Shown: positions 1 through 64,000 of the stretch, piece by piece | Position numbering within the stretch: position 1 is the first letter of the stretch | Layout: each line of letters opens with the position of its first letter | Source: Streptomyces sp. PCS3-D2 | Lineage (GTDB): Bacteria; Actinomycetota; Actinomycetes; Streptomycetales; Streptomycetaceae | Assembly: GCF_000612545.2 (NCBI RefSeq) | Contig: NZ_CP097800.1 | Coordinates: 124,001-188,000 of the forward strand | Direction: 5' to 3' | Length of the DNA: 64,000 bases | The notes under the pieces: model-generated | What the model saw: the letters and a program-made list of their open reading frames with translations, nothing else | The model's database searches: none | What the model was told of the DNA's origin: nothing | Made by a program: the position numbers and the translations under genes

Positions 1-8717
<8,717 letters not shown>

Positions 8718-9000
8718 CGTGTCTTCGGACTCCTTCACGGCGAGCAGGACCTTCCGTCACCGGACCTGGGCGGGCGCCCGCTCCCGCGGGTCCCGCGCCG
8801 GCCGGGGCGCCTTCGTCATGCCCGGCGCGTACCTCCGCCGGACCTGCGACGCCGATCTTTCCTAAGCCGCATAGCAGCCCGATAGCGCAGGCCGCGACAC
8901 GGACAGGGGTACGCGTACGGGCACGTGTACGGCGTGTGTACGGGTACGGGGGCGGGCGGGTCGCGGAGTGCGGGAGGGCCGCGCGCACCTCGGGGGCGGG
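8718..9000. other. Intergenic region between the PKS gene and the 5-aminolevulinate synthase gene
   Basis: 283 bp without a supported gene. It holds the promoter side of the PKS gene (repeats at 8865-8886) and, at 8911-8948, a run of degenerate GTAC/TACGG repeats of unknown meaning. The upstream gene on the same strand ends at 9001. Confidence 0.6.
8865..8886 (-). promoter_or_regulatory. Two 11-bp direct repeats, SARP-type operator candidate upstream of the PKS gene
   Basis: Read on the minus strand, GCTATCGGGCT (8886-8876) is followed directly by GCTATGCGGCT (8875-8865), 9 of 11 identical. SARP/AfsR-family activators bind heptameric direct repeats with an 11-bp period ending about 8 bp before a -10 element; eight bases after the second heptamer lies AAAGAT, a weak -10 candidate. 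The site is 148 bp upstream of the PKS ATG. Confidence 0.45.
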
Positions 9001-10245
9001 TCAGCCGTGCGTCACGGCGGACCGGCGCCAGCCCGGTGCGCGCGTCACGCCCAGCTCCTCCCAGATGCCGTCCAGGGCCGCGACGAACTCCGCGACCGCG
9101 GCGGGTTCGTGGACGGCACCGGGCGCGCTCCGGAGGATCTCCTGACCGGCCCGCACGCTCGGCGCGTTGATCGACTGCACGTAGATGCCGTGGCGCTCCA
9201 GCAGCAGGCCGGAGATCCGCTGGGCGAGCGCGTCGTCCCCGACGAAGATCGAGACGATGTGGGATTCGTCGGAGACGAAGGGGATGCCGTGTTCGGTGAG
9301 CAGCCGGTGCGTCAGCCGGGCGTTCTCGCGGAGCCGGTCGCGTTCCTCGTCGGAGGCGCGCAGGTGCCGGACGGCGGCGAGCGCGCCCGCCACGACCGAG
9401 GGGGGCAGGGCCGTGGTGAAGATGAAGGAGCGGGACAGACCGCGTACCGCGTCGACCAGTTCGGCGGGACCGGCGATGTAGCCGCCGGTAGTGCCGAAGC
9501 CCTTGGCCAAGGTGCCCATGATGACGGTGAACTCGTCGGCCAGGCCCAGGCTCGCGGCGATGCCTGCTCCCTGCGGCCCGTACATGCCGACCGCGTGGAC
9601 CTCGTCGAGGAAGGTCATCGCGCCGTGCTTGCGGGCGATGGCGGCGATCTCGGCGAGCGGGGCAACGTCACCGCCCATCGAGTAGACCGACTCCATGACG
9701 ATCATCTTCGGCCGGTCGGAATCGGTGGCGGATATCAGCTCTTCGAGATGCGCGGTGTCGTTGTGGCGGAAAATGCGCTTCTCGGCGCCGCTGTGGCGGA
9801 GTCCGTCGATGATCGAGGCGTGGTTCATCTCGTCGGAGAAGACGACGCAGTCGCCCAGCCGGCCGGCGAGGACCGTGAGGGCGCCGTCATTGGCGGTGTA
9901 TCCCGACGTGAAGAGGAGGGCGTTGGCCTTGCCGTGCAGATCTGCGAGTTCCTGCTCCAGCAGTACGTGGTAATGGTTGGTCCCCCCGATGTTCCGGGAG
10001 CCGCCCGAGCCCGCGCCGTACGCGTCGAGGGCTTCCCGGGTCGCGGCGAGCACCAGCGGGTGCTGACCCATTCCCAGATAGTCGTTGCTGCACCACACGC
10101 TGATCTCGGAGCCGATGCCGTCGCGCAGGCTCCGGGCCGCGGGAAATTTCCCGGCGAGCCGGCTGACCTCCAGAAACTCCCGTTTCGCCTCTGCGGACCC
10201 GCCTTCCTTCATGTGCCGCGAGAAGAGCTCCAAGTATTGATTCAT
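9001..10245 (-). CDS. 5-aminolevulinate synthase, C5N-pathway type
   Basis: 414 aa. PLP-dependent alpha-oxoamine synthase condensing glycine with succinyl-CoA to 5-aminolevulinate. Visible: [14 protein letters not shown], the [11 protein letters not shown] stretch, and the PLP-binding Lys248 in [14 protein letters not shown] 10245 (MNQYLELF) is preferred over an in-frame ATG at 10323 because AAAAGGG lies 5 nt upstream of it and ALAS homology starts there. Streptomycetes make heme 5-ALA by the C5 (glutamyl-tRNA) route, so a Shemin-type ALAS usually marks a C5N gene set; ALAS enzymes of this group (BafZ, AsuD2, MoeC4 type) serve the 2-amino-3-hydroxycyclopentenone unit. The adjacent acyl-CoA ligase and amide synthetase genes support that role. 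Confidence 0.93.
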
Positions 10246-10455
10246 GACGACCCTTTTCTCCGAAGGCTGCGCCGATACGGGGCTCGGACTGGTAGAGGGG
10301 ATTGTCCCAGAGCGGAATATCACTTCGATGACGCGGTCTGCGACAATTCAAGACCCCCGATGCGGCCGTTTCTTCAATTCACACTCCTGGTACACCCGCT
10401 TTGCTTGTTGTAGGCTCTGCCGAAATTCCTCGACACGGCACCACTGGAGTTCTCT
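10246..10455. promoter_or_regulatory. Divergent promoter region, ALAS / amide synthetase
   Basis: 210 bp between the divergent starts at 10245 and 10456. A TAGGCT hexamer lies near 10410-10415 and could be the -10 of the rightward operon; a GGAG ribosome site is at 10446-10449. No convincing operator repeat was found here. Confidence 0.4.
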
Positions 10456-12015
10456 ATGCCGTCGAACGAAACGTATGTCAGCCAGATCCTTGAGGTAATT
10501 TCCGCCGAGCCGGAGAAAGTGGTCCTCTCCTGGCGGGACCGGACGCTTACCGCGGCGCAGCTGACCGCCCTGGTCCGGTCCGCAGCGCACTCCCTGCACC
10601 GGCACGCCGGCGGAAGCGACGCGGGCGGCGGCACGGCCGGCACCGTGGTCGCCATCCTCACCGTCACCAACACCGGCCCGACCCTGGTCCTGCGCTACGC
10701 CGCGAACCTGATCGGGGCCACCGTCGTCCACCTGCACACCACCAACGCGGTCGACCCGGCCGACCACTTGGCCGCCGACGCCAAACTCAAGATCCTCCGG
10801 GACACCGGCGCGACGCACCTGGCAGTCGACGCGGAGAACGTCGCGACCGCCCGCGAGCTGCGCGAGCGGCTGGGCACCCCGCTCGCCCTCGTCGCCCTCG
10901 GCGACCTCGGTCCGGACGTCCTGGACCTGACGGCCGGCGACGCGGACGCGCTGGACCCGTCCGGCATGGGGATAGGGCTCGACCGGCCCGCGGTGGTCAC
11001 CTACACGAGCGGCACGACGGGCGAGCCCAAGGGCATCGCCTTCGACTTCCGCACCCGCAACGGCTTCATCTCGGCCGGGCTCCAGATGGGCTGGCGGTCG
11101 GTCTACCTGGCCTGCCTCCCGCTCAGCCACTCCAGCGGCGCCACGGCCGACGACTCCCTGGCGTCCGGCGGCTCGGTGGTCCTGCGGGACGGCTTCGACC
11201 CGGGTGACGCGCTGCGCTGCATCGAGCAGTACAAGATCACCCGGATGCTGCTCTCACCTCCCCAGCTCTACCTGCTGATGGACCGGCCGGAGGTGGGCTC
11301 GACCGACCTCTCCAGCCTCCAGATGGTGACGTACGTGGGCTCCCCCGCGTCCCCCGAGCGGCTGGCCGAGGCGGTCAAGGTCTTCGGCGACGTACTGATC
11401 CAGGTGTACGCGACCAGCGAGGCGGGCTTCGTCAGCATGCTCTCGCCCGCCGAGCACCTCGACCCCCGGCTGCGGGAAACGGTCGGCCGGCCGATGCCCG
11501 GCTGGGTGCGGATCACCGACCCGGACGACCACCGCGACCTGTCGCTCGGCGAGATCGGCGAGGTCTGCGTACGGTCGGCGTTCACGATGAGCGCGTACGT
11601 GGCCGAACCCGAGCTCACCGCCCGGACCGTACGGGACCGCTGGGTGCACACCGGTGACCTCGGCTTCGTCGACGGCGACGGCTACCTCCACCTCCGCGGC
11701 CGGATCGGCGAGGTGATCAAGACCAACGGCATCAAGATCCATCCGGTGACGGTGGAGAACGCCTTCCTCGCCCACCCCGATGTCGCGCAGGCCGCCGTCT
11801 TCTGCGTCAAGGACCGGGACCGGATCGAGCACCTGCACGCCGCCGTGGTGCTGCGCGCACCGGGCGCGGTCACCCCCGAGGAGCTGGCGGAGCACATCCG
11901 GGCCACCATCTCGCCCAAGCACGTCCCCGCCGACATCCGCGTCCGGCCCGCCCTGCCGCTCACCGGCGTCGGCAAGCCGGACAAGGCGCGGCTGGCCGCC
12001 GAAGCGGGCGCGTGA
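10456..12015 (+). CDS. ATP-dependent amide synthetase-like adenylating enzyme (C5N attachment)
   Basis: 519 aa member of the ANL (acyl-CoA synthetase/AMP-ligase) family. Phosphate-binding motif TYTSGTTGEPKG, the YATSEAG motif, the hinge TGDLGFVDGDGYLHLRGR and the C-terminal catalytic lysine in GVGKPDKARL are present. The active-site region (LPLSHSSGAT) differs from ordinary acyl-CoA ligases and resembles the amide synthetases (BafY/AsuC2 type) that join a carboxylic acid to the C5N amine. ATG has GGAG 6 nt upstream. The gene is followed after 7 nt by the acyl-CoA ligase, so both are probably one transcript. Assignment of amide synthetase versus ligase between the two genes is from overall resemblance and is less certain than the family. 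Confidence 0.8.
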   Translation: MPSNETYVSQILEVISAEPEKVVLSWRDRTLTAAQLTALVRSAAHSLHRHAGGSDAGGGTAGTVVAILTVTNTGPTLVLRYAANLIGATVVHLHTTNAVDPADHLAADAKLKILRDTGATHLAVDAENVATARELRERLGTPLALVALGDLGPDVLDLTAGDADALDPSGMGIGLDRPAVVTYTSGTTGEPKGIAFDFRTRNGFISAGLQMGWRSVYLACLPLSHSSGATADDSLASGGSVVLRDGFDPGDALRCIEQYKITRMLLSPPQLYLLMDRPEVGSTDLSSLQMVTYVGSPASPERLAEAVKVFGDVLIQVYATSEAGFVSMLSPAEHLDPRLRETVGRPMPGWVRITDPDDHRDLSLGEIGEVCVRSAFTMSAYVAEPELTARTVRDRWVHTGDLGFVDGDGYLHLRGRIGEVIKTNGIKIHPVTVENAFLAHPDVAQAAVFCVKDRDRIEHLHAAVVLRAPGAVTPEELAEHIRATISPKHVPADIRVRPALPLTGVGKPDKARLAAEAGA

Positions 12016-12022
12016 GACCGCC

Positions 12023-13606
12023 GTGACCCTCTCCGTGGCGGCCATCCTCGCCGAGTCCGCGCTACGACGGCCGGAGCACCCGGCAGTCGTGTGCGGTACC
12101 CGGAGGATCACCTACCGTGAACTGTGGGACGGGGCACGCCGGTACGCGGCGGCGCTGCGCGCGCGGGGCATCGGCCCCGACGACAAGGTGGCGCTGCTGC
12201 TGCCCAGCACCCCGCACTTCCCGCTGGCCTACTTCGGCGTACTCGCGCTCGGCGCCATCGCGGTCCCCGTCCACGCCCTGCTCCGCTCGGACGAGATCGC
12301 GTACGTCCTGGAGGATTCCGGGGCGGTCGCACTGGTCTGCGCCGCCCCGCTGCTGGCCGAGGGCGGCAAGGCGGCGGAGGCGACCGGCACCCCCCTGCTC
12401 ACCGTCATGGAGGAAGGAGACGGGGAGGAAGGGGCGGACGGTGAGCAGGGGGGTGGCCGCCCGCCGCGGCTGGACGCGCTCGCGGCGCGCAGCGCACCCG
12501 TCGACCGCCAGGTGCCGCGCGACCCCGGTGACATCGCGGTGATCCTCTATACCTCCGGCACCACCGGCCGCCCCAAGGGCGCCCTGCTCACCCACCTCAA
12601 CGTCGTCATGAACGTCGACACCACGATGCAGTCGCCCTTCGACTTCACGCCGGACGACGTGCTGCTCGGCTGTCTCCCCCTCTTCCACACCTTCGGCCAG
12701 ATCTGCGGAATGAACACCTGTTTCCGGGCCGGGGCGACCCTGGTCCTGATGCCCCGGTTCGACGGGCCGGGCGCGCTGGACCTCATGGTCCGGGAGCGGT
12801 GCACCCTCTTCATGGGCGTCCCGACCATGTACCGGGCGCTCCTCGACGCGGCCCGCGCCGACCCGCGCAGACCTCAGCTCGACCGCGCGTTCTCCGGCGG
12901 CTCGGCGCTGCCGGTGGCGTTCCTGGACGCGTTCCGGGAGGAGTTCGGCTGCCCGGTCTTCGAGGGGTACGGGCTGACGGAGACCTCTCCCGTGGTGTCG
13001 TACAACCAGCGGGCGTGGCCGCTCAGACCGGGCACCGTGGGCCGGCCGATCTGGGGCGTCGAGGTCGAGATCGCCCGGGCGGATGTGGAGGACCGGGTGG
13101 AGCTCCTCGCCGCCGGCGAGGTGGGCGAGATCGTCATCCGCGGGCACAACGTGATGGCCGGCTACCTGAACCGGCCGGAGGCGACCGCCGAGGCGATCGT
13201 GGACGGCTGGTTCCGCTCGGGCGACCTCGGCGTCAAGGACGACGAGGGCTACCTGTCCATCGTCGACCGCAAGAAGGACGTGGTCCTGCGCGGCGGCTAC
13301 AACGTCTACCCGCGCGAGGTCGAAGACGTCCTGGCCCGCCACCCGGCCATCGCCCAGGCAGCCGTCATCGGCCTGCCCCACCCCGTCCACGGCGAGGAGG
13401 TGTGCGCCGTGGTGACGACCCGCCCCGGCGCGGCCCCGGGCCCTGCCCTCGCCTCCGAGATCGTGGCCTGGAGCAGAGAGCGCATGGCCCCGTACAAGTA
13501 CCCCCGCCGGGTCGAGTTCACCGACTCCTTCCCCCTGGGCCCCAGCGGCAAGATCCTCAAACGCGAGCTGGTCTCCCTCCTGACCGGCACGACAGGACGG
13601 CAGTAG
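12023..13606 (+). CDS. Acyl-CoA ligase (AMP-forming), probably 5-aminolevulinyl-CoA forming
   Basis: 527 aa from GTG 12023 (ribosome site overlaps the end of the preceding gene). ANL family: LYTSGTTGRPKGALLTH phosphate loop, GYGLTETSPVV, the hinge SGDLGVKDDEGYLSIVDRKKD, and the catalytic lysine in PSGKILKREL. It is of the long-chain-fatty-acid-ligase type, like BafX and AsuD1, which activate 5-aminolevulinate as its CoA thioester so that it cyclises to 2-amino-3-hydroxycyclopent-2-enone. An acidic/Gly insert around residue 130 is unusual but within a surface loop. Function is inferred from the ALAS and amide-synthetase neighbours. Confidence 0.85.
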   Translation: MTLSVAAILAESALRRPEHPAVVCGTRRITYRELWDGARRYAAALRARGIGPDDKVALLLPSTPHFPLAYFGVLALGAIAVPVHALLRSDEIAYVLEDSGAVALVCAAPLLAEGGKAAEATGTPLLTVMEEGDGEEGADGEQGGGRPPRLDALAARSAPVDRQVPRDPGDIAVILYTSGTTGRPKGALLTHLNVVMNVDTTMQSPFDFTPDDVLLGCLPLFHTFGQICGMNTCFRAGATLVLMPRFDGPGALDLMVRERCTLFMGVPTMYRALLDAARADPRRPQLDRAFSGGSALPVAFLDAFREEFGCPVFEGYGLTETSPVVSYNQRAWPLRPGTVGRPIWGVEVEIARADVEDRVELLAAGEVGEIVIRGHNVMAGYLNRPEATAEAIVDGWFRSGDLGVKDDEGYLSIVDRKKDVVLRGGYNVYPREVEDVLARHPAIAQAAVIGLPHPVHGEEVCAVVTTRPGAAPGPALASEIVAWSRERMAPYKYPRRVEFTDSFPLGPSGKILKRELVSLLTGTTGRQ

Positions 13607-13971
13607 CGGGTCCTACCGGCGGTGTCCGCGTACCACCGGCGGTGTCCGCGTACCGGTGCACCCGCGGCCTGCCGGTCCGTAGCGCGACGACGGTCACCCC
13701 GTGCCGGCGCGCAGGCGGTCTCACCGCCGCCACTCCTCTCATGGGACCCATCTGCCCCTCTGTCACCCATCCCCGCATCTCGACGGAACCTCACCCCTTA
13801 CCAACAAACCAACCGCAGGGAGGCCCGCGGAGGCGGGGCCGGTGGGATGGGAAGGGCGGACGAGGGCGTGTCGGTGCCCGGCGGGCCGGGTGGCCTCCGG
13901 CACGGTGAGGCCAGTTGCCGCGCCCGCCCACCCGCGCGGAACGGCATCCACGGCGTGCATGAGGGGTTCGC
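13607..13971. other. Intergenic region with a 20-bp tandem repeat
   Basis: 365 bp with no supported gene, marking the right-hand end of the C5N gene set. Just after the ligase stop, the 20-mer ACCGGCGGTGTCCGCGTACC occurs twice in tandem (13615-13634 and 13635-13654). No terminator hairpin is obvious. Confidence 0.6.
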
Positions 13972-14781
13972 ATGGTCGAGAACGAGAACACCAACACCAT
14001 CACCCCCGAGCTCGTCGCCTCTGCCGGTGCCGGTGCCGGCACCGGCGCCGGTGCCGGTGCCGGTGCCGGTGGTGCATTCCCCAGGCCGCCCGGCCGCCGC
14101 GCCCTGCTGCTCGCCGCCGGATCGGCCGGCGCCGCCGCCCTCCTGGGCGGGGCGTGCGCAGCCCCGTCCGGAACACGGAGCGCAGCCGGACAGCCCACCG
14201 GCCCCCCGCCCCCGGCCGGACGGACCACCGCGGCCGCGCCCGCCTGCATCCTCGCCGTCGAGGCAGGCGCGGGGCCGTACTACCTGGACGTGGACCTGGT
14301 CCGCTCCGACATCACCCAGGGCCGAAACGGAGTACCGCTACGGCTGGACCTCACGGTCGTACGGGTCGCCGACGGCTGCCGGCCACTCGCCCATGCCGCC
14401 GTCGAGGTCTGGCACGCCGACGCCAACGGCGACTACTCCACCGGCAAGGACACCTTCCTGCGCGGCACCCAGACCACGGACCGCACCGGACGGTGCACCT
14501 TCCGCACGATCGTGCCGGGCTGGTACGCCGGGCTGGCCCCGCACATCCACTTCAAAGTCCGCCCCGACTCCCGCACCGAGACCACCTCGCAGTTCTTCTT
14601 CCCGGAAGACCTCCTGACCCAGGTGTACGCCCGCCCGCCGTACGCACACCGCAGCGCCCCCGACCACCCCAACCAGCGCGACAGCCGCTACCGGGCCGCC
14701 GGTAAGACCATGACCCTGCCCCTCACGCCCGACAGCGACGGCGGCGGGTATCACACCACGTACACCATCGGCATCACCTGA
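13972..14781 (+). CDS. Intradiol ring-cleavage dioxygenase-like secreted lipoprotein
   Basis: 269 aa. An N-terminal low-complexity Gly/Ala tract (residues ~18-34) is followed by RRALLLAA and a lipobox ending in GGAC, suggesting export and lipid anchoring. The catalytic-domain motifs of intradiol (protocatechuate/catechol type) dioxygenases are visible: GPYY (first iron Tyr), VEVWHADANGDYS, and PGWYAGLAPHIHFKV with the second Tyr and the His-x-His iron ligands. Non-haem Fe(III) enzymes of this type cleave catechols; extracytoplasmic members are common in Streptomyces and their substrates are mostly unknown. GAGGGG precedes the ATG. Confidence 0.85.
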   Translation: MVENENTNTITPELVASAGAGAGTGAGAGAGAGGAFPRPPGRRALLLAAGSAGAAALLGGACAAPSGTRSAAGQPTGPPPPAGRTTAAAPACILAVEAGAGPYYLDVDLVRSDITQGRNGVPLRLDLTVVRVADGCRPLAHAAVEVWHADANGDYSTGKDTFLRGTQTTDRTGRCTFRTIVPGWYAGLAPHIHFKVRPDSRTETTSQFFFPEDLLTQVYARPPYAHRSAPDHPNQRDSRYRAAGKTMTLPLTPDSDGGGYHTTYTIGIT

Positions 14782-14782
14782 A

Positions 14783-14810
14783 CCGCCCCACCCGGGCCGG
14801 GGTGGCGGCC
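14783..14810 (+). terminator. Hairpin after the dioxygenase-like gene
   Basis: CCGCCCCACCCGG pairs with CCGGGGTGGCGG around a very short loop with one bulge, directly after the stop codon at 14781. There is no T-run, as is usual for Streptomyces terminators. Confidence 0.5.
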
Positions 14811-14920
14811 TCCCCCGGTCCAGGGCGCCGGCTCCCAGCAGGTGCGCGCCTCGCCCGGATCGGAGAAGCTGGGCTTGGCCACAGCGCCGACGGGCGCCAC
14901 GGACGGGCAAGGGAGGCCTC

Positions 14921-15424
14921 GTGGACACTTCAGGACACGGCCACAACACCCACCACCCCCGGTCCCGGAAACGGACCGGGATCCTGCTGAGCACCACTGC
15001 AGCCCTCACAGTCGCAGCCCTGCCAGCCTCCGCCGCGCACCCCGCGCCCGCACCCCCACCCGACCCGGTCGTCGTCGACTGCTCCTCCCAAGGCCACATA
15101 CGGCCCGAGGAATACCTCCTCGCCTGCGGCGACGGCAACAACCGACTCGTCGACCTGCACTGGAACACGTGGGGCCCCAGCACTGCCACAGCCACCGGCA
15201 CCGACATGGTCAACGACTGCCGCCCCTACTGCGCCGCAGGCCGCTTCCGCCCCTACCCGGTAACCGTCACCCTCAGCAACCCCCAGCCCTGGCCCGACCA
15301 CCCCCAAACTCAACGCTTCACCAGAATCCGACTCCTCTACACCGACACTTCGCCCGCCCCCATCCCCAAGGACATCACCTACAAACTCGTCTACGACACC
15401 CCCGCGCCCACTCCCACCACCTGA
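14921..15424 (+). CDS. Secreted hypothetical protein
   Basis: 167 aa from GTG 14921 with GGGAGG 5 nt upstream. Residues ~16-38 form a signal peptide (RSRKRTG, then a hydrophobic stretch, cleavage near ASA-A). The mature part is short, Pro-rich at both ends and carries four cysteines (VDCSS, LACGDG, NDCRPYC), suggesting two disulfide bonds. Small secreted proteins of this form are common in Streptomyces; no function is known to me. Confidence 0.7.
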   Translation: MDTSGHGHNTHHPRSRKRTGILLSTTAALTVAALPASAAHPAPAPPPDPVVVDCSSQGHIRPEEYLLACGDGNNRLVDLHWNTWGPSTATATGTDMVNDCRPYCAAGRFRPYPVTVTLSNPQPWPDHPQTQRFTRIRLLYTDTSPAPIPKDITYKLVYDTPAPTPTT

Positions 15425-16446
15425 CCCCAGCCCCTGGGGTGCCCGCCTCAGACCTGCCCCCGCTCTCCCACTGGGATCGCCCGGCAGGTCCATGACACGG
15501 CTGGTGAAGGACTGCCCGAGACGGCCCTCCTTCTGCAGGAGCACCCTTCGCACCAGGGTGCCGCTCTCAGCAAGGGCCCTGCGGGCACTGGATGTCGACG
15601 AGCTCGACTGCTGTGGCGCGTGCGGCGCGTCCCGTCGCGACAGGGGATCCGGCGCAACGAGGCACCAAACGCCGCCGGTGCTCGGCCCGCATCCGGCCAG
15701 CAAGGCAGGTGCCTGCCGCTACGCGGCGCGACCGTTGCGCGACCGACCAGCGCCAGCGGTAGAACCCTCCGCGGGCGCCACCCGGGATCGCGCACGATCG
15801 CTACACGCCGTGACGGTGCATGCCGCCGGCGTCGCAATGCAAGCGGCTCGTCCGCAGGTCTCCCCGGCGGGCACCTCGCCGTCTCCTGAAAGCGCTCGCG
15901 CCCCTCCTCGGCTCCCCGTTCTCCTCCCACGAAGCGGTGCTCTCCACGTCCACCGGCACACCGGCCCCACGGCCGACTCGCTCCGGCCGAGCACAACCCG
16001 TCCCGCAGAATTCGGGGTCGAAGGAACGGCAGACACCTCAGGCAGCGGGCCATCACCGGGTCGCAACCCACCGGCTCGCCCCCTCCCCTCCGGCGACACC
16101 GCCATGTGCCGTACCGGGCGCTGCGGCACCGCGCAGTTTCGCGGCCTCCGCATCCCCTCCACCCGGGCCGCCCGCCCGCCCTGCCCTCACGGCGCACTCG
16201 TCACGCTCGGCGCCCCGCACAGGCGCCTTGGGACCGATCCGCCGCCGGGTGCACGCACCCGACATCCGGCCTCCCCGGTGCAGCCGACCGGTCGCGGGAC
16301 TCTTGCACGGCAGAGGGCGGCAGGGGCGGCAGGGACCGCGGGAACGGCGCAGGCGGCGGGGGTGGCGGTGGCCTGTCACACGGCTGTGACAGTCGACGGA
16401 CAGCCCCATGAAGTCCCGAAGCCACGCTCTTCATAAGACAACAAAA
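15425..16446. other. Long stretch without recognisable gene
   Basis: About 1.0 kb in which open frames exist on both strands but none has a ribosome site plus a recognisable protein. The translated frames are rich in Arg/Pro/Ala/Gly, typical of shadow frames in high-GC DNA. The stretch may be decayed sequence; I see no insertion-sequence ends or RNA gene in it. Confidence 0.5.
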
Positions 16447-16468
16447 GGGACATCCAGCTAGATATCCC
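16447..16468. promoter_or_regulatory. 22-bp imperfect palindrome upstream of the LuxR-type HTH gene
   Basis: Left half GGGACATCCAG and the reverse complement of the right half, GGGATATCTAG, agree at 9 of 11 positions. The site is 58 bp before the ATG at 16526, in a locally AT-richer patch, a good position for an operator. It might bind the adjacent regulator (autoregulation), but that is inference. Confidence 0.45.
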
Positions 16469-16525
16469 TACTGCTTCCGAGGACGCGAGCAGCGGTGACC
16501 GAGCCGACACGGCAGAGGAAATCCC

Positions 16526-16741
16526 ATGACTCCCACACCCGCCACCCCCACAGCCGGACTCGCCCCCCGCGAGCAGGAAGCACTACGCCACATCGCCGCC
16601 GGGCACACCTACCTCCAGACCGCCCGCCACATGGGCCTCTCCAAGCACACCGTCGACGCATACCTGCGCCGCATCCGAGCCAAACTGAACGTCAACAGCA
16701 CCGCCGAAATGACCCGCATCGCCATCGCCCTCGGCCTGTAA
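16526..16741 (+). CDS. LuxR-type helix-turn-helix DNA-binding protein, HTH only
   Basis: 71 aa. Nearly the whole protein is a GerE/LuxR HTH: LAPREQEALRHIAAGHTYLQ, then ARHMGLSKHTVDAYLRRIRA with the recognition helix, then KLNVNSTAEMTRIAIALGL. No receiver or ligand domain is present, so regulation would need another partner or simple autoregulation through the palindrome at 16447-16468. GAGGAA lies 6 nt before the ATG. Confidence 0.88.
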   Translation: MTPTPATPTAGLAPREQEALRHIAAGHTYLQTARHMGLSKHTVDAYLRRIRAKLNVNSTAEMTRIAIALGL

Positions 16742-17352
16742 ACCCCCACCACCGGGCCCAGCCCCGCGCTCCGATCCCCATCGACGGCATGAACGCCACC
16801 CCGAGGGCGCGGAAGACCTGCCGCGCACCGTGCGCGAGGAAGATGCCGAGCAGCCCCTCCCCCGCAAAGCGTGAAGCGCGGACCGACTGGCCGATTCAGG
16901 TGGGCGAGGGGGGCCGGGCGACCGAGATACGCACCAGTGAGCAGGCCCAGGACCACCTCGGCCACGACTTCTCCCCAAGTCCCACCCACGAAGCCGGCCA
17001 CGCCGTTCGCCGCCCCCATCGGATCCCCGCCCTGGCCATCCCCCGCAGGCTCGCACCCCCGAGCAGGGCCCGGTGCCGGTACAGACGACCCCCGCCGCAC
17101 CGGAACGACCTCCAGGGCGGTCAAGAGCCGCCGACCGCCGGCCTCCGTCACGCATCGACCAAGAACGCGGAGGCACCCCACCCGGGCCCGACCGTCACAC
17201 GCAGACCCCACCACCCCCACCGCGACTTCTGGTGACATATACGACACGCTCCGCCACCTCTTCGCCCAGGGATCAGGACAGGCCAGGGGCTGCTTGTGAC
17301 TCCCCCCACCCTCCCTTGACCGGCAAAAGAAGGGGTACCTAACTTCGAGGGC
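16742..17352. other. Intergenic stretch, possible decayed coding sequence
   Basis: About 610 bp without a supported gene. On the minus strand two adjoining frames give protein-like runs (around 16950-16900 LGLLTGAYLG and around 16850-16790 GLLGIFLAHGARQVF) that would need a frameshift to join. This may be a remnant or chance; no family was recognised. Confidence 0.35.
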
Positions 17353-17643
17353 ATGGCCCCCCACACCCCCTCCCCCGACGACAACGCCGACACCGCAGCC
17401 GGCTCCGGCGGGTCGGCGTCCGCCGACTTCACCCTGGACCTCACGTCGCACGAGGTCCTCCGGCGCGCCCACATCATGGAAGCCCTCGGACCCGACTGGA
17501 ACCCGGTGGAAGTCCTCCTCGGTGAGGAATCCGCATACGACCTGCTGTACTCCGGACTCGACGCCGAGCAGCAACGCCTCTACGACGGCCTCGTCGCCGC
17601 CGGCGTCCTGCCCATCCGGGGAGACGGCCGTGCTGCCTCTTGA
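17353..17643 (+). CDS. Small conserved actinomycete protein (DUF6400-like)
   Basis: 96 aa: a disordered acidic N-terminus followed by FTLDLTSHEVLRRAHIMEAL, GPDWNPVEVLLGEESAYDLL and LDAEQQRLYDGLVAAGVLP. I associate this pattern with the Streptomyces family DUF6400, function unknown; the association is from memory. Its 3' end overlaps the next gene by 14 bp, indicating coupled translation. Confidence 0.7.
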   Translation: MAPHTPSPDDNADTAAGSGGSASADFTLDLTSHEVLRRAHIMEALGPDWNPVEVLLGEESAYDLLYSGLDAEQQRLYDGLVAAGVLPIRGDGRAAS

Positions 17644-17887
17644 CCCGCAGGCCGACCCCGGCCGCCGCGCCTGGATCCCCTGCCCCCGTTGCCGCGACAC
17701 CCACGACTGCGAACCCTGCCGACAACAGCGCACCTGCCCCACGCACTGGCGCTACCTCCTGACCAATACCGGCAGCCTGCTCCACCTCCAATGCCCCCAC
17801 TGCAGCCACGCATGGGTTCACGAAAGCGGCTTCGGCGCCACCCGCCACCCCTGGCAGCACACCACCACAACCCCACCGACCCGCTGA
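17630..17887 (+). CDS. Small zinc-ribbon-like protein
   Basis: 85 aa from GTG 17630, chosen because GGGGAGA precedes it and the start lies just inside the upstream gene (14-bp overlap). Cysteines come in pairs: CPRC, CEPC, a C-P-T-H, and LQCPHC followed by HAW, a pattern fit for two zinc-binding knuckles. Function unknown; overlap suggests it works with the preceding small protein. Confidence 0.65.
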   Translation: MLPLDPQADPGRRAWIPCPRCRDTHDCEPCRQQRTCPTHWRYLLTNTGSLLHLQCPHCSHAWVHESGFGATRHPWQHTTTTPPTR

Positions 17888-18190
17888 AGGCACCAACCTG
17901 ACAGCCCTCTGCGCGTCCTCAGTGGTGCTCGTCCGGCCCTGGACCCACAGCCGCCCGCCCGCACCACTGCTGCACGCCCCTCACCACCACGTTTCTTCTC
18001 GCCCCCTTTCTGCCGGGCGCGGCGGCAGGCCGGAACACGGTCGGACCTCGCGGAACACCGTCCGGGCAGGGCCCGTCGCGGACAGCCCGGCCAAACGGCG
18101 CCGGCACCTGCGACTCCGCACCCGTACCCACCGCTTCGGGCAAGACCGCAGCGCAGGAGTAACCGTCGGCCGGGGCCGGAGGCACGGGGT
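17888..18190. other. Intergenic region between convergent genes
   Basis: About 300 bp separating the rightward zinc-ribbon gene from the leftward DUF4232 gene. No gene, clear hairpin or repeat was recognised. Confidence 0.5.
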
Positions 18191-18775
18191 TCAGGCGGCA
18201 GGGCGGAAGGAAGTGGCACGGACGACCGTCCCGCACACCGCGAAGTTCCCTCCGTCGTCGGGCGCAATCTGCAAGCGGACACCCGCCACACCGACCACCA
18301 TCGAAGGCGCGGCGAACGGCTCGGCACCGGAAGCGCAGTAGCCGTCTGCCTCCCCCAGCACCGGCGCGAAGGAGACACGGGACACCGCCGCGCCACCGGC
18401 GGGCAGCACCACCGGGCGGGCCGGGCCCTGGCGGACCACCGTGAGAGACCGGGCGTTGGCGGGCGAGCCCTGACCAGCGAGAGCGACCGTGGGGTAGCCC
18501 CGCAGAACACACGGCGTCCCGCTCTCGTTGACGACGGTGATCCGCACGGCGTCCGCCCCCAACCGTTCGGCACCCCCCGCCGCGAGCTGCCCACCACGAC
18601 ACGGGGGCACAGGGGCGGCGACGATCCCGCTCCCGACGTCACCCCCGACTGCGGTTCCGGTAGTAGAGGCGGTGGCCGGGGCGGTCCCGGCCAGCAGGGC
18701 CACAGCCGCCGCCGTTGTAGCCAGGACCGCACGCGGGCGGCGGCCGGCCACGGCACTCTTCACGGTGCAGGACAT
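18191..18775 (-). CDS. DUF4232 domain secreted protein
   Basis: 194 aa from ATG 18775, with GGAAGGAG 4 nt upstream. Signal peptide: GRRPRAVLATTAAAVALLAG, cleavage near ATAS. The rest is a DUF4232 domain: LGADAVRITVVNESGTPCVL, GYPTVALAG, VVLPAGGAAVSRVSF, and a C-terminal Cys (FAVCGTVV) that probably pairs with Cys of TPCVL or GYCASG. Such proteins are secreted beta-sandwich proteins of unknown role, frequent in Streptomyces. Isolated gene. Confidence 0.85.
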   Translation of the reverse strand: MSCTVKSAVAGRRPRAVLATTAAAVALLAGTAPATASTTGTAVGGDVGSGIVAAPVPPCRGGQLAAGGAERLGADAVRITVVNESGTPCVLRGYPTVALAGQGSPANARSLTVVRQGPARPVVLPAGGAAVSRVSFAPVLGEADGYCASGAEPFAAPSMVVGVAGVRLQIAPDDGGNFAVCGTVVRATSFRPAA

Positions 18776-19015
18776 GACGCTCCTTCCCACACGCCACACT
18801 GCAGCGGTGTCCGGATGGGCCACTTTCCAGCGTGACCCTGCCGCCCCCACACCGCACGCGGGAAGGCGAGGGAACCAGAGGGGCACGGGAGCACCAAGGA
18901 GCCAGGTCGGCCGCGCCGCGCACGGACGTGTTCCGCGCCCACCGGCTGCGGCCCTTACCGCTCCGAAGCCGCCACACGGCCGGGGCCGGCACATCGCGCG
19001 TACGGAAACACGCGA

Positions 19016-20428
19016 TCAGAAGCGCAGAGCCGCGTCCGCGGTACGCAGCGCGTCCAACCGCCGCTCGGCCAGTCGCAGATGAGCCTGATCCAGTAGAGGC
19101 AGCAACCGCAGCAGGCCCACCAGGTCCGGCCCGGTCTCCAGCGCCCGGGCCGGGTGCCTGACCTGCGTCCAGCAGTACAACGCTCCCGTCGCAGCGTCAC
19201 GGACCTCGGCCGCATTCACCCCCTGCCACTCCAGCCGCACCCGACCCGCCCCCGTCCACAACCGGGTCGCCGACACGAAATCCCCCGCCATCCGCGCAAG
19301 GTCCGCACGGATCTCCGCACACCGCACCGCCTCTGCCGAGACCCGCCCCCACCGCTCCACCACCGCGTGCTCCCACGCCCGCGCCAGCGCATCCGCCTCC
19401 CCATGACGGCCCTCCACCGCCAGGGCGTGCAGACGCGCCCGCGGATCCCCCTCCACGGCGCCCACCGGCAACGACCTGGGGACGGCTACGGGCACGGGGA
19501 CCGGGCCGACTGCGGTGCCCGGCGCGCTTCCGGTCGCAAGGACGGGCACGGGCCCTGGCGCAGATGCAGACGCAGGGACGGAAACGGAAGCGGAAACGCG
19601 TGCGGGTGCGGTGCCAGGAGAGGGCGCAATCACGACTGCCGGCCCCGAGACCGGAACGCCCTGGGCAGCGGACCCGGATACGGACTCCGGGCCGTACCGC
19701 GGGCGTTCGGGCACCGGCACGGCACGCGTCTGCAGTTCCCCCGCGGACGGCACCACCAGCGTCCCCGGAGGCAGCCCCGCCGACCCGGCCGCCAGTACGT
19801 GCAGCTCCACATGGGACGGCCGCACCGGAGCGCGCCTGAGCTGGTCGATCCACTGCCGGGTGTACCCGCTGACCCCGCCGTCCTCAGCCGGCGCAGCCGC
19901 ACCCGGTCCGCGCACCACCCCGAAGGCCTCCACCCCCGCCAGCACGGACAGCCCCGGCAGCGTGCCGTACTCCCCCAGCAGGGGCCACGCCGCCTTGTCC
20001 GCCACCAGATCGACCACCACCGTGGTCTCGCCCCCCGTACGCGAACCCAGCTCCCCCACCAGCCACTCCCACGGCAGCGACGTGTACCGCACGCTGCCCG
20101 TGGTCGTCCCCGCCAACGCCACGAACAACCGCCGGCCGCGGCGGTCCGCGGTCAGCCGCCCCGACACGTACACGAACACCGGGCCCGGCGCCCCCACGGC
20201 CACCCGCAACCGTGCCAGCACGGTGTTCGGATCACGCACCCCCTCCAGGCACACCATGTCCGCCGGCGCCCCGCACCCCAGCAGCGCACCCGCCGGAACC
20301 ATGGCCAGCGCAGCGACGTTCGCACCGGGAGCGACCAGCACCCCACCGCGGCGCACCGCGGCGTCCCCCGCCAACAGCAGCACATGCCCCCGCCGCCCAC
20401 CGCCGGCACCTTCACCACTGAAACCCAT
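19016..20428 (-). CDS. Degenerate caspase-like protein with C-terminal helical repeats
   Basis: 470 aa if translation begins at ATG 20428; an in-frame ATG at 20482 is possible. Residues ~10-150 have the order of a caspase/CHAT-like fold: GHVLLLAGD, VFVYVSGRL in place of the catalytic-His YSGHG strand, LPWEWLVGEL, and TTVVVDLVADKAAW where a catalytic D-x-C strand is expected. The His and Cys appear absent. A Pro/Val/Ala/Ser-rich linker (~240-330) is followed by helices resembling TPR units (GRHGEADALARAWEHAV; GDFVSATRLWTGAG). Function unknown; the caspase resemblance is my reading, moderate at best. Confidence 0.6.
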   Translation of the reverse strand: MGFSGEGAGGGRRGHVLLLAGDAAVRRGGVLVAPGANVAALAMVPAGALLGCGAPADMVCLEGVRDPNTVLARLRVAVGAPGPVFVYVSGRLTADRRGRRLFVALAGTTTGSVRYTSLPWEWLVGELGSRTGGETTVVVDLVADKAAWPLLGEYGTLPGLSVLAGVEAFGVVRGPGAAAPAEDGGVSGYTRQWIDQLRRAPVRPSHVELHVLAAGSAGLPPGTLVVPSAGELQTRAVPVPERPRYGPESVSGSAAQGVPVSGPAVVIAPSPGTAPARVSASVSVPASASAPGPVPVLATGSAPGTAVGPVPVPVAVPRSLPVGAVEGDPRARLHALAVEGRHGEADALARAWEHAVVERWGRVSAEAVRCAEIRADLARMAGDFVSATRLWTGAGRVRLEWQGVNAAEVRDAATGALYCWTQVRHPARALETGPDLVGLLRLLPLLDQAHLRLAERRLDALRTADAALRF

Positions 20429-20594
20429 GGGCCCGACGGTACCCACACCACGTCCCCCACCGCACATGCCCCAACTGCCCACCGACCACCGCGGCGTCCA
20501 GGTATGAGGGCGCCCCCGGCACCCGGGCAGCTGCAGTTGGTCCGGTGCCGGCGGACGCGGCGGCGATCGCCCGGAACGAGGCGGGGCAGGAGTG

Positions 20595-20903
20595 TCAGGA
20601 CTCGGCGTCGATGCCGGTGACCGCGCAAGGTCCCAGGGGGGCGTCCTTCTCCGGGACGCCCGACTCCTCGAGGGCGCCCGTCAGCAGGCGGACGGCGTCG
20701 GCCTCGGCCGTCGCCCGGTCCGGGGCGTCCACTTCGAGGCGGACGGAGAAGGCGCCGCCCTCGTGGACCGTGAGCAGTTCCACGTCCTCCGACTCGCTGA
20801 GGCCGGTGTGGTGCGACGCCAGCCTGCCTGCCAGATCGGAACGGGTACCCTCGTCGATCTCCTTCAAGAAGGTGCCGGGCACGGTGATGACGTAGGTGGT
20901 CAC
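20595..20903 (-). CDS. Small conserved hypothetical protein
   Basis: 102 aa from GTG 20903, supported by AGGAGG 6 nt upstream; an extension to 20999 has no ribosome site. Sequence starts TTYVITVPGTFLKEIDEG and contains an alternating strand/helix pattern (VELLTVHEGGAFSVRLEVDA, then RATAEADAVRLLTGALEESG). No family recognised; cytoplasmic by appearance. Confidence 0.6.
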   Translation of the reverse strand: MTTYVITVPGTFLKEIDEGTRSDLAGRLASHHTGLSESEDVELLTVHEGGAFSVRLEVDAPDRATAEADAVRLLTGALEESGVPEKDAPLGPCAVTGIDAES

Positions 20904-21261
20904 TGCTGCCTCCTGTCGATGGGCCGGGGCCAGATCGTACGGATGCCCCGACGCCGGGCCCCGAACCCCCGCGACCGGCCCGCCCGGTTCCTCGGGCACC
21001 GCATGCGACGGCCTCGGACGGCGGCCGAGCGGCTGCGGCGCCGGGCAGAGCCACCGGTACCGCCAGCGGTACCGTTACGGACCGCCTGTGCCGCGGGGCC
21101 GGTGGTCATAGCAGTCCGGTACAGGCGGCCATCACGCCCTCCATGCCGCGATTGTCCTCCTGCCGCTGCCGGTCGACCATCCGGTTCGCGGCGTACGTCA
21201 CCGCCGTGCGGGCGCGCGCGTATCCGTCACCACGGGCAAGGCACCTCGCCCGCCGCAGACC
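20904..21261. other. Divergent intergenic region
   Basis: 358 bp between the leftward small protein and the rightward phosphopantetheinyl transferase gene. Several GGTACCG/CGGTACCG repeats occur near 21053-21075. No gene recognised. Confidence 0.4.
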
Positions 21262-22005
21262 GTGGCCGGCGCGCCGACCGGCTCGACTACCCTCAAGCGC
21301 GTGATCGAGAACATCAACCAACTCGGCGCCAACCCGCCCGCTCCGGGCCCCGCGCCCACCGCCGTCGCCCCTGTGGTGTGGGCCCTCAACACCACCATCG
21401 ACACGGTCGGCGGCCACCCCGTCAAAGACGCCCACACCATCCTCGACGCCGGAGAACGCGAACGCGCCGCCCGCTTCCGCACCCCCGGCCTCGCCCACCG
21501 CTACACCGCCTCACACCTCGCCCTGCGCACCGTTCTCGCCCTCTACCTCGGCGAACCCGCCCGCACCATCCGGCTCACCCGCGAGGACTGCCCCTGCTGC
21601 GGCGAACCGCACGGCCGTCCCAACGTCCCCGGGAACCCTCTCCACTTCTCCCTCTCCCACAGCGGCGACCACGCGTACATCGCCCTCGCCACCACCGCAG
21701 TCGGCATCGACATCGAAGAGCACCCCACCCCCCACACCGTCGACGACGTCCTGCACGTGCTCCACCCCACTGAGACGCAGGAGCTCAACTCCCTCCCGGC
21801 AGCCGAGCGCGTCACCGCGCTCGCCCGGTGCTGGGCCCGCAAGGAAGCCTGCCTCAAAGCCACCGGCACCGGACTCGCCGGCGGCCTCGCCCACCCCTAC
21901 GTCAGCACCCGTGCCACCCCGCCCGCAGTGCCCGGGTACCGCCTTACCGACCTTCCGGCCCCGCCCCGTCATCAAGCTGCCCTCGCCACCCTCACCGACA
22001 CCTGA
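21262..22005 (+). CDS. 4'-phosphopantetheinyl transferase, Sfp type
   Basis: 247 aa from GTG 21262 (a GTG at 21301 is equally possible; neither has a clear ribosome site). Transfers the phosphopantetheine arm of CoA to a Ser of carrier proteins. The Mg/CoA motifs are visible: VGIDIEE (147-153), with acidic residues binding Mg2+, and WARKEACLKATGTGL (191-205). HFSLSHSGD at 128-136 is the first family motif. A CPCC cluster at 110-113 is typical of actinobacterial members. It could activate the ACPs of the PKS at the left edge, though it lies 12 kb away on its own transcript. Confidence 0.92.
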   Translation: MAGAPTGSTTLKRVIENINQLGANPPAPGPAPTAVAPVVWALNTTIDTVGGHPVKDAHTILDAGERERAARFRTPGLAHRYTASHLALRTVLALYLGEPARTIRLTREDCPCCGEPHGRPNVPGNPLHFSLSHSGDHAYIALATTAVGIDIEEHPTPHTVDDVLHVLHPTETQELNSLPAAERVTALARCWARKEACLKATGTGLAGGLAHPYVSTRATPPAVPGYRLTDLPAPPRHQAALATLTDT

Positions 22006-22764
22006 CGCACTCGGTGGCCACCGGTGACGTGCCCGGCCACGTCACGGGCTCGGCGACGTCCAGCCCGGGTCCCGGTCCGACCGGCCGACCGGTCCGGCAC
22101 CGCGGCGTCGCCGGAGTTCGGCTCACCCGCCACGAGACGGGACACGACCCGGGCCTGCGCCTCCGGATCCTCCTGCTCCGCAGGGCAATGGGGCTGAGGG
22201 GTGGACCGGCCGGGCGTCCGGAACTCAGCGCGGCACGAAGCGTCCTGACCGTCCAGCGTGCGCCTCGGGGCGGGCCGCGGTGTCAGGCGAGGGTGAGGAA
22301 CAGCTTCTCGAGTTCCCGTTCGCTCATCGGGGGTGCGCCTCCGGATCCGCGTCGGATCGGGGCGGGCCGGCCCCCGCACACTCCTGCGGCGCGGCGTCAC
22401 CGCGCGTGAGCGAGTGGCGGCGTACGGCTGTTACGGGATCCATGCCCCGTTCGGCGCACAGCGCACGGCACGGCGCGCATGAGCTGCTTATCCGGCAGAA
22501 CGCGCTCACGTCGACCTATCGCCGGCGACGCGCCCGCCCCGGCCCGACGACGTCAACCGGACGGTGACGTCTGCCGCGTACAGGCAAGGGTCACAGGCAT
22601 GTCCGCATGGGGAAACACCCGTCACGAGTCGTAGCGGTTTCCGCCGGCAGGGGCCAGGGTGTGGCTCCCGGCAGGACGGCGGGAACCGCATCACGCGGTT
22701 TCGCCCGGCCCGCCCGACGCCCATCCCGACCCGACAGCAGCGCATCCGACCCCGGGAGGTTCGC
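22006..22764. other. Long intergenic region
   Basis: About 760 bp between two rightward genes. Apart from the possible 14-codon ORF on the minus strand (22283-22327) I find no supported gene. The DNA keeps high GC and shows no clear repeat array. Confidence 0.5.
22283..22327 (-). CDS. Possible 14-residue peptide ORF
   Basis: ATG at 22327 reads MSERELEKLFLTLA and stops with TGA. GGAGG lies 10 nt upstream of the ATG. The peptide is an amphipathic helix in pattern, and the ORF stands alone in a 760-bp gap. It may be a leader or small peptide gene, or the start of a decayed gene; the evidence is only the ribosome site and the composition. Confidence 0.25.
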   Translation of the reverse strand: MSERELEKLFLTLA

Positions 22765-23148
22765 ATGGAGACCTGGCACTACTCCCCGTCAGCGGCAACG
22801 GTCCCTCAGCTGGTCCTCGACCCCTACCGCTTCCCGGGTGCCGCGGGAGCGGAGTTCCTCACCTGCGACGCCCCGCCGCAGGAACGGACGCATCGGGAAC
22901 AGCAGATCGAGACGAACGGTCCGCCTCTCCTCGACACGACCGTTCCACAGGCCGACGCGTCGTCGTCCGTACCCTGCCCGGCCTCGTCCCTGACGGCCTG
23001 GGACCGGCGGCGCCTGGATCTCCAGGCGGCACTGACCTCCGTCGGCATCCCGCCGCGTGCCGGCGACATGGTGGCCATCCGCGCCCTGTCCGCGCTCGGC
23101 GACGCGGTCAACTCCGCCCTCGTACGGTGGATCACCGCCGGTCGCTGA
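22765..23148 (+). CDS. Hypothetical protein
   Basis: 127 aa from ATG 22765, chosen because GGGAGG is 5 nt upstream. N-terminus METWHYSPSAATVPQLVLDP, a disordered middle, and a helical C-terminus (WDRRRLDLQAALTSVGIPPR, then MVAIRALSALGDAVNSALVRW). No family recognised; no signal peptide. Confidence 0.6.
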   Translation: METWHYSPSAATVPQLVLDPYRFPGAAGAEFLTCDAPPQERTHREQQIETNGPPLLDTTVPQADASSSVPCPASSLTAWDRRRLDLQAALTSVGIPPRAGDMVAIRALSALGDAVNSALVRWITAGR

Positions 23149-23161
23149 TCGGCCCGGCGCG

Positions 23162-23686
23162 TCAGTCCTCGCCGCTGCCCTCCGACCGGGCCTGCGCACG
23201 CTTGGTGACCACGGCCCCCGCGGCGAGGGCGCTGGCGGTGAAGGCCAGGACGAGCATCCACCGCTGGTCGAAGGTGTGACCGGTGGCGTGGTCCAGGGAG
23301 TACCGGCCCGCCCCGGCAAGGCCGATCGTGGCGGCGGTGAAACCGAGGAAGGCCGGGTACTCGAACCCGCCGCCCTGGGCGAAGAAGCCCGCGGGAGCGT
23401 GGACGGCGACCGCGCCCGCCATCGCACCCGCAGCCGCGGCGCCGGCCGCCGGGGTGGCCAGCCCCAGTGCGAGCAGCGCCCCTCCGCCCGTCTCGCCGAA
23501 CCCGGCTGCGAGGGCGCTTCGGCGACCGGGGGTGAAGCCCATGTGCTCCATGGCGGCGGCCGTCCCGTCCAGGCCGGCGCCGCCGAACCACCCGAACAGC
23601 TTCTGGGTGCCGTGCGCCATGAGCACCGCTCCGGTTCCGGCCCGCAGGGCCAGCAGAGCGAGGTCACGTCGGTTGATACGGCTCAT
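23162..23686 (-). CDS. DoxX family membrane protein
   Basis: 174 aa from ATG 23686, GGGAGA upstream. Four hydrophobic segments: LALLALRAGTGAVLMAHG, ALAAGFGETGGGALLALGLA, the ATPAAGAAAAGAMAGAV run, and a C-terminal WMLVLAFTASALAAG. HGTQKLFGWFGG and FGETGGGALL are typical DoxX motifs. DoxX proteins are integral membrane oxidoreductase-associated subunits of uncertain role, linked in actinobacteria to redox homeostasis. Ends 14 bp from the convergent upstream gene. Confidence 0.9.
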   Translation of the reverse strand: MSRINRRDLALLALRAGTGAVLMAHGTQKLFGWFGGAGLDGTAAAMEHMGFTPGRRSALAAGFGETGGGALLALGLATPAAGAAAAGAMAGAVAVHAPAGFFAQGGGFEYPAFLGFTAATIGLAGAGRYSLDHATGHTFDQRWMLVLAFTASALAAGAVVTKRAQARSEGSGED

Positions 23687-24014
23687 CGAGGTCTCCCTGG
23701 AGGTGGCGGCCCGGTCGTGGTGCGGCGACGCCATCCGTATCCCGTCGGAGCAGCCGTCACCCGGCGGCGGCGGGCAAGTCCGCCGAACGGGCGGGACGCG
23801 GCCGTCCCGCCGCCGAACGCCTGCCTCCGGAGGCGGGCCGGCGCCACGCGCCGGCACCCGGTGACCGGTCCGGATCTGCGCACCCCCGATGACCTGCATG
23901 TTCGGCGAGCGCGGCACGGTGGGCCGGCGCCCGCAGGGCGCGGGCGGGCCGACACGTTCACACTGACAGGACGACGAGTGCGATGCGCTGCGCGCAGTGC
24001 GGCAAGGAGGCCGG
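23687..24014. other. Intergenic region with a possible CxxC mini-ORF
   Basis: 328 bp between divergent genes. Near its right end ATG 23983 opens an 11-codon frame, MRCAQCGKEAG, whose TGA overlaps the ATG of the next gene as ATGA (24015-24018). It could be a coupling leader peptide or a relic of a zinc-ribbon domain. Confidence 0.35.
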
Positions 24015-24305
24015 ATGAGCTGGGCATCATGGACGACCCGCGGGATCTTCGCCGGCCGGGACGGAGTCATGACCGGCGAGGCGGGGCCCGTCCTCACCGG
24101 TGAGCTCGACATCCACACCACGTGGACCGAGGAGGAGAAGCTGGCGCACGTCACGGTGCAGTACAGCGGGGCTTCGGACTGGCTGCCCCTCGCCGGAAGC
24201 CCCGTCCCATGTCCGAGTGAGGAGGCGAGCCGCACCCTGCACGACGCGGTGATCAACTCCGTACGGGCCGGGGCGACCCGTCCGCTGAGCACCGGACTGC
24301 CCTGA
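24015..24305 (+). CDS. Small conserved hypothetical protein
   Basis: 96 aa from ATG 24015 with AAGGAGG 6 nt upstream. Features a two-strand-like N-terminus (GPVLTGELDIHTTWTEEE, VTVQYSGASDWLPLAG) and a helical end (EEASRTLHDAVINSVRAG). No signal peptide and no recognised family. Confidence 0.65.
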   Translation: MSWASWTTRGIFAGRDGVMTGEAGPVLTGELDIHTTWTEEEKLAHVTVQYSGASDWLPLAGSPVPCPSEEASRTLHDAVINSVRAGATRPLSTGLP

Positions 24306-24349
24306 GCCGCAGCCCCCGGACCCGGCCGGCCGCAGGTCTGTGCCGGCCG

Positions 24350-24643
24350 TCAGGCCGCCCTGCTCATGCCGCCGCGGGCTCCGAGGGCCCGGCGCTCCTC
24401 CTCGGTGAGCCCGCCCCACACTCCGTACGCCTCGCCGGTGGTGAGCGCGTGCCGCAGGCACGCGGCCCGAACCGGGCAGCCGGCGCATATCGCCTTGGCC
24501 GCCTCGTCGCGGGCGGCGCGGTCCTCACCGCGTTCTCCCGCCGGGTGGAAGAACCGGCGCGAGCCCAGACCACGGCAGGCGGCTTCTGCCTGCCACGCCC
24601 AGTGGTGCTCGGCCCGGCCCGGGAGTCGCGACACGTCGGACAT
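24350..24643 (-). CDS. WhiB family iron-sulfur transcriptional regulator
   Basis: 97 aa from ATG 24643 with GGAAGGAA upstream. The four 4Fe-4S ligands are Cys23, Cys53, Cys56 and Cys62 (AACRGL; CAGCPVRAAC), followed by the GVWGG turn and the basic LTEEERRAL tail. Wbl proteins bind the principal sigma factor and respond to oxygen or nitric oxide; which Wbl subgroup this is cannot be told here. Monocistronic, separated from the sortase gene by a strong hairpin. Confidence 0.95.
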   Translation of the reverse strand: MSDVSRLPGRAEHHWAWQAEAACRGLGSRRFFHPAGERGEDRAARDEAAKAICAGCPVRAACLRHALTTGEAYGVWGGLTEEERRALGARGGMSRAA

Positions 24644-24726
24644 CGCTTGTTCCTTCCGTGGGATGCTGGTGACGAAGGCTCGCCTGCTCACGATCCGGCG
24701 GATGAAACGTGTCGCGCGACGGGCTC

Positions 24727-24770
24727 CCACCCCACTGCGGCCGGCCGGCCCGCCGGCCGCAGTGGGGTGG
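24727..24770 (-). terminator. Strong hairpin ending the CHRD/sortase operon
   Basis: A perfect 18-bp inverted repeat: arm CCACCCCACTGCGGCCGG at 24727-24744 and its complement at 24753-24770, with an 8-nt loop. It lies 40 bp past the sortase stop codon (minus strand). It would also insulate the WhiB gene's upstream region. Confidence 0.75.
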
Positions 24771-24809
24771 CTGCGGCCGGCGGGCGTCGCCGCGGCCCCG
24801 ACGCGCGGC

Positions 24810-25574
24810 TCAGGCGGCGTCCGTCATGCGGGCGAACACCACGACGTTGCTGTCGTAGTAGTGCTTCTTCGGGTCGAAGTCCCCGCCGCAGGTGACCAGG
24901 CGAAGCCCCGCGTGGTCGAGGTTCTTGTAGACCTCCAGTGTGGGGAATTCGGCCTTCGGATATTCGCCGACCCGGTCCACCGTGAACGTGACCGTCTTGC
25001 CGTCCTTGCGCGTCACCTTGATGGTGTCACCGCCCTTCATCGTCTTCAGCTTCTCGAACACGGCTGATGCTCCGTTCCATGTGACGTGGCCTGCGATCAC
25101 GGCCGGTCCCTGCGAACCGGGGGTCGGCCCCGGCTCGTACCAGCCCGCGAGCGCGGGGTCCTTCGGGGTCTGCATGGTGCCGTCGGCGTTCTGCCGCAGC
25201 GTCTCCAGGGTGCTGGTCAGGCCCAGGGAGGGGATCGTGATCTTCTGCGGCTCCGATCGGGCGAGCGCGGGCCCGCCCTTGCCCGCGCCTCCCGCCGGAC
25301 CGCTCTGCGAGCCGTCCGCGGGTGCCGCCGCACCCCCGCCTGCGGGGGCCGGCACTCCGGCATCGGCGCCCGCTCCCCCGGCCTGCCCCTGCGGGGTGGA
25401 CGGCTGCGCGGCGTTCTGGCCTCCGCAGCCCGCAAGGAGCAGCGCTCCGAGGAGCGCAGCGGCCAGGGGGCGCGCACCGCGGTGGTATGGCCGCGCGGCC
25501 GGTGCGGGAGCCGGGTCGGGCGGGGCCGTGGCGGCGGTTGCGGAGGGCGTGCCGGGTGTGGGGGTCCGCTTCAC
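24810..25574 (-). CDS. Class F sortase, lipoprotein form
   Basis: 254 aa. Basic N-terminus, hydrophobic stretch and a lipobox ending LLAGC (Cys50), then a Gly/Ala/Pro-rich linker to ~105 and a sortase beta-barrel from ~110. Catalytic His163 in AGHVTWNG, Cys229 in LVTCGG, and Arg249 in VVFAR. Class F sortases are the actinobacterial group whose substrates are poorly known. Its ATG overlaps the stop of the CHRD gene (ATGA, 25571-25574), so the two proteins are coupled; the CHRD protein may be a partner or substrate. Confidence 0.92.
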   Translation of the reverse strand: MKRTPTPGTPSATAATAPPDPAPAPAARPYHRGARPLAAALLGALLLAGCGGQNAAQPSTPQGQAGGAGADAGVPAPAGGGAAAPADGSQSGPAGGAGKGGPALARSEPQKITIPSLGLTSTLETLRQNADGTMQTPKDPALAGWYEPGPTPGSQGPAVIAGHVTWNGASAVFEKLKTMKGGDTIKVTRKDGKTVTFTVDRVGEYPKAEFPTLEVYKNLDHAGLRLVTCGGDFDPKKHYYDSNVVVFARMTDAA

Positions 25575-26416
25575 GCGCGGCCCCCGGTGTTCTCCCGGCC
25601 GGTGCGGACGGGGACGGGGACTGCGGAGGCCCGCTTCCGGGAGAGGGCCACGGCACCGGCCGCCACCGCGAGCACGCTGATCGCCACACCGTCCCGGACC
25701 GTCACCGGCACGGACGCGCTCTGCGTGCTCTCCGGGGAGCCGCCGCCGGTCTCGATGGCTCCGACCGGGAGGGAACCGACGGCCGCGCCCTTGACCTCTC
25801 CGCAGTTGGTCGGGGCCGTGGCCTCCTGGGGCAGCTTCGCATCGAGTTCGCTCTTGCCGGCACCCTCGAAGTCGTACTTGCCGTTCTTGTTGCGGTCGAT
25901 GCCGTGCTGGACGACGTGCAGGTCCTTGATGTGTTCGACCACGTCCTGGCTGACGGTCATGGTCCGCTTGTAGGAGAGTCGGCCCTTCGGGTCGGCCTTG
26001 GGCATGCGCTCGACGGCGAGACCGCTGGCGGGGGTGGTGTCCCCCGTCGTGGTGAGGGAGATGTTGATGTCGCCGTAGTCGTGCGTGGCTTCGGTGTTGC
26101 TCAGGACTCCGTCACGGTTGGTGTCGTCGGTGGCGTCCGGGCACTTGAAGTCGTGCCCCTTCGTCGAGCCGTGGAGGTGCTGGGCGGAGGGCTGTCCGGG
26201 CACCATGCCCTCGGATTCGATCTGCACGGTCAGCTGGTTGCCCTTGAGGCTGAGCATGACCGTGCCGCGCGAGCCCGACTCGTTCAGCTGCGCCAGGTCG
26301 ATCTGGTACGCCTTTCCGCCTTGCGCCAGAGCTGGTCCGGAAAGACCGAGGGTCAGGAACACGGCGGCGGGTACGGCGGCGAGAACCACGTGGCGACCGG
26401 CGCGCTTGACTATCAC
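25571..26416 (-). CDS. CHRD-domain surface protein with C-terminal membrane segment
   Basis: 281 aa from GTG 26416 with GGAG nearby. Signal peptide KRAGRHVVLAAVPAAVFLTLG with cleavage at ALAQ. Residues ~30-160 are CHRD-like (IDLAQLNESGSRGTVMLSL; AQHLHG), followed by DVVEHIKDLHVVQHGIDRNK with an EF-like D-x-N-x-N-G acidic loop. Near the C-terminus a hydrophobic segment (DGVAISVLAVAAGAVALSRK) is followed by positive charges, so it is membrane anchored. No LPxTG-like motif was seen; the region before the anchor reads GAIETGGGSPESTQ. Operon with the sortase. Confidence 0.85.
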   Translation of the reverse strand: MIVKRAGRHVVLAAVPAAVFLTLGLSGPALAQGGKAYQIDLAQLNESGSRGTVMLSLKGNQLTVQIESEGMVPGQPSAQHLHGSTKGHDFKCPDATDDTNRDGVLSNTEATHDYGDINISLTTTGDTTPASGLAVERMPKADPKGRLSYKRTMTVSQDVVEHIKDLHVVQHGIDRNKNGKYDFEGAGKSELDAKLPQEATAPTNCGEVKGAAVGSLPVGAIETGGGSPESTQSASVPVTVRDGVAISVLAVAAGAVALSRKRASAVPVPVRTGRENTGGRA

Positions 26417-27141
26417 ATTCGCTCCTGTTCCGTGGATCCCCGGGACGGGAATCGCAGATCGTACGGGGTGGAAACGAGCCCCTGGAAAGGGCCTCGCTCC
26501 TTCTTCGGCGCCCCAACGCCTCTGGATGGGTTTCTGTTTGACGGATTTCCGGCGCCGACTGCTTCGGGCAGCCTTCCCCCGGTCATCCAGATGCGTGACA
26601 TCGCATCGGCCAGAGCGGGGAATCGGGCGGCGTCGCAAAGCATCACCGAGAGCACGAGCATTCCGTGCGCGGTGTATTGGGGATCACGGTTGCGGTGCAG
26701 CCACATCACCGCATCGCCGAGGGGCCGACGCCCCAGGAGTATCCCGGAACTCCGCACGCCGGCGGCCGTCTCGAGGTCCCTGCGGCGGCCGCCGAACGGC
26801 AGTTCCTGCGTGCGGCGGATGCCGGGAGGCGCGGCCGCGTCCCGCACGTGGCGCACGTACGCCTCCGGCGGGGCCTGTCCGTTCTCGAAAGTGTTGCGGA
26901 ATCCGACGATGCGGGCGCCTGCGCGGTACAGGCGGAGCTCGATGTAGAGCTCGATGAACAAGCCGCGAAGTTGAATGCGGAGGGGGAGGTGGAATGCGCC
27001 CGCCCCACTCGGGCCGGCCATGCTGAAACCACCGTGAGCATCTGCGGCTCTGGACCTGATGGTCGATGTCAGGAGCCGATACTCGTCCACCGATGCGTGC
27101 GCCGAGGAAAACGTCACGGGTTTCAGCATGGCCGCCTGCAT
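26413..27141 (-). CDS. Ribosome-inactivating-protein-like protein with altered active site
   Basis: 242 aa. The protein follows the ricin A-chain/Shiga RIP domain in order: VDEYRLLTSTIRSR, the LFIELYIELRLYRAGARIVGF core, LPFGGRRRDLE, the helix LGDAVMWLHR, and VMLCDAARFPALADAMSRI. RIPs depurinate 23S/28S rRNA. The catalytic positions differ: the two stacking tyrosines are Arg77 and Arg120, and the catalytic Glu is Asp170; Arg173 and Trp185 are kept. No signal peptide, and no ribosome site is evident at ATG 27141; a stop lies 23 codons upstream. The last ~50 residues are not RIP-like, and the stop overlaps the CHRD gene's GTG (ATGTGA). Family call is by eye; activity is doubtful. Confidence 0.65.
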   Translation of the reverse strand: MQAAMLKPVTFSSAHASVDEYRLLTSTIRSRAADAHGGFSMAGPSGAGAFHLPLRIQLRGLFIELYIELRLYRAGARIVGFRNTFENGQAPPEAYVRHVRDAAAPPGIRRTQELPFGGRRRDLETAAGVRSSGILLGRRPLGDAVMWLHRNRDPQYTAHGMLVLSVMLCDAARFPALADAMSRIWMTGGRLPEAVGAGNPSNRNPSRGVGAPKKERGPFQGLVSTPYDLRFPSRGSTEQERM

Positions 27142-27396
27142 CAGGTGGAGGAGCCGAAGTCCGGACCCCTCCGCGGTAATCTGAACGGAATCGATTCGAC
27201 CTTGCTGTACTCACGCACGCGCATCCACCGCCTTCGACATATTCCGAGCACCGACGGGTGACATGGTCACCGTCGCCGGATTCGGTTTCGGATTCGGTTC
27301 GGTCTCGACCTTTGTAGTCGCCCTGGCGGCGGCCGGGCGAATAGTTGGCCTGTGATGCCAAAAAATCAGTACGGGGCCGCGGCGTGCGGGATGCGC
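27142..27396. other. Intergenic region upstream of the RIP-like gene
   Basis: 255 bp. Upstream of ATG 27141 the same frame stays open for 23 codons to a stop (including RIDSVQITAEGSGLRLL) without a start codon, so the gene may have lost its original start. No other gene seen. Confidence 0.4.
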
Positions 27397-28380
27397 TCAG
27401 TGGTCCCCGCGGGCAGGCGCGGCGGCGCCGACCGCCTGCTCCAGGGCCTCCAGCACGGTGTCGCGGAACAGCGTGGTCTTGTAGCCGGTCCGCGGCAGCG
27501 GCCGCCAGCGGGTCAGCACCGTCGCGGCCGCCGCGGCGAGGGTCACCGGGGTGGCCTCCCGGCCGATCAGCGCGGCCTCCACCTCCGGCAGCCGGAGCGG
27601 GACACGTGCCACGCCGCCGGCCGCAACCGCGGCGTGCGTCACCGTGTCGCCGTCGAACGTAAGCCGCGCCGTGGCCTCCACCAGGGGCCACTCCGCGTAA
27701 GCCCTGCTGGTGGCCCGGTGGTAGGCGGCGCGTTCGCCGGGCAGCGCTGCGGGCAGCCGGACCGCGGTCAGGATGCGGTGCGGCGGCAGCAGGTGGTCGC
27801 TCTGGTGGAGCCGGTCTCCGTCGCCGTACAAGTCGGCGACGCTGCACGGCTCTTCGTCGTGGATCTCGACCTCGGCGTCGTAGGTGAGCAGGGCCATCGC
27901 CAGGGTGGACGGGTGCGGGGCGATACAGGGGCCCGCTCCGGTGACGACGGCGAAGTGGTGGTCGCCGTCCCGCGCCGGGCAGCCGGCGCCGCCCTTCTGG
28001 AGGCAGCTGACGTGCGGATTGCGGAAGTACCAGCAGCGGTTGCGCTGCAGGAGGTTGCCCCCCAATGTGCCCGCGGCGCGGATCTGCGGGGTGGCCGCCG
28101 TGCCGGCCGACACCGCGAGGGCCGGCCAGCCGGCGCGCAGTTGTGGATCGGCGGCCAGCACGGCGAGGGTGGTCAGGGCGCCGATCCGCAGTCCACCGTC
28201 GGGCAGCACCGTGGTGCCGTGCAGGGCGGTGGCGCCGTCGAGGTCGGTGAACGGCCCGGTGGAGACGCCGCTGTGCTTCCGGGCGCCGGTGTCGGTGCCG
28301 CCGGCCCGGAGTTCCCCGCCGCGGGTCCGTACGGTGTCCGAAAGGGCGGTCAGGACGGTGGGATCGGGCTCGGTGCTCAC
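27397..28380 (-). CDS. FAD-binding subunit of a molybdenum hydroxylase (xanthine dehydrogenase family)
   Basis: 327 aa from GTG 28380, overlapping the stop of the upstream large-subunit gene by 2 bp. FAD-binding PCMH fold: RAGGTDTGARKHSG, IGALTTLAVLA, then QIRAAGTLGGNLLQRNRCWYFRN, the typical flavin loop, and a CO-dehydrogenase flavoprotein C-terminal domain. The cysteines in CWYFRN and VSCLQKGG-x-GC are those of the YagS/4-hydroxybenzoyl-CoA-reductase-like branch that carries an extra 4Fe-4S cluster. It passes electrons from the molybdenum and 2Fe-2S centres of its partner to FAD. Confidence 0.92.
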   Translation of the reverse strand: MSTEPDPTVLTALSDTVRTRGGELRAGGTDTGARKHSGVSTGPFTDLDGATALHGTTVLPDGGLRIGALTTLAVLAADPQLRAGWPALAVSAGTAATPQIRAAGTLGGNLLQRNRCWYFRNPHVSCLQKGGAGCPARDGDHHFAVVTGAGPCIAPHPSTLAMALLTYDAEVEIHDEEPCSVADLYGDGDRLHQSDHLLPPHRILTAVRLPAALPGERAAYHRATSRAYAEWPLVEATARLTFDGDTVTHAAVAAGGVARVPLRLPEVEAALIGREATPVTLAAAAATVLTRWRPLPRTGYKTTLFRDTVLEALEQAVGAAAPARGDH

Positions 28381-30941
28381 GTACCCAGTCCTTCCAGGAG
28401 CCGGTCGGGGCGGATGGGCATGTCGTACGGGCGCCAGCCGGTCGCGTCGTGGACTGCGTTGGCCAGGCATGCCGCCGTGGGCAAGGTGGCGATCTCGCCG
28501 AGGCCGACCCCGCCGCCGGGGACGTGGTCGAAGCCCTCCTGGTGGAAGTGGACGGTGATCTCCGGGGTGTCGCCGATGCCGGGGATCCGGTAGTCCTCCA
28601 GGTTCTCGGTCAGGACCCGGCCGGTGACCGGGTCGGTGCGGCGCTCCTCGTACAGGGCATAGCCGATGCCCTGGACGACGGCGCCCTCGCACTGGCTCCG
28701 GGCCAGCCGGTCTTCCTGGATGCGCCCCGCGGCGATGCCGCTCCACACCCGCAGCGGGCGGATCCGGCCGAGCCGCGTGTCCACCTCGACCTCGGCGACC
28801 TGCACCGATCCGGTGAAACCGCGGCCGACGGCGATACCGCCCAGGGAGAAGGGCGTGACGTAGCCGCGGCGGTCACGGGTGCGTCGGCCGGTCACCCGTA
28901 CGCCGTGCGCCGCGTCCAGCCGGGCCGCCACGTCGGCGCCACCGAGCGCTGCGCGCAGCCGGACGGCGGCGTCCACGGCGGCAGGCACCAGGGACGGTGT
29001 GGTGCGGCTGCCGCCGGAGGTGGGACCGTGGACGGTGTCGCTACGGCCGACCTCGGCCCGCACCCTCGTCTCCGGCAGTCCGAGCGCCTGCGCGACGGCC
29101 CGGCGCAGCACGGTCCGTGAGCCCGTGCCCATGTCCTGTACGGCGCAGCGGGCGACGACGACCCCGTCCTCGACGGTGAGTTCGACCTCGGTGACGGGGT
29201 CGAGGAAGTACAGCCAGTTGGCCGCCGCGACGCCGACTCCGCGGCGGAACCGCCCGGTGCCGCCGCGACGGCCCGTCCAGACCGGAAGGGCGGCGGCCCA
29301 GTCGTACAGGACGTGCCGCTTGGGGTTGCCGTCCCAGCGGCGGCGCAGGGCGATGGGGTCCTGGCCGAGCCGGCGGGCCATCTCGTCGACGGCCTGCTCC
29401 AGGGCCCAGCACATGGTGGGTCCGCCCGGTCCGCGGAAGGGGGCGCCCGGCGGCCGGTGGGTGACGGCGTCGAAGTCGCGGAGCCTGCGGGGGGCCTTGC
29501 CGTACATGAAGCGGGCGAGGGCCGCGACGGAGCCGCCCACCGAGACGCCGCCGTCGCTGTGCGCGTCGATGGCGAGTGCGCCGAGGTCGCCGGAGGCGTC
29601 GGCGGCCATGGCCAGCCGGATGCGGGAACCGGGCCGGTATCCGCCGTCGGTGAGCTCCTCGTCCCGGTCCAGGACGACGCGTACGGGGGCGCCGTGCAAC
29701 CGGGCCAGCTCGACCGCTGCGACGACGTCCGAGGTCAGGCCCATCTTGCAGCCGAAGCCGCCGCCGACGTGGACGGCACGTGCCACGACGCGTTCCACCG
29801 GGACGCCGAAGCGTTCGGCGGCGAGCTCGGCAACGCGTCGCACGGACTGGGTGGACACCTCGATGTGGAGGGTTTCCCCGGCCCAGTGGGCGAGGCAGGC
29901 GTGCGGTTCGAGGGGGGTGTGGGTCTGCGCGGCGGCGGTGAAGACGCCTTCGACGACCCTTTCGGGGGTTTTCCTCCGCGCTTCCTGGATAAGGCGTACG
30001 GCCGCGGCGGGGCGCTTGTTCATGGCGGACGGGCCGCGCAGGTTGCCGCGCCAGCGGGCGGGCACCAGCTGGGGGGTGTCGCCGGACCCGGGGGCCCGCT
30101 TGCGCGCCGCCCTGTCCGCGTAGACGGTCGGCCCGTCCCCGGTCCGGGCCTGCCGTACGTCGAGGGTCGCCGGCAGCACCTCGTAGTCCACCACGACGCG
30201 GGCGGCGGCCGCCCGCGCGGCGGCCCGGTCCGGCGCGGCGACGGCGGCCACGGGCTGTCCGACGTAGCGCACCATGCCGTCGGGGGGCAGCAGCGGCACC
30301 AGCGGCAGGTCCCCGGCCTTGAGAGAGCGTACGTGCGCGTGTGCGTGGGGCGAGCGGATGATCACGCCCTCCAGCAGGCCTTCGGGGTGCAGGTCGGTGG
30401 TGTAGCGGGCCGATCCGTCGACCTTCTCGGGTGCTTCGGCACGTGGAACGACCGTGGTCGGGCCGCCGGTCGGCGTCGCGTCGTAGGCGCCGGCGCAGGC
30501 CGCGGCCACCGCCCGAAGGATCCCCTCGTAGGCGCCGCAGCGGCACAGGTGGCCCGAGAGGGCTTCGGCGATCTGTTCGCGGTCCGGCTCGGTGGTGCCG
30601 TGTCCGGCGCGCCAGCGCTCGAAGAAGGCGGCCGCCTCGACCACGAAGCCGGGGGTGCAGTAACCGCACTGGAGGGCGTCCTCACCGGCGAAGGCGCGGG
30701 CCACGGGGTGGCCCGACAGGCCCTCCGCCGTCGTGATCCGCCGACCGGCCAGCCGGGCCGCCGGGGTCAGGCAGGACACCCGGGGCTCGCCGTCGACCTG
30801 GATCGTGCAGGCCCCGCAGACGCCGCCCGCGCACACCAGTTTGGTCCCGGTCAGTCCCAGGCGGTCGCGCACCACCTCCACAGCGGCCGGGTCGCCTTCC
30901 ACGTCGACCGTGCGCCGGGCGCCATTGACCTCGAACTCCAC
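28377..30941 (-). CDS. Fused 2Fe-2S / molybdopterin-binding subunit of a molybdenum hydroxylase
   Basis: 854 aa from GTG 30941 with GAGGAG upstream. Residues 1-155 are a complete small subunit: plant-type 2Fe-2S cysteines 37, 42, 45, 57 (CAGGVCGAC) and the second cluster Cys92, 95, 133, 135 (CGYC, CRC). From ~165 begins the large molybdopterin subunit: DGSARYTTDLH, GGGFGCKMGL, FRGPGGPTMCW and the catalytic Glu816 in GVGLGEIATLP. Usually these are separate genes; here they are one polypeptide. Substrate (aldehyde, purine, aromatic heterocycle) cannot be predicted. Confidence 0.93.
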   Translation of the reverse strand: MEFEVNGARRTVDVEGDPAAVEVVRDRLGLTGTKLVCAGGVCGACTIQVDGEPRVSCLTPAARLAGRRITTAEGLSGHPVARAFAGEDALQCGYCTPGFVVEAAAFFERWRAGHGTTEPDREQIAEALSGHLCRCGAYEGILRAVAAACAGAYDATPTGGPTTVVPRAEAPEKVDGSARYTTDLHPEGLLEGVIIRSPHAHAHVRSLKAGDLPLVPLLPPDGMVRYVGQPVAAVAAPDRAAARAAAARVVVDYEVLPATLDVRQARTGDGPTVYADRAARKRAPGSGDTPQLVPARWRGNLRGPSAMNKRPAAAVRLIQEARRKTPERVVEGVFTAAAQTHTPLEPHACLAHWAGETLHIEVSTQSVRRVAELAAERFGVPVERVVARAVHVGGGFGCKMGLTSDVVAAVELARLHGAPVRVVLDRDEELTDGGYRPGSRIRLAMAADASGDLGALAIDAHSDGGVSVGGSVAALARFMYGKAPRRLRDFDAVTHRPPGAPFRGPGGPTMCWALEQAVDEMARRLGQDPIALRRRWDGNPKRHVLYDWAAALPVWTGRRGGTGRFRRGVGVAAANWLYFLDPVTEVELTVEDGVVVARCAVQDMGTGSRTVLRRAVAQALGLPETRVRAEVGRSDTVHGPTSGGSRTTPSLVPAAVDAAVRLRAALGGADVAARLDAAHGVRVTGRRTRDRRGYVTPFSLGGIAVGRGFTGSVQVAEVEVDTRLGRIRPLRVWSGIAAGRIQEDRLARSQCEGAVVQGIGYALYEERRTDPVTGRVLTENLEDYRIPGIGDTPEITVHFHQEGFDHVPGGGVGLGEIATLPTAACLANAVHDATGWRPYDMPIRPDRLLEGLGT

Positions 30942-31235
30942 GAGACCTACTCCTCAGCCGTGGGGCGGTGACCGCCGGAGCGTCACCCTCACCGCCCCTT
31001 GATATCCCGCCGCCGGGGACCGCGCAGTCCGGGGCACGCCGGATCGCGTACGGGCCCGGCCGGCCCGGGTCGGTGCTGCGGGCCCCGGGCGCGGTGGTTC
31101 GGGCGGCCGGGGTGTTGCTCCGTGCGGGGTGCGCAGCCGGGCGGGCCCGGCACGCTCGGGGCGCGCGGCTCCGAGGCGGCACGCCTCAAGAACTCTCGCG
31201 GCCGTCTTCATGTCACTGCCTGCTAGGGAAACCGG
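30942..31235. other. Intergenic region between the Mo hydroxylase and MOSC genes
   Basis: About 290 bp, both flanking genes leftward. It should carry the Mo-hydroxylase promoter. No gene, repeat or clear operator seen. Confidence 0.4.
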
Positions 31236-31778
31236 TCAGACCCGGTCCAGGGGTCGGTGCGGACCGTTGGGAAGCTCTACTTCGATGGTGTCGCCAGGGC
31301 GCACTACGCCGCCTTCCCGCACGATGCTCATGATTCCGGCTTTGCGCACACCGTTCCCCGCCTCATCGCGACCGACGACCTGCTTCAAGAGACCGTCCCG
31401 GAAGATGTTGATCTGCAGGCAGGGATTGCGCAGGCCGGTCACTTCCAGGACGGCGGAGCCACCCATGCGCAGCAATGTGCCGACCGGCAGACCGAGCAGA
31501 TCGATGCCGCCCGTGGTGATGTTCTCGCCAAGTTCGCCGGGCGCCACCTTGAAGCCTTCTTCGCCAACCTCGGCGAAGAGCTCTTCATGAATGAGGTGGA
31601 CCTGGCGCAGGTTCGGCCGGGTGGGATCCTGCGCGACGCGCGAGCGGTGCTTGACCGTCATGCCAGCGTGCACGTCCCCCTCCACACCAAGTCCGGTGAG
31701 CAACCTGACGCTGTCCCGGTTCGGCTTGGTGAACGCATGCTTCCCGTTGCTACTGACCGCCGTCACTCGCCCCTTCAT
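31236..31778 (-). CDS. MOSC domain protein
   Basis: 180 aa. MOSC (Moco sulfurase C-terminal) domain: LTGLGVEGDVHAG, GELGENITTGGIDL, LPVGTLLRMGGSAVLEVTGLRNPC with the conserved Cys120, and GIMSIVREGGVVRPGD near the end. MOSC proteins bind molybdenum cofactor and carry sulfur. The neighbouring molybdenum hydroxylase pair makes a cofactor-handling role likely but they are on separate transcripts with ~290 bp between. Confidence 0.92.
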   Translation of the reverse strand: MKGRVTAVSSNGKHAFTKPNRDSVRLLTGLGVEGDVHAGMTVKHRSRVAQDPTRPNLRQVHLIHEELFAEVGEEGFKVAPGELGENITTGGIDLLGLPVGTLLRMGGSAVLEVTGLRNPCLQINIFRDGLLKQVVGRDEAGNGVRKAGIMSIVREGGVVRPGDTIEVELPNGPHRPLDRV

Positions 31779-31890
31779 ACCTCGAAACCCTCTCGTCGGT
31801 AACCGTGATCAGTCACGAGCCCAGCCCTCGCCCCTCACGGCACAGCATCCACGATCCTCACGGGTGAGGCCGTTGGTGCGGAGAAGCGGG

Positions 31891-31920
31891 CGAGGGCCCT
31901 GGGGCAGCCCGGGGCCCTCG
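31891..31920 (-). terminator. Hairpin after the six-helix membrane protein gene
   Basis: CGAGGGCC (31891-31898) pairs with GGCCCTCG (31913-31920), with a further GC-rich inner stem. It lies 15 bp past the stop of the leftward gene ending at 31935. Confidence 0.6.
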
Positions 31921-31934
31921 TACCGTCTGCGGAG

Positions 31935-32564
31935 TCAGTCGCGCGCCGGTCCGGCCGGCGATCGTAGGCGGCGGGCTTCGAGGAACGTGGCCAGCGCGTA
32001 GGCGCCGCCGCACGCGGTGGCGAGGGCCCAGTGAAGGCGGGGGGCTTCGAGGAAGAGCACGGCAGCGGAGGTCAGGGCGAGCCAGATGCCGAGGCAGTAG
32101 TGCAGCACGTTGCGGCGTACGGCTCCTTCGGCGAGGTAGAGCAGGCCGACGATGATGCCGGATCCGGCGGGCCATAGGACGGTCTGGAGCTCCGGCGCGT
32201 CGAGGACCGAGGTCAGGCCGGTGATGGCGAGGGCCAGGGCGGCGAACCCCGCGATCCAGGCGGTGCCGAGCAGGGTGCCGGAGAGGATTTCCGCTGCGGG
32301 GGCTCCGCGTTGGGCCCGCAGGGCGGCCGCGGCGGCCAGGACGATGCCGGTCACGAGACCTGCGCCCAGCAGCACCGTGGGGAGCCATGCGGGCAAGCCG
32401 AGCAGCGGGCTGTCGCCGTGAGAGGCTGCGGCGGCACCGTGGCCGAGCAGGTAGGCGAGTCCGAAGCCGGCGTACGCCGCACGGTTGTCGACCTCGCTCG
32501 GTCGACGGGGGCCGGGGTCGGGACGGGCGCCGCCGGGCGGCGGGAGGGTGGCGGTACTGGTCAC
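31935..32564 (-). CDS. Six-helix membrane protein, function unknown
   Basis: 209 aa from GTG 32564 (GGAG ~10 nt upstream). After a Pro-rich N-terminus, six hydrophobic segments can be drawn: AAYAGFGLAYLLGHGAAAA, VLLGAGLVTGIVLAAAAAL, LLGTAWIAGFAALALAITG, GSGIIVGLLYLAEGA, LGIWLALTSAAVLFL, and ALATACGGAYALATFLEA. No family motif recognised; Streptomyces carry many such integral proteins. Ends with a basic tail. Confidence 0.75.
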   Translation of the reverse strand: MTSTATLPPPGGARPDPGPRRPSEVDNRAAYAGFGLAYLLGHGAAAASHGDSPLLGLPAWLPTVLLGAGLVTGIVLAAAAALRAQRGAPAAEILSGTLLGTAWIAGFAALALAITGLTSVLDAPELQTVLWPAGSGIIVGLLYLAEGAVRRNVLHYCLGIWLALTSAAVLFLEAPRLHWALATACGGAYALATFLEARRLRSPAGPARD

Positions 32565-32692
32565 GGTGGAGGTCTCCGGGAGTGGGGAGGGGAGCGGACG
32601 GGCGCCCGGGGCGGGGGCGGGTGGCGCACCTTGGCGCGGAGGGGGCTGCCGGGCTGACGCCGACGCTCCCGGCCCGGGTGCGGGGGCGCTGG

Positions 32693-33133
32693 TCAGGCAG
32701 ACTGTTCGGCGTGGGCCTTGAGGCAGTCGAGCCAGTTCTGCAGGGACGTCCTGAGGGCCGTGGTGAGTGTGTCGGGGTCGGCGGCGACGGGGGCTCCGCT
32801 CCAGGACTCCTCGGTGCGCACGACGACGCCTCCGCCGGCCGCTTCGAAGGTCCACACGTGGATGCCGGCGATGCCCTGGACGGTCCCGTCCCAGACGATC
32901 CGTTCGCCGGGGACGACCTCGCGGACGGTGGAGGTGATGCTCATGCCGTGGGTCAGCCACGTGAAGGGGGTGCCGACCGCCATCGGGCCGTCGAGGCGGG
33001 CCTGGTCGACACCGGCGTTCCAGGCCGGCCAGGCGTCGACGTCGGTGTGCACCGACCAGACGGTGGCGAGGGGCGCTTCGATGCGCGTGCTGAGGCTGAC
33101 CACGACGGGGGCGGTCGTGTCGATGGTGTACAT
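32693..33133 (-). CDS. SRPBCC family (polyketide cyclase/START-like) protein
   Basis: 146 aa. N-terminus STRIEAPLATVWSVHTDVDAW is the SRPBCC start (strand, then helix after ...VWxxxxDxxxWPxW), with the ERIVWDGTVQGIAGIHVWTF strand pair and a long C-terminal helix (SLQNWLDCLKAHAE). This fold binds hydrophobic ligands; the ligand is not predictable. It lies 64 bp after the MFS gene on the same strand and may be cotranscribed. Confidence 0.88.
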   Translation of the reverse strand: MYTIDTTAPVVVSLSTRIEAPLATVWSVHTDVDAWPAWNAGVDQARLDGPMAVGTPFTWLTHGMSITSTVREVVPGERIVWDGTVQGIAGIHVWTFEAAGGGVVVRTEESWSGAPVAADPDTLTTALRTSLQNWLDCLKAHAEQSA

Positions 33134-33197
33134 GCGGTGTCCTTTCGGTTCGCGGAACGGGTCGGGTCGGCTGCGGTGGGGGGCGTCGGGTCCGGGG

Positions 33198-34709
33198 TCA
33201 GGGGGCGGGAGCGGGTGCGTGCTGCGCTGCCTCGCCCTGTGCGGGCGGGGTGGTGGCTGTGCGCGGGCGGCACGGGAGGAGCGCCCGGCAGCGGCACCGT
33301 CCCCGGCGGGTGAGCGGCAGCGCGAGGAGCGCCGAGGCCGCGAGGATCACGGCGGAGACCCCGAAGGCGGCCCGGTAGCCGGCGGTGAGGGCTTCGAGGC
33401 TGGGCTGGTGGCCGCCCGCGCTCGCGGTGACGGATCCGGCCAGGGTGGCGAGGGCGGCGAGGCCGATCGCGCCGCCCACCTGCCGGGTGGTGTTCACCAG
33501 TCCCCCGGCCAGGCCGGTGTCCTGCCGCGGGACGCCGTCCACGGCGAGGGCGGTGAGCTGGACGAAGGCGACGCTGAGGCCCAGGCCGACCAGGACGCTG
33601 GGGCCGAGGATGTCGACGAGGTAGGTCCCCTCGGCGGTCATCCGGGACAGCCACAGCATGCCCGCGGCCTCGGTGAGCAGGGCCGCGACCACGGTCGCGG
33701 TGGCGCCGACACGCCGGGAGATCCGGGGTGCCGCGACGGCGCCGAGCATGTTGGCCAGGGCGAGGGGCAGTTGGCCGGCCCCGGTGGTCAGCGGGCTCAT
33801 GCCGAGGACCTGTTGCTGGTAGAGCGGCAGGAAGAAGAACAGCGCGATCCACACCGACCCCAGCAGCGCCATCAGCAGGTTGCCCGCGGCGACCTGCCCG
33901 GTGGCGAAGAGCCTCGGCGGTATGAGGGCGTCCGTCTGCCGGCGTTCGACGACGGCGAAGGCGGCGAGGAGCACGGCGGCGGCGAAGAGGGCGGCGAGCA
34001 CTCCGGCGTGCGTCCAGCCCAGCGCCCGTGCGCTGGTCAGTGCCCAGACCAGGCAGGTCAGTGCGAGGGTGACAGTGGCGGTCCCCAGCAGGTCGAACCG
34101 GCCGCTGCCACGGGCGGCGTCCCGGGGTACGAGCACGGCCGCGGCCGCCAGCACCAGCCCGGCGCCGAGGACGGTGATGTGGAAGACCCACGGCCAGCCC
34201 CACGCCTGGGTCAGTACGCCGCCCAGCAGGACGCCGACCGCGCCGCCCGCCCCGGAGACCGCTCCCCACACCCCGAGGGCTCTCCCCCGGGCGGGGCCGG
34301 GTGGGTAGAGGTCCATCGCCAGGGCGAGCGCGGCCGGGGCGATGACCGCGGCACCGAGGCCCTGCACGGCGCGGGCGGCGATCATCAGGCCCGGGGAGGC
34401 GGCGAGTCCCGCCGCCAGCGACGCCGCCGCGAACACCGCCAGGCCGGCGAGGAGCACCCGGCGGCGACCGAGGAGATCGGCCGCCCGGCCCCCGGCGAGG
34501 AGCAGCGCCCCGAACGCCAGGCCGTAGGCGTTGACCACCCAGGTGGTGCCGCCGTCCGACAGGCCCGCCCCGGCCCGAATCTGCGGCAGGGCCACGTTGA
34601 CGATCGAGGTGGCCAGCATGACGGTGAACTGTGCGGCGGCCAGCGCCGCGAGTGCGGGCCCCGGGCGGGGCGGGGCGTCCGGGGTGTCCTTCGTGCGTGC
34701 AAGGGTCAT
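33198..34709 (-). CDS. MFS drug exporter, 14-helix (DHA2) type
   Basis: 503 aa from ATG 34709. Motifs: motif C-like VIAPAALALAMDL and GAVSGAGGAVGVLLGGVLT, motif A-like GRAADLLGRRRVLL between helices 2 and 3, VNVALPQIRAG in helix 1. Fourteen hydrophobic segments can be counted, which is the EmrB/QacA-type family for drug/H+ antiport. No adjacent TetR gene is present, and the partner gene is an SRPBCC protein. Substrate unknown. Confidence 0.9.
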   Translation of the reverse strand: MTLARTKDTPDAPPRPGPALAALAAAQFTVMLATSIVNVALPQIRAGAGLSDGGTTWVVNAYGLAFGALLLAGGRAADLLGRRRVLLAGLAVFAAASLAAGLAASPGLMIAARAVQGLGAAVIAPAALALAMDLYPPGPARGRALGVWGAVSGAGGAVGVLLGGVLTQAWGWPWVFHITVLGAGLVLAAAAVLVPRDAARGSGRFDLLGTATVTLALTCLVWALTSARALGWTHAGVLAALFAAAVLLAAFAVVERRQTDALIPPRLFATGQVAAGNLLMALLGSVWIALFFFLPLYQQQVLGMSPLTTGAGQLPLALANMLGAVAAPRISRRVGATATVVAALLTEAAGMLWLSRMTAEGTYLVDILGPSVLVGLGLSVAFVQLTALAVDGVPRQDTGLAGGLVNTTRQVGGAIGLAALATLAGSVTASAGGHQPSLEALTAGYRAAFGVSAVILAASALLALPLTRRGRCRCRALLPCRPRTATTPPAQGEAAQHAPAPAP

Positions 34710-34927
34710 GGCGCACAGACTCGGGCCGGGCGGTGTCCACTTTCCATGCCCGGCGGAGGCGGCGGCTGTCCACTGCTGTCCGCACCTGTGCAGGTGCCCC
34801 CGGCGGCGCGCGGGCCCGGCCGGTCCGGTGCCCGCGCGGGTGATCGGCCGCACCGGCCCGTCCTCGCCCGGGTGGTCCGGGCGGCGCTACGGGCGGCGGT
34901 GACCGTACGAGCGCGGCCGGGGGGTGG

Positions 34928-35641
34928 TCAGGCCGGGGCGTTCCACGCGGTTGTCAGCCCGTCCAGCCAGGCGGGCGGCAGCTCGACGGCGTCCCACTCC
35001 TCGCGCAGTTCGCGCGGTGCGGCGGCGAGCCGCTCCAGCACGGCGATGCTCGTGGCGGAGTGAAGGAGCGAATAGCGGCCGTGCACGCTGATGGCGCTGC
35101 CCGGTCCGTAACCGGCGAACATCCGCTCCAGCCGGTCCTTGTGGCGGGTCGCGAACTCCGTCAGCCGGCCGGCGTACCCGGCCCGCTGCCGGGGGCTCAT
35201 CGTGCCGAGGACCGCGGCGAGGACCTCGTCCGTCACCTCGGGATCCAGCTCCGAGACCTCGGTGAACGACAAGTACAAAGGGGTGACGGCCACGCGGGCC
35301 CGTTCCACCTCCATGCGTCTGGCTCTGGGGTGCTCCCCCGCCGGTCCCTGCTGTCCTGCCGCGCCGACGGCCCGTACCAGGGTCCGCTCGGCGACGGCGC
35401 CGAGATCCGCCAGGACGGCTCGGGCGCCGACCCCCTCCCCGCCCTTCTCCTCAGCAGCGCGGTGAGCGGCGCTCAGCTCGTCGTGCGCGAGAGCCAGGGC
35501 GCCCGCTTCCAGAAGCCCGAGCAGCTGCCGGGCGTCATCGGACGGGACTCCCGCCCGCGCAAGGAGCTGCAGCAGCGTCGCCCTCGCGTTCTCGACGCTG
35601 ACCTCGTCCGGCCACTGCCGCCCCCCGTCGGCCACGCTCAT
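34928..35641 (-). CDS. Hypothetical protein with helical C-terminal half
   Basis: 237 aa from ATG 35641, AGGAGGA upstream. N-terminal helices (VENARATLLQLLARAGVPSD) and a central MEVERARVAVTPLYLSFTEV segment, then MSPRQRAGYAGRLTEFATRH, resembling helical stress-protein-like folds but not a family I recognise. No signal peptide or membrane segment. Confidence 0.6.
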   Translation of the reverse strand: MSVADGGRQWPDEVSVENARATLLQLLARAGVPSDDARQLLGLLEAGALALAHDELSAAHRAAEEKGGEGVGARAVLADLGAVAERTLVRAVGAAGQQGPAGEHPRARRMEVERARVAVTPLYLSFTEVSELDPEVTDEVLAAVLGTMSPRQRAGYAGRLTEFATRHKDRLERMFAGYGPGSAISVHGRYSLLHSATSIAVLERLAAAPRELREEWDAVELPPAWLDGLTTAWNAPA

Positions 35642-35776
35642 CGGTTCCTCCTCAGCCCTCGCATGGTGCGGTGGATGCGACCTTCGCACCGCTTCCCACC
35701 CTTGCCCCTGCACCGCCCCGACGGCCGGGGAACAGCGATCAAGGGCACCGTCGCCCTTGATCCTTCCAGACCGCCG

Positions 35777-36382
35777 TCACGGCCGCAGGCCCGCTCGCCT
35801 GAGGGCGATTTCGGACAGGGCGGAAATGACCCCCCGGTCGCCGCGGCGCCAGGCATCGGCGAGGCCGCCCGGCGGGGCGGGGACCGCCGCGAGCTCGGCC
35901 GGAGGTCCGGTGAGGGCCCGCAGCGCGAGCAGGTCGGCGCCTCCGGGGGCGTCGCGCAGGCGGCGCATGGTGGCGCTGCGACGGATCCAGCGCAGTCGGA
36001 GCGGAAGCCACAGCAGGAGCACGAGGGCGACGGGGACGACGATCAGGCCGAGTGCGGCCAGGAACGCCACTTGGCCGACGATGTCCTGGAGTGACTGTCC
36101 TGCGTCGGCGAGCCCGCTGCCGGCGTCGGCCGCGGCCCGGAACGGCGTCTTGAGGAGGTCACCGACGAGCGGTACCCGCGAGGCCGTCTCCCCGGCGTCG
36201 TCGAGGGCGGCGGCCAGGCTGTCGCCGGAGCTCTCCACCTTCCGTCCCGGCTCGGCCAGCTGCATGATCGCGCCGTGCACGGCGAGGGCGAATCTCACCG
36301 CGGCGGCGATCAGGAGCAGCGCGATCAGGTCCGCAAGGATCTGGCGGTTCCGCCGCGCGGGGATCTGGGCGTAGAGAAGCAA
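35777..36382 (-). CDS. Two-helix membrane protein, TTG start
   Basis: 201 aa. The start is TTG (36382), supported by AGGAG 6 nt upstream and by the sequence LLYAQIPARRNRQILADLIA beginning there. Two hydrophobic segments: ~19-36 (LIALLLIAAAVRFALAV) and ~110-131 (FLAALGLIVVPVALVLLLWL). The ~75-residue segment between them is soluble and rich in small residues. Conserved in Streptomyces by my recollection; function unknown. Confidence 0.7.
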   Translation of the reverse strand: MLLYAQIPARRNRQILADLIALLLIAAAVRFALAVHGAIMQLAEPGRKVESSGDSLAAALDDAGETASRVPLVGDLLKTPFRAAADAGSGLADAGQSLQDIVGQVAFLAALGLIVVPVALVLLLWLPLRLRWIRRSATMRRLRDAPGGADLLALRALTGPPAELAAVPAPPGGLADAWRRGDRGVISALSEIALRRAGLRP

Positions 36383-36738
36383 CGGCTGCTCCTGTTCCGG
36401 TCACGTCGTCGGGGCGGGCCGGCCGAGCCCGGCCGGTCGCTCGACCGTACGTCGCGCCCGGTCCTTCCCCGGGTGTCCGCGGGGCAGGTCCGCGAGACGT
36501 TGCCGGGTTGGCGCAGCGCCGGACGTCACGGACGGCTCGTCGCCCCCGGTGGAGCGGGCGACCCGGACCGGCGCCGGCTCGTTCCGTCGAGCTCCGGCCT
36601 CCGCCACGGCGCACCCTCGGTGTCGGAGGACGGCCTGTCGTCAACGCGAGCACGGGCCCCGCGTCCTCGTCCTATTGCCCGGCGGGGGCGGGGCGGGAGG
36701 ACACGGGGCCGACGGAGCCGTTGGGGCCGACGGGGCCG

Positions 36739-37725
36739 TCAGGCCAGCCAGGGCTTCCAGACGGACGCGTTGCGTTCGACCCACTTCTTCGCCGCCTGCT
36801 GCGGTGACAGCTTCTCCTCGGCGATCATCAGCGACACCTCGTTCTGCTGGGCCTTCGTCCAGCGGAACTTCTTCAGGAAGTCGGCCGCTTCACCGCCCGA
36901 CCGGGCGAACCGCGTGTTGAGGTACTTCTGCAGCGGCGTGTGCGGGTAGGCGCAGGCCACCTTCTCCGGGTCGTCCGCGCAGCCCTCGGTGTACTCGGGC
37001 AGCTTCACCTCGGTCATCGGGACCCGATCGAAGAGCCACTGCGGCTCGTACCAGTAAGTGAGGAAGGGCTTGTGCTCCTTGGCGAACTGCTTGATCTGCG
37101 TGATCTGGGCAGCCTCGGATCCGGCGAAGACCACCTCGTAGTTCAGGCCCAGATTCTTCACCAACGCCTTGTCGTTCGTGACGTAGGACGGCGAGCCGTC
37201 CATCAGCTGCCCCCTGCCGCGGCTCTCTGGGGTGCGTAGCTGGTCCGCGTACGTGTCGAGGTTCTTCCAGTCGGTGACGTCGGGATGCGCCTCGGCGAAG
37301 TACGTGGGGACGAACCAGCCGATGTGGCCCGTCACTCCCAGGTCGCCGCCGCGGGTGACGGTCTTCTTCCCCTCCACGTACCGCTTTTCCTGCTCGGGGT
37401 GGCCCCAGTCCTCCAGGATCGCGTCGACGCGCCCCTGGCTGAGGGCGTCCCAGGCGGGCACCTCGTCGACCTGGACGGTGTCCACGCGGTAGCCCAGCTC
37501 GTGTTCGAGGAGGTAGGCGGCGACGGCGGTGTTCGCCTGGGCGCCGACCCACGACTGAACGGAGAGGGTGACCGTCTTGGCGCCCTGCGCGGCGGCGTAC
37601 GGGGAGGACTGGCGGGTCATGTCGGCGGCCCCGCAGCCGGTGAGGACGGCGAGTCCGGTCGCAGCGGCGAGGACGGCCACGCCCTTCCGGCGGCGCAGGG
37701 GGCGCAGGGGGTGGGTGTCGCGCAT
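36739..37725 (-). CDS. Glycine betaine/choline ABC transporter substrate-binding lipoprotein
   Basis: 328 aa from ATG 37725, one base past the permease stop. Lipobox LTGC (Cys31). The ProX/OpuAC fold is visible: VTLSVQSWVGAQANTAVAAY, QVDEVPAWDALSQGRVDAIL, EDWGHPEQ, IGWFVPTYFAEAHPDVTDWK and YWYEPQWLF; the Trp/Tyr residues would form the aromatic cage for the quaternary ammonium. Last gene of the betaine operon; downstream to 36739 no further coding on this strand until the TTG gene at 36382. Confidence 0.93.
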   Translation of the reverse strand: MRDTHPLRPLRRRKGVAVLAAATGLAVLTGCGAADMTRQSSPYAAAQGAKTVTLSVQSWVGAQANTAVAAYLLEHELGYRVDTVQVDEVPAWDALSQGRVDAILEDWGHPEQEKRYVEGKKTVTRGGDLGVTGHIGWFVPTYFAEAHPDVTDWKNLDTYADQLRTPESRGRGQLMDGSPSYVTNDKALVKNLGLNYEVVFAGSEAAQITQIKQFAKEHKPFLTYWYEPQWLFDRVPMTEVKLPEYTEGCADDPEKVACAYPHTPLQKYLNTRFARSGGEAADFLKKFRWTKAQQNEVSLMIAEEKLSPQQAAKKWVERNASVWKPWLA

Positions 37726-37726
37726 G

Positions 37727-39802
37727 TCAGGCCTCCTTCGCGGGCTGGGTGACACGGTCGAGGAACAGGCCGAGGCAGACGATCGCGGCGCCGGCCACCA
37801 GGCCGGTGGCGAGGTCGCCCTGGGCGAGGCCGAGGACGACGTCGTAGCCGAGGGCGCCGCCGCCGACGAGGCCGCCGATGATGACGACGGCGAGGACCAG
37901 TACCACGGCCTGATTGACGGCGAGCAGCAGTGCGGGGCGGGCGAGCGGCAGCTGGACCTGGCGCAGCAGCTGGGAGCGGGTCGCGCCGAGCGAGCGGGCG
38001 GATTCCACGGCGGCCGGGTCCACCTCGCGCAGGCCCTGCACGGTGATCCGGACGACTGCGGGCAGCGCGTACACGATCGCGGCGGCGGCGGCCGGGGCGC
38101 GGCCGACGCCGAAGAGCGCGACCACGGGGATGAGGTACACGAACTGCGGCAGGGTCTGGCACGCGTCGAGGACGGGCCGCAGCAGCCGCTCCGCCCTGGC
38201 GCTGCGGGCGGCTCCCACAGCGATCGCGAAGCCGAGGACGAGCGTGACGGCCACGGCGGCCAGGACCTGGGACAGCGTGTCCAGGGAGGCTTCCCACACA
38301 CCGAGCACGCCGACGGCGGCAAGGGCGAGGACCGCGGTCAGTGCGGTGCGCCAGGTGCCCACGCGCAGGGCGAGCGCCCCGGCCAGGAGCAGGAGCAGCC
38401 ACCAGGGGGCGGCCTGGAGCCCGCTGCGCAGCGGGTCGAGTATCCAGCCGGTGAACCGGGCGGCCCAGTCGGCGGTGCCGCCGACGACGGGTACGCCGGA
38501 GTAGAGGTGGTCGGTCATCCAGGCGACGGCCGAGTTCACCGGATCGGCCAGGGAGACGGTCCAGGAGTCGGGCCATACGGTGGTGCCGGTCATCCGGCCG
38601 GCGACGGCGGCGGCGACCGCCGCGAGGAGGGTGAGCAGGCGGCCGTACCCGCCGGCGAACACCCGTCGCAACAGCGGCTGTTCGCCGGCCGGTACGGTGT
38701 GGGCGCCGAGTCGGCGGCCCGCGGCATCGGCGGTGCGGTCCAGGACCACGGCGAGCAGGACGATCGGAATGCCGGCGGTGAGGGCGGCGCCGACGTCGAC
38801 GGAGGCGAGGGCCTGGTAGACGCGGTCGCCGAGGCCGCCCGCGCCGATCACCGAGGCGATGACGGCCATGGACAGGCCCGTCATGATGGCCTGGTTGACG
38901 CCGAGCAGGAGCTGTCGACGGGCGAGCGGGAGGCGGGCGGTCAGCAGCCGCTGGCGGCCGGTGGCGCCGAGCGAGGCGGTCGCTTCCATGACGCCCGCGT
39001 CGGCCTCGCGCAGGCCGAGGGCGGTGAGGCGGGCCATCGGCGGGGCGGCGTAGACGACGGTGGCGAGGACGGCGGCGGGCACGCCGATGCCGAAGACCAG
39101 CACCATCGGCAGCAGGTACGCGAAGGCCGGCAGGATCTGCATGGTGTCGAGCACGGGGCGCAGCAACCGGTCGGCGCGCCGGGAGAGCCCCGCGGCGAGG
39201 CCCAGGACGGCGCCGATGGCGACGGAGGCGGCGACGGCGACGACCATCAGGGCGAGGGTCTGCATGGTCGGCACCCACATGCCGAGCAGTCCGCAGGCGG
39301 CGAAGGCGGCGGCGCAGGTCAGCGCGAGGCGGACGCCCGCGAGGCGCCAGGCGACCAGGGCGGCCAGGGCGGTGACCCCGGTCCATCCGGCGGCCAGCAG
39401 GAGGACGTACACGGCGCGGACGCACACCACGACCGCGTTGCTGACGTGGCCGAAGAAGTAGAGGAACAGCGGGTGGCTGTCGCGGTGGTCGATGATCCAG
39501 TCACCGGCGCGTCCGAGCGGGTCCGAGAGGTCGGCGGCGAGGGCCGCGGGCCAGCTGCCGGAACCCGGGAAGGCCACGGCGAGCGGGACCAGCAGCACCA
39601 GGGCGACGCCCATCGGGACGAGGAACGCGCGGCTCGCGAGCGGGCCGCGCGGGCCTCTGCGGGGACTGTCCTGAGCGGTGGCCGCGGCCGTGGAGGAAGC
39701 CGGCCGGGCCGCCGCGGGCCGGACGGAGGACGGTCGGGCCTGCGCGGGCAGCGCCGCACGGGAGCCGGCCGGCGCATGGGTCGGGGTCGGGGTCGCGGTC
39801 AT
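37727..39802 (-). CDS. ABC transporter permease with two permease domains in one chain
   Basis: 691 aa from ATG 39802 (GGAGG 8 nt upstream). Two BPD-type permease halves: about residues 60-355 and 375-690. Each carries the EAA-loop signature (EATASLGATGRQRLLTARLP; ESARSLGATRSQLLRQVQLP) and the GL-x-D/GYD-VV segment near the end. Family members are normally one domain acting as a homodimer (ProW/OpuAB); here the pair is fused, so the transporter could be built from one permease chain. About 12-14 hydrophobic segments. Confidence 0.92.
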   Translation of the reverse strand: MTATPTPTHAPAGSRAALPAQARPSSVRPAAARPASSTAAATAQDSPRRGPRGPLASRAFLVPMGVALVLLVPLAVAFPGSGSWPAALAADLSDPLGRAGDWIIDHRDSHPLFLYFFGHVSNAVVVCVRAVYVLLLAAGWTGVTALAALVAWRLAGVRLALTCAAAFAACGLLGMWVPTMQTLALMVVAVAASVAIGAVLGLAAGLSRRADRLLRPVLDTMQILPAFAYLLPMVLVFGIGVPAAVLATVVYAAPPMARLTALGLREADAGVMEATASLGATGRQRLLTARLPLARRQLLLGVNQAIMTGLSMAVIASVIGAGGLGDRVYQALASVDVGAALTAGIPIVLLAVVLDRTADAAGRRLGAHTVPAGEQPLLRRVFAGGYGRLLTLLAAVAAAVAGRMTGTTVWPDSWTVSLADPVNSAVAWMTDHLYSGVPVVGGTADWAARFTGWILDPLRSGLQAAPWWLLLLLAGALALRVGTWRTALTAVLALAAVGVLGVWEASLDTLSQVLAAVAVTLVLGFAIAVGAARSARAERLLRPVLDACQTLPQFVYLIPVVALFGVGRAPAAAAAIVYALPAVVRITVQGLREVDPAAVESARSLGATRSQLLRQVQLPLARPALLLAVNQAVVLVLAVVIIGGLVGGGALGYDVVLGLAQGDLATGLVAGAAIVCLGLFLDRVTQPAKEA

Positions 39803-39854
39803 GCGCACCACCTCCGGGGGTCGGGGACAAGGGTCGGGGGGCGTTCGGGGCAGG

Positions 39855-40976
39855 TCATGCCGCCACCCCCCGCCCGGTCGGGTCCGGGAGGCCGGCCACG
39901 ACGGCGAGCAGCCCGGCGTCGTCCACGACGCCCAGGCAGCGGCCGCCGTCGACGACGCGGGCCGGACCGCCGCCGCGGGCGACGGTCTGGATGGCCTCGG
40001 CCACGGTGGTGGCGGGGTCCAGTGCGGGCCCCTGTTCGCTCTCCCCGGCGGTGGCGGGGCGCATCGCAGCGCGGACGGTGAGCACCTGTTCGCGCGGGAC
40101 GTCGCGGACGAAGTCCCGTACGTAGTCGTCGGCCGGCGAGCCGACGATCTCCTCGGGCGTGCCGAGCTGGACGATGCGGCCGTCGCGCATCAGCGCGATC
40201 CGGTCTCCCAGGCGCAGGGCCTCGGTGAGGTGGTGGGTGATGAAGACCATCGTGCGGCCCTCGTCGTGGTGGAGGCGGGCCACCTCATCCTGCATCTCGC
40301 GCCGGATGAGGGGGTCGAGGGCGCTGAACGGCTCGTCGAACAACAGCACTTCGGGGTCGGCGGCCAGGGCACGGGCCAGGCCGACGCGCTGCTGCTGGCC
40401 GCCCGAGAGCTGGCCGGGGCGCCGGTCCTGCAGGCCGTCCAGGCCGACCTTGGCGAGGAGTTCGGCGGCCTTGGCCCGGCGGTCGCCGCGTGCGACGCCC
40501 TGGATCTCCAGTCCGTACGCCACGTTGTCGAGGACGGTGCGGTGCGGGAGCAGACCGAAATGCTGGAAGACCATGGCGGCACGGTGGCGGCGCAGTCCGC
40601 GCAGCCGGGCGGTGTCCATGGCCAGGACGTCCTCGCCGTCGATGGCCAGGCTGCCGGCGGTCGGCTCGATGAGCCGGGTGAGGCAGCGCACGAGGGTGGA
40701 CTTGCCGGATCCGGACAGACCCATCACGACGAAGACCTCGCCCTTGCGGACGTCGAAGGTGACGTCGCGGACGGCTGCGGTGCAGCCGGTGCGCTCGCGC
40801 AGTTCGGCGGCGGGCAGGTCGGCGGCGGCGGAGCCGGGGATCTTCGCGGCGGCCTTGTCGGGGCCGAAGACCTTCCAGAGGCCTTCCACGGAGAAGACGG
40901 AGGACCCGGCGGGGCCGTCGGCGGGCGCGGTGGTGGGGGTGGCGGGCGCGGTGGCGGTGGCGGTGGCGGTGTTCAT
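39855..40976 (-). CDS. Glycine betaine ABC transporter ATP-binding protein (ProV/OpuAA type)
   Basis: 373 aa. Walker [10 protein letters not shown] (86-94), Q-loop FQHFGLLP, signature LSGGQQQRV, Walker [13 protein letters not shown]-loop ITHH. The extra helical insert before Walker A ([14 protein letters not shown]) and the tail after ~290 (CBS-like, [17 protein letters not shown]) are as in OpuAA. The start ATGA overlaps the GMC oxidoreductase stop (40973-40976). Couples ATP hydrolysis to import through the double permease downstream. Confidence 0.95.
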
Positions 40977-42544
40977 CGGGCGTCACCCTCCCGGGCCACC
41001 AGCTCGGCTGCCTTCTCTCCGACCATGAGCACTCCGATCATCGGGTTGACGGCGGGCATCGTCGGGAAGACGGAGGCGTCCGCGATGCGGATGCCCTGGA
41101 GCCCGCGGACCTTGAGGTCCGGTCCCACGACGGCCGCGGGGTCGTCGTCGGCGCCCATCCGGCACGTGCCGGCCGGGTGATAGACGGTGTGCGCGACGGA
41201 GCGGGCGTAGGCGCTCAGCTCCTCGTCGCCGGTGATCTCCGGGCCGGGACACACTTCGCGTCCCAGCCAGCCGGCGAGCGGCTCGGTCGCGGCGATCTTC
41301 CGGGCGAGCTTGATGCCGTCGACCAGGGTCCGGCCGTCGTAGTCGTCCTCGTCCGTGAAGTAGCGGAAGTCCAGGGCCGGTTTCACCTCGGGGTCCGCGC
41401 TGGTCAGGTAGAGCCTGCCGCGGCTGCGCGGCTTGGGGATGTTCGGGGTCATCGAGACTCCGTGCGCGGGGCGCTGGTAGCCGATGCGCTCGGGGTTGTC
41501 GGTGAAGGGGACCTGGTAGAAGTGGAACATCAGGTCGGGCCCGGCCGATGCGGGGTCGCGGCGGACGAACAGGCCCGCGTCGCTGTCCATCGCGGAGTTC
41601 TCGGGCAGGGGGCCGTCGGTCTCCCAGACGATCACCGATTCGGGGTGGTCGAGCAGGTTCTCCCCGACCCCGGGCAGGTCGTGCACCGGTGGGATCCCGA
41701 GGGCTTCCAGGTCCGCGCGCGGGCCGATGCCGGAGTGCAGCAGCAGCCGCGGGGTGTCCACGGCTCCGGCACACACGAGTACCTCTCGGCGTGCGGTGAC
41801 CAGGGACTCCGTGCCGTCCGAGGCGCGTACGCGGACTCCGCGCGCCCGGGTGCCGTCGATTTCGAGGCGGTGGGCCCAGGTCTCCAGGAGGATGTGGAGG
41901 TTGGGGCGTTCGTCCATGACGGGGTGGAGGTAGGCCACCGAGGCGGAGGACCGCTTGTTGTCCTCGGGGTGGTAGGCGAGGTCGAAGAAGCCGACGCCCT
42001 CGTGGAAGGGCTTGCGGTTGAAGCCCTCGACGTGCGGGACGCCCAGGGCGGTCTGCGCGGAGTCGACGAAGTCGCGTGCGATGGCGTTGCGGTCCTTCTC
42101 CGCCACCGGAACGATGTTGTTGAGGAGCTTGTCGAAGTACGGGTCCATGGCGGCCGCGTGCCAGCCCTCGGCACCCGCCTCCGCCCACTCGTCCCAGTCG
42201 GAGGGGAGCGGCTTGAAGGAGATCAGGGTGTTGTGCGAGGAGCAGCCGCCGAGGACGCGGGCGCGGCTGTGGCGGATGTGCGAGTTGCCGCGGGGCTGCT
42301 CGGTGGTGGGGTAGTCGTAGTCGAGGTCTCCGCCGAGCAGGCCCATCCAGCGGCGCAGGGTGAGCACGTCGGGGCGGTCGACGTCGCTGGGGCCGCCCTC
42401 GATGACGGCCACGGTCACGTCCGGGTCCTCGGTCAGGCGGGAGGCGATCACCGAGCCGGCGGTGCCGCCGCCGACGACGACGTAGTCGTACTCGTGCTCG
42501 GGCTCGGGTGCCGTGGGGGTGGGGGCGGGTGTGGGGGTGGTCAT
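40973..42544 (-). CDS. GMC oxidoreductase, choline oxidase-like
   Basis: 523 aa. FAD motif [15 protein letters not shown] (23-37); CSSHN with His104, the histidine position that carries covalent FAD in Arthrobacter choline oxidase; catalytic His456 in [12 protein letters not shown] and Asn500 in AVNPMIG. These match choline oxidase better than Escherichia coli BetA, which lacks the SSH. It would oxidise choline to betaine aldehyde and probably on to betaine. AGGAGG precedes the ATG. Second gene of the bet operon after the aldehyde dehydrogenase. Confidence 0.9.
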
Positions 42545-42559
42545 GGTTGTGCTCCTCCT

Positions 42560-44044
42560 TCAGCCCGCGAACCAGCGCACGGGGCGCGGGGCGAGGTTCT
42601 GGTACACGTGCTTGGTCTCGCGGTACTCGGCCAGGCCCGAGGGGCCCAGTTCCCGTCCGGTGCCGGACTTGCCGAAGCCGCCCCACTCCGCTTGCGGGAG
42701 GTAGGGGTGGAAGTCGTTGATCCAGACGGTGCCGTGGCGGAGCAGGCCCGCCACACGGCGACCGCGGCCCGGGTCGGAGGTCCAGACGGCGCCCGCGAGG
42801 CCGAATTCGGTGTCGTTGGCGAGTGCGACGGCCTCGGCCTCGGTGCGGAAGGTCTCGACGGTCAGGACGGGTCCGAAGACCTCCTCCCGTACGACGCGCA
42901 TTCCGCGGTGGCAGCGGTCGAGTACGGTCGGCCGGTAGAAGTAGCCGGGCCCGTCGGGACGTTCGCCGCCGCACCGGAGCACTGCGCCCTCGGCGAGGGC
43001 TGAGGCCACGTAGTCCTCGGTTCGTTCGCGCTGGGCGGCGGAGACCATCGGCCCGCACTCCACGCCAGGGTCGGTGCCTCGGCCGAGGCGGATCCGGTCG
43101 GCCCTGCGGGCGAGTTCGGTGACGAAGCGCTCGGCGACGCCCTCTTCGACGATGAGCCGGGATCCCGCGGAGCAGACCTGGCCGCTGTGCATGAAGGCAG
43201 CGTTGAGGGCTTGGTCGACGGCGGTGTCGAAGCCGTCCTCGGTGGCGCAGGCGTCGGCGAAGACGACGTTCGGATTCTTGCCGCCGAGTTCGAGGGCGAC
43301 CTTCTTGACGGAGTCGGCGGCCGCGCGCATGACCTTCGTACCGCTGGTGAGGCCGCCGGTGAAGGAGACGAGGTCGACGCCGGGGTGTGTGCTCAGACGG
43401 GCGCCGACCGGGTCTCCGGGGCCGGTCACCAGGTTCGCGACGCCGGCCGGCAGACCGGCCTGGGCCAGCAGGTCGATGAGGGCCACCGTGGACAGCGGCG
43501 TGATCTCGCTGGGCTTGAGCACGAAGGTGTTGCCCGCGGCGAGGGCGGGGGCGATCTTCCAGGAGGCCTGGAGGAGCGGGTAGTTCCACGGGGTGATCAG
43601 GGCGCAGACCCCGACGGGCTCGTGGACGACGACGCTGTGGACGTCGGGGGTGCCGGCGTCGACGACGCGGCCGGCGCTCTCGCCGGCGACGAGGTCGGCG
43701 AAGTAGCGGAAGGCGTCGGCGACGCAGTCCACGTCCACGCGTCCCTCTTCCAGGGTCTTGCCCGCGTCACGGCTCTCCAGCAGGGCGAGGCGTTCGCGGT
43801 CGCGCTGGAGCAGGTCTGCGGTGCGCCGCAGGAGCGCGGCCCGCTCCAGGACGGGGGTCTGGGGCCACTCCCCTCCGTCGAAGGCCGCGCGGGCGGCGCT
43901 GACGGCCGCGTCGGTGTCTGCGGTGCCGCCCTCGGAGACGACGGCGAGGACCGTGGCGTCCGCCGGGTCGAGGACCTCTCGGGTGGCTCCTGACACGGCG
44001 GAACGCCAGGTCCCGGCGATGTGGATGGTCGGCTGCTCGGACAC
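42560..44044 (-). CDS. Betaine aldehyde dehydrogenase
   Basis: 494 aa from GTG 44044 (GGAGG 11 nt upstream). ALDH superfamily: TPWNYPLLQASWKIAPALA, FTGGLTSGT, catalytic Glu252 in ALELGGKNP and Cys291 in GQVCSAG, then EEVFGPVLTVETF and TVWINDFHPYLPQAEWGGFG near the end; the last resembles betaine aldehyde dehydrogenases. Oxidises betaine aldehyde to glycine betaine with NAD+. First gene of the operon, 15 bp before the choline oxidase gene. Confidence 0.92.
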   Translation of the reverse strand: MSEQPTIHIAGTWRSAVSGATREVLDPADATVLAVVSEGGTADTDAAVSAARAAFDGGEWPQTPVLERAALLRRTADLLQRDRERLALLESRDAGKTLEEGRVDVDCVADAFRYFADLVAGESAGRVVDAGTPDVHSVVVHEPVGVCALITPWNYPLLQASWKIAPALAAGNTFVLKPSEITPLSTVALIDLLAQAGLPAGVANLVTGPGDPVGARLSTHPGVDLVSFTGGLTSGTKVMRAAADSVKKVALELGGKNPNVVFADACATEDGFDTAVDQALNAAFMHSGQVCSAGSRLIVEEGVAERFVTELARRADRIRLGRGTDPGVECGPMVSAAQRERTEDYVASALAEGAVLRCGGERPDGPGYFYRPTVLDRCHRGMRVVREEVFGPVLTVETFRTEAEAVALANDTEFGLAGAVWTSDPGRGRRVAGLLRHGTVWINDFHPYLPQAEWGGFGKSGTGRELGPSGLAEYRETKHVYQNLAPRPVRWFAG

Positions 44045-44139
44045 GACGCGCTGTACCTCCGATTCCGGCCACCGCGGCCTTCCCGCGGTGGTGCTGCTCG
44101 GGCGCGCCTGCCCCGACCCTCGGAAACCATGTCCCATTC

Positions 44140-44154
44140 GTCACTGGAAGTGAC
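44140..44154. promoter_or_regulatory. Perfect inverted repeat upstream of the betaine operon
   Basis: GTCACT-GGA-AGTGAC is a perfect 6-3-6 palindrome, 96 bp before the operon start at 44044; a second short inverted repeat GGGAGTCACTCCC follows at 44154-44166. Positioned as an operator for an osmotic or choline-responsive repressor. No BetI/GbsR-like gene is nearby in the window. Confidence 0.45.
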
Positions 44155-44389
44155 GGGAGTCACTCCCCGTTGCCCCACCGGGAAATGGGACAAAAATTTA
44201 CATATGGGGCAGTCCTCGACGGGGCGCCCTGGGGACGGGCCCGGTCGGCCGGGCTCGCCGACGGGACCGCACCACGGGCATCGGGGCCACGACGGGCGCA
44301 CACCCGGAGGGGCGGCCTGAGGCCGCGTCCGGCGGGAGGAATCGTTCACGCCGCCGCATTCGAACCGGCAGCCAAGGACCCGGCCAGCG

Positions 44390-44702
44390 GCTCGCCGGTC
44401 AGCCGGGCCCCGCTCCAGGCCGGCCTCGCCAACGCCCGGGCCCGCAAGACCCGCTTATCCGCCCGTGTTGAGCAGCTGGAGAAACGGCAGTCGCACACGC
44501 TGGGAGCACAGGGCATAGCAGGAACCAGGGCCCGGAGCCCCGACCGACGTCGACGAGCTCCAGCGGAAGATCACGAGGCTTGAGCGGCACAACGTTGAAC
44601 TGACATCCGCGTGGGAGGAGGCCCCAGTCCGATCTCGATGCCGCGAGGGAGGTCAGCCGGGACTTGGCCAGAGCGCTGAACCAACGCGCCGCCGCCTCGT
44701 AC
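44390..44702 (+). pseudogene. Remnant of a transposon-associated coiled-coil protein (DUF6262-like)
   Basis: Three pieces in different frames join into one protein: SPVSRAPLQAGLANARARKT...RLSARVEQLEKR (44390-44500), then after a deletion PTDVDELQRKITRLERHN (from ~44540), then after one base shift SDLDAAREVSRDLARALNQR (from ~44629). In intact relatives of the DUF6262 family that accompany tyrosine-recombinase transposons, the corresponding parts are continuous. There is no recombinase gene beside it, so only a fragment of the mobile element survived. Confidence 0.6.
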
Positions 44703-44757
44703 GGCCGTTGTCAGTGCTGGCTGAGAGGATCGTCGGCACGCCACCGCTACGTTCCAA

Positions 44758-45519
44758 TCAGCCGCGTTCGAAGCAGTGCGCGTGGCCGATGGTGGAGAAG
44801 CCGCGACGCTCGTACCACTGGCGCGGCCAATCTGACGCATCGGCGGTCAGGAACCGGGTACTGCAGTCCTCGTCGGCAGCCATGCGCAGGGCAGTGGTCA
44901 GGACGGCGTCGGCGTAACCGCGCCTGAGATGGGCCTCTGAGGTGATCAGGTCCTCGATCTGGGCTGTGCCAGTGACCGGATCCGCATAGAGGTCAGCCCA
45001 TGAGGCGACCTCGCCTTCCTCTGTGCGGGCACTGATGAAGCGAACGATGTCCGCCCCGCGCCGGCGAGCTTCGCGTCGGTCGACAAGGTGGCGTATGACC
45101 TCGTTGTCGACGTCCGGAAGGAGGCCCCGCCATCGCCGGGTAAGTGGATCACGTAGCACATCGAGGTCTGCCTCATCCGCGGGTCTGCCAGCCGGCACTG
45201 GGCCTTCGTGCAGCATGACCGCATAGATGGAGTGGGCGTACCCAGCCTGGGTCAGCGGCTCTGCACACGCCAGTCCTGCTTCGTTGTCAAGGACGGAGAT
45301 CAGTCGGTGTGGCAGATGGCCCAGTGCTTCCTCCGCGATAGTGGGCAGCGCCTCCGGGTCGACGGCCGTATCGATGATCACCTGGTTGTTCGCGCGGGAA
45401 TGGAAGAAGGCGTCGTCATATACAGCGAAGCCGCCGGGGAGGTCGACGGCGCGCGTGGCCTGCCGACGGGCGAAGGCGGATACGAAGGCGTTGATCCGCT
45501 GCAGTTCTGAACTTGGCAT
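44758..45519 (-). CDS. GNAT family N-acetyltransferase
   Basis: 253 aa. The GNAT fold is in the C-terminal half: GEVASWADLYADPVTGTAQI strand pair, then LITSEAHLRRGYADAVLTTA with the acetyl-CoA loop (HLRRGYA in place of the usual Q/R-x-x-G-x-G/A) and FLTADASDWPRQWYERRGF, the standard ending. The N-terminal half is a less conserved second GNAT-like domain. Substrate unknown. Confidence 0.85.
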   Translation of the reverse strand: MPSSELQRINAFVSAFARRQATRAVDLPGGFAVYDDAFFHSRANNQVIIDTAVDPEALPTIAEEALGHLPHRLISVLDNEAGLACAEPLTQAGYAHSIYAVMLHEGPVPAGRPADEADLDVLRDPLTRRWRGLLPDVDNEVIRHLVDRREARRRGADIVRFISARTEEGEVASWADLYADPVTGTAQIEDLITSEAHLRRGYADAVLTTALRMAADEDCSTRFLTADASDWPRQWYERRGFSTIGHAHCFERG

Positions 45520-45817
45520 GGAGGGAGACTATGCAGTGCTGACCACGGCCGCCGTTGGCTTGTGTCGCGGGAAGAACCTTGCCCAGGGCGCCCTCCGGTC
45601 ACCGGCTTGCCCCGCGGAAGACCCCATGACCTTTTCGTTCACACGCCGTTCGAAGACCTCCCGCGCCCCGGAGCGGCACGGTCCATCGAGCGGCGCATCG
45701 TGGCGGGGGTCGAGGGGGACGCGCATACGGGAGAGGGGGGTCACGCCCGGGTTCCTTCCGGCGGGGGTGGTCCGTCGTGACCGCCCGTTCACCCGCGGAT
45801 CAGTGGAAGGATCCGGA
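45520..45817. other. Intergenic region
   Basis: 298 bp between two leftward genes. No gene, hairpin or repeat stands out. Confidence 0.4.
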
Positions 45818-46411
45818 TCACGCGGGTCCGAGGACGTCGGCGAGGTGGCCGGCGAAGCAGGAGCGCACGTCTTCCGGGGTCATCCCCTCCTCGTCGATCA
45901 GGTGCGCAACGAGGTCGGCGCGAAGGGCGGCCAGCAGGGCGTGGGCGGTGAAGTCCGGTGCGTGGACTCCAGGCACCCGCTCGAGCTCCGTCCGCAGGGT
46001 TGCGTGCCACCAGCCGTAGTGCTCGGCCCGGTACGGGCTGCTGATTCCGGCCTCTTCCGCCGCCGACATCAGGTTCCGGTTCTCGATCTTGAAGTTCAGC
46101 GAGGCGTCGAGCAGGTCCGCGACCCGCTGCCGCGGCGAGGATCCCGCAGCCTCCTGCGCCTCCCGCACCGTGCGCTGAAGGGGTTCGAGGCGAGAGGTGA
46201 TCACCGCGGCGATCAGGCCGGCGCGGTCGCCGAAACGACGGAAGAGGGTGCCCTTGCCCACACCGGCGGCTGCGGCGATGTCGTCCATCGACACGCCGTG
46301 GGGGCTGGTGCTGGTCGCGAAGAGGGTGTCGGCCGCCGCCAGGACCGCTTCCCGGTTGCGCTGGGCATCCGCGCGTTCCGTGCGCTCCGTGCGCTCTGCT
46401 CGTCGGGCCAC
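45818..46411 (-). CDS. TetR family transcriptional regulator
   Basis: 197 aa from GTG 46411 with GAGGAGG upstream. HTH in NREAVLAAADTLFATS then VSMDDIAAAAGVGKGTLFRR; the C-terminal ligand domain is of the TetR_C with SBD-like type (PRQRVADLLDASLNFK). Last gene of the SnoaL/NmrA/TetR run on the minus strand, 58 bp after the NmrA gene, so it probably represses its own operon. Confidence 0.92.
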   Translation of the reverse strand: MARRAERTERTERADAQRNREAVLAAADTLFATSTSPHGVSMDDIAAAAGVGKGTLFRRFGDRAGLIAAVITSRLEPLQRTVREAQEAAGSSPRQRVADLLDASLNFKIENRNLMSAAEEAGISSPYRAEHYGWWHATLRTELERVPGVHAPDFTAHALLAALRADLVAHLIDEEGMTPEDVRSCFAGHLADVLGPA

Positions 46412-46469
46412 GGGTCCTCCTCGGTCTGCGGCCTCTCCGGCCCCCGGAATGATATGTGCCCGGTCCCTG

Positions 46470-47324
46470 TCAGTGGCCGGCGGCCGCCCGGACCTCCCGT
46501 TCGACGAAGGCGCGAAGGGTACCCGGAGGGCGTCCGGTCAGGAGCTCGACGGTGTCCGAGGTGCGGTCCTCGGCTCCGTCGGCGATGGCGCGGTCCATGG
46601 CCGCCAGCATGGTGGCGAACTCCAGCGGGATCGCGGCCGCCCAGCGGTCGCGCAGTTCCTCGAACGTCAACTGCCGGTGCACGACGGGGCGGCCGGTGAC
46701 CTCGGCGATGATCGCGGCGGCATCGGAATAGCTCAGCGCCTGCGGGCCGGTGAGGATCAGGTCGGTGTCGGGGGCCTGTTCTGTGGTCAGGGCGTGTACG
46801 GCCACGGCCGCGATGTCCTCGGCGTCGACGAATCCGACGCGGCCGTCGCCCGAGGCCGTGAAGAGGGCGCCCTCCTCGCGGATGGTGCGTGCGTGAGGGG
46901 CGGAGCCGGCGAAGTTCTGCATGAACCAGGAGGGCCGCAGCACCGCCCACTCCTCGAAGAGGCCCGGCAGCTGCTCGTGGACCCGGCCGGCCGCCGGACC
47001 GCCCGCAGGAATCGCCGACGAGCTCAACAGCACCGCACGGAGCACCCCTGCTGCGCGAGCTTGACGGAGGAAGGGCAGCATGACCGCGGCCGGGTCCGGG
47101 GAGCCGGTGGGCGGGACGAGGTACACCCGGTCCACGCCGCCCAGGGCCCCGGCCCAGGTCGCGGGTTCGTGCCAGTCGAAGCGGACAGCCTCCGCGCCGG
47201 GCAGGGCAGTGGCGGTCCGGCCGGCCGCCTTGACGCGACGGCCCTTGGCAGCCAGCCGGGCGGTGACGCGACGGCCGGTAGTACCGGTGGCCCCGATGAC
47301 CAGGGTGGCGTGGGCGGTCGTCAT
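46470..47324 (-). CDS. NmrA-like NAD(P)-binding oxidoreductase
   Basis: 284 aa. Rossmann motif VIGATGTTGRRVTARL, no catalytic YxxxK, and an NmrA-type substrate domain (TWAGALGGVDRVYLVPPTG; ILTGPQALSYSDAAAIIAEV; PVVHRQLTFEEL). Such proteins are quinone-reductase or redox-sensing members of the atypical SDR group. ATG overlaps the SnoaL stop (ATGA, 47321-47324). Confidence 0.9.
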   Translation of the reverse strand: MTTAHATLVIGATGTTGRRVTARLAAKGRRVKAAGRTATALPGAEAVRFDWHEPATWAGALGGVDRVYLVPPTGSPDPAAVMLPFLRQARAAGVLRAVLLSSSAIPAGGPAAGRVHEQLPGLFEEWAVLRPSWFMQNFAGSAPHARTIREEGALFTASGDGRVGFVDAEDIAAVAVHALTTEQAPDTDLILTGPQALSYSDAAAIIAEVTGRPVVHRQLTFEELRDRWAAAIPLEFATMLAAMDRAIADGAEDRTSDTVELLTGRPPGTLRAFVEREVRAAAGH

Positions 47325-47746
47325 CGGTTCGCTCCGGTGAAGTCGGCGCCGGGCAGGGACGCGGCGAGGGGGTTCCAGTAGTCGCGGTAGGAGGCGATGA
47401 GACCGTCCGCGACCGTGACCACGGCGATGTAGCCCATGTCGTAGGGGGTGTCGGTCCGCACCAGCCTGCCGACGCCGCGCATCTCGACCACCACCGTTTC
47501 GGCGACGGTGGTTTGATGGATCGTCACCTCGGGGAAGTCGTGCAGGTCCACGTGATCGGGGTAGTGGCGCATGTAGTCGCCGATCGCGGCCTTGCCTTCA
47601 AGGCGCCGCGGCCAGCCTTCGGGGGCGAAGGGGAATTCGAGTACACCGTCGGTGTGCCACAGGTCGACCCAGGCTGTGATGTCCTTCGCCAGCAGCAGGC
47701 GCAGGCCGTGGCGATACAGCTCCTCGGCCGTCATGGAGTTGGTCAT
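47321..47746 (-). CDS. SnoaL-like / NTF2-fold protein
   Basis: 141 aa from ATG 47746. MTAEELYRHGLRLLLAKDIT, WVDLWHTDGVLEFPFAPEG and GVGRLVRTDTPYDMGYIAV fit the SnoaL/NTF2 cone fold, closed by SYRDYWNPLA. First gene of the three-gene run with NmrA and TetR proteins. Ligand or enzymatic role not evident. Confidence 0.85.
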   Translation of the reverse strand: MTNSMTAEELYRHGLRLLLAKDITAWVDLWHTDGVLEFPFAPEGWPRRLEGKAAIGDYMRHYPDHVDLHDFPEVTIHQTTVAETVVVEMRGVGRLVRTDTPYDMGYIAVVTVADGLIASYRDYWNPLAASLPGADFTGANR

Positions 47747-47992
47747 GTTCGAGGTTTCCGTTTCCGCTCGGGGTGGCAGCGACGCCCGGCGGCTCGCGCG
47801 AACGCGGCAGCCGAAGCAAGCGGACTGACAGTCCGCATGATTCGAAGCATATGGACCGCCAGTCCGTTTAACAAGTGCGCTGCCGCGCGGACCGATTGGA
47901 TGGCGCGGCTCAGCCACCCCCCGCGCGACCGGGGGCCTCGCTCCACACCGCCGACCCCCACACAGCCCCTCCCCCACCACCACACCGCACGG

Positions 47993-48520
47993 TCAGGCGG
48001 CCCGGCAGAGCTCCGCGGACTTCGCGCCCGCCGCAGCCCGGGCCACGGCGGCGGGCAGGCATCCGGCGCCACGGGAGGCTCCCGCGGCCTGCGCGTGGCC
48101 CCGCGCGAAGACGACGAGGCGGAGCAGCGCGAACCGTGCGACACCGGCGAGCGCCGAGGCCGACAGGTGGACGACCTGCTCCAGCAGCGGATCGGGAGCC
48201 GCCACCAGCTGCCGCAGACCCGGCATCGCCATGCAGGTCATCACGTACGCCGCGACGGCGGAACCGGCCGATTGCGCGTGCTGACGGCGGCTCGCGCGAC
48301 AGCCCGCGCCGAAGGTGAAGCGGGCGTGGAGCTCGGTGGCGAGGAGCGTGGAAACCGCGGCGATCAGGGCATTGGCGAGAGCCCAAGGGAGCCGGGCGGC
48401 CAGGGCTCCCACGGCGAAGCCGGAGGCGACTCCCACCCCGCCGCCGCACAGGACGAAGCGGGCGAAGGCGGTGACGACGCCGGGACGCGCCGCCTGCCGC
48501 CGACTCTGCACCGCCTCCAT
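47993..48520 (-). CDS. GtrA-like membrane protein
   Basis: 175 aa from ATG 48520 (AAGGGG upstream). Four hydrophobic segments, the first VTAFARFVLCGGGVGVASGF with the FxxxG pattern, then LANALIAAVSTLLATELHAR leading to FTFG, the GtrA hallmark, AAYVMTCMAMPGL and SASALAGVARFALLRLVVF. GtrA proteins flip polyprenyl-phosphate sugars across the membrane. No glycosyltransferase gene adjoins. Confidence 0.82.
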   Translation of the reverse strand: MEAVQSRRQAARPGVVTAFARFVLCGGGVGVASGFAVGALAARLPWALANALIAAVSTLLATELHARFTFGAGCRASRRQHAQSAGSAVAAYVMTCMAMPGLRQLVAAPDPLLEQVVHLSASALAGVARFALLRLVVFARGHAQAAGASRGAGCLPAAVARAAAGAKSAELCRAA

Positions 48521-48790
48521 GACCCGACCCCTTCGACAGCCCGCCCTCGACAGCGCGCCGACACCCGCGGGGCAGACGGGCGCACCACCCTTGGCGCCAT
48601 GACGGCTCATCCATGGCGCCATATCGAGCCATATTGACGTCACATTGACTTGGATTCGGCAACATCGCAGGTCAAAGCAGTGCCAGTATGGTCACTCGTT
48701 TCGAACCCGGGCTGCTCGCGAGCGGAGGCCGGGCGTGACGGAGGCGCCAAGGCGGAGATGGGGGCGCGTGGACCGGCACCCGAGGAACGG
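48521..48790. other. Intergenic region with repeated GGCGCCAT and a promoter-like site
   Basis: 270 bp between leftward genes. GGCGCCATGACGGCTCATCC is followed by a second GGCGCCATATCGAGCC (about 48594-48630), and TTGACGTCACATTGACTTGG follows at ~48634. The repeated GGCGCCAT could be an operator. Confidence 0.35.
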
Positions 48791-50269
48791 TCACCCCCGT
48801 GCGTGCACCAGGCTGAAGAGGACCCGTCGGTTCCTGTCGGGGAAGGCGGGATCGGCCCGCTCCAGCCTGACCCGGACACCGGCCCCGAGCTCGAGGTCGG
48901 CGGCGTCCGAGGTGACTCTGCCCAGCACGGCGGGCTCCGCCAACTGGGCCTGCCCCTCCCGCGGGTTCGGCTGTGCGAGTTCCGCGTCCGTATCGATGAT
49001 CACGGCGTCGAAGGTACCGCCCACCCGGTCCATCAGCAGCGCCGCCTCGACCAGGTCCACGGACTGCCGGTCGACGGCGTTCCCTTTCGCCTTCTCCATC
49101 CGGCTGGGCAGGTCGCCCAAGGCCGCCAGAACCCACTCGGGCGCCGCGCGGCCCGCCGTCGCGGCCACGCAGATTTCGCCGGCGTACCGGTCGACCAGGC
49201 GGCGCAGCGGTGCCGTGCAGTGGGTGTACGGTGCCGCGATCGCCGCGTGGACCGTCTGTGCGGGGACGTGGTCATGGTCGGGGAAGGACGTGTAGACCGA
49301 TTTCAGCAGCAGGGCGCCGGCCGCCTCGTGGAGGAACGCCGCGTGTTTCCGGTCGTGCGGATCGAGGGAGCGGATCAGCTCGGCGTACGAGACGTGGTGC
49401 GGCCAGCCGATGCCCAGGCCCTGGGCGATGCGGTGCAATCGGGTGACTTCGTGGGTCGGGGCCCGGTCCTGCGTCCGCAGGATGCCGGGGCCGCCGTCGA
49501 GCATCATCCGGGCCGCGGCCATCCCGGTCATGAGGGAGATCTGTTCGTTCCAGCCGTCCACGGGCAGCGCGGCCCGGTAACCCAGCCGGAAGGAACCGTC
49601 CTCGAAGGTCACCTCCTGGTCCGGCAGCCTGAGCGAGATGCCGCCCCGCTCGGCCTCGACCGCCTCGCGCAAGGTGCCGATCTCGCGCAGCAGGGCGAGC
49701 GGCTCCTCGGCGGTGCCCGAGTCGACGGCCCGCTGCACGCCCGCGTAGTCCAGTCTGGCTCTGCTGCGCACCAGGGCACGGCTCACGCTCGACCCGGTCA
49801 GCTCGCCGTGGGCGTCGAGGTCGTGCTGCCACAGCAGGGCGGGGACGTCCTGGTCCGGCAGCAGGCTGGCCGCGCCCTCGGAGAGTACGGGCGGGTGCAG
49901 CGGCACCTTGCCGTCGGGGAAGTACAGGGTGACGATCCGCCTGCGGGCCTCGTCGTCCAGGGCGTCTCCCGCGGTGACGAAGGCGGCCACGTCGGCGATG
50001 GCGTAGTGGACGCGGAATCCGCCGCCGGGCCGCCTCTCCAGGTACATGGCCTGGTCGAGGTCCTTCGCGTCGGGCGGGTCGATCGTGAAGAGCGGCAGGT
50101 CGGTGGCGTCCCTGTCGGGGAGCCGGGGCGCCCGGGCAGCCGCTTCGGCCGCCGCGAGCACGGGTGCGGGAAAGCCCGAGGGAGCCTGCAGGTCTGTCCG
50201 CAGCTTCTTCAGGGCGGTGGCCAGGGCGGCCTTGGCCGCGTCGGACATGCGCATCGGGCGGCGTGGCAT
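48791..50269 (-). CDS. RNB-domain ribonuclease (RNase II/R type)
   Basis: 492 aa. Exoribonuclease catalytic domain: FTIDPPDAKDLDQAMYLE carries the metal-binding Asp series, but the DD of E. coli enzymes reads DQ at the last position; then RGGISLRLPDQEVTFEDG, MTGMAAARMMLDGG, and YTHCTAPLRRLVDRYAGE. S1 domain is only suggested at the C-terminus (LGRVTSDAADLELGAGV). Degrades RNA 3' to 5'. An ATG at 50248 is an alternative start. Confidence 0.88.
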   Translation of the reverse strand: MPRRPMRMSDAAKAALATALKKLRTDLQAPSGFPAPVLAAAEAAARAPRLPDRDATDLPLFTIDPPDAKDLDQAMYLERRPGGGFRVHYAIADVAAFVTAGDALDDEARRRIVTLYFPDGKVPLHPPVLSEGAASLLPDQDVPALLWQHDLDAHGELTGSSVSRALVRSRARLDYAGVQRAVDSGTAEEPLALLREIGTLREAVEAERGGISLRLPDQEVTFEDGSFRLGYRAALPVDGWNEQISLMTGMAAARMMLDGGPGILRTQDRAPTHEVTRLHRIAQGLGIGWPHHVSYAELIRSLDPHDRKHAAFLHEAAGALLLKSVYTSFPDHDHVPAQTVHAAIAAPYTHCTAPLRRLVDRYAGEICVAATAGRAAPEWVLAALGDLPSRMEKAKGNAVDRQSVDLVEAALLMDRVGGTFDAVIIDTDAELAQPNPREGQAQLAEPAVLGRVTSDAADLELGAGVRVRLERADPAFPDRNRRVLFSLVHARG

Positions 50270-50320
50270 GCCCCGAGCGTAGGGCGGCGGGCGGTCACCG
50301 GCACGGCGGGCGATCCGTCC

Positions 50321-50366
50321 GGGTGCGGCAGGGCGCCCGACCCGGGTGCGGCAGGGCGCCCGACCC
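50321..50366. repeat. Tandem repeat, 2 x 23 bp
   Basis: A 23-bp unit beginning GGGTGCGGCAGG and ending GCGCCCGACCC is repeated exactly in tandem at 50321-50343 and 50344-50366, upstream of the RNase gene. Confidence 0.85.
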
Positions 50367-50479
50367 CCGCCGCACCCGCGCCCCCGTCACCGGGCGGACC
50401 ATCGAACGGCGCCCGCGGCGCGGCGCCCCGCCCTCGCCGCCCTCGCCGCCCTCGGCGCCTTCGCGCCTTCGCAGGACGG

Positions 50480-50725
50480 TCAGGCGCCGGTGCCGAGGAC
50501 CGTACGGATCAGCGTCCGCTGAGCCTCCGACAGGCAGGGGTCCTGCAGGTCGAGCACCTCATCGTCGACGGTGATCCGGTAGCGATAGCCGTCGGGCACG
50601 GGAGCGACGGCCCGTTGGGCCAGCTCCTCCAGGTCCGCCGCGTCAGGACGTCCGGAGGTGTCGAGCGCGCTGAGCTTCTCCAGGCCCCCGGCGAAGCCTC
50701 CGGAGCGGGTGACCGTTATCAGCAT
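50480..50725 (-). CDS. Emfourin-like protease inhibitor
   Basis: 81 aa. N-terminus ITVTRSGGFAGGLEKLSALD fits the emfourin family (inhibitors of protealysin-like M4 metallopeptidases), with D-x-L-E-E-L helix, then YRYRITVDDEVLDLQD. Emfourins are usually encoded next to their target peptidase; no M4 peptidase gene lies in this window, so the partner is elsewhere or the function has changed. The start has GGAAGGAA upstream. Confidence 0.7.
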   Translation of the reverse strand: MLITVTRSGGFAGGLEKLSALDTSGRPDAADLEELAQRAVAPVPDGYRYRITVDDEVLDLQDPCLSEAQRTLIRTVLGTGA

Positions 50726-51107
50726 GGCCGTTCCTTCCTGTTCGCTGGTGCGTCACACGGTCTGCGGTCGCAGCCATCGGTGCGCATGCCCCGAACGGCG
50801 GAGCACGGTCACGGAGCGGGCGCCGAACCGTACGAACGTCCGGAAAGGACCGCCCCGGGGCGGTCGAGCCCGCGGGGTGTCGGCGCGGTCGCTCCCCGCG
50901 CGAGAGCCCTCGTGAGCCGCTCGGCGGGGAGGGCGCGCGGGAGTTCCGGGCGGGCGGGGCGACGGAGCCCCGAACCCGGGCCGGAATGTCCGGTTTTCGA
51001 TCCTGCTGGGGGAATACCCCCTCTGTTGCCGTCAGTTCATCCGGATGGAACCGGGGGCGGGCCCGCACCGCCCGTCCCCGACCGGCTCACATGGTCAAGG
51101 AGAAATC
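50726..51107. other. Divergent intergenic region
   Basis: 382 bp between the leftward emfourin-like gene and the rightward glycosyltransferase gene. No gene recognised; several inverted GC-rich segments near 50900-50960 but no clear hairpin. Confidence 0.4.
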
Positions 51108-52229
51108 GTGCGCATCCTCTTCACCGGCCCGGCCTCGGCCGGACACCTCTTTCCCATGGTCCCGACCGCACAGGCCTTACGCGGCGCCGGACACGACGTA
51201 CTGTTCGCCGGCTCGCAGCCGCTTCAGCAGCTGCGCCAGACAGGTTTTCCGGTGGTCGAGATAGGCGACGGCCGCACCCTTCAGGACGTTTTCGAGCAGG
51301 CCATGGGGGAGGAAGTCCGTTACGTCACCACCGACCTGACCTCCGACCAGATCCTCGACCGTGCGGCCCGCGGCTTCGCGTTCCTCTCCCGTCCGACCGT
51401 GGACGGCCTCCTGGAGGTCGCCGAGGGCTGGGGCGCCGACCTGCTCGTCTACGACTCCTTCCAAGCCTCGGCACCGCTGGTCGCGGCCAAGCTCAAGATC
51501 CCTTCGGTGATCCAGAACTTCGGTGTCACCTCCGGCCACGACATGGTCGGCCGGCTCGCCGCCCACTTCACCGAGACGTACGAGGCGTACGGGGTGGAGG
51601 GCCCCGCCCGGTCCACCGCACTGAACATCGTCCCCGCCTCCCTGGGAGGCGACCCCGGCGGTCTGCGCATGCGCTACGTCCCGTACAACGGCGGCGGCTT
51701 CGTCCCCGCCGGGCTGCTCCGCCGCGGTCCCCGCCCGCGCGTGGCCGTCACCCTGGGCACGGTGCTCAGCGAGCTGGACGGGGTCCGGGCCATCGTCCGC
51801 CTGGTCGAGGCCGCCGCGTCGGTGGACGCGGAGTTCCTGCTCGCCGTGGGCGATGCCGACCTCGCACCGCTCGGCACCCTCCCGGACAACGTCCGCCCGC
51901 TGCCCTGGGTCCCGCTCGCCGAACTGCTGACCACGTCCGACGCCCTGATCCACCACGGCGGGTCCGGCACCCTGCTCACCGCCCTCCAGGCCGGCCTGCC
52001 CCAGCTGCTGCTCCCCCAGGGCGCCGACCACTTCACCAACGCCGACGCCCTCACCGCGACCGGGGCCGCCCTACGCTCCGCCTCCGACGACGTCGACACC
52101 GCTCTCCTCACCCGGCTCCTCTCCGACCCGGCCCTGCGGGAGGCCGCCGACCGCCTGCGCGCGGAGAACGCCGCTCTGCCGACCCCGGCCGCGACGGTCC
52201 CGGCTCTGGAGGCGCTGATCACCTCCTGA
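51108..52229 (+). CDS. Glycosyltransferase of the macrolide/antibiotic GT1 (MGT-like) family
   Basis: 373 aa from GTG 51108 with AAGGAGA 5 nt upstream. N-terminal RILFTGPASAGHLFPMVPTA is the acceptor-side Rossmann start with the catalytic-type His13 (SAGH); C-terminal donor side has PWVPLAELL, then LIHHGGSGTLLTALQAGLP and QGADHFTNADAL, matching nucleotide-sugar binding. Transfers a sugar from a UDP/dTDP donor to a small molecule. No sugar-biosynthesis or PKS gene is next to it. Confidence 0.9.
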   Translation: MRILFTGPASAGHLFPMVPTAQALRGAGHDVLFAGSQPLQQLRQTGFPVVEIGDGRTLQDVFEQAMGEEVRYVTTDLTSDQILDRAARGFAFLSRPTVDGLLEVAEGWGADLLVYDSFQASAPLVAAKLKIPSVIQNFGVTSGHDMVGRLAAHFTETYEAYGVEGPARSTALNIVPASLGGDPGGLRMRYVPYNGGGFVPAGLLRRGPRPRVAVTLGTVLSELDGVRAIVRLVEAAASVDAEFLLAVGDADLAPLGTLPDNVRPLPWVPLAELLTTSDALIHHGGSGTLLTALQAGLPQLLLPQGADHFTNADALTATGAALRSASDDVDTALLTRLLSDPALREAADRLRAENAALPTPAATVPALEALITS

Positions 52230-52652
52230 CGCGTCCGCCCGGCGTCACGGGAGCCGCGCGCGCCGGGACCGCAGCCCACGGCTCGGGGCCTGGAGCCCGG
52301 AGCCCGGAGCCCGGAGCGGAGACCTGCCGTCCGGGCTCCGGCCGTCCGCCGGAGCGCGGACGGCCGGGTGGACCGGGGCGGGCGGTCGGCCGCGGCTGCC
52401 TCAGCGCGGCCGCCACCAGGCCTTCGAGAGGCACCGGCGCGGGGCCTTTCCGTTGACTCGCTCGCTGCCGGACACGAGGTGCGATGGGATGTCAGCGGGT
52501 GTCGGCCCCTGCCGAGGCCCCGTAGGGACCGTACGCAGAGAATGATCGTCCAGCCCATCGGTACGGCGTCCTGCGGTCGGCATCGGGCTCGGCTTCCCCT
52601 ACGCGGGGCACCCGGGCGGCGCCCGGCCGGCGGGAGGACGGTCGGCCCGCCG
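52230..52652. other. Intergenic region with short CCCGGAG tandem repeats
   Basis: 423 bp. A run of (CCCGGAG)n at about 52292-52315 is the only structure noticed; the rest shows no gene on either strand that I can support. Confidence 0.5.
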
Positions 52653-53066
52653 TCAGGGCATACCGTCGGGGTCGCAACTGGCCCGCCGCAGCCCGATGGT
52701 GCGCAGCGCCCGCATCAGGGCGTCGAAGTCCCCCTCGCGCACGATGTGGACCGCCCCCTCGGCCGTGAGTCCGGACACCGCGCGGGGCACCCGGTCGGCG
52801 GCCGTGCGCAGCACCACTCCGCTCGGCGGGTCCAGATCCCGCACCCCGCGGAACACGCGCAGGACGGCCGGATCCGAATCGATGCTGTCGAGCCCGGCCG
52901 GCAGGGACAGGACGGTGATGTCGGGCAGCAGGACGCGGGCGTGCGCGAGGGCGACGGCGGGATCGTGTGCGTGCGACACGACCCGGAAGTGCGGGCTGCG
53001 CTGGATGCCCGAGCGCAGCAGCTCCAGTTGCTCGCCCTCGGGCACGCCGACCACCAGGATGGTCAT
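52653..53066 (-). CDS. Orphan receiver-like protein
   Basis: 137 aa from ATG 53066. MTILVVGVPEGEQLELLRSG, DPAVALAHARVLLPDITVLSLPA and the GLTAEGAVHIVREGDFDALM end follow the alternating strand/helix order of response regulator receiver domains. The expected phospho-Asp would be in DITVLSLPAG; the usual acidic pair at the N-terminus is lost (VVGVPEGE), and no output domain follows. Likely a non-canonical receiver; moderate. Confidence 0.6.
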   Translation of the reverse strand: MTILVVGVPEGEQLELLRSGIQRSPHFRVVSHAHDPAVALAHARVLLPDITVLSLPAGLDSIDSDPAVLRVFRGVRDLDPPSGVVLRTAADRVPRAVSGLTAEGAVHIVREGDFDALMRALRTIGLRRASCDPDGMP

Positions 53067-53118
53067 CACCCTCCCATCGTGGTTCCCCGCGCGCCGGGGG
53101 GGCGACCCGGGAGGGTTC

Positions 53119-53658
53119 TCAGGGCCGTGCGGAGGACACCGGGGCCCGGCGTTGCCCGGCCGACCCGGCCGCCCGGTCCGCCTCGGCCGCTTCGGCCGCT
53201 TCGGCCTCGGTGTAGGCGGAGGCGAAGGTGAAGGCGCGCGGCGAGGGCCCGTGCGCCCGGAGGTCGTCCAGCCGCTCCAGCGCCTCGTCGACGGTGGGCA
53301 GTCGGCCGGCGGGGATCCACCAGAGCACCAGGTGCGCCTCGACGTGCCGGTCGAACCACTCACGGCGGCGCCGCATCGCCTCCAGGTGCCCGCTGCGGTA
53401 GGCGAAGTCCCACAGGGCCTCCCTGCTCTCCCAAACGGACAGGTTGACGATGACGCCCTCCCCCGCCGGACGCAGACCGGTGGCGTCGGCCTCCCCCTCC
53501 TCGACGAGCCGCCACACGAAGCCGGGGGCTCCGTCGGCGGCGGAGTTGACCGGATCGAGCAGCTCGACGAACGGCGCGATGCGCGGGTCGTCGAGGGGGT
53601 GCAGGAGTGTGGCGACGTTGAACTGGGCGAGGTGGGCGGCGTGCGCGGGTTCGGTCAT
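53119..53658 (-). CDS. DUF3291 domain protein
   Basis: 179 aa. LAQFNVATLLHPLDDPRIAP, FVELLDPVNSAADGAPGFVW, NLSVWESREALWDFAYRSGH and RRREWFDRHVEAHLVLWWIP are the DUF3291 pattern, a dimeric alpha/beta-barrel-like (monooxygenase-related) family. An Ala/Glu-rich tail from ~145 is not part of the domain. Same strand as, and 32 bp after, the Cys-rich HTH gene, so probably cotranscribed. Confidence 0.85.
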   Translation of the reverse strand: MTEPAHAAHLAQFNVATLLHPLDDPRIAPFVELLDPVNSAADGAPGFVWRLVEEGEADATGLRPAGEGVIVNLSVWESREALWDFAYRSGHLEAMRRRREWFDRHVEAHLVLWWIPAGRLPTVDEALERLDDLRAHGPSPRAFTFASAYTEAEAAEAAEADRAAGSAGQRRAPVSSARP

Positions 53659-53690
53659 GGCCTCATCCCAGCACGGCCCCCTTTTCTATG

Positions 53691-54377
53691 TCAATGCTCA
53701 TTGTTTTTAGAAGCTTCGACCACCACGCAGCACTCCCCCGGCCTGGCGTCCATACGGGCACGAACCGGCCCGTCGACGCCGAACAGCCCTTCCAACAGCG
53801 CGAGGTTCATGCCGCAGACCAGGGGCGGGAAGCGCTCGGCGACCGCATGGAACGGGCAGTTGCGCATGCGGACGACGCCACCTCGGCCCGCCTCCCCCGC
53901 ACCCTCCTCACCCTCCTCCAGGTGCGGTTCATAGCCGCGGGCGGCCAGCAGTTCCATCGCGTCCTCGATGCCCCCGCAGGGCGCCGCCGCCCCGCGCAGC
54001 AACTCGCCCCGGCGGCGCGCGGCAGCGCAGAGCCCCGCGTCCAGCCCGGCCTGCTCGGCCGCCTCGGCCAGCAGTTCGGCGGCGGTGCGATAGTCGCGGG
54101 CGGGCAGCGAGACCGACCGCTCGACCCGCGCCCGCGTGTACACCTTGGCCGGCCGCCCCGCCCCCGGCCCCGAGCGCCCCGTCAGGCGACGGCTCCCGCT
54201 CTCCAGCAGCCCCGCCTCGGCCAGCCGGTCCAGGTGGTGCGCGGCGAGCGTGCGCGCCACACCGGTCGCCTCGGCCGCCTCGTTGCGACCCACCTCGCGT
54301 CCCTGGGCCGCCACGTACTCGTACAGTCGACGGCGCACCGGGTCCTGCAGCACCGCGATCACATCGATGTCCTTCAC
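53691..54377 (-). CDS. HTH transcriptional regulator with C-terminal cysteine cluster (SufR-like)
   Basis: 228 aa from GTG 54377. ArsR/DeoR-like winged HTH at ~5-60 (DPVRRRLYEYVAAQGREVGR, RNEAAEATGVARTLAAHHLD). The C-terminal half has Cys174 and Cys188 (CPFHAVAERFPPLVCGMNL) and Cys216-Cys217 (PGECCVVV), near the SufR pattern of spaced Fe-S ligands, though the third SufR ligand is missing. Probably an iron-sulfur- or redox-sensing regulator. Confidence 0.72.
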   Translation of the reverse strand: MKDIDVIAVLQDPVRRRLYEYVAAQGREVGRNEAAEATGVARTLAAHHLDRLAEAGLLESGSRRLTGRSGPGAGRPAKVYTRARVERSVSLPARDYRTAAELLAEAAEQAGLDAGLCAAARRRGELLRGAAAPCGGIEDAMELLAARGYEPHLEEGEEGAGEAGRGGVVRMRNCPFHAVAERFPPLVCGMNLALLEGLFGVDGPVRARMDARPGECCVVVEASKNNEH

Positions 54378-54438
54378 CCGGCCATTCTAGAAACAACGCG
54401 GGTTGGAGATAGAAGCGCCGACAGCGGGGGCCCACGGC

Positions 54439-54730
54439 ATGGTCACACTCCCGGCCGACCGCGGTCGAGGACGACCATCCGCGGGTGCTCGCGGTGCTGG
54501 ACGCGTGGTGGGGCGGCCTCAAAGGCGGGGCGGGATCGGCGGAACGCACCCTACTGCTGCCCCGGCTGCACTTCCAGCACTTCACCACGACCAGCCTCCT
54601 GGTCGAACACGACAGCGGCGAGATCGCCGCGTTCCCGGTCGGATTCCTGTCACAGACGGCGCCCGAGGCCGCGTACGTGCACTTCGCCGGCATCGACCCG
54701 GCACTGCACGGGCAGGGGATTTCGGTTGGC
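54439..54730 (+). pseudogene. Broken GNAT acetyltransferase gene
   Basis: Reading from ATG 54439 the start MVTL is in a frame that must shift by one base in the C-run at 54448-54452 to enter RPTAVEDDHPRVLAVLDAWW, a normal GNAT N-terminus. The frame then runs through LPRLHFQHFTTTSLLVEHD, FPVGFLSQT and YVHFAGIDPALHGQGI (acetyl-CoA loop region), and homology stops abruptly near 54720. So it has both a frameshift and a missing C-terminal third. Confidence 0.7.
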
Positions 54731-54887
54731 GCAAAAGAGGAACGATTGACATCAAGATCAGCTGTCCGCCGTCGCCCCTGCCGACATCACCAGGAGAAGC
54801 CGACGCGCCTCTCAGCCCGGGGGCCCTGCCGGGCCAGCCCACCTCCTACCGTGGAGAGTCACACACAAGCGCGAAGGGGTGGGGAGC

Positions 54888-55298
54888 ATGACGATATGGG
54901 GACTGGTCATCGAGACGACCGTGGGTGTCGGCGAGCGCAAGCACACAGAGGCGCACGTGGTGGCGCACATCTCCGGATCCCGAGCGGAGGCGCTCACAGA
55001 GCTGGAACGGCGGGCGCGCAGCCACACTCCCGAGCACCCCAGAAGCCCCAGGCGTCGTCGGCTCCTTCGAGAGAGCGACGGATTCCTCCTCGTCGTTGAC
55101 GGGGCGTGGCAGTCGTTCGTCACGCGGTTCACGGTGGCGGAGGTGCTGGAGGACTCTACCGCGCCCGCTGTCCCGGAACCCGTGGAGGTGTCGAGCGAGC
55201 CCGTCACTTCACCTGGCGAGTCGGTCGGGCAGGTCGAGCGGTACGCGGACGGCGTACCGGTCAAGCCGGCGTGGCTGGGCCGCGACGACCTGTCGTGA
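54888..55298 (+). CDS. Hypothetical protein
   Basis: 136 aa from ATG 54888 (AAGGGG 8 nt upstream). TIWGLVIETTVGVGERKHTE, HISGSRAEALTELERRARSH and ESDGFLLVVDGAWQSFVTRF read as a small alpha/beta protein followed by a Pro/Val/Ser-rich tail. No family recognised; conserved-looking and common composition. Confidence 0.55.
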   Translation: MTIWGLVIETTVGVGERKHTEAHVVAHISGSRAEALTELERRARSHTPEHPRSPRRRRLLRESDGFLLVVDGAWQSFVTRFTVAEVLEDSTAPAVPEPVEVSSEPVTSPGESVGQVERYADGVPVKPAWLGRDDLS

Positions 55299-55473
55299 GC
55301 GGTGGCGCGAGGCCGGCTGTGCACGCAGCATCCGACCAGCGCGATCAATCTCGGATGACACAAACTCGCGTCCGTCGCCATGGGATGGCAAGCGGTCAAA
55401 GTTCGGTGGCACCGGACACCGGGGAGCGTGACGGAGGGGACGGCCCGCATGGCACTCGCCCATTAAATCGAAC

Positions 55474-55740
55474 ATGTGTTGCAATAGAGGGGTGAGACCT
55501 ACGCCCCGATTCCCCGAGGATCTCGTCGCGCTCCAGGAGGCGTGGCTGCGTACGTATGCCGAGCTCGCGCAGGTGGCCGCCGGCGGCGGGACCACCCTGC
55601 TGCGGCGGCGGCTGATCGCGTTGTCCGGCCGGCTGTGCGCCCATCCGCACTGGCCCGCTCCGGCCGGCTGGCGGGACGGCGGCGTCGAGCTGCGGCGGAC
55701 CGCGCGCGGGCAGGCCCGGACGCATCGCGAGGCGGCCTGA
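55474..55740 (+). CDS. Small hypothetical protein
   Basis: 88 aa if it starts at ATG 55474 (no ribosome site) or 82 aa from GTG 55492, which is immediately after AGAGGG. Contains FPEDLVALQEAWLRTYAELA, LLRRRLIALSGRLCAHPHWP and a basic tail. Cytoplasmic, helical; function unknown. Confidence 0.5.
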   Translation: MCCNRGVRPTPRFPEDLVALQEAWLRTYAELAQVAAGGGTTLLRRRLIALSGRLCAHPHWPAPAGWRDGGVELRRTARGQARTHREAA

Positions 55741-55873
55741 CGATGCCCGCGCCCGGACGCCGGGGCGGCGCGGCGGCCGGTCGGGGAGAGTCCGGTGGCT
55801 GTCCGGTGTGTCTGCGCGGCACGTGCGGCCGGGCTCCCTTGAATGGGCAGCCTCCTACGGAAACGGGCACCGT

Positions 55874-56677
55874 ATGACCCTCCCCTCGCCCCACCGGGCA
55901 GCAGCCCCGGCCGCCGCCGCGGCCGGCTACACCCGCCGGTCGCTCCTCACGGGCGCCTTCGCCCTGGCCGGCGCGGCGGCACTGCCCGTGGCCGCGGCCG
56001 GGCCCGCATACTCGGCCGCCGGCCCGAACGTCATCGCCTGCACCACCTGGGGCGCGCGGGCCGCTTCCGAACCCGTCGTCGTCCTCGCCAACCGCCCCGA
56101 GCGCATCGTGGTCCACCACACGGCGACGGCGAACGTCACCGACTATTCCCAGCAGCGCGCCTACGCCCTGGCCAAGGCGATCCAGAACTATCACATGAAC
56201 GCGCAGGGCTGGATCGACACCGGTCAGCACTTCACCATCAGCCGCGGCGCCTTCGTGTTGGAGGGCCGCCACCACAGCCTCGCGGAGCTGAACACCGGCA
56301 GGCGCCAGGTGCGCGCGGCGCACTGCGTCGGACAGAACACGGTGTCGATCGGCATCGAGAACGAGGGCACGTACACCTCCCAGGCCCCTCCCGCGGCGCA
56401 GTTCGCGGCGCTGGCGGACCTGTGCGCCCGGGTCTGCAGCCAGTACGGCCTGCCTGCGTCGGAGATCTACGGCCACCGCGACTTCAACGCCACGTCCTGC
56501 CCCGGCGACCGTCTGTACGCCCTGCTGCCGACCCTCCGCAAGGAGGTCGCCACCCGCCTCGGCACGCCCCTGTCGCAGCCGGAGGCGGAGGATCCGGTGT
56601 GGGACTTGGTGCGCCAGGTCACCGACCGGCCGTCCGCCACGCTCGGGGAATACCTGCCCGCGGGCCTACTCCCCTGA
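55874..56677 (+). CDS. Tat-exported PGRP-type N-acetylmuramoyl-L-alanine amidase
   Basis: 267 aa from ATG 55874. Tat signal TRRSLLTGAFALAGAAAL (20-37). Amidase_2/PGRP domain: VVHHTATAN with zinc His81 or His82, YHMNAQGWIDTGQHFTISRG, GRHHSLAELNTG, and GHRDFNATSCPGD with His201 and Cys209, the remaining zinc ligands. Cleaves muramoyl-L-alanine bonds in peptidoglycan outside the membrane. An upstream in-frame ATG at 55808 is unlikely because the Tat motif would then be internal. Confidence 0.92.
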   Translation: MTLPSPHRAAAPAAAAAGYTRRSLLTGAFALAGAAALPVAAAGPAYSAAGPNVIACTTWGARAASEPVVVLANRPERIVVHHTATANVTDYSQQRAYALAKAIQNYHMNAQGWIDTGQHFTISRGAFVLEGRHHSLAELNTGRRQVRAAHCVGQNTVSIGIENEGTYTSQAPPAAQFAALADLCARVCSQYGLPASEIYGHRDFNATSCPGDRLYALLPTLRKEVATRLGTPLSQPEAEDPVWDLVRQVTDRPSATLGEYLPAGLLP

Positions 56678-57021
56678 CGGAGTGTCTTCCAAGAAACGGT
56701 CCGACGGGGGAGCCGGCCCGATCGCACACGGCGATACCGCGAGCGGCAGGCTGCCGGGCGGACCGGGAAGGCCTCGGGGCTGCCGCGCCTGCCGGTACGC
56801 ACCCGGGAAACCCGTCCGACCCGTACGCAGGACAGGCGCGGCGCACGGCGCCACACCGAACCGCGTGGTGCGGCGGCCGCCACGGCGCGGCCACGGCCTG
56901 TCCGCAGAACGAACACCTCCACGGCTTCGTCCACGAGGCTGTACGCGCCCGCCGGCCCGGATAGCGTCGGCCCTTGCGGTCACCGCCGAGGTCCGCCCGT
57001 GCACCCGAAGGCAGGAACGAG
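56678..57021. other. Intergenic region
   Basis: 344 bp between two rightward genes; no gene, hairpin or repeat recognised. Presumably the STAS gene's promoter. Confidence 0.4.
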
Positions 57022-57390
57022 ATGAACCCCCTGGCCGCCCGCGGTCCGCACAGCGTCACGCTCGCCACCCGGGCCGACCGCAGCGTCATCACCCTCACCG
57101 GCGACATGGACCTCGACCACGTCGAGCCCTTCCTCGCGGCACTCCGGGAAGCCTGCACCGCCGCCGGTGCTCCGACGCGAGTGGTCGTCGACCTCTCGCG
57201 CCTCGACTTCTGCGACTCCACCGGCCTCAACGCCCTGCTCCACGCGCGCTCCCTGTGCGAGTCTCACGGGCGAACGCTGACGCTCGCCGACCCCGCCCCG
57301 CAGTTCCACCGCCTGCTGCGCGTCACGGGCGCCGACGAGGTGTTCGACGTCTCCGTCTCCGACGCGCCCGGCGCGGGGCCGGTACCGTGA
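57022..57390 (+). CDS. STAS-domain anti-sigma factor antagonist
   Basis: 122 aa. TRADRSVITLTGDMDLDHVE, RVVVDLSRLDFCDSTGLNAL with the phospho-acceptor Ser66, and a C-terminal helix at QFHRLLRVTGADEVFD. Antagonists of this type bind anti-sigma kinases; the antisigma partner is not adjacent. CAGGA lies upstream of the ATG. Confidence 0.92.
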   Translation: MNPLAARGPHSVTLATRADRSVITLTGDMDLDHVEPFLAALREACTAAGAPTRVVVDLSRLDFCDSTGLNALLHARSLCESHGRTLTLADPAPQFHRLLRVTGADEVFDVSVSDAPGAGPVP

Positions 57391-57422
57391 CCGCGGCCGT
57401 GACCGCGGCCGTGACCGCGGCC
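57387..57422. repeat. Three 12-bp tandem repeats GTGACCGCGGCC
   Basis: Three exact copies at 57387-57398, 57399-57410 and 57411-57422, the first overlapping the STAS stop codon, between convergent genes. The repeat is partly self-complementary (CCGCGG) but does not make a clear long hairpin. Confidence 0.85.
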
Positions 57423-57436
57423 TCGACTCCGCCCGC

Positions 57437-58390
57437 TCAGCCGGACCTGAGCGTGACCGAGGGCGCGACACCGTATTCCTGGCGGTAGGCAGCGGCGAAG
57501 CGGCCCTGGTGGGCGAAGCCCCAGCGTCCGGAAATGCCGGCAACGGTAGCGGAGCCCGACGGGTCGGCGGACCGGAGCTCGGCATGGGCACGGGCCAGCC
57601 GGACCTGGCGGAGATGACCGAGCGGCGTCGTACCGGCGTGGCGGGTGAAGGCGTACTGCACCGCGCGCGGAGTGACAGGGATCGAGGCGGCGATGTCGGC
57701 GAGCGTGATGTCGCGGTGAGCGTTGGCCTCGATGAACGCGACGGCGCGGCGCAGGGTGTCGCTGTGCGCGTCGCGGGTGTCGCGCGGGCCCGGCCGGTCC
57801 ACCCGGGCGGTGTTCGGCAGCGTGTTCAGCACCGTGGCCGCCAGGTGCTGGGCGGCCGTCGAGACCAGCAGCCCGTCCGGGTCGGCCGATGCGGCGCTGT
57901 CGTCGAGGACGTGGTCGCGGAGGTACGCGACGGCCGCCCCGAGCCGCCGGTTCTCGGCGGGGCCGACGGCCCGGGGCCCGGTGATCCGTACCTCCCCGCC
58001 ACGCGGAACGGAGGCGACCCGCCCCAGCAGGCGGGGATCGAACATGGTGATCGTGTACCGGGCTTCGCGGACCTGCCCCGCGTACGGGCGGTCGTGGGGG
58101 GCGATGAGAAAGGTCTCGCCGGGCCCGAAGACCTCCTCGCGGCCCCCGGTGGTGTCCACGATGGTCCCGCTGTGCATCGTCACCAGGCACACCTTGCCCA
58201 GGCAGCCCGCGTCGTAGCCCATCGTGTAGCCGAAGGACAGCCGGTCGACGCTCAGTCCGCCGACTGCGGTGCGGGAGATCCGGACGCGGGTGTCCGTGGG
58301 ACGCCCACCGATCTGCATGGGGGTGTAGGCGGCGGACAGGAAGGCTTCGGTGGCCTCCAGGTTCCCGCTCTCGAAGAAGAGGTTCGTCAT
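57437..58390 (-). CDS. AraC family transcriptional regulator
   Basis: 317 aa. N-terminal sensing domain (DRLSFGYTMGYDAGCLGKVC; GETFLIAPHDRPYAG) and C-terminal AraC HTH pair: SIPVTPRAVQYAFTRHAGTT, then LRQVRLARAHAELRSAD and GFAHQGRFAAAYRQEYGVAP. Lies 86 bp downstream of the cytochrome P450 gene on the same strand, so it may be cotranscribed and may control it. Confidence 0.92.
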   Translation of the reverse strand: MTNLFFESGNLEATEAFLSAAYTPMQIGGRPTDTRVRISRTAVGGLSVDRLSFGYTMGYDAGCLGKVCLVTMHSGTIVDTTGGREEVFGPGETFLIAPHDRPYAGQVREARYTITMFDPRLLGRVASVPRGGEVRITGPRAVGPAENRRLGAAVAYLRDHVLDDSAASADPDGLLVSTAAQHLAATVLNTLPNTARVDRPGPRDTRDAHSDTLRRAVAFIEANAHRDITLADIAASIPVTPRAVQYAFTRHAGTTPLGHLRQVRLARAHAELRSADPSGSATVAGISGRWGFAHQGRFAAAYRQEYGVAPSVTLRSG

Positions 58391-58476
58391 CGGGCCCTCC
58401 CGCGCCCCACCCGCTCATCGGCACGGCTGCCGACGACGGGCTCCCCCAGTATGCCGTGCCCGGCCGACCGGACCGT

Positions 58477-59697
58477 CTACGTGACGGGGCGGAAGGTCAC
58501 CGGGAGGCTCAGGGGACCGCGCAGACCACCCGGGCGCCAGCGGATCTCCTGCGGCTCCACGGCCAGGGCGAGTTCGGGGAGCCGACGCAGCGCGGTACCG
58601 ATCGCGACCTGCCCCTCCAACCGGGCCAGCGGCGCGCCCAGGCAGTAGTGGACGCCGTGGCCGAAGGCGAGGTGGGCGTTGTCCTGGCGGGTGATGTCCA
58701 GGCGGTCGGGGTCGGGGAACCGGGCCGGGTCGCGGTCGGCGATGGCCGAGGCGATGAGGACGGTCGCACCGCGCGGGACGATCGTCCCCGCGATCTCCGC
58801 GTCCTCGCGGGCGAAGCGGGCGATGCCGGGGCTGACCGGCCCGTCGTAGCGCAGGAACTCCTCGATCGCGCTGCCCAGGAGACCGGGGTCGCCGCGCAGG
58901 AGTTCGAGCTGGTCGGGGTGGGCGAGCAGCATGGCGATGCCGCCACCGATCAGGTTGACCGTGGTGATGTAGCCGGCGGCGAGCAGCAGGAAGACCATCG
59001 CGATGAGCTCGTCCTCGCTCAGCCTGCGTTCCTCGTCCCGGGCGGCGATCAGGGCACTGAGCAGATCGCCTCGCGGGCGGGCGCGTTTGTCCCGGATGAG
59101 GTCGGTCACGTAGGCGCGCATGTGCCGCCAGGCCTCGTCCACCGCGGCGGGGTCCGGCGGTTCCGCGCCGCGCATGATCATGCGGTCGGTCCAGTGCTGG
59201 AAGTCGTGCCGGTCGTCCGCCGGTACGCCGAGCAGTTCGCCGATGACGGCGACGGGCAGCGGCAGCGCAAAGTCCGCGACGAGGTCGGCGCGGCCGGCCG
59301 GGGCGATCCCGTCCAGGAGGCGGTCGGTGATGTCCTGGATCCGGGGCCGCATCTGCGCGACTCGGCGGGCGGTGAACGCCGTGGAGACCAGGCGGCGCAG
59401 GCGGGTGTGGTCGGGCGGGTCGCTGCGGAGCATGTTGCTCAGCATCGACTCCCGATCGGTCGCGGGCAGCTGGGCCAGGAGCCGGGGGTCCGAGGCGTCG
59501 CGTACGTCGCTGCTGAGACGGGGGTCCGAAAGGGCGGCGAGTCCGTCCTCGTAGCGGGTGACGAGCCAGGCCTCCAGCCCGCCCGCGGCGACGACGCGGC
59601 GTACGGGGCCTTCCTCGCGAAGTTCCCGGTACAGCGGGAAGGGGTCCGCGAGGAAAGCCGGGTCGGCATAGGGAAGAAGGACCGGCCGCTCACTCAT
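58477..59697 (-). CDS. Cytochrome P450, bacterial class, with atypical I-helix
   Basis: 406 aa. K-helix EEFLRYDGP, heme-binding FGHGVHYCLGAPLARLE with Cys352. The I-helix reads AGYITT (Tyr243, Ile244) where AGHETT or AGxDT/ET is usual; the acidic residue before Thr is absent. Overall CYP105/107-like in size and layout. Ferredoxin and reductase genes are not adjacent. Substrate unknown; the macrolide-type PKS of this window is 50 kb away. Confidence 0.93.
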   Translation of the reverse strand: MSERPVLLPYADPAFLADPFPLYRELREEGPVRRVVAAGGLEAWLVTRYEDGLAALSDPRLSSDVRDASDPRLLAQLPATDRESMLSNMLRSDPPDHTRLRRLVSTAFTARRVAQMRPRIQDITDRLLDGIAPAGRADLVADFALPLPVAVIGELLGVPADDRHDFQHWTDRMIMRGAEPPDPAAVDEAWRHMRAYVTDLIRDKRARPRGDLLSALIAARDEERRLSEDELIAMVFLLLAAGYITTVNLIGGGIAMLLAHPDQLELLRGDPGLLGSAIEEFLRYDGPVSPGIARFAREDAEIAGTIVPRGATVLIASAIADRDPARFPDPDRLDITRQDNAHLAFGHGVHYCLGAPLARLEGQVAIGTALRRLPELALAVEPQEIRWRPGGLRGPLSLPVTFRPVT

Positions 59698-59919
59698 CGT
59701 GCCTCCAGGAATACGACGCCCCTGCCATGGGCAAGGAGGATATGCGTCCGAGTCTCCACGAATGCAGCTTTTCGGTCATGCGGACGAGCGGTAACCGGTC
59801 GTGACGGGCGTGGCGTCGGTGCGTCGACTTTTCGCCGTCAAGGGCATGCTGATGGCCCGTCGATTTCCGATGCACGCGTGATCTGGGCCAAGGACCACTC
59901 CGGAAAGTATGATCAAGAA
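59698..59919. promoter_or_regulatory. Divergent promoter region between the P450 and NUDIX-like genes
   Basis: 222 bp between start codons at 59697 and 59920. No clear operator found. Confidence 0.4.
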
Positions 59920-60456
59920 ATGGCTGACATGACCGAAACTACGCCAGGCTGGCTGACCCGTGACGAGCTGGACGCGGCCAGGGCCCAGATGCCGATCCTG
60001 TACGTCGAGGCCGTTCCCGTGCGCGTGGACGACACCGGCGAAGTCACCAGCGTCGGGCTGCTCCTGCGGATCGGCCCGGACGGGACCATCAGCCGGACGC
60101 TGGTGTCCGGCCGCGTCATGCACCACGAACGGGTCCGCGACGCGCTGCTGCGCCACCTGGAGAAGGATCTGGGGCCGGTGGCCCTTCCTCAGGTGCCGGC
60201 CTCGCTCCAGCCGTTCACGGTGGCCGAGTACTTCCCGACGGCCGGGATCACCCCCTTCCACGACCCCCGCCAGCACGCGGTCTCCCTCGCCTACGTCGTA
60301 CCGGTCACGGGTGACTGCCGTCCGCGGCAGGACGCCCTGGACCTGGTGTGGTTCAGCCCGGAGGAGGCGTGCTCGGCCGCCGTGCAGGGCGAGATGCCGG
60401 GGGGCCACGCGGTGCTGCTGAAGCAGGCCCTGGCGCACGTGGGACGCGCCTACTGA
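59920..60456 (+). CDS. DUF4916 (NUDIX-like) family protein
   Basis: 178 aa from ATG 59920 (a second ATG at 59929 is possible). TPGWLTRDELDAARAQMPIL, YVEAVPVRVDDTGEVTSVGL, LVSGRVMHHERVRDALLRHL and VSLAYVVPVTGD plus LVWFSPEEA fit the Streptomyces DUF4916 family, which has a NUDIX-like fold; the standard Nudix box is not visible. Function unknown. Confidence 0.8.
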   Translation: MADMTETTPGWLTRDELDAARAQMPILYVEAVPVRVDDTGEVTSVGLLLRIGPDGTISRTLVSGRVMHHERVRDALLRHLEKDLGPVALPQVPASLQPFTVAEYFPTAGITPFHDPRQHAVSLAYVVPVTGDCRPRQDALDLVWFSPEEACSAAVQGEMPGGHAVLLKQALAHVGRAY

Positions 60457-60477
60457 GGCCGTCCCTACGCGCCGCGG

Positions 60478-61521
60478 TCACCGGGGCGGGATCGGGCGGT
60501 ACGGGCGGGACCAGGGCGCGTCGGCGCCGGCGCCGGAATCCGGGCGCAGGCCGAGCTCGCCGAGCGCGTTGAGCGCCATCATGGCGGTGAACACCGGGTT
60601 GGGGTTGGCGCCGCCCACCCGGCGCTCGGCGATGGCCCGCGCGTAGCGGGTGGTGAACGTGCTCGGGCGGACCGGCCCGTCCCCGCCGGTGAGGCCGAGT
60701 GCCGCGCCCTGGAGGGCCATGGCCTGCTCCAGCAGTCCGTCGAGGTGGGACACCGCCTCGGCTCCGCGGCGCCGGGCGAAGCTGTGGCCGTCGGTGAGGA
60801 TCGTGGCCTCCCCTTCCTCGAAGAGGCCGGCGACGGCGCCGAGCACACTCTGGATCTTGAGCTGGTCGGCGTCGTACATCGCACCGCAGGCGCCGTTCCC
60901 CTCGTCGGACAGGTGGAGGACCCCGCAGTCCCGCAGGTGCACGATCACGTGCCCGGCGCAGTGGCCCTGGCTGCGCAGGACGCGGACGGACCCGTCGGCG
61001 AAGGTCCAGCCGGTGAAGCGCCGTGAGCCGATACGGATCAGCTCCGGCGGCCGCTCCTCGTAGGTCCGGGTCGCCGCGGCGAAGGGCCGCAGCGGCGCGA
61101 AGAGCGCCACCACCTCGGCGGCCAGTCGGGCCGGCGGCAGCGGCACCGCCCAGGCGATGCGCTCGAAGGACCGCAGCCAGTAGGACTCCGGGTCCCGCAT
61201 CTGGTCCAGGTCGCGGGCGGGGACGCAGTGCTGGACGGGCACGCCCAGTTCGTCGGCCAGGTCGTTGTTGCCGATGTGGTCGGGGTGGCCGTGCGTGGTC
61301 AGCACGACCGCCCGGGACCAGGGTCCGACCCGGTCGGCCGCCGCGCGCAGCGCGGCGCGGAACGCCGTCGTGACGCCCGTGTCCACCAGCACCAGGGTGT
61401 CACCGGCCCGGTGCACGAGGGCGTTGGCGACGTCCGGCCGACCGTGTGCGAGATCGAGCTCCCGGCCGAGGACCAGTACGGTCCTGTCGTCGATCCCGAT
61501 CAGGTCTCCGAGCGCGGTCAT
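60478..61521 (-). CDS. Metallo-beta-lactamase-fold hydrolase
   Basis: 347 aa from ATG 61521 with GGAGG upstream. Zinc motif THGHPDH (His77, His79, Asp81, His82), further His in GHCAGHVIVH and Asp in LSDEGN. The C-terminal half (from ~215) is a long non-MBL part with GHSFARRRGAEAVSHLDGLL. Hydrolase of unknown substrate, likely a metabolic one. Confidence 0.88.
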   Translation of the reverse strand: MTALGDLIGIDDRTVLVLGRELDLAHGRPDVANALVHRAGDTLVLVDTGVTTAFRAALRAAADRVGPWSRAVVLTTHGHPDHIGNNDLADELGVPVQHCVPARDLDQMRDPESYWLRSFERIAWAVPLPPARLAAEVVALFAPLRPFAAATRTYEERPPELIRIGSRRFTGWTFADGSVRVLRSQGHCAGHVIVHLRDCGVLHLSDEGNGACGAMYDADQLKIQSVLGAVAGLFEEGEATILTDGHSFARRRGAEAVSHLDGLLEQAMALQGAALGLTGGDGPVRPSTFTTRYARAIAERRVGGANPNPVFTAMMALNALGELGLRPDSGAGADAPWSRPYRPIPPR

Positions 61522-61801
61522 GGATCCTCCCTCGGTCCGATCGGGCCGGGCGGGGCCGCGGCCGCTTCCCCCGACCGTGCAGGACCAGTCTCCCGCCGCG
61601 GCGGGTGCGCCGCACGGGCACCCACGTGCCGTACCGGCCGTGGGGTTCCCCGGCGGGCGCACGGCCGGGCCGGAAGGGGCACCGTCGAGACCGGAAAGCA
61701 CCGGCACCCGTCAGCGGTGCCACGTACCGCCGGTGGGTAGGGAGCTGACCGTCGCGGCCCGTTCAACGCGGCACGCCAGGTGGACGGTTCGGGGAGGGAC
61801 T

Positions 61802-62347
61802 GTGGCACTGCTCGATCAACTGCCCGCACTCATCGGGGTCGTGGTCGGCTCGTTCGGCTCCTACGCCGTCCAGACGCTGACCGAGCGCCGCCGGTGGAGA
61901 CGGCAGCGGGAGGAGCGGTGGGACGAGAAGCGCTTCGAGACGTACGGCCGCTACGCCAACGCCTTGAAGGCACAGCTCCGCCTCACCCAGCGCATCGGCG
62001 CCTCTCTCGGATACTCCGACGTGGTCGACCCGTTGGCACCGGCCGACGGTCTGCCGCTGCTCGCGGACGCCGAGTCGCACCGTGCGACGGAGTGGGAGGC
62101 CGTCCTCCTCGTGGGTGACGCGGCGACGGTTGCGGCGGCACGGCGCTGGCACGAGACGATCTGGACCATACAGCTGCTGATCCGGGAGGACTCGGTCGAC
62201 GGCGAGATGTGGACCAGGGCGCACCGGATGGCGAGCGCGGCGCGTGACGCCTTCTACGAGAGTGCGCGGCGCGACCTCGGCATCGAAGGCGCTCCCCCGC
62301 CGCCGGGACAGTGGCCCCGCGAGTGGCGGGCCGAGCTGTCCGGCTGA
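61802..62347 (+). CDS. Conserved hypothetical protein with N-terminal membrane helix
   Basis: 181 aa from GTG 61802, GGGGAGGG upstream. LIGVVVGSFGSYAVQTLTER is a short N-terminal hydrophobic segment, followed by a basic RRRWRRQREERWDEKRFETY helix and a helical body (AQLRLTQRIGAS; LLVGDAATVAAARRWHETIW). Typical of Streptomyces single-span helical proteins; no function known to me. Confidence 0.65.
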   Translation: MALLDQLPALIGVVVGSFGSYAVQTLTERRRWRRQREERWDEKRFETYGRYANALKAQLRLTQRIGASLGYSDVVDPLAPADGLPLLADAESHRATEWEAVLLVGDAATVAAARRWHETIWTIQLLIREDSVDGEMWTRAHRMASAARDAFYESARRDLGIEGAPPPPGQWPREWRAELSG

Positions 62348-62744
62348 ACGGGTCCCGGCCCGTGCCCTGGCGGACCGCTGCCCGGTAGCGGCCACACCGT
62401 GGGAGCGACAGGCGCGTGGCCCGTAGAGGGCGGCCCATGGGCCGCACTCGGCGGACGTCTCGCGCCACTGGGCACTGGACCGGAACCTACGCGTCACGAC
62501 CATCCTCCACCGGGGTTCCACCCCACGAAGAGGGCAGAACCCAGCACCTGCTCACGACATCACGCAGGCCCCCACCCTTCGGCCTCCAGGCAGGCCCGAA
62601 GCTCCTGGCGGCCGGATCGGACATCGTTCCCGCCGGATTCCGGCGTTCTACCCCAGAAGATCCATGGGATCTCTAGGGTGGTTCCGCTGTCTTTTCGCGC
62701 GGTCGGCCCCCCGGGGGCCGGCCCGTCACACAAGGGGGAGAACA
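62348..62744. other. Intergenic region
   Basis: 397 bp between two rightward genes with no supported gene. Probably contains the promoter for the NLR-partner/NLR pair. Confidence 0.4.
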
Positions 62745-63275
62745 GTGCTGGTCGAGACGTTGACAGCGTTGGCCGCCGCGGGTGGCGGCGCGGTCGTACA
62801 GGCCGCCGGGACGGACGCCTGGCACGGAGTACGGCGCCGGGTGGCGGAGCTCTTCGGGCGCGGCGACGAGCAGCGGGAGCGGGCCGAGCTGGAACGGCTG
62901 GACCGGACCTCCCGGGCGCTGGAACCCGGCGCGTCCGCGGACCCGGAGCGGGAGCGTGACCGGCAGAGCGGCATGTGGCAGGGGCGCTTTGAGTCCCTGC
63001 TGGAGAACGCGGACCCGCAGGATCAGCAGCGCGTGGCCGACGAGCTGCGGGCGCTGCTTCGCTGTGGCACCCTCCTCGAGGGCGACCTGGCCGTGTCCAC
63101 CGGAAAGGCCACGGCCACGGACGGGGGCCACGCCGTGACCGGTGTCGAGCGCACCGGCGGAGTGGACGGGCGGCCGGCGCGCGCGGTGAACACCGGGGAC
63201 GCGCAGGCCACCGGCCCGGGCTCCCGCGCCGTCAGCGGCATCACTGATTCCCGCCGTGACCCACGAGGCGCCTAG
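62745..63275 (+). CDS. NLR-partner protein with C-terminal Gly/Ala/Val repeat
   Basis: 176 aa from GTG 62745 with AAGGGGGAG upstream. A hydrophobic N-terminus (LVETLTALAAAGGGAVVQAA) and a helical body to ~110 (RRVAELFGRGDEQ; FESLLENADPQDQQRVADEL) are followed by two copies of a motif: STGKATATDGGHAVTGV (118-134) and NTGDAQATGPGSRAVSGI (149-166). The next gene, an NLR-type ATPase 56 bp away, has a third copy (VTGSGNAVADNGGIAVSGI, 41-59) in its N-terminus. Shared motifs between an NLR and its neighbour suggest templated signalling; see findings. Confidence 0.7.
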   Translation: MLVETLTALAAAGGGAVVQAAGTDAWHGVRRRVAELFGRGDEQRERAELERLDRTSRALEPGASADPERERDRQSGMWQGRFESLLENADPQDQQRVADELRALLRCGTLLEGDLAVSTGKATATDGGHAVTGVERTGGVDGRPARAVNTGDAQATGPGSRAVSGITDSRRDPRGA

Positions 63276-63331
63276 GCACCGGACACCGTCCGAAGGCCGG
63301 AGAGCGACGAGGCGAGGGATCGGGAGCGGCC

Positions 63332-64000
63332 ATGGCGAAATGGCACTGGGGCAGGCGACGTGACGGGGGCGGGCGCAGCCTGGCCCGGGGCACCGCCGTC
63401 GAAGGGGTGCGCGTGACGGGGGACATCCCCTCGTCGCCCCCCGCCCAACAGGTGACAGGGTCCGGGAACGCTGTCGCCGACAACGGCGGCATCGCGGTCT
63501 CGGGTATCTACAACGACCATTCCAGCGTGCTGCTGCCTCCCGAGGTGTTGCGGGCGGCGGCCAAGGTGAAGGCCCCGCGGGGCATGGACGATCTGCCCTA
63601 CCTGCCCGGTCACTTCGTGGGCAGGGAATCCGAACTGCAGGCCCTGGACGCGGCGTTGAAAGGGTCAGGACAGGTGCGCCTGCAGGCGGTGCACGGACTC
63701 GGCGGAGTCGGAAAGAGCGCCCTGGCCGCCCACTGGGTGGCCACACGGGCCCACTCCCACAAGCTGAGGCCGGTCCGGTGGATCACCGCCGACAGTCCCG
63801 CCGGCGTCGAGCAGGGGCTCGCCGCCCTGGCCGTAGCACTGCAGCCGGCCCTGGCCAAGGTGCTCACCACGGCAGCCCTGGCCGAGTACGCCCTCCAATG
63901 GCTTGCGGGACACACTGGCTGGCTGCTGGTCCTGGACAACGTCACCGACCCGGCTGACATCGCCGCACTGCTCGCGCGCGCCCCCGGCGGCCGCTTCCTG
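63332..64000 (+). CDS. NLR/STAND NTPase (NB-ARC type), 5' part
   Basis: Open frame from ATG 63332 to the right edge (223 residues visible), GGGAGC upstream. N-terminus has the shared motif (41-59), then FVGRESELQALDAAL and Walker A GLGGVGKSAL (122-131), a sensor helix VRWITADSPAGVEQGLAALA and Walker B GWLLVLDNVTDPADI. This is the NB-ARC/AP-ATPase pattern of STAND proteins, usually followed by TPR or other repeats beyond the window. In bacteria several such proteins act in antiphage defence; that role is only inferred here. Confidence 0.9.
   Translation, partial: MAKWHWGRRRDGGGRSLARGTAVEGVRVTGDIPSSPPAQQVTGSGNAVADNGGIAVSGIYNDHSSVLLPPEVLRAAAKVKAPRGMDDLPYLPGHFVGRESELQALDAALKGSGQVRLQAVHGLGGVGKSALAAHWVATRAHSHKLRPVRWITADSPAGVEQGLAALAVALQPALAKVLTTAALAEYALQWLAGHTGWLLVLDNVTDPADIAALLARAPGGRFL

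Follow-up and report, generated by a model that had tools for sequence, protein, structure and literature searches.

In fungi, the HET-s/NWD2 system couples a HeLo-domain effector to an NLR through the HRAM motif, of which two pseudo-repeats lie in the effector tail and one at the NLR N-terminus. In bacteria, the BELL/BASS amyloid signalosomes of Dyrka et al. 2020 are defined, in the published passages drawn on here, as adjacent genes for an NLR and a small helical protein that contains a hydrophobic transmembrane (TM) helix, with a shared motif at the N-terminus of the former and the C-terminus of the latter (PMC7889193). The same source sets out ten BASS motif families, a count that it calls conservative, and reports that other domains, CHAT or TIR for example, carry the motifs less frequently (PMC7889193); further unlisted pairs were met in 2020 (PMC8086366). 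On the Bell side BASS4 is said to occur in repeats relatively often, and it is described as the closest to HET-s in grammar usage (PMC8086366); a fusion of BASS3 to GFP is reported to form foci in Podospora, with proline mutants lacking foci (PMC9815663). Homotypic adaptors common to neighbouring proteins have also been described in bacterial conflict systems, and the effector-associated domains (EADs) of NTP-dependent conflict systems are described with VMAP-type ternary systems of multicellular bacteria (PMC7159879).

Here we describe a two-gene locus of Streptomyces sp. PCS3-D2 in a stretch of 64,000 nucleotides (the window), corresponding to bases 124001-188000 of a 7.5-Mb contig in a whole genome of 7.6 Mb. 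A GTG start at 62745 opens the gene of a small effector-like protein of 176 amino acids, hereafter the effector (62745-63275 including the stop, + strand); AAGGGGGAG stands upstream of this GTG, and the position of the start codon is kept in an alignment with 49 relatives, namely those whose match begins at query residue 1. Separated by 56 bp and running in the same direction, a second frame starts with an ATG at 63332 and encodes an NLR-type protein of 1055 amino acids (63332-66499, + strand; locus L009, 3333-6500) that passes the window edge at 64000. The first-pass annotation had proposed this order and spacing, which hold with both genes as placed, and had left the NLR beyond the right edge to be read; the frame continues to 66499 and contains a TPR array. 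From N- to C-terminus, the NLR comprises a short stretch with one motif copy, an NB-ARC domain with a Walker A, DUF7779 and a long TPR array, with Pfam matches to NB-ARC (33.2 bits, above cut-off), DUF7779, TPR_10 (249 bits) and TPR_12 (236 bits). The NB-ARC domain occupies 63626-64000 in the window and runs on to 64204 (G000:C1:187626-188204, + strand), and its Walker A (P-loop), GLGGVGKS, lies at 63695-63718 (+ strand). With an NB-ARC domain bearing a Walker A and a repeat sensor region, the receptor is of the NLR/STAND type.

The N-terminal domain of the effector (residues 2-112; 62748-63080, + strand) is modelled by AlphaFold as five helices at residues 2-20, 26-38, 42-58, 67-88 and 91-114, the first of them hydrophobic by eye. 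Neither Pfam nor NCBIfam gives a family at cut-off for this protein, NCBIfam giving none. As known domains, DUF6611 (E 0.11) and LeoA (E 0.034) were considered and set aside, both being weak and unconvincing; among 50 effector relatives, any one family profile matches at most 2 members, and weakly.

The motif shared by the two proteins spans about 25 residues and reads T-G-x-A-x-A-x2-G-G-x-A-V-[ST]-G-I. Two copies lie in the effector tail (copy 1 at 63084-63158 and copy 2 at 63177-63251, + strand) and one at residues 39-63 of the NLR (copy 3 at 63446-63520, + strand), ahead of the nucleotide-binding domain, which is where the first-pass annotation had located all three. Its pattern was right in outline and is refined here in two respects: the final I is replaced by V in copy 1, and each copy measures about 25 residues. 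A profile made from 42 of 61 printed copies, with the window's rows included and near-duplicates dropped by eye (A2), matches copies 1 to 3 at E 2.8e-9, 2.5e-9 and 5.4e-12, and a profile without the window's three copies, built from 39 copies of other loci (A3), matches them at E 3.1e-7, 1.2e-6 and 7.5e-12; run on the whole genome, A3 scores the window copies, in descending order, at 48.7, 33.9 and 32.0 bits. Because the copies were gathered with a pattern that demands some of the residues, the invariance of those columns in both profiles is in part a product of the selection.

In a high-GC genome, coding rich in Gly, Ala and Thr could produce such a likeness by chance or low complexity, and the effector tails are indeed rich in G, A and T. 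The local alignment between effector tail and NLR N-terminus scores 56 against 30.3 +/- 5.7 for shuffles, a plain alignment score reached by 3 of 3000 shuffled pairs. Against this reading, same-composition shuffles come nowhere near the real profile scores: 5000 of each were made, any match was obtained from 4881 tails and 3812 NLR N-termini, and the shuffled tails reached at most 11.9 bits and the shuffled NLR N-termini at most 7.2 bits, compared with 28.7, 30.3 and 46.2 bits for the real ones. The profile from other loci also recovers all three window copies, and A2 gives six matches at E ≤ 0.001 in the own genome, all of them within two effector-NLR pairs, that of the window and another near C1:5,162,000. 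On the strength of the shuffles, the A3 recovery and this genome-wide confinement to pairs, we reject chance or low complexity as the origin of the motif and regard it as exceedingly improbable. A third pair of the own genome, on contig 2, has a similar small protein (E 5.6e-7) and a motif match of only E 0.2. The first own-genome match outside a pair, at window 8377-8418 on the minus strand, is at chance level (E 0.125 over 14 positions) and sits in a 373-aa frame beside which no pair was seen.

Reading 110 loci with effector relatives, we found 23 helical effectors with the window's motif, or 20 after removal of 3 doubled across collections. All 23 carry both tail copies (22 by pattern and L045 by alignment), and the neighbouring NLR has a motif copy in 19 of the 20 distinct loci, recognised by pattern in 13, by eye in L048, L049 and L065, and in a convergent NLR in L019 (read as L175), L051 and L054. 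The exception is L044, where an NLR N-terminus was looked for at the locus and none was found. By profile, the NLR holds a single copy in each of the five helical-class pairs scanned (L124, L141, L142, L143 and L145). In a full-length alignment of 18 same-class effectors, chosen by a pattern requiring at least one motif copy, T119, G120, A122, A124, G127, A130 and G133 are invariant in copy 1, and T150, G151, A153, A155, G157, S160, A162 and G165 in copy 2. Across 15 NLRs, mean pairwise identity amounts to 62% in the motif, 29% in the stretch before it and 57% in the 25 residues after it; the residues after the motif are almost as conserved as the motif itself, which counts against our preferred explanation.

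The helical domain bears at least three other tail motifs elsewhere, GSIAAG, RHIM-like and SQVLGSG, these classes being our own labels assigned by pattern and eye; the RHIM-like tail is close by eye to a published BASS3 peptide. Tails were scored against NLR N-termini in 54 de-duplicated pairs out of the 110 loci, the rest having no recognisable NLR or being fused, masked, dropped or duplicate, and L120 was misfiled in this scoring. A tail scores on average 45.1 with its own NLR and 31.1 with other NLRs, a result matched by none of 10,000 permutations, and in no more than 5 of the 54 pairs is the own NLR the best-scoring one, a median of 8 NLRs scoring higher. In the window's class (16 pairs), tails score about equally with their own NLR (52.5) and with same-class NLRs (52.2; P 0.42) and far lower with NLRs of other classes (24.7), so matching goes by class and not by pair; strict pair specificity inside this class is rejected, the own NLR having no advantage. 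The RHIM-like class (3 pairs) scores 72.3 with its own NLRs versus 22.8 with other classes and the SQVLGSG class (3 pairs; L114, L119 and L122) 67.3 versus 21.1, and the largest class, GSIAAG (32 pairs, one misfiled), shows a weak contrast of 36.7 versus 30.9, with a within-class P of 0.0016. Among the other tail motifs, those of the two small classes thus have an evident counterpart in the neighbouring NLR, and that of the largest class a faint one.

A quick tree of 76 helical domains, for which 5 rows were dropped and 9 given new labels by hand, accounts for the window's class with one change and supports its branch with 97% SH-aLRT; given few columns and no inferred root, gain and loss of the motif look alike on this tree. 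At one locus (L035; G105:C1:8060478-8060972), helical domain, tail motif and NLR are apparently fused in one frame, reported as 1020 aa. In seven further proteins with the helical domain (L020, L021, L058, L059, L061, L085 and L099), an RHIM-like motif stands in the middle and a longer C-terminal region comes after it; downstream of these genes, none of the neighbours was recognised as a P-loop protein. L077, L086 and L102 represent a further tail motif class on the helical domain, likewise with no P-loop neighbour recognised.

The motif also travels on proteins of other kinds. A search of the genus with A3 gave matches at E ≤ 0.001 in 31 of 199 genomes, the own genome included, and in 24 of 27 loci with motif proteins the motif of a small protein is preceded by one or two predicted TM segments (two in 14 loci and one in 10, as called by a simple hydropathy scan). 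Many of these TM proteins share the form WKITV...STPL.WLL...GQL.GAS.Q...GIAALVWAL. The remaining three loci are two of the helical type (L144 and L145) and one with an NLR only (L164). An automatic rule requiring the motif in both a short protein and a P-loop protein picked out 18 of 30 loci, a set that left out L149, nearly identical to L011. In nine of the other twelve (L144 via L174, L147 via L176, L151, L153, L154, L158, L160, L163 and L165), a motif-bearing neighbour frame is seen by eye; none is visible by eye in L157 and L162, and L164 is the locus with an NLR only. L165/L182 carries yet another effector domain, longer and helix-rich, and at L147/L176 a TM-type motif effector is separated by a transposase-like frame from an NLR-like fragment that carries the motif.

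Four loci comprise three genes, in genomes G108 (L174) and G247 (L175), in S. griseocarneus (L051) and in S. iakyrus (L054). Their order is a small motif-bearing TM-type effector, then an NLR frame of about 1450-1510 aa, and then a convergent helical effector at the NLR 3' end, with one or two motif copies above the score limit in the NLR and two in the helical effector. The hydropathy scan flagged one TM segment in the small proteins of L174, L175 and L054, where inspection by eye shows a second; the TM-type gene is cut by the locus edge in L051 and L054, and L051 shows only its tail. In G108, the helical effector gene is broken into G108:C1:1881989-1882168 and 1883822-1884172, with ends about 1.6 kb apart. 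A motif common to a convergent gene and the NLR at four loci is hard to explain by duplication of adjoining DNA within one operon. A bolder proposal, which we hold to be rather doubtful, is that the motif constitutes a code outside BASS1-10 carried on at least two unrelated effector types, and that one NLR would drive two structurally different effectors at once, TM and helical, as a branched amyloid signalosome in Streptomyces.

In AlphaFold models of the window effector, mean pLDDT over blocks of residues 1-100 is 92-98 with 50 sequences and 75-93 with 18, and tail blocks are low to moderate, at 50-77 with 50 relatives and 42-75 with 18 sequences. With 50 relatives, tail strands are predicted at residues 122-125, 129-132, 153-156 and 161-164. 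With 18 same-class sequences, both copies show the same three-strand pattern, 31-32 residues apart; strands are predicted at 115-117, 121-125 and 129-136 for copy 1 and at 146-148, 152-156 and 161-168 for copy 2. Such a pattern is what a putative two-rung HET-s-like stack would need. A Foldseek comparison of the effector model with the PDB found no match at E ≤ 0.001 (best 0.92) and showed no link to HeLo, MLKL or HET-S at this cut-off; the best match of the effector sequence profile to solved structures had E 0.34, and the motif profile matched no PDB chain at E ≤ 10.

Set beside the described systems, the locus resembles BELL/BASS pairs, as far as the published descriptions examined go, in its occurrence in filamentous Actinomycetota and in the motif that a small helical protein and the NLR encoded next to it have in common, at the C-terminus of the one and the N-terminus of the other; relatives with the same effector domain carry the RHIM-like, BASS3-resembling tail. 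The effector is predicted with high confidence to have five helices, the first hydrophobic by eye, and might cross a membrane or form a Bell-like bundle. The locus differs from BELL/BASS in that three-gene loci and small TM proteins carry the window motif as well, arrangements absent from the parts of the published descriptions examined. By eye the motif is unlike BASS3, the one BASS peptide with which it was compared. With HET-s/NWD2 it shares the layout of two tail repeats in the effector and one at the NLR N-terminus, and its repeats are predicted as short strands around conserved glycines; no sequence kinship was shown, Foldseek gave no HeLo fold match in the PDB at E ≤ 0.001, and several NLRs beside TM-type effectors carry two motif copies. 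Like EADs, and again in multicellular bacteria, the motif is an element that an effector has in common with the receptor-like protein next to it, but it measures about 25 residues and sits on NB-ARC/TPR proteins, not on the VMAP-type ternary systems of the published account (PMC7159879).

We consider it probable that the locus is a two-gene NLR signalosome working like the BELL/BASS and HET-s/NWD2 amyloid-signalling pairs. Effector and receptor share a conserved motif that is tied to the NLR partner, is present on unrelated effector domains and follows the two-repeats/one-repeat layout. The explanation is favoured because the motif occurs in both proteins beyond chance, tails and NLRs match class by class, TM-type and convergent genes carry it too, the NLR motif is better conserved than the stretch before it (62% versus 29%), the predicted strand patterns of the two copies are equal, and one locus (L035) appears to fuse helical domain and NLR. 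Amyloid formation, templating and toxicity of the window pair are what we infer from these features. The NB-ARC/TPR protein would, judging from its family, sense a trigger through the TPR region and oligomerise, and the single N-terminal motif copies of the NLR would thereby be brought together to nucleate a cross-beta stack. This stack would template the two tail repeats of the effector, each forming a putative three-strand rung, and clustering of the helical domain with its hydrophobic first helix would trigger an output that most likely consists in membrane damage and killing of the hyphal compartment. Speaking against the explanation are the low to moderate tail pLDDT, the lack of a PDB match at E ≤ 0.001, the absence of a pair preference within the class, the low number of pairs (5 of 54) led by the own NLR, the weak matching of the GSIAAG class, the recognition of a motif-bearing P-loop neighbour by the automatic rule in 18 of 30 loci and the 57% identity after the NLR motif. 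Since the BELL/BASS kind of pair is already known, and perhaps the motif as well, we file the locus within this known kind, as a pair that probably works like BELL/BASS and is laid out like HET-s/NWD2.

On novelty, the motif may be known already, as one of BASS1-10 with BASS4 as the candidate. This is compatible with an amyloid-signalling pair, and we judge the chances that the motif is simply one of the ten published families, most likely BASS4, to be evenly balanced: BASS4 is reported to be repeated relatively often on the Bell side and to be nearest to HET-s in grammar usage (PMC8086366), and a motif found in 31 of 199 genomes of the genus is common enough for the 2020 survey to have met it. 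On the other hand, BASS4 was set beside the window motif by description only, and 24 of the 27 motif loci have a TM-type small protein, which a search led by the Bell domain could miss. In the literature, viewed as titles and abstract openings, TM effectors with the window motif are not told of and no BASS profile in print was found, which is no proof of absence.

How the motif acts could also be read differently. The tail and the NLR N-terminus might form a small ordered beta structure of fixed stoichiometry, a homotypic adaptor resembling EADs, with no prion-like templating; adaptors between neighbouring proteins are on record in the published account (PMC7159879), the sharing of a motif fits docking as well as templating, and so does class-wide matching that is blind to the individual pair. 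Such an adaptor seems unlikely: a copy has about 25 residues, its predicted confidence as an independent fold is low, the layout is the two-repeats/one-repeat one of HET-s/NWD2, and the sister tail class resembles BASS3, whose GFP fusion is reported to make foci in Podospora that proline mutants do not (PMC9815663). It is quite unlikely that the small protein is instead a regulator that holds the NLR inactive or tethers it, with the output elsewhere. The order of small gene and then receptor suits this role too, and no relative of known function was detected for the helical domain. Exchangeable outputs are the better fit, however, for the small proteins with TM segments that stand in for the effector elsewhere, and for the four loci in which both kinds flank one NLR.

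If the amyloid-signalling explanation is true, filamentous bacteria would use an exchangeable motif code, with several motifs per effector scaffold and several scaffolds per motif, mirrored by the neighbouring NLR. This code could predict partners of Streptomyces NLRs, which in two plasmid records are annotated as tetratricopeptide repeat proteins only. The two clear pairs of the own genome, together with the third, weaker pair, would be a natural test of the insulation of templating within one cell, and the two-repeat/one-repeat layout would offer a bacterial counterpart of HET-s/NWD2 for structural work.

Across the phylum, 4 of 396 genomes have matches at E ≤ 0.001: the own genome, a further member of the genus, a genome from a different family (L170) and a genome whose match is a chance frame (L171, GC3 0.39); as a rule the best 21 first-look candidates per genome were scored, so weaker carriers may be missed. 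Wide spread of the motif in the phylum is rejected on this count, with 4 genomes of which one is chance. The profile search suggested by the first-pass annotation did find motif-bearing NLR-neighbour pairs in other genomes, in addition to recovering the window copies with A3. That annotation held that the NLR and its effector-like neighbour share a motif, and this is borne out by a conserved, portable one that keeps to the pair whatever the species, effector domain or gene orientation. Its interpretation is thereby partly supported; the amyloid nature and templating of the motif, its being unlisted, and a killing or membrane-acting role of the small protein are putative. The two outcomes it had named as contrary, loss of the motif in homologous pairs and broad occurrence in unrelated low-complexity proteins, are both at odds with a partner copy for 19 of 20 distinct effectors, with own-genome matches at E ≤ 0.001 that all lie in pairs, and with matches in 4 of 396 phylum genomes, one of them chance. 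In L170 (G492), which is not from the genus, the frame next to a TM-type protein with motif copies is encoded on the opposite strand and has one motif copy together with a P-loop-like stretch. Carriage on viral contigs was considered and dropped, as 25 pattern matches included no relative.

Relatives of the effector itself, whether by domain, tail or both, occur in 153 of 296 genomes of the genus, and 75 of 80 named loci with such relatives are from Streptomyces. Among plasmid records, 53 hold effector relatives and 20 hold relatives of the small protein of the second own-genome pair. In the two plasmid records that were opened, the pair is annotated as 'hypothetical protein' and 'tetratricopeptide repeat protein'. 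Motifs of this kind may escape automatic annotation: in NZ_CP106797.1 (L186, 6436-6726), the annotated NLR start omits the motif, which the open frame upstream holds.
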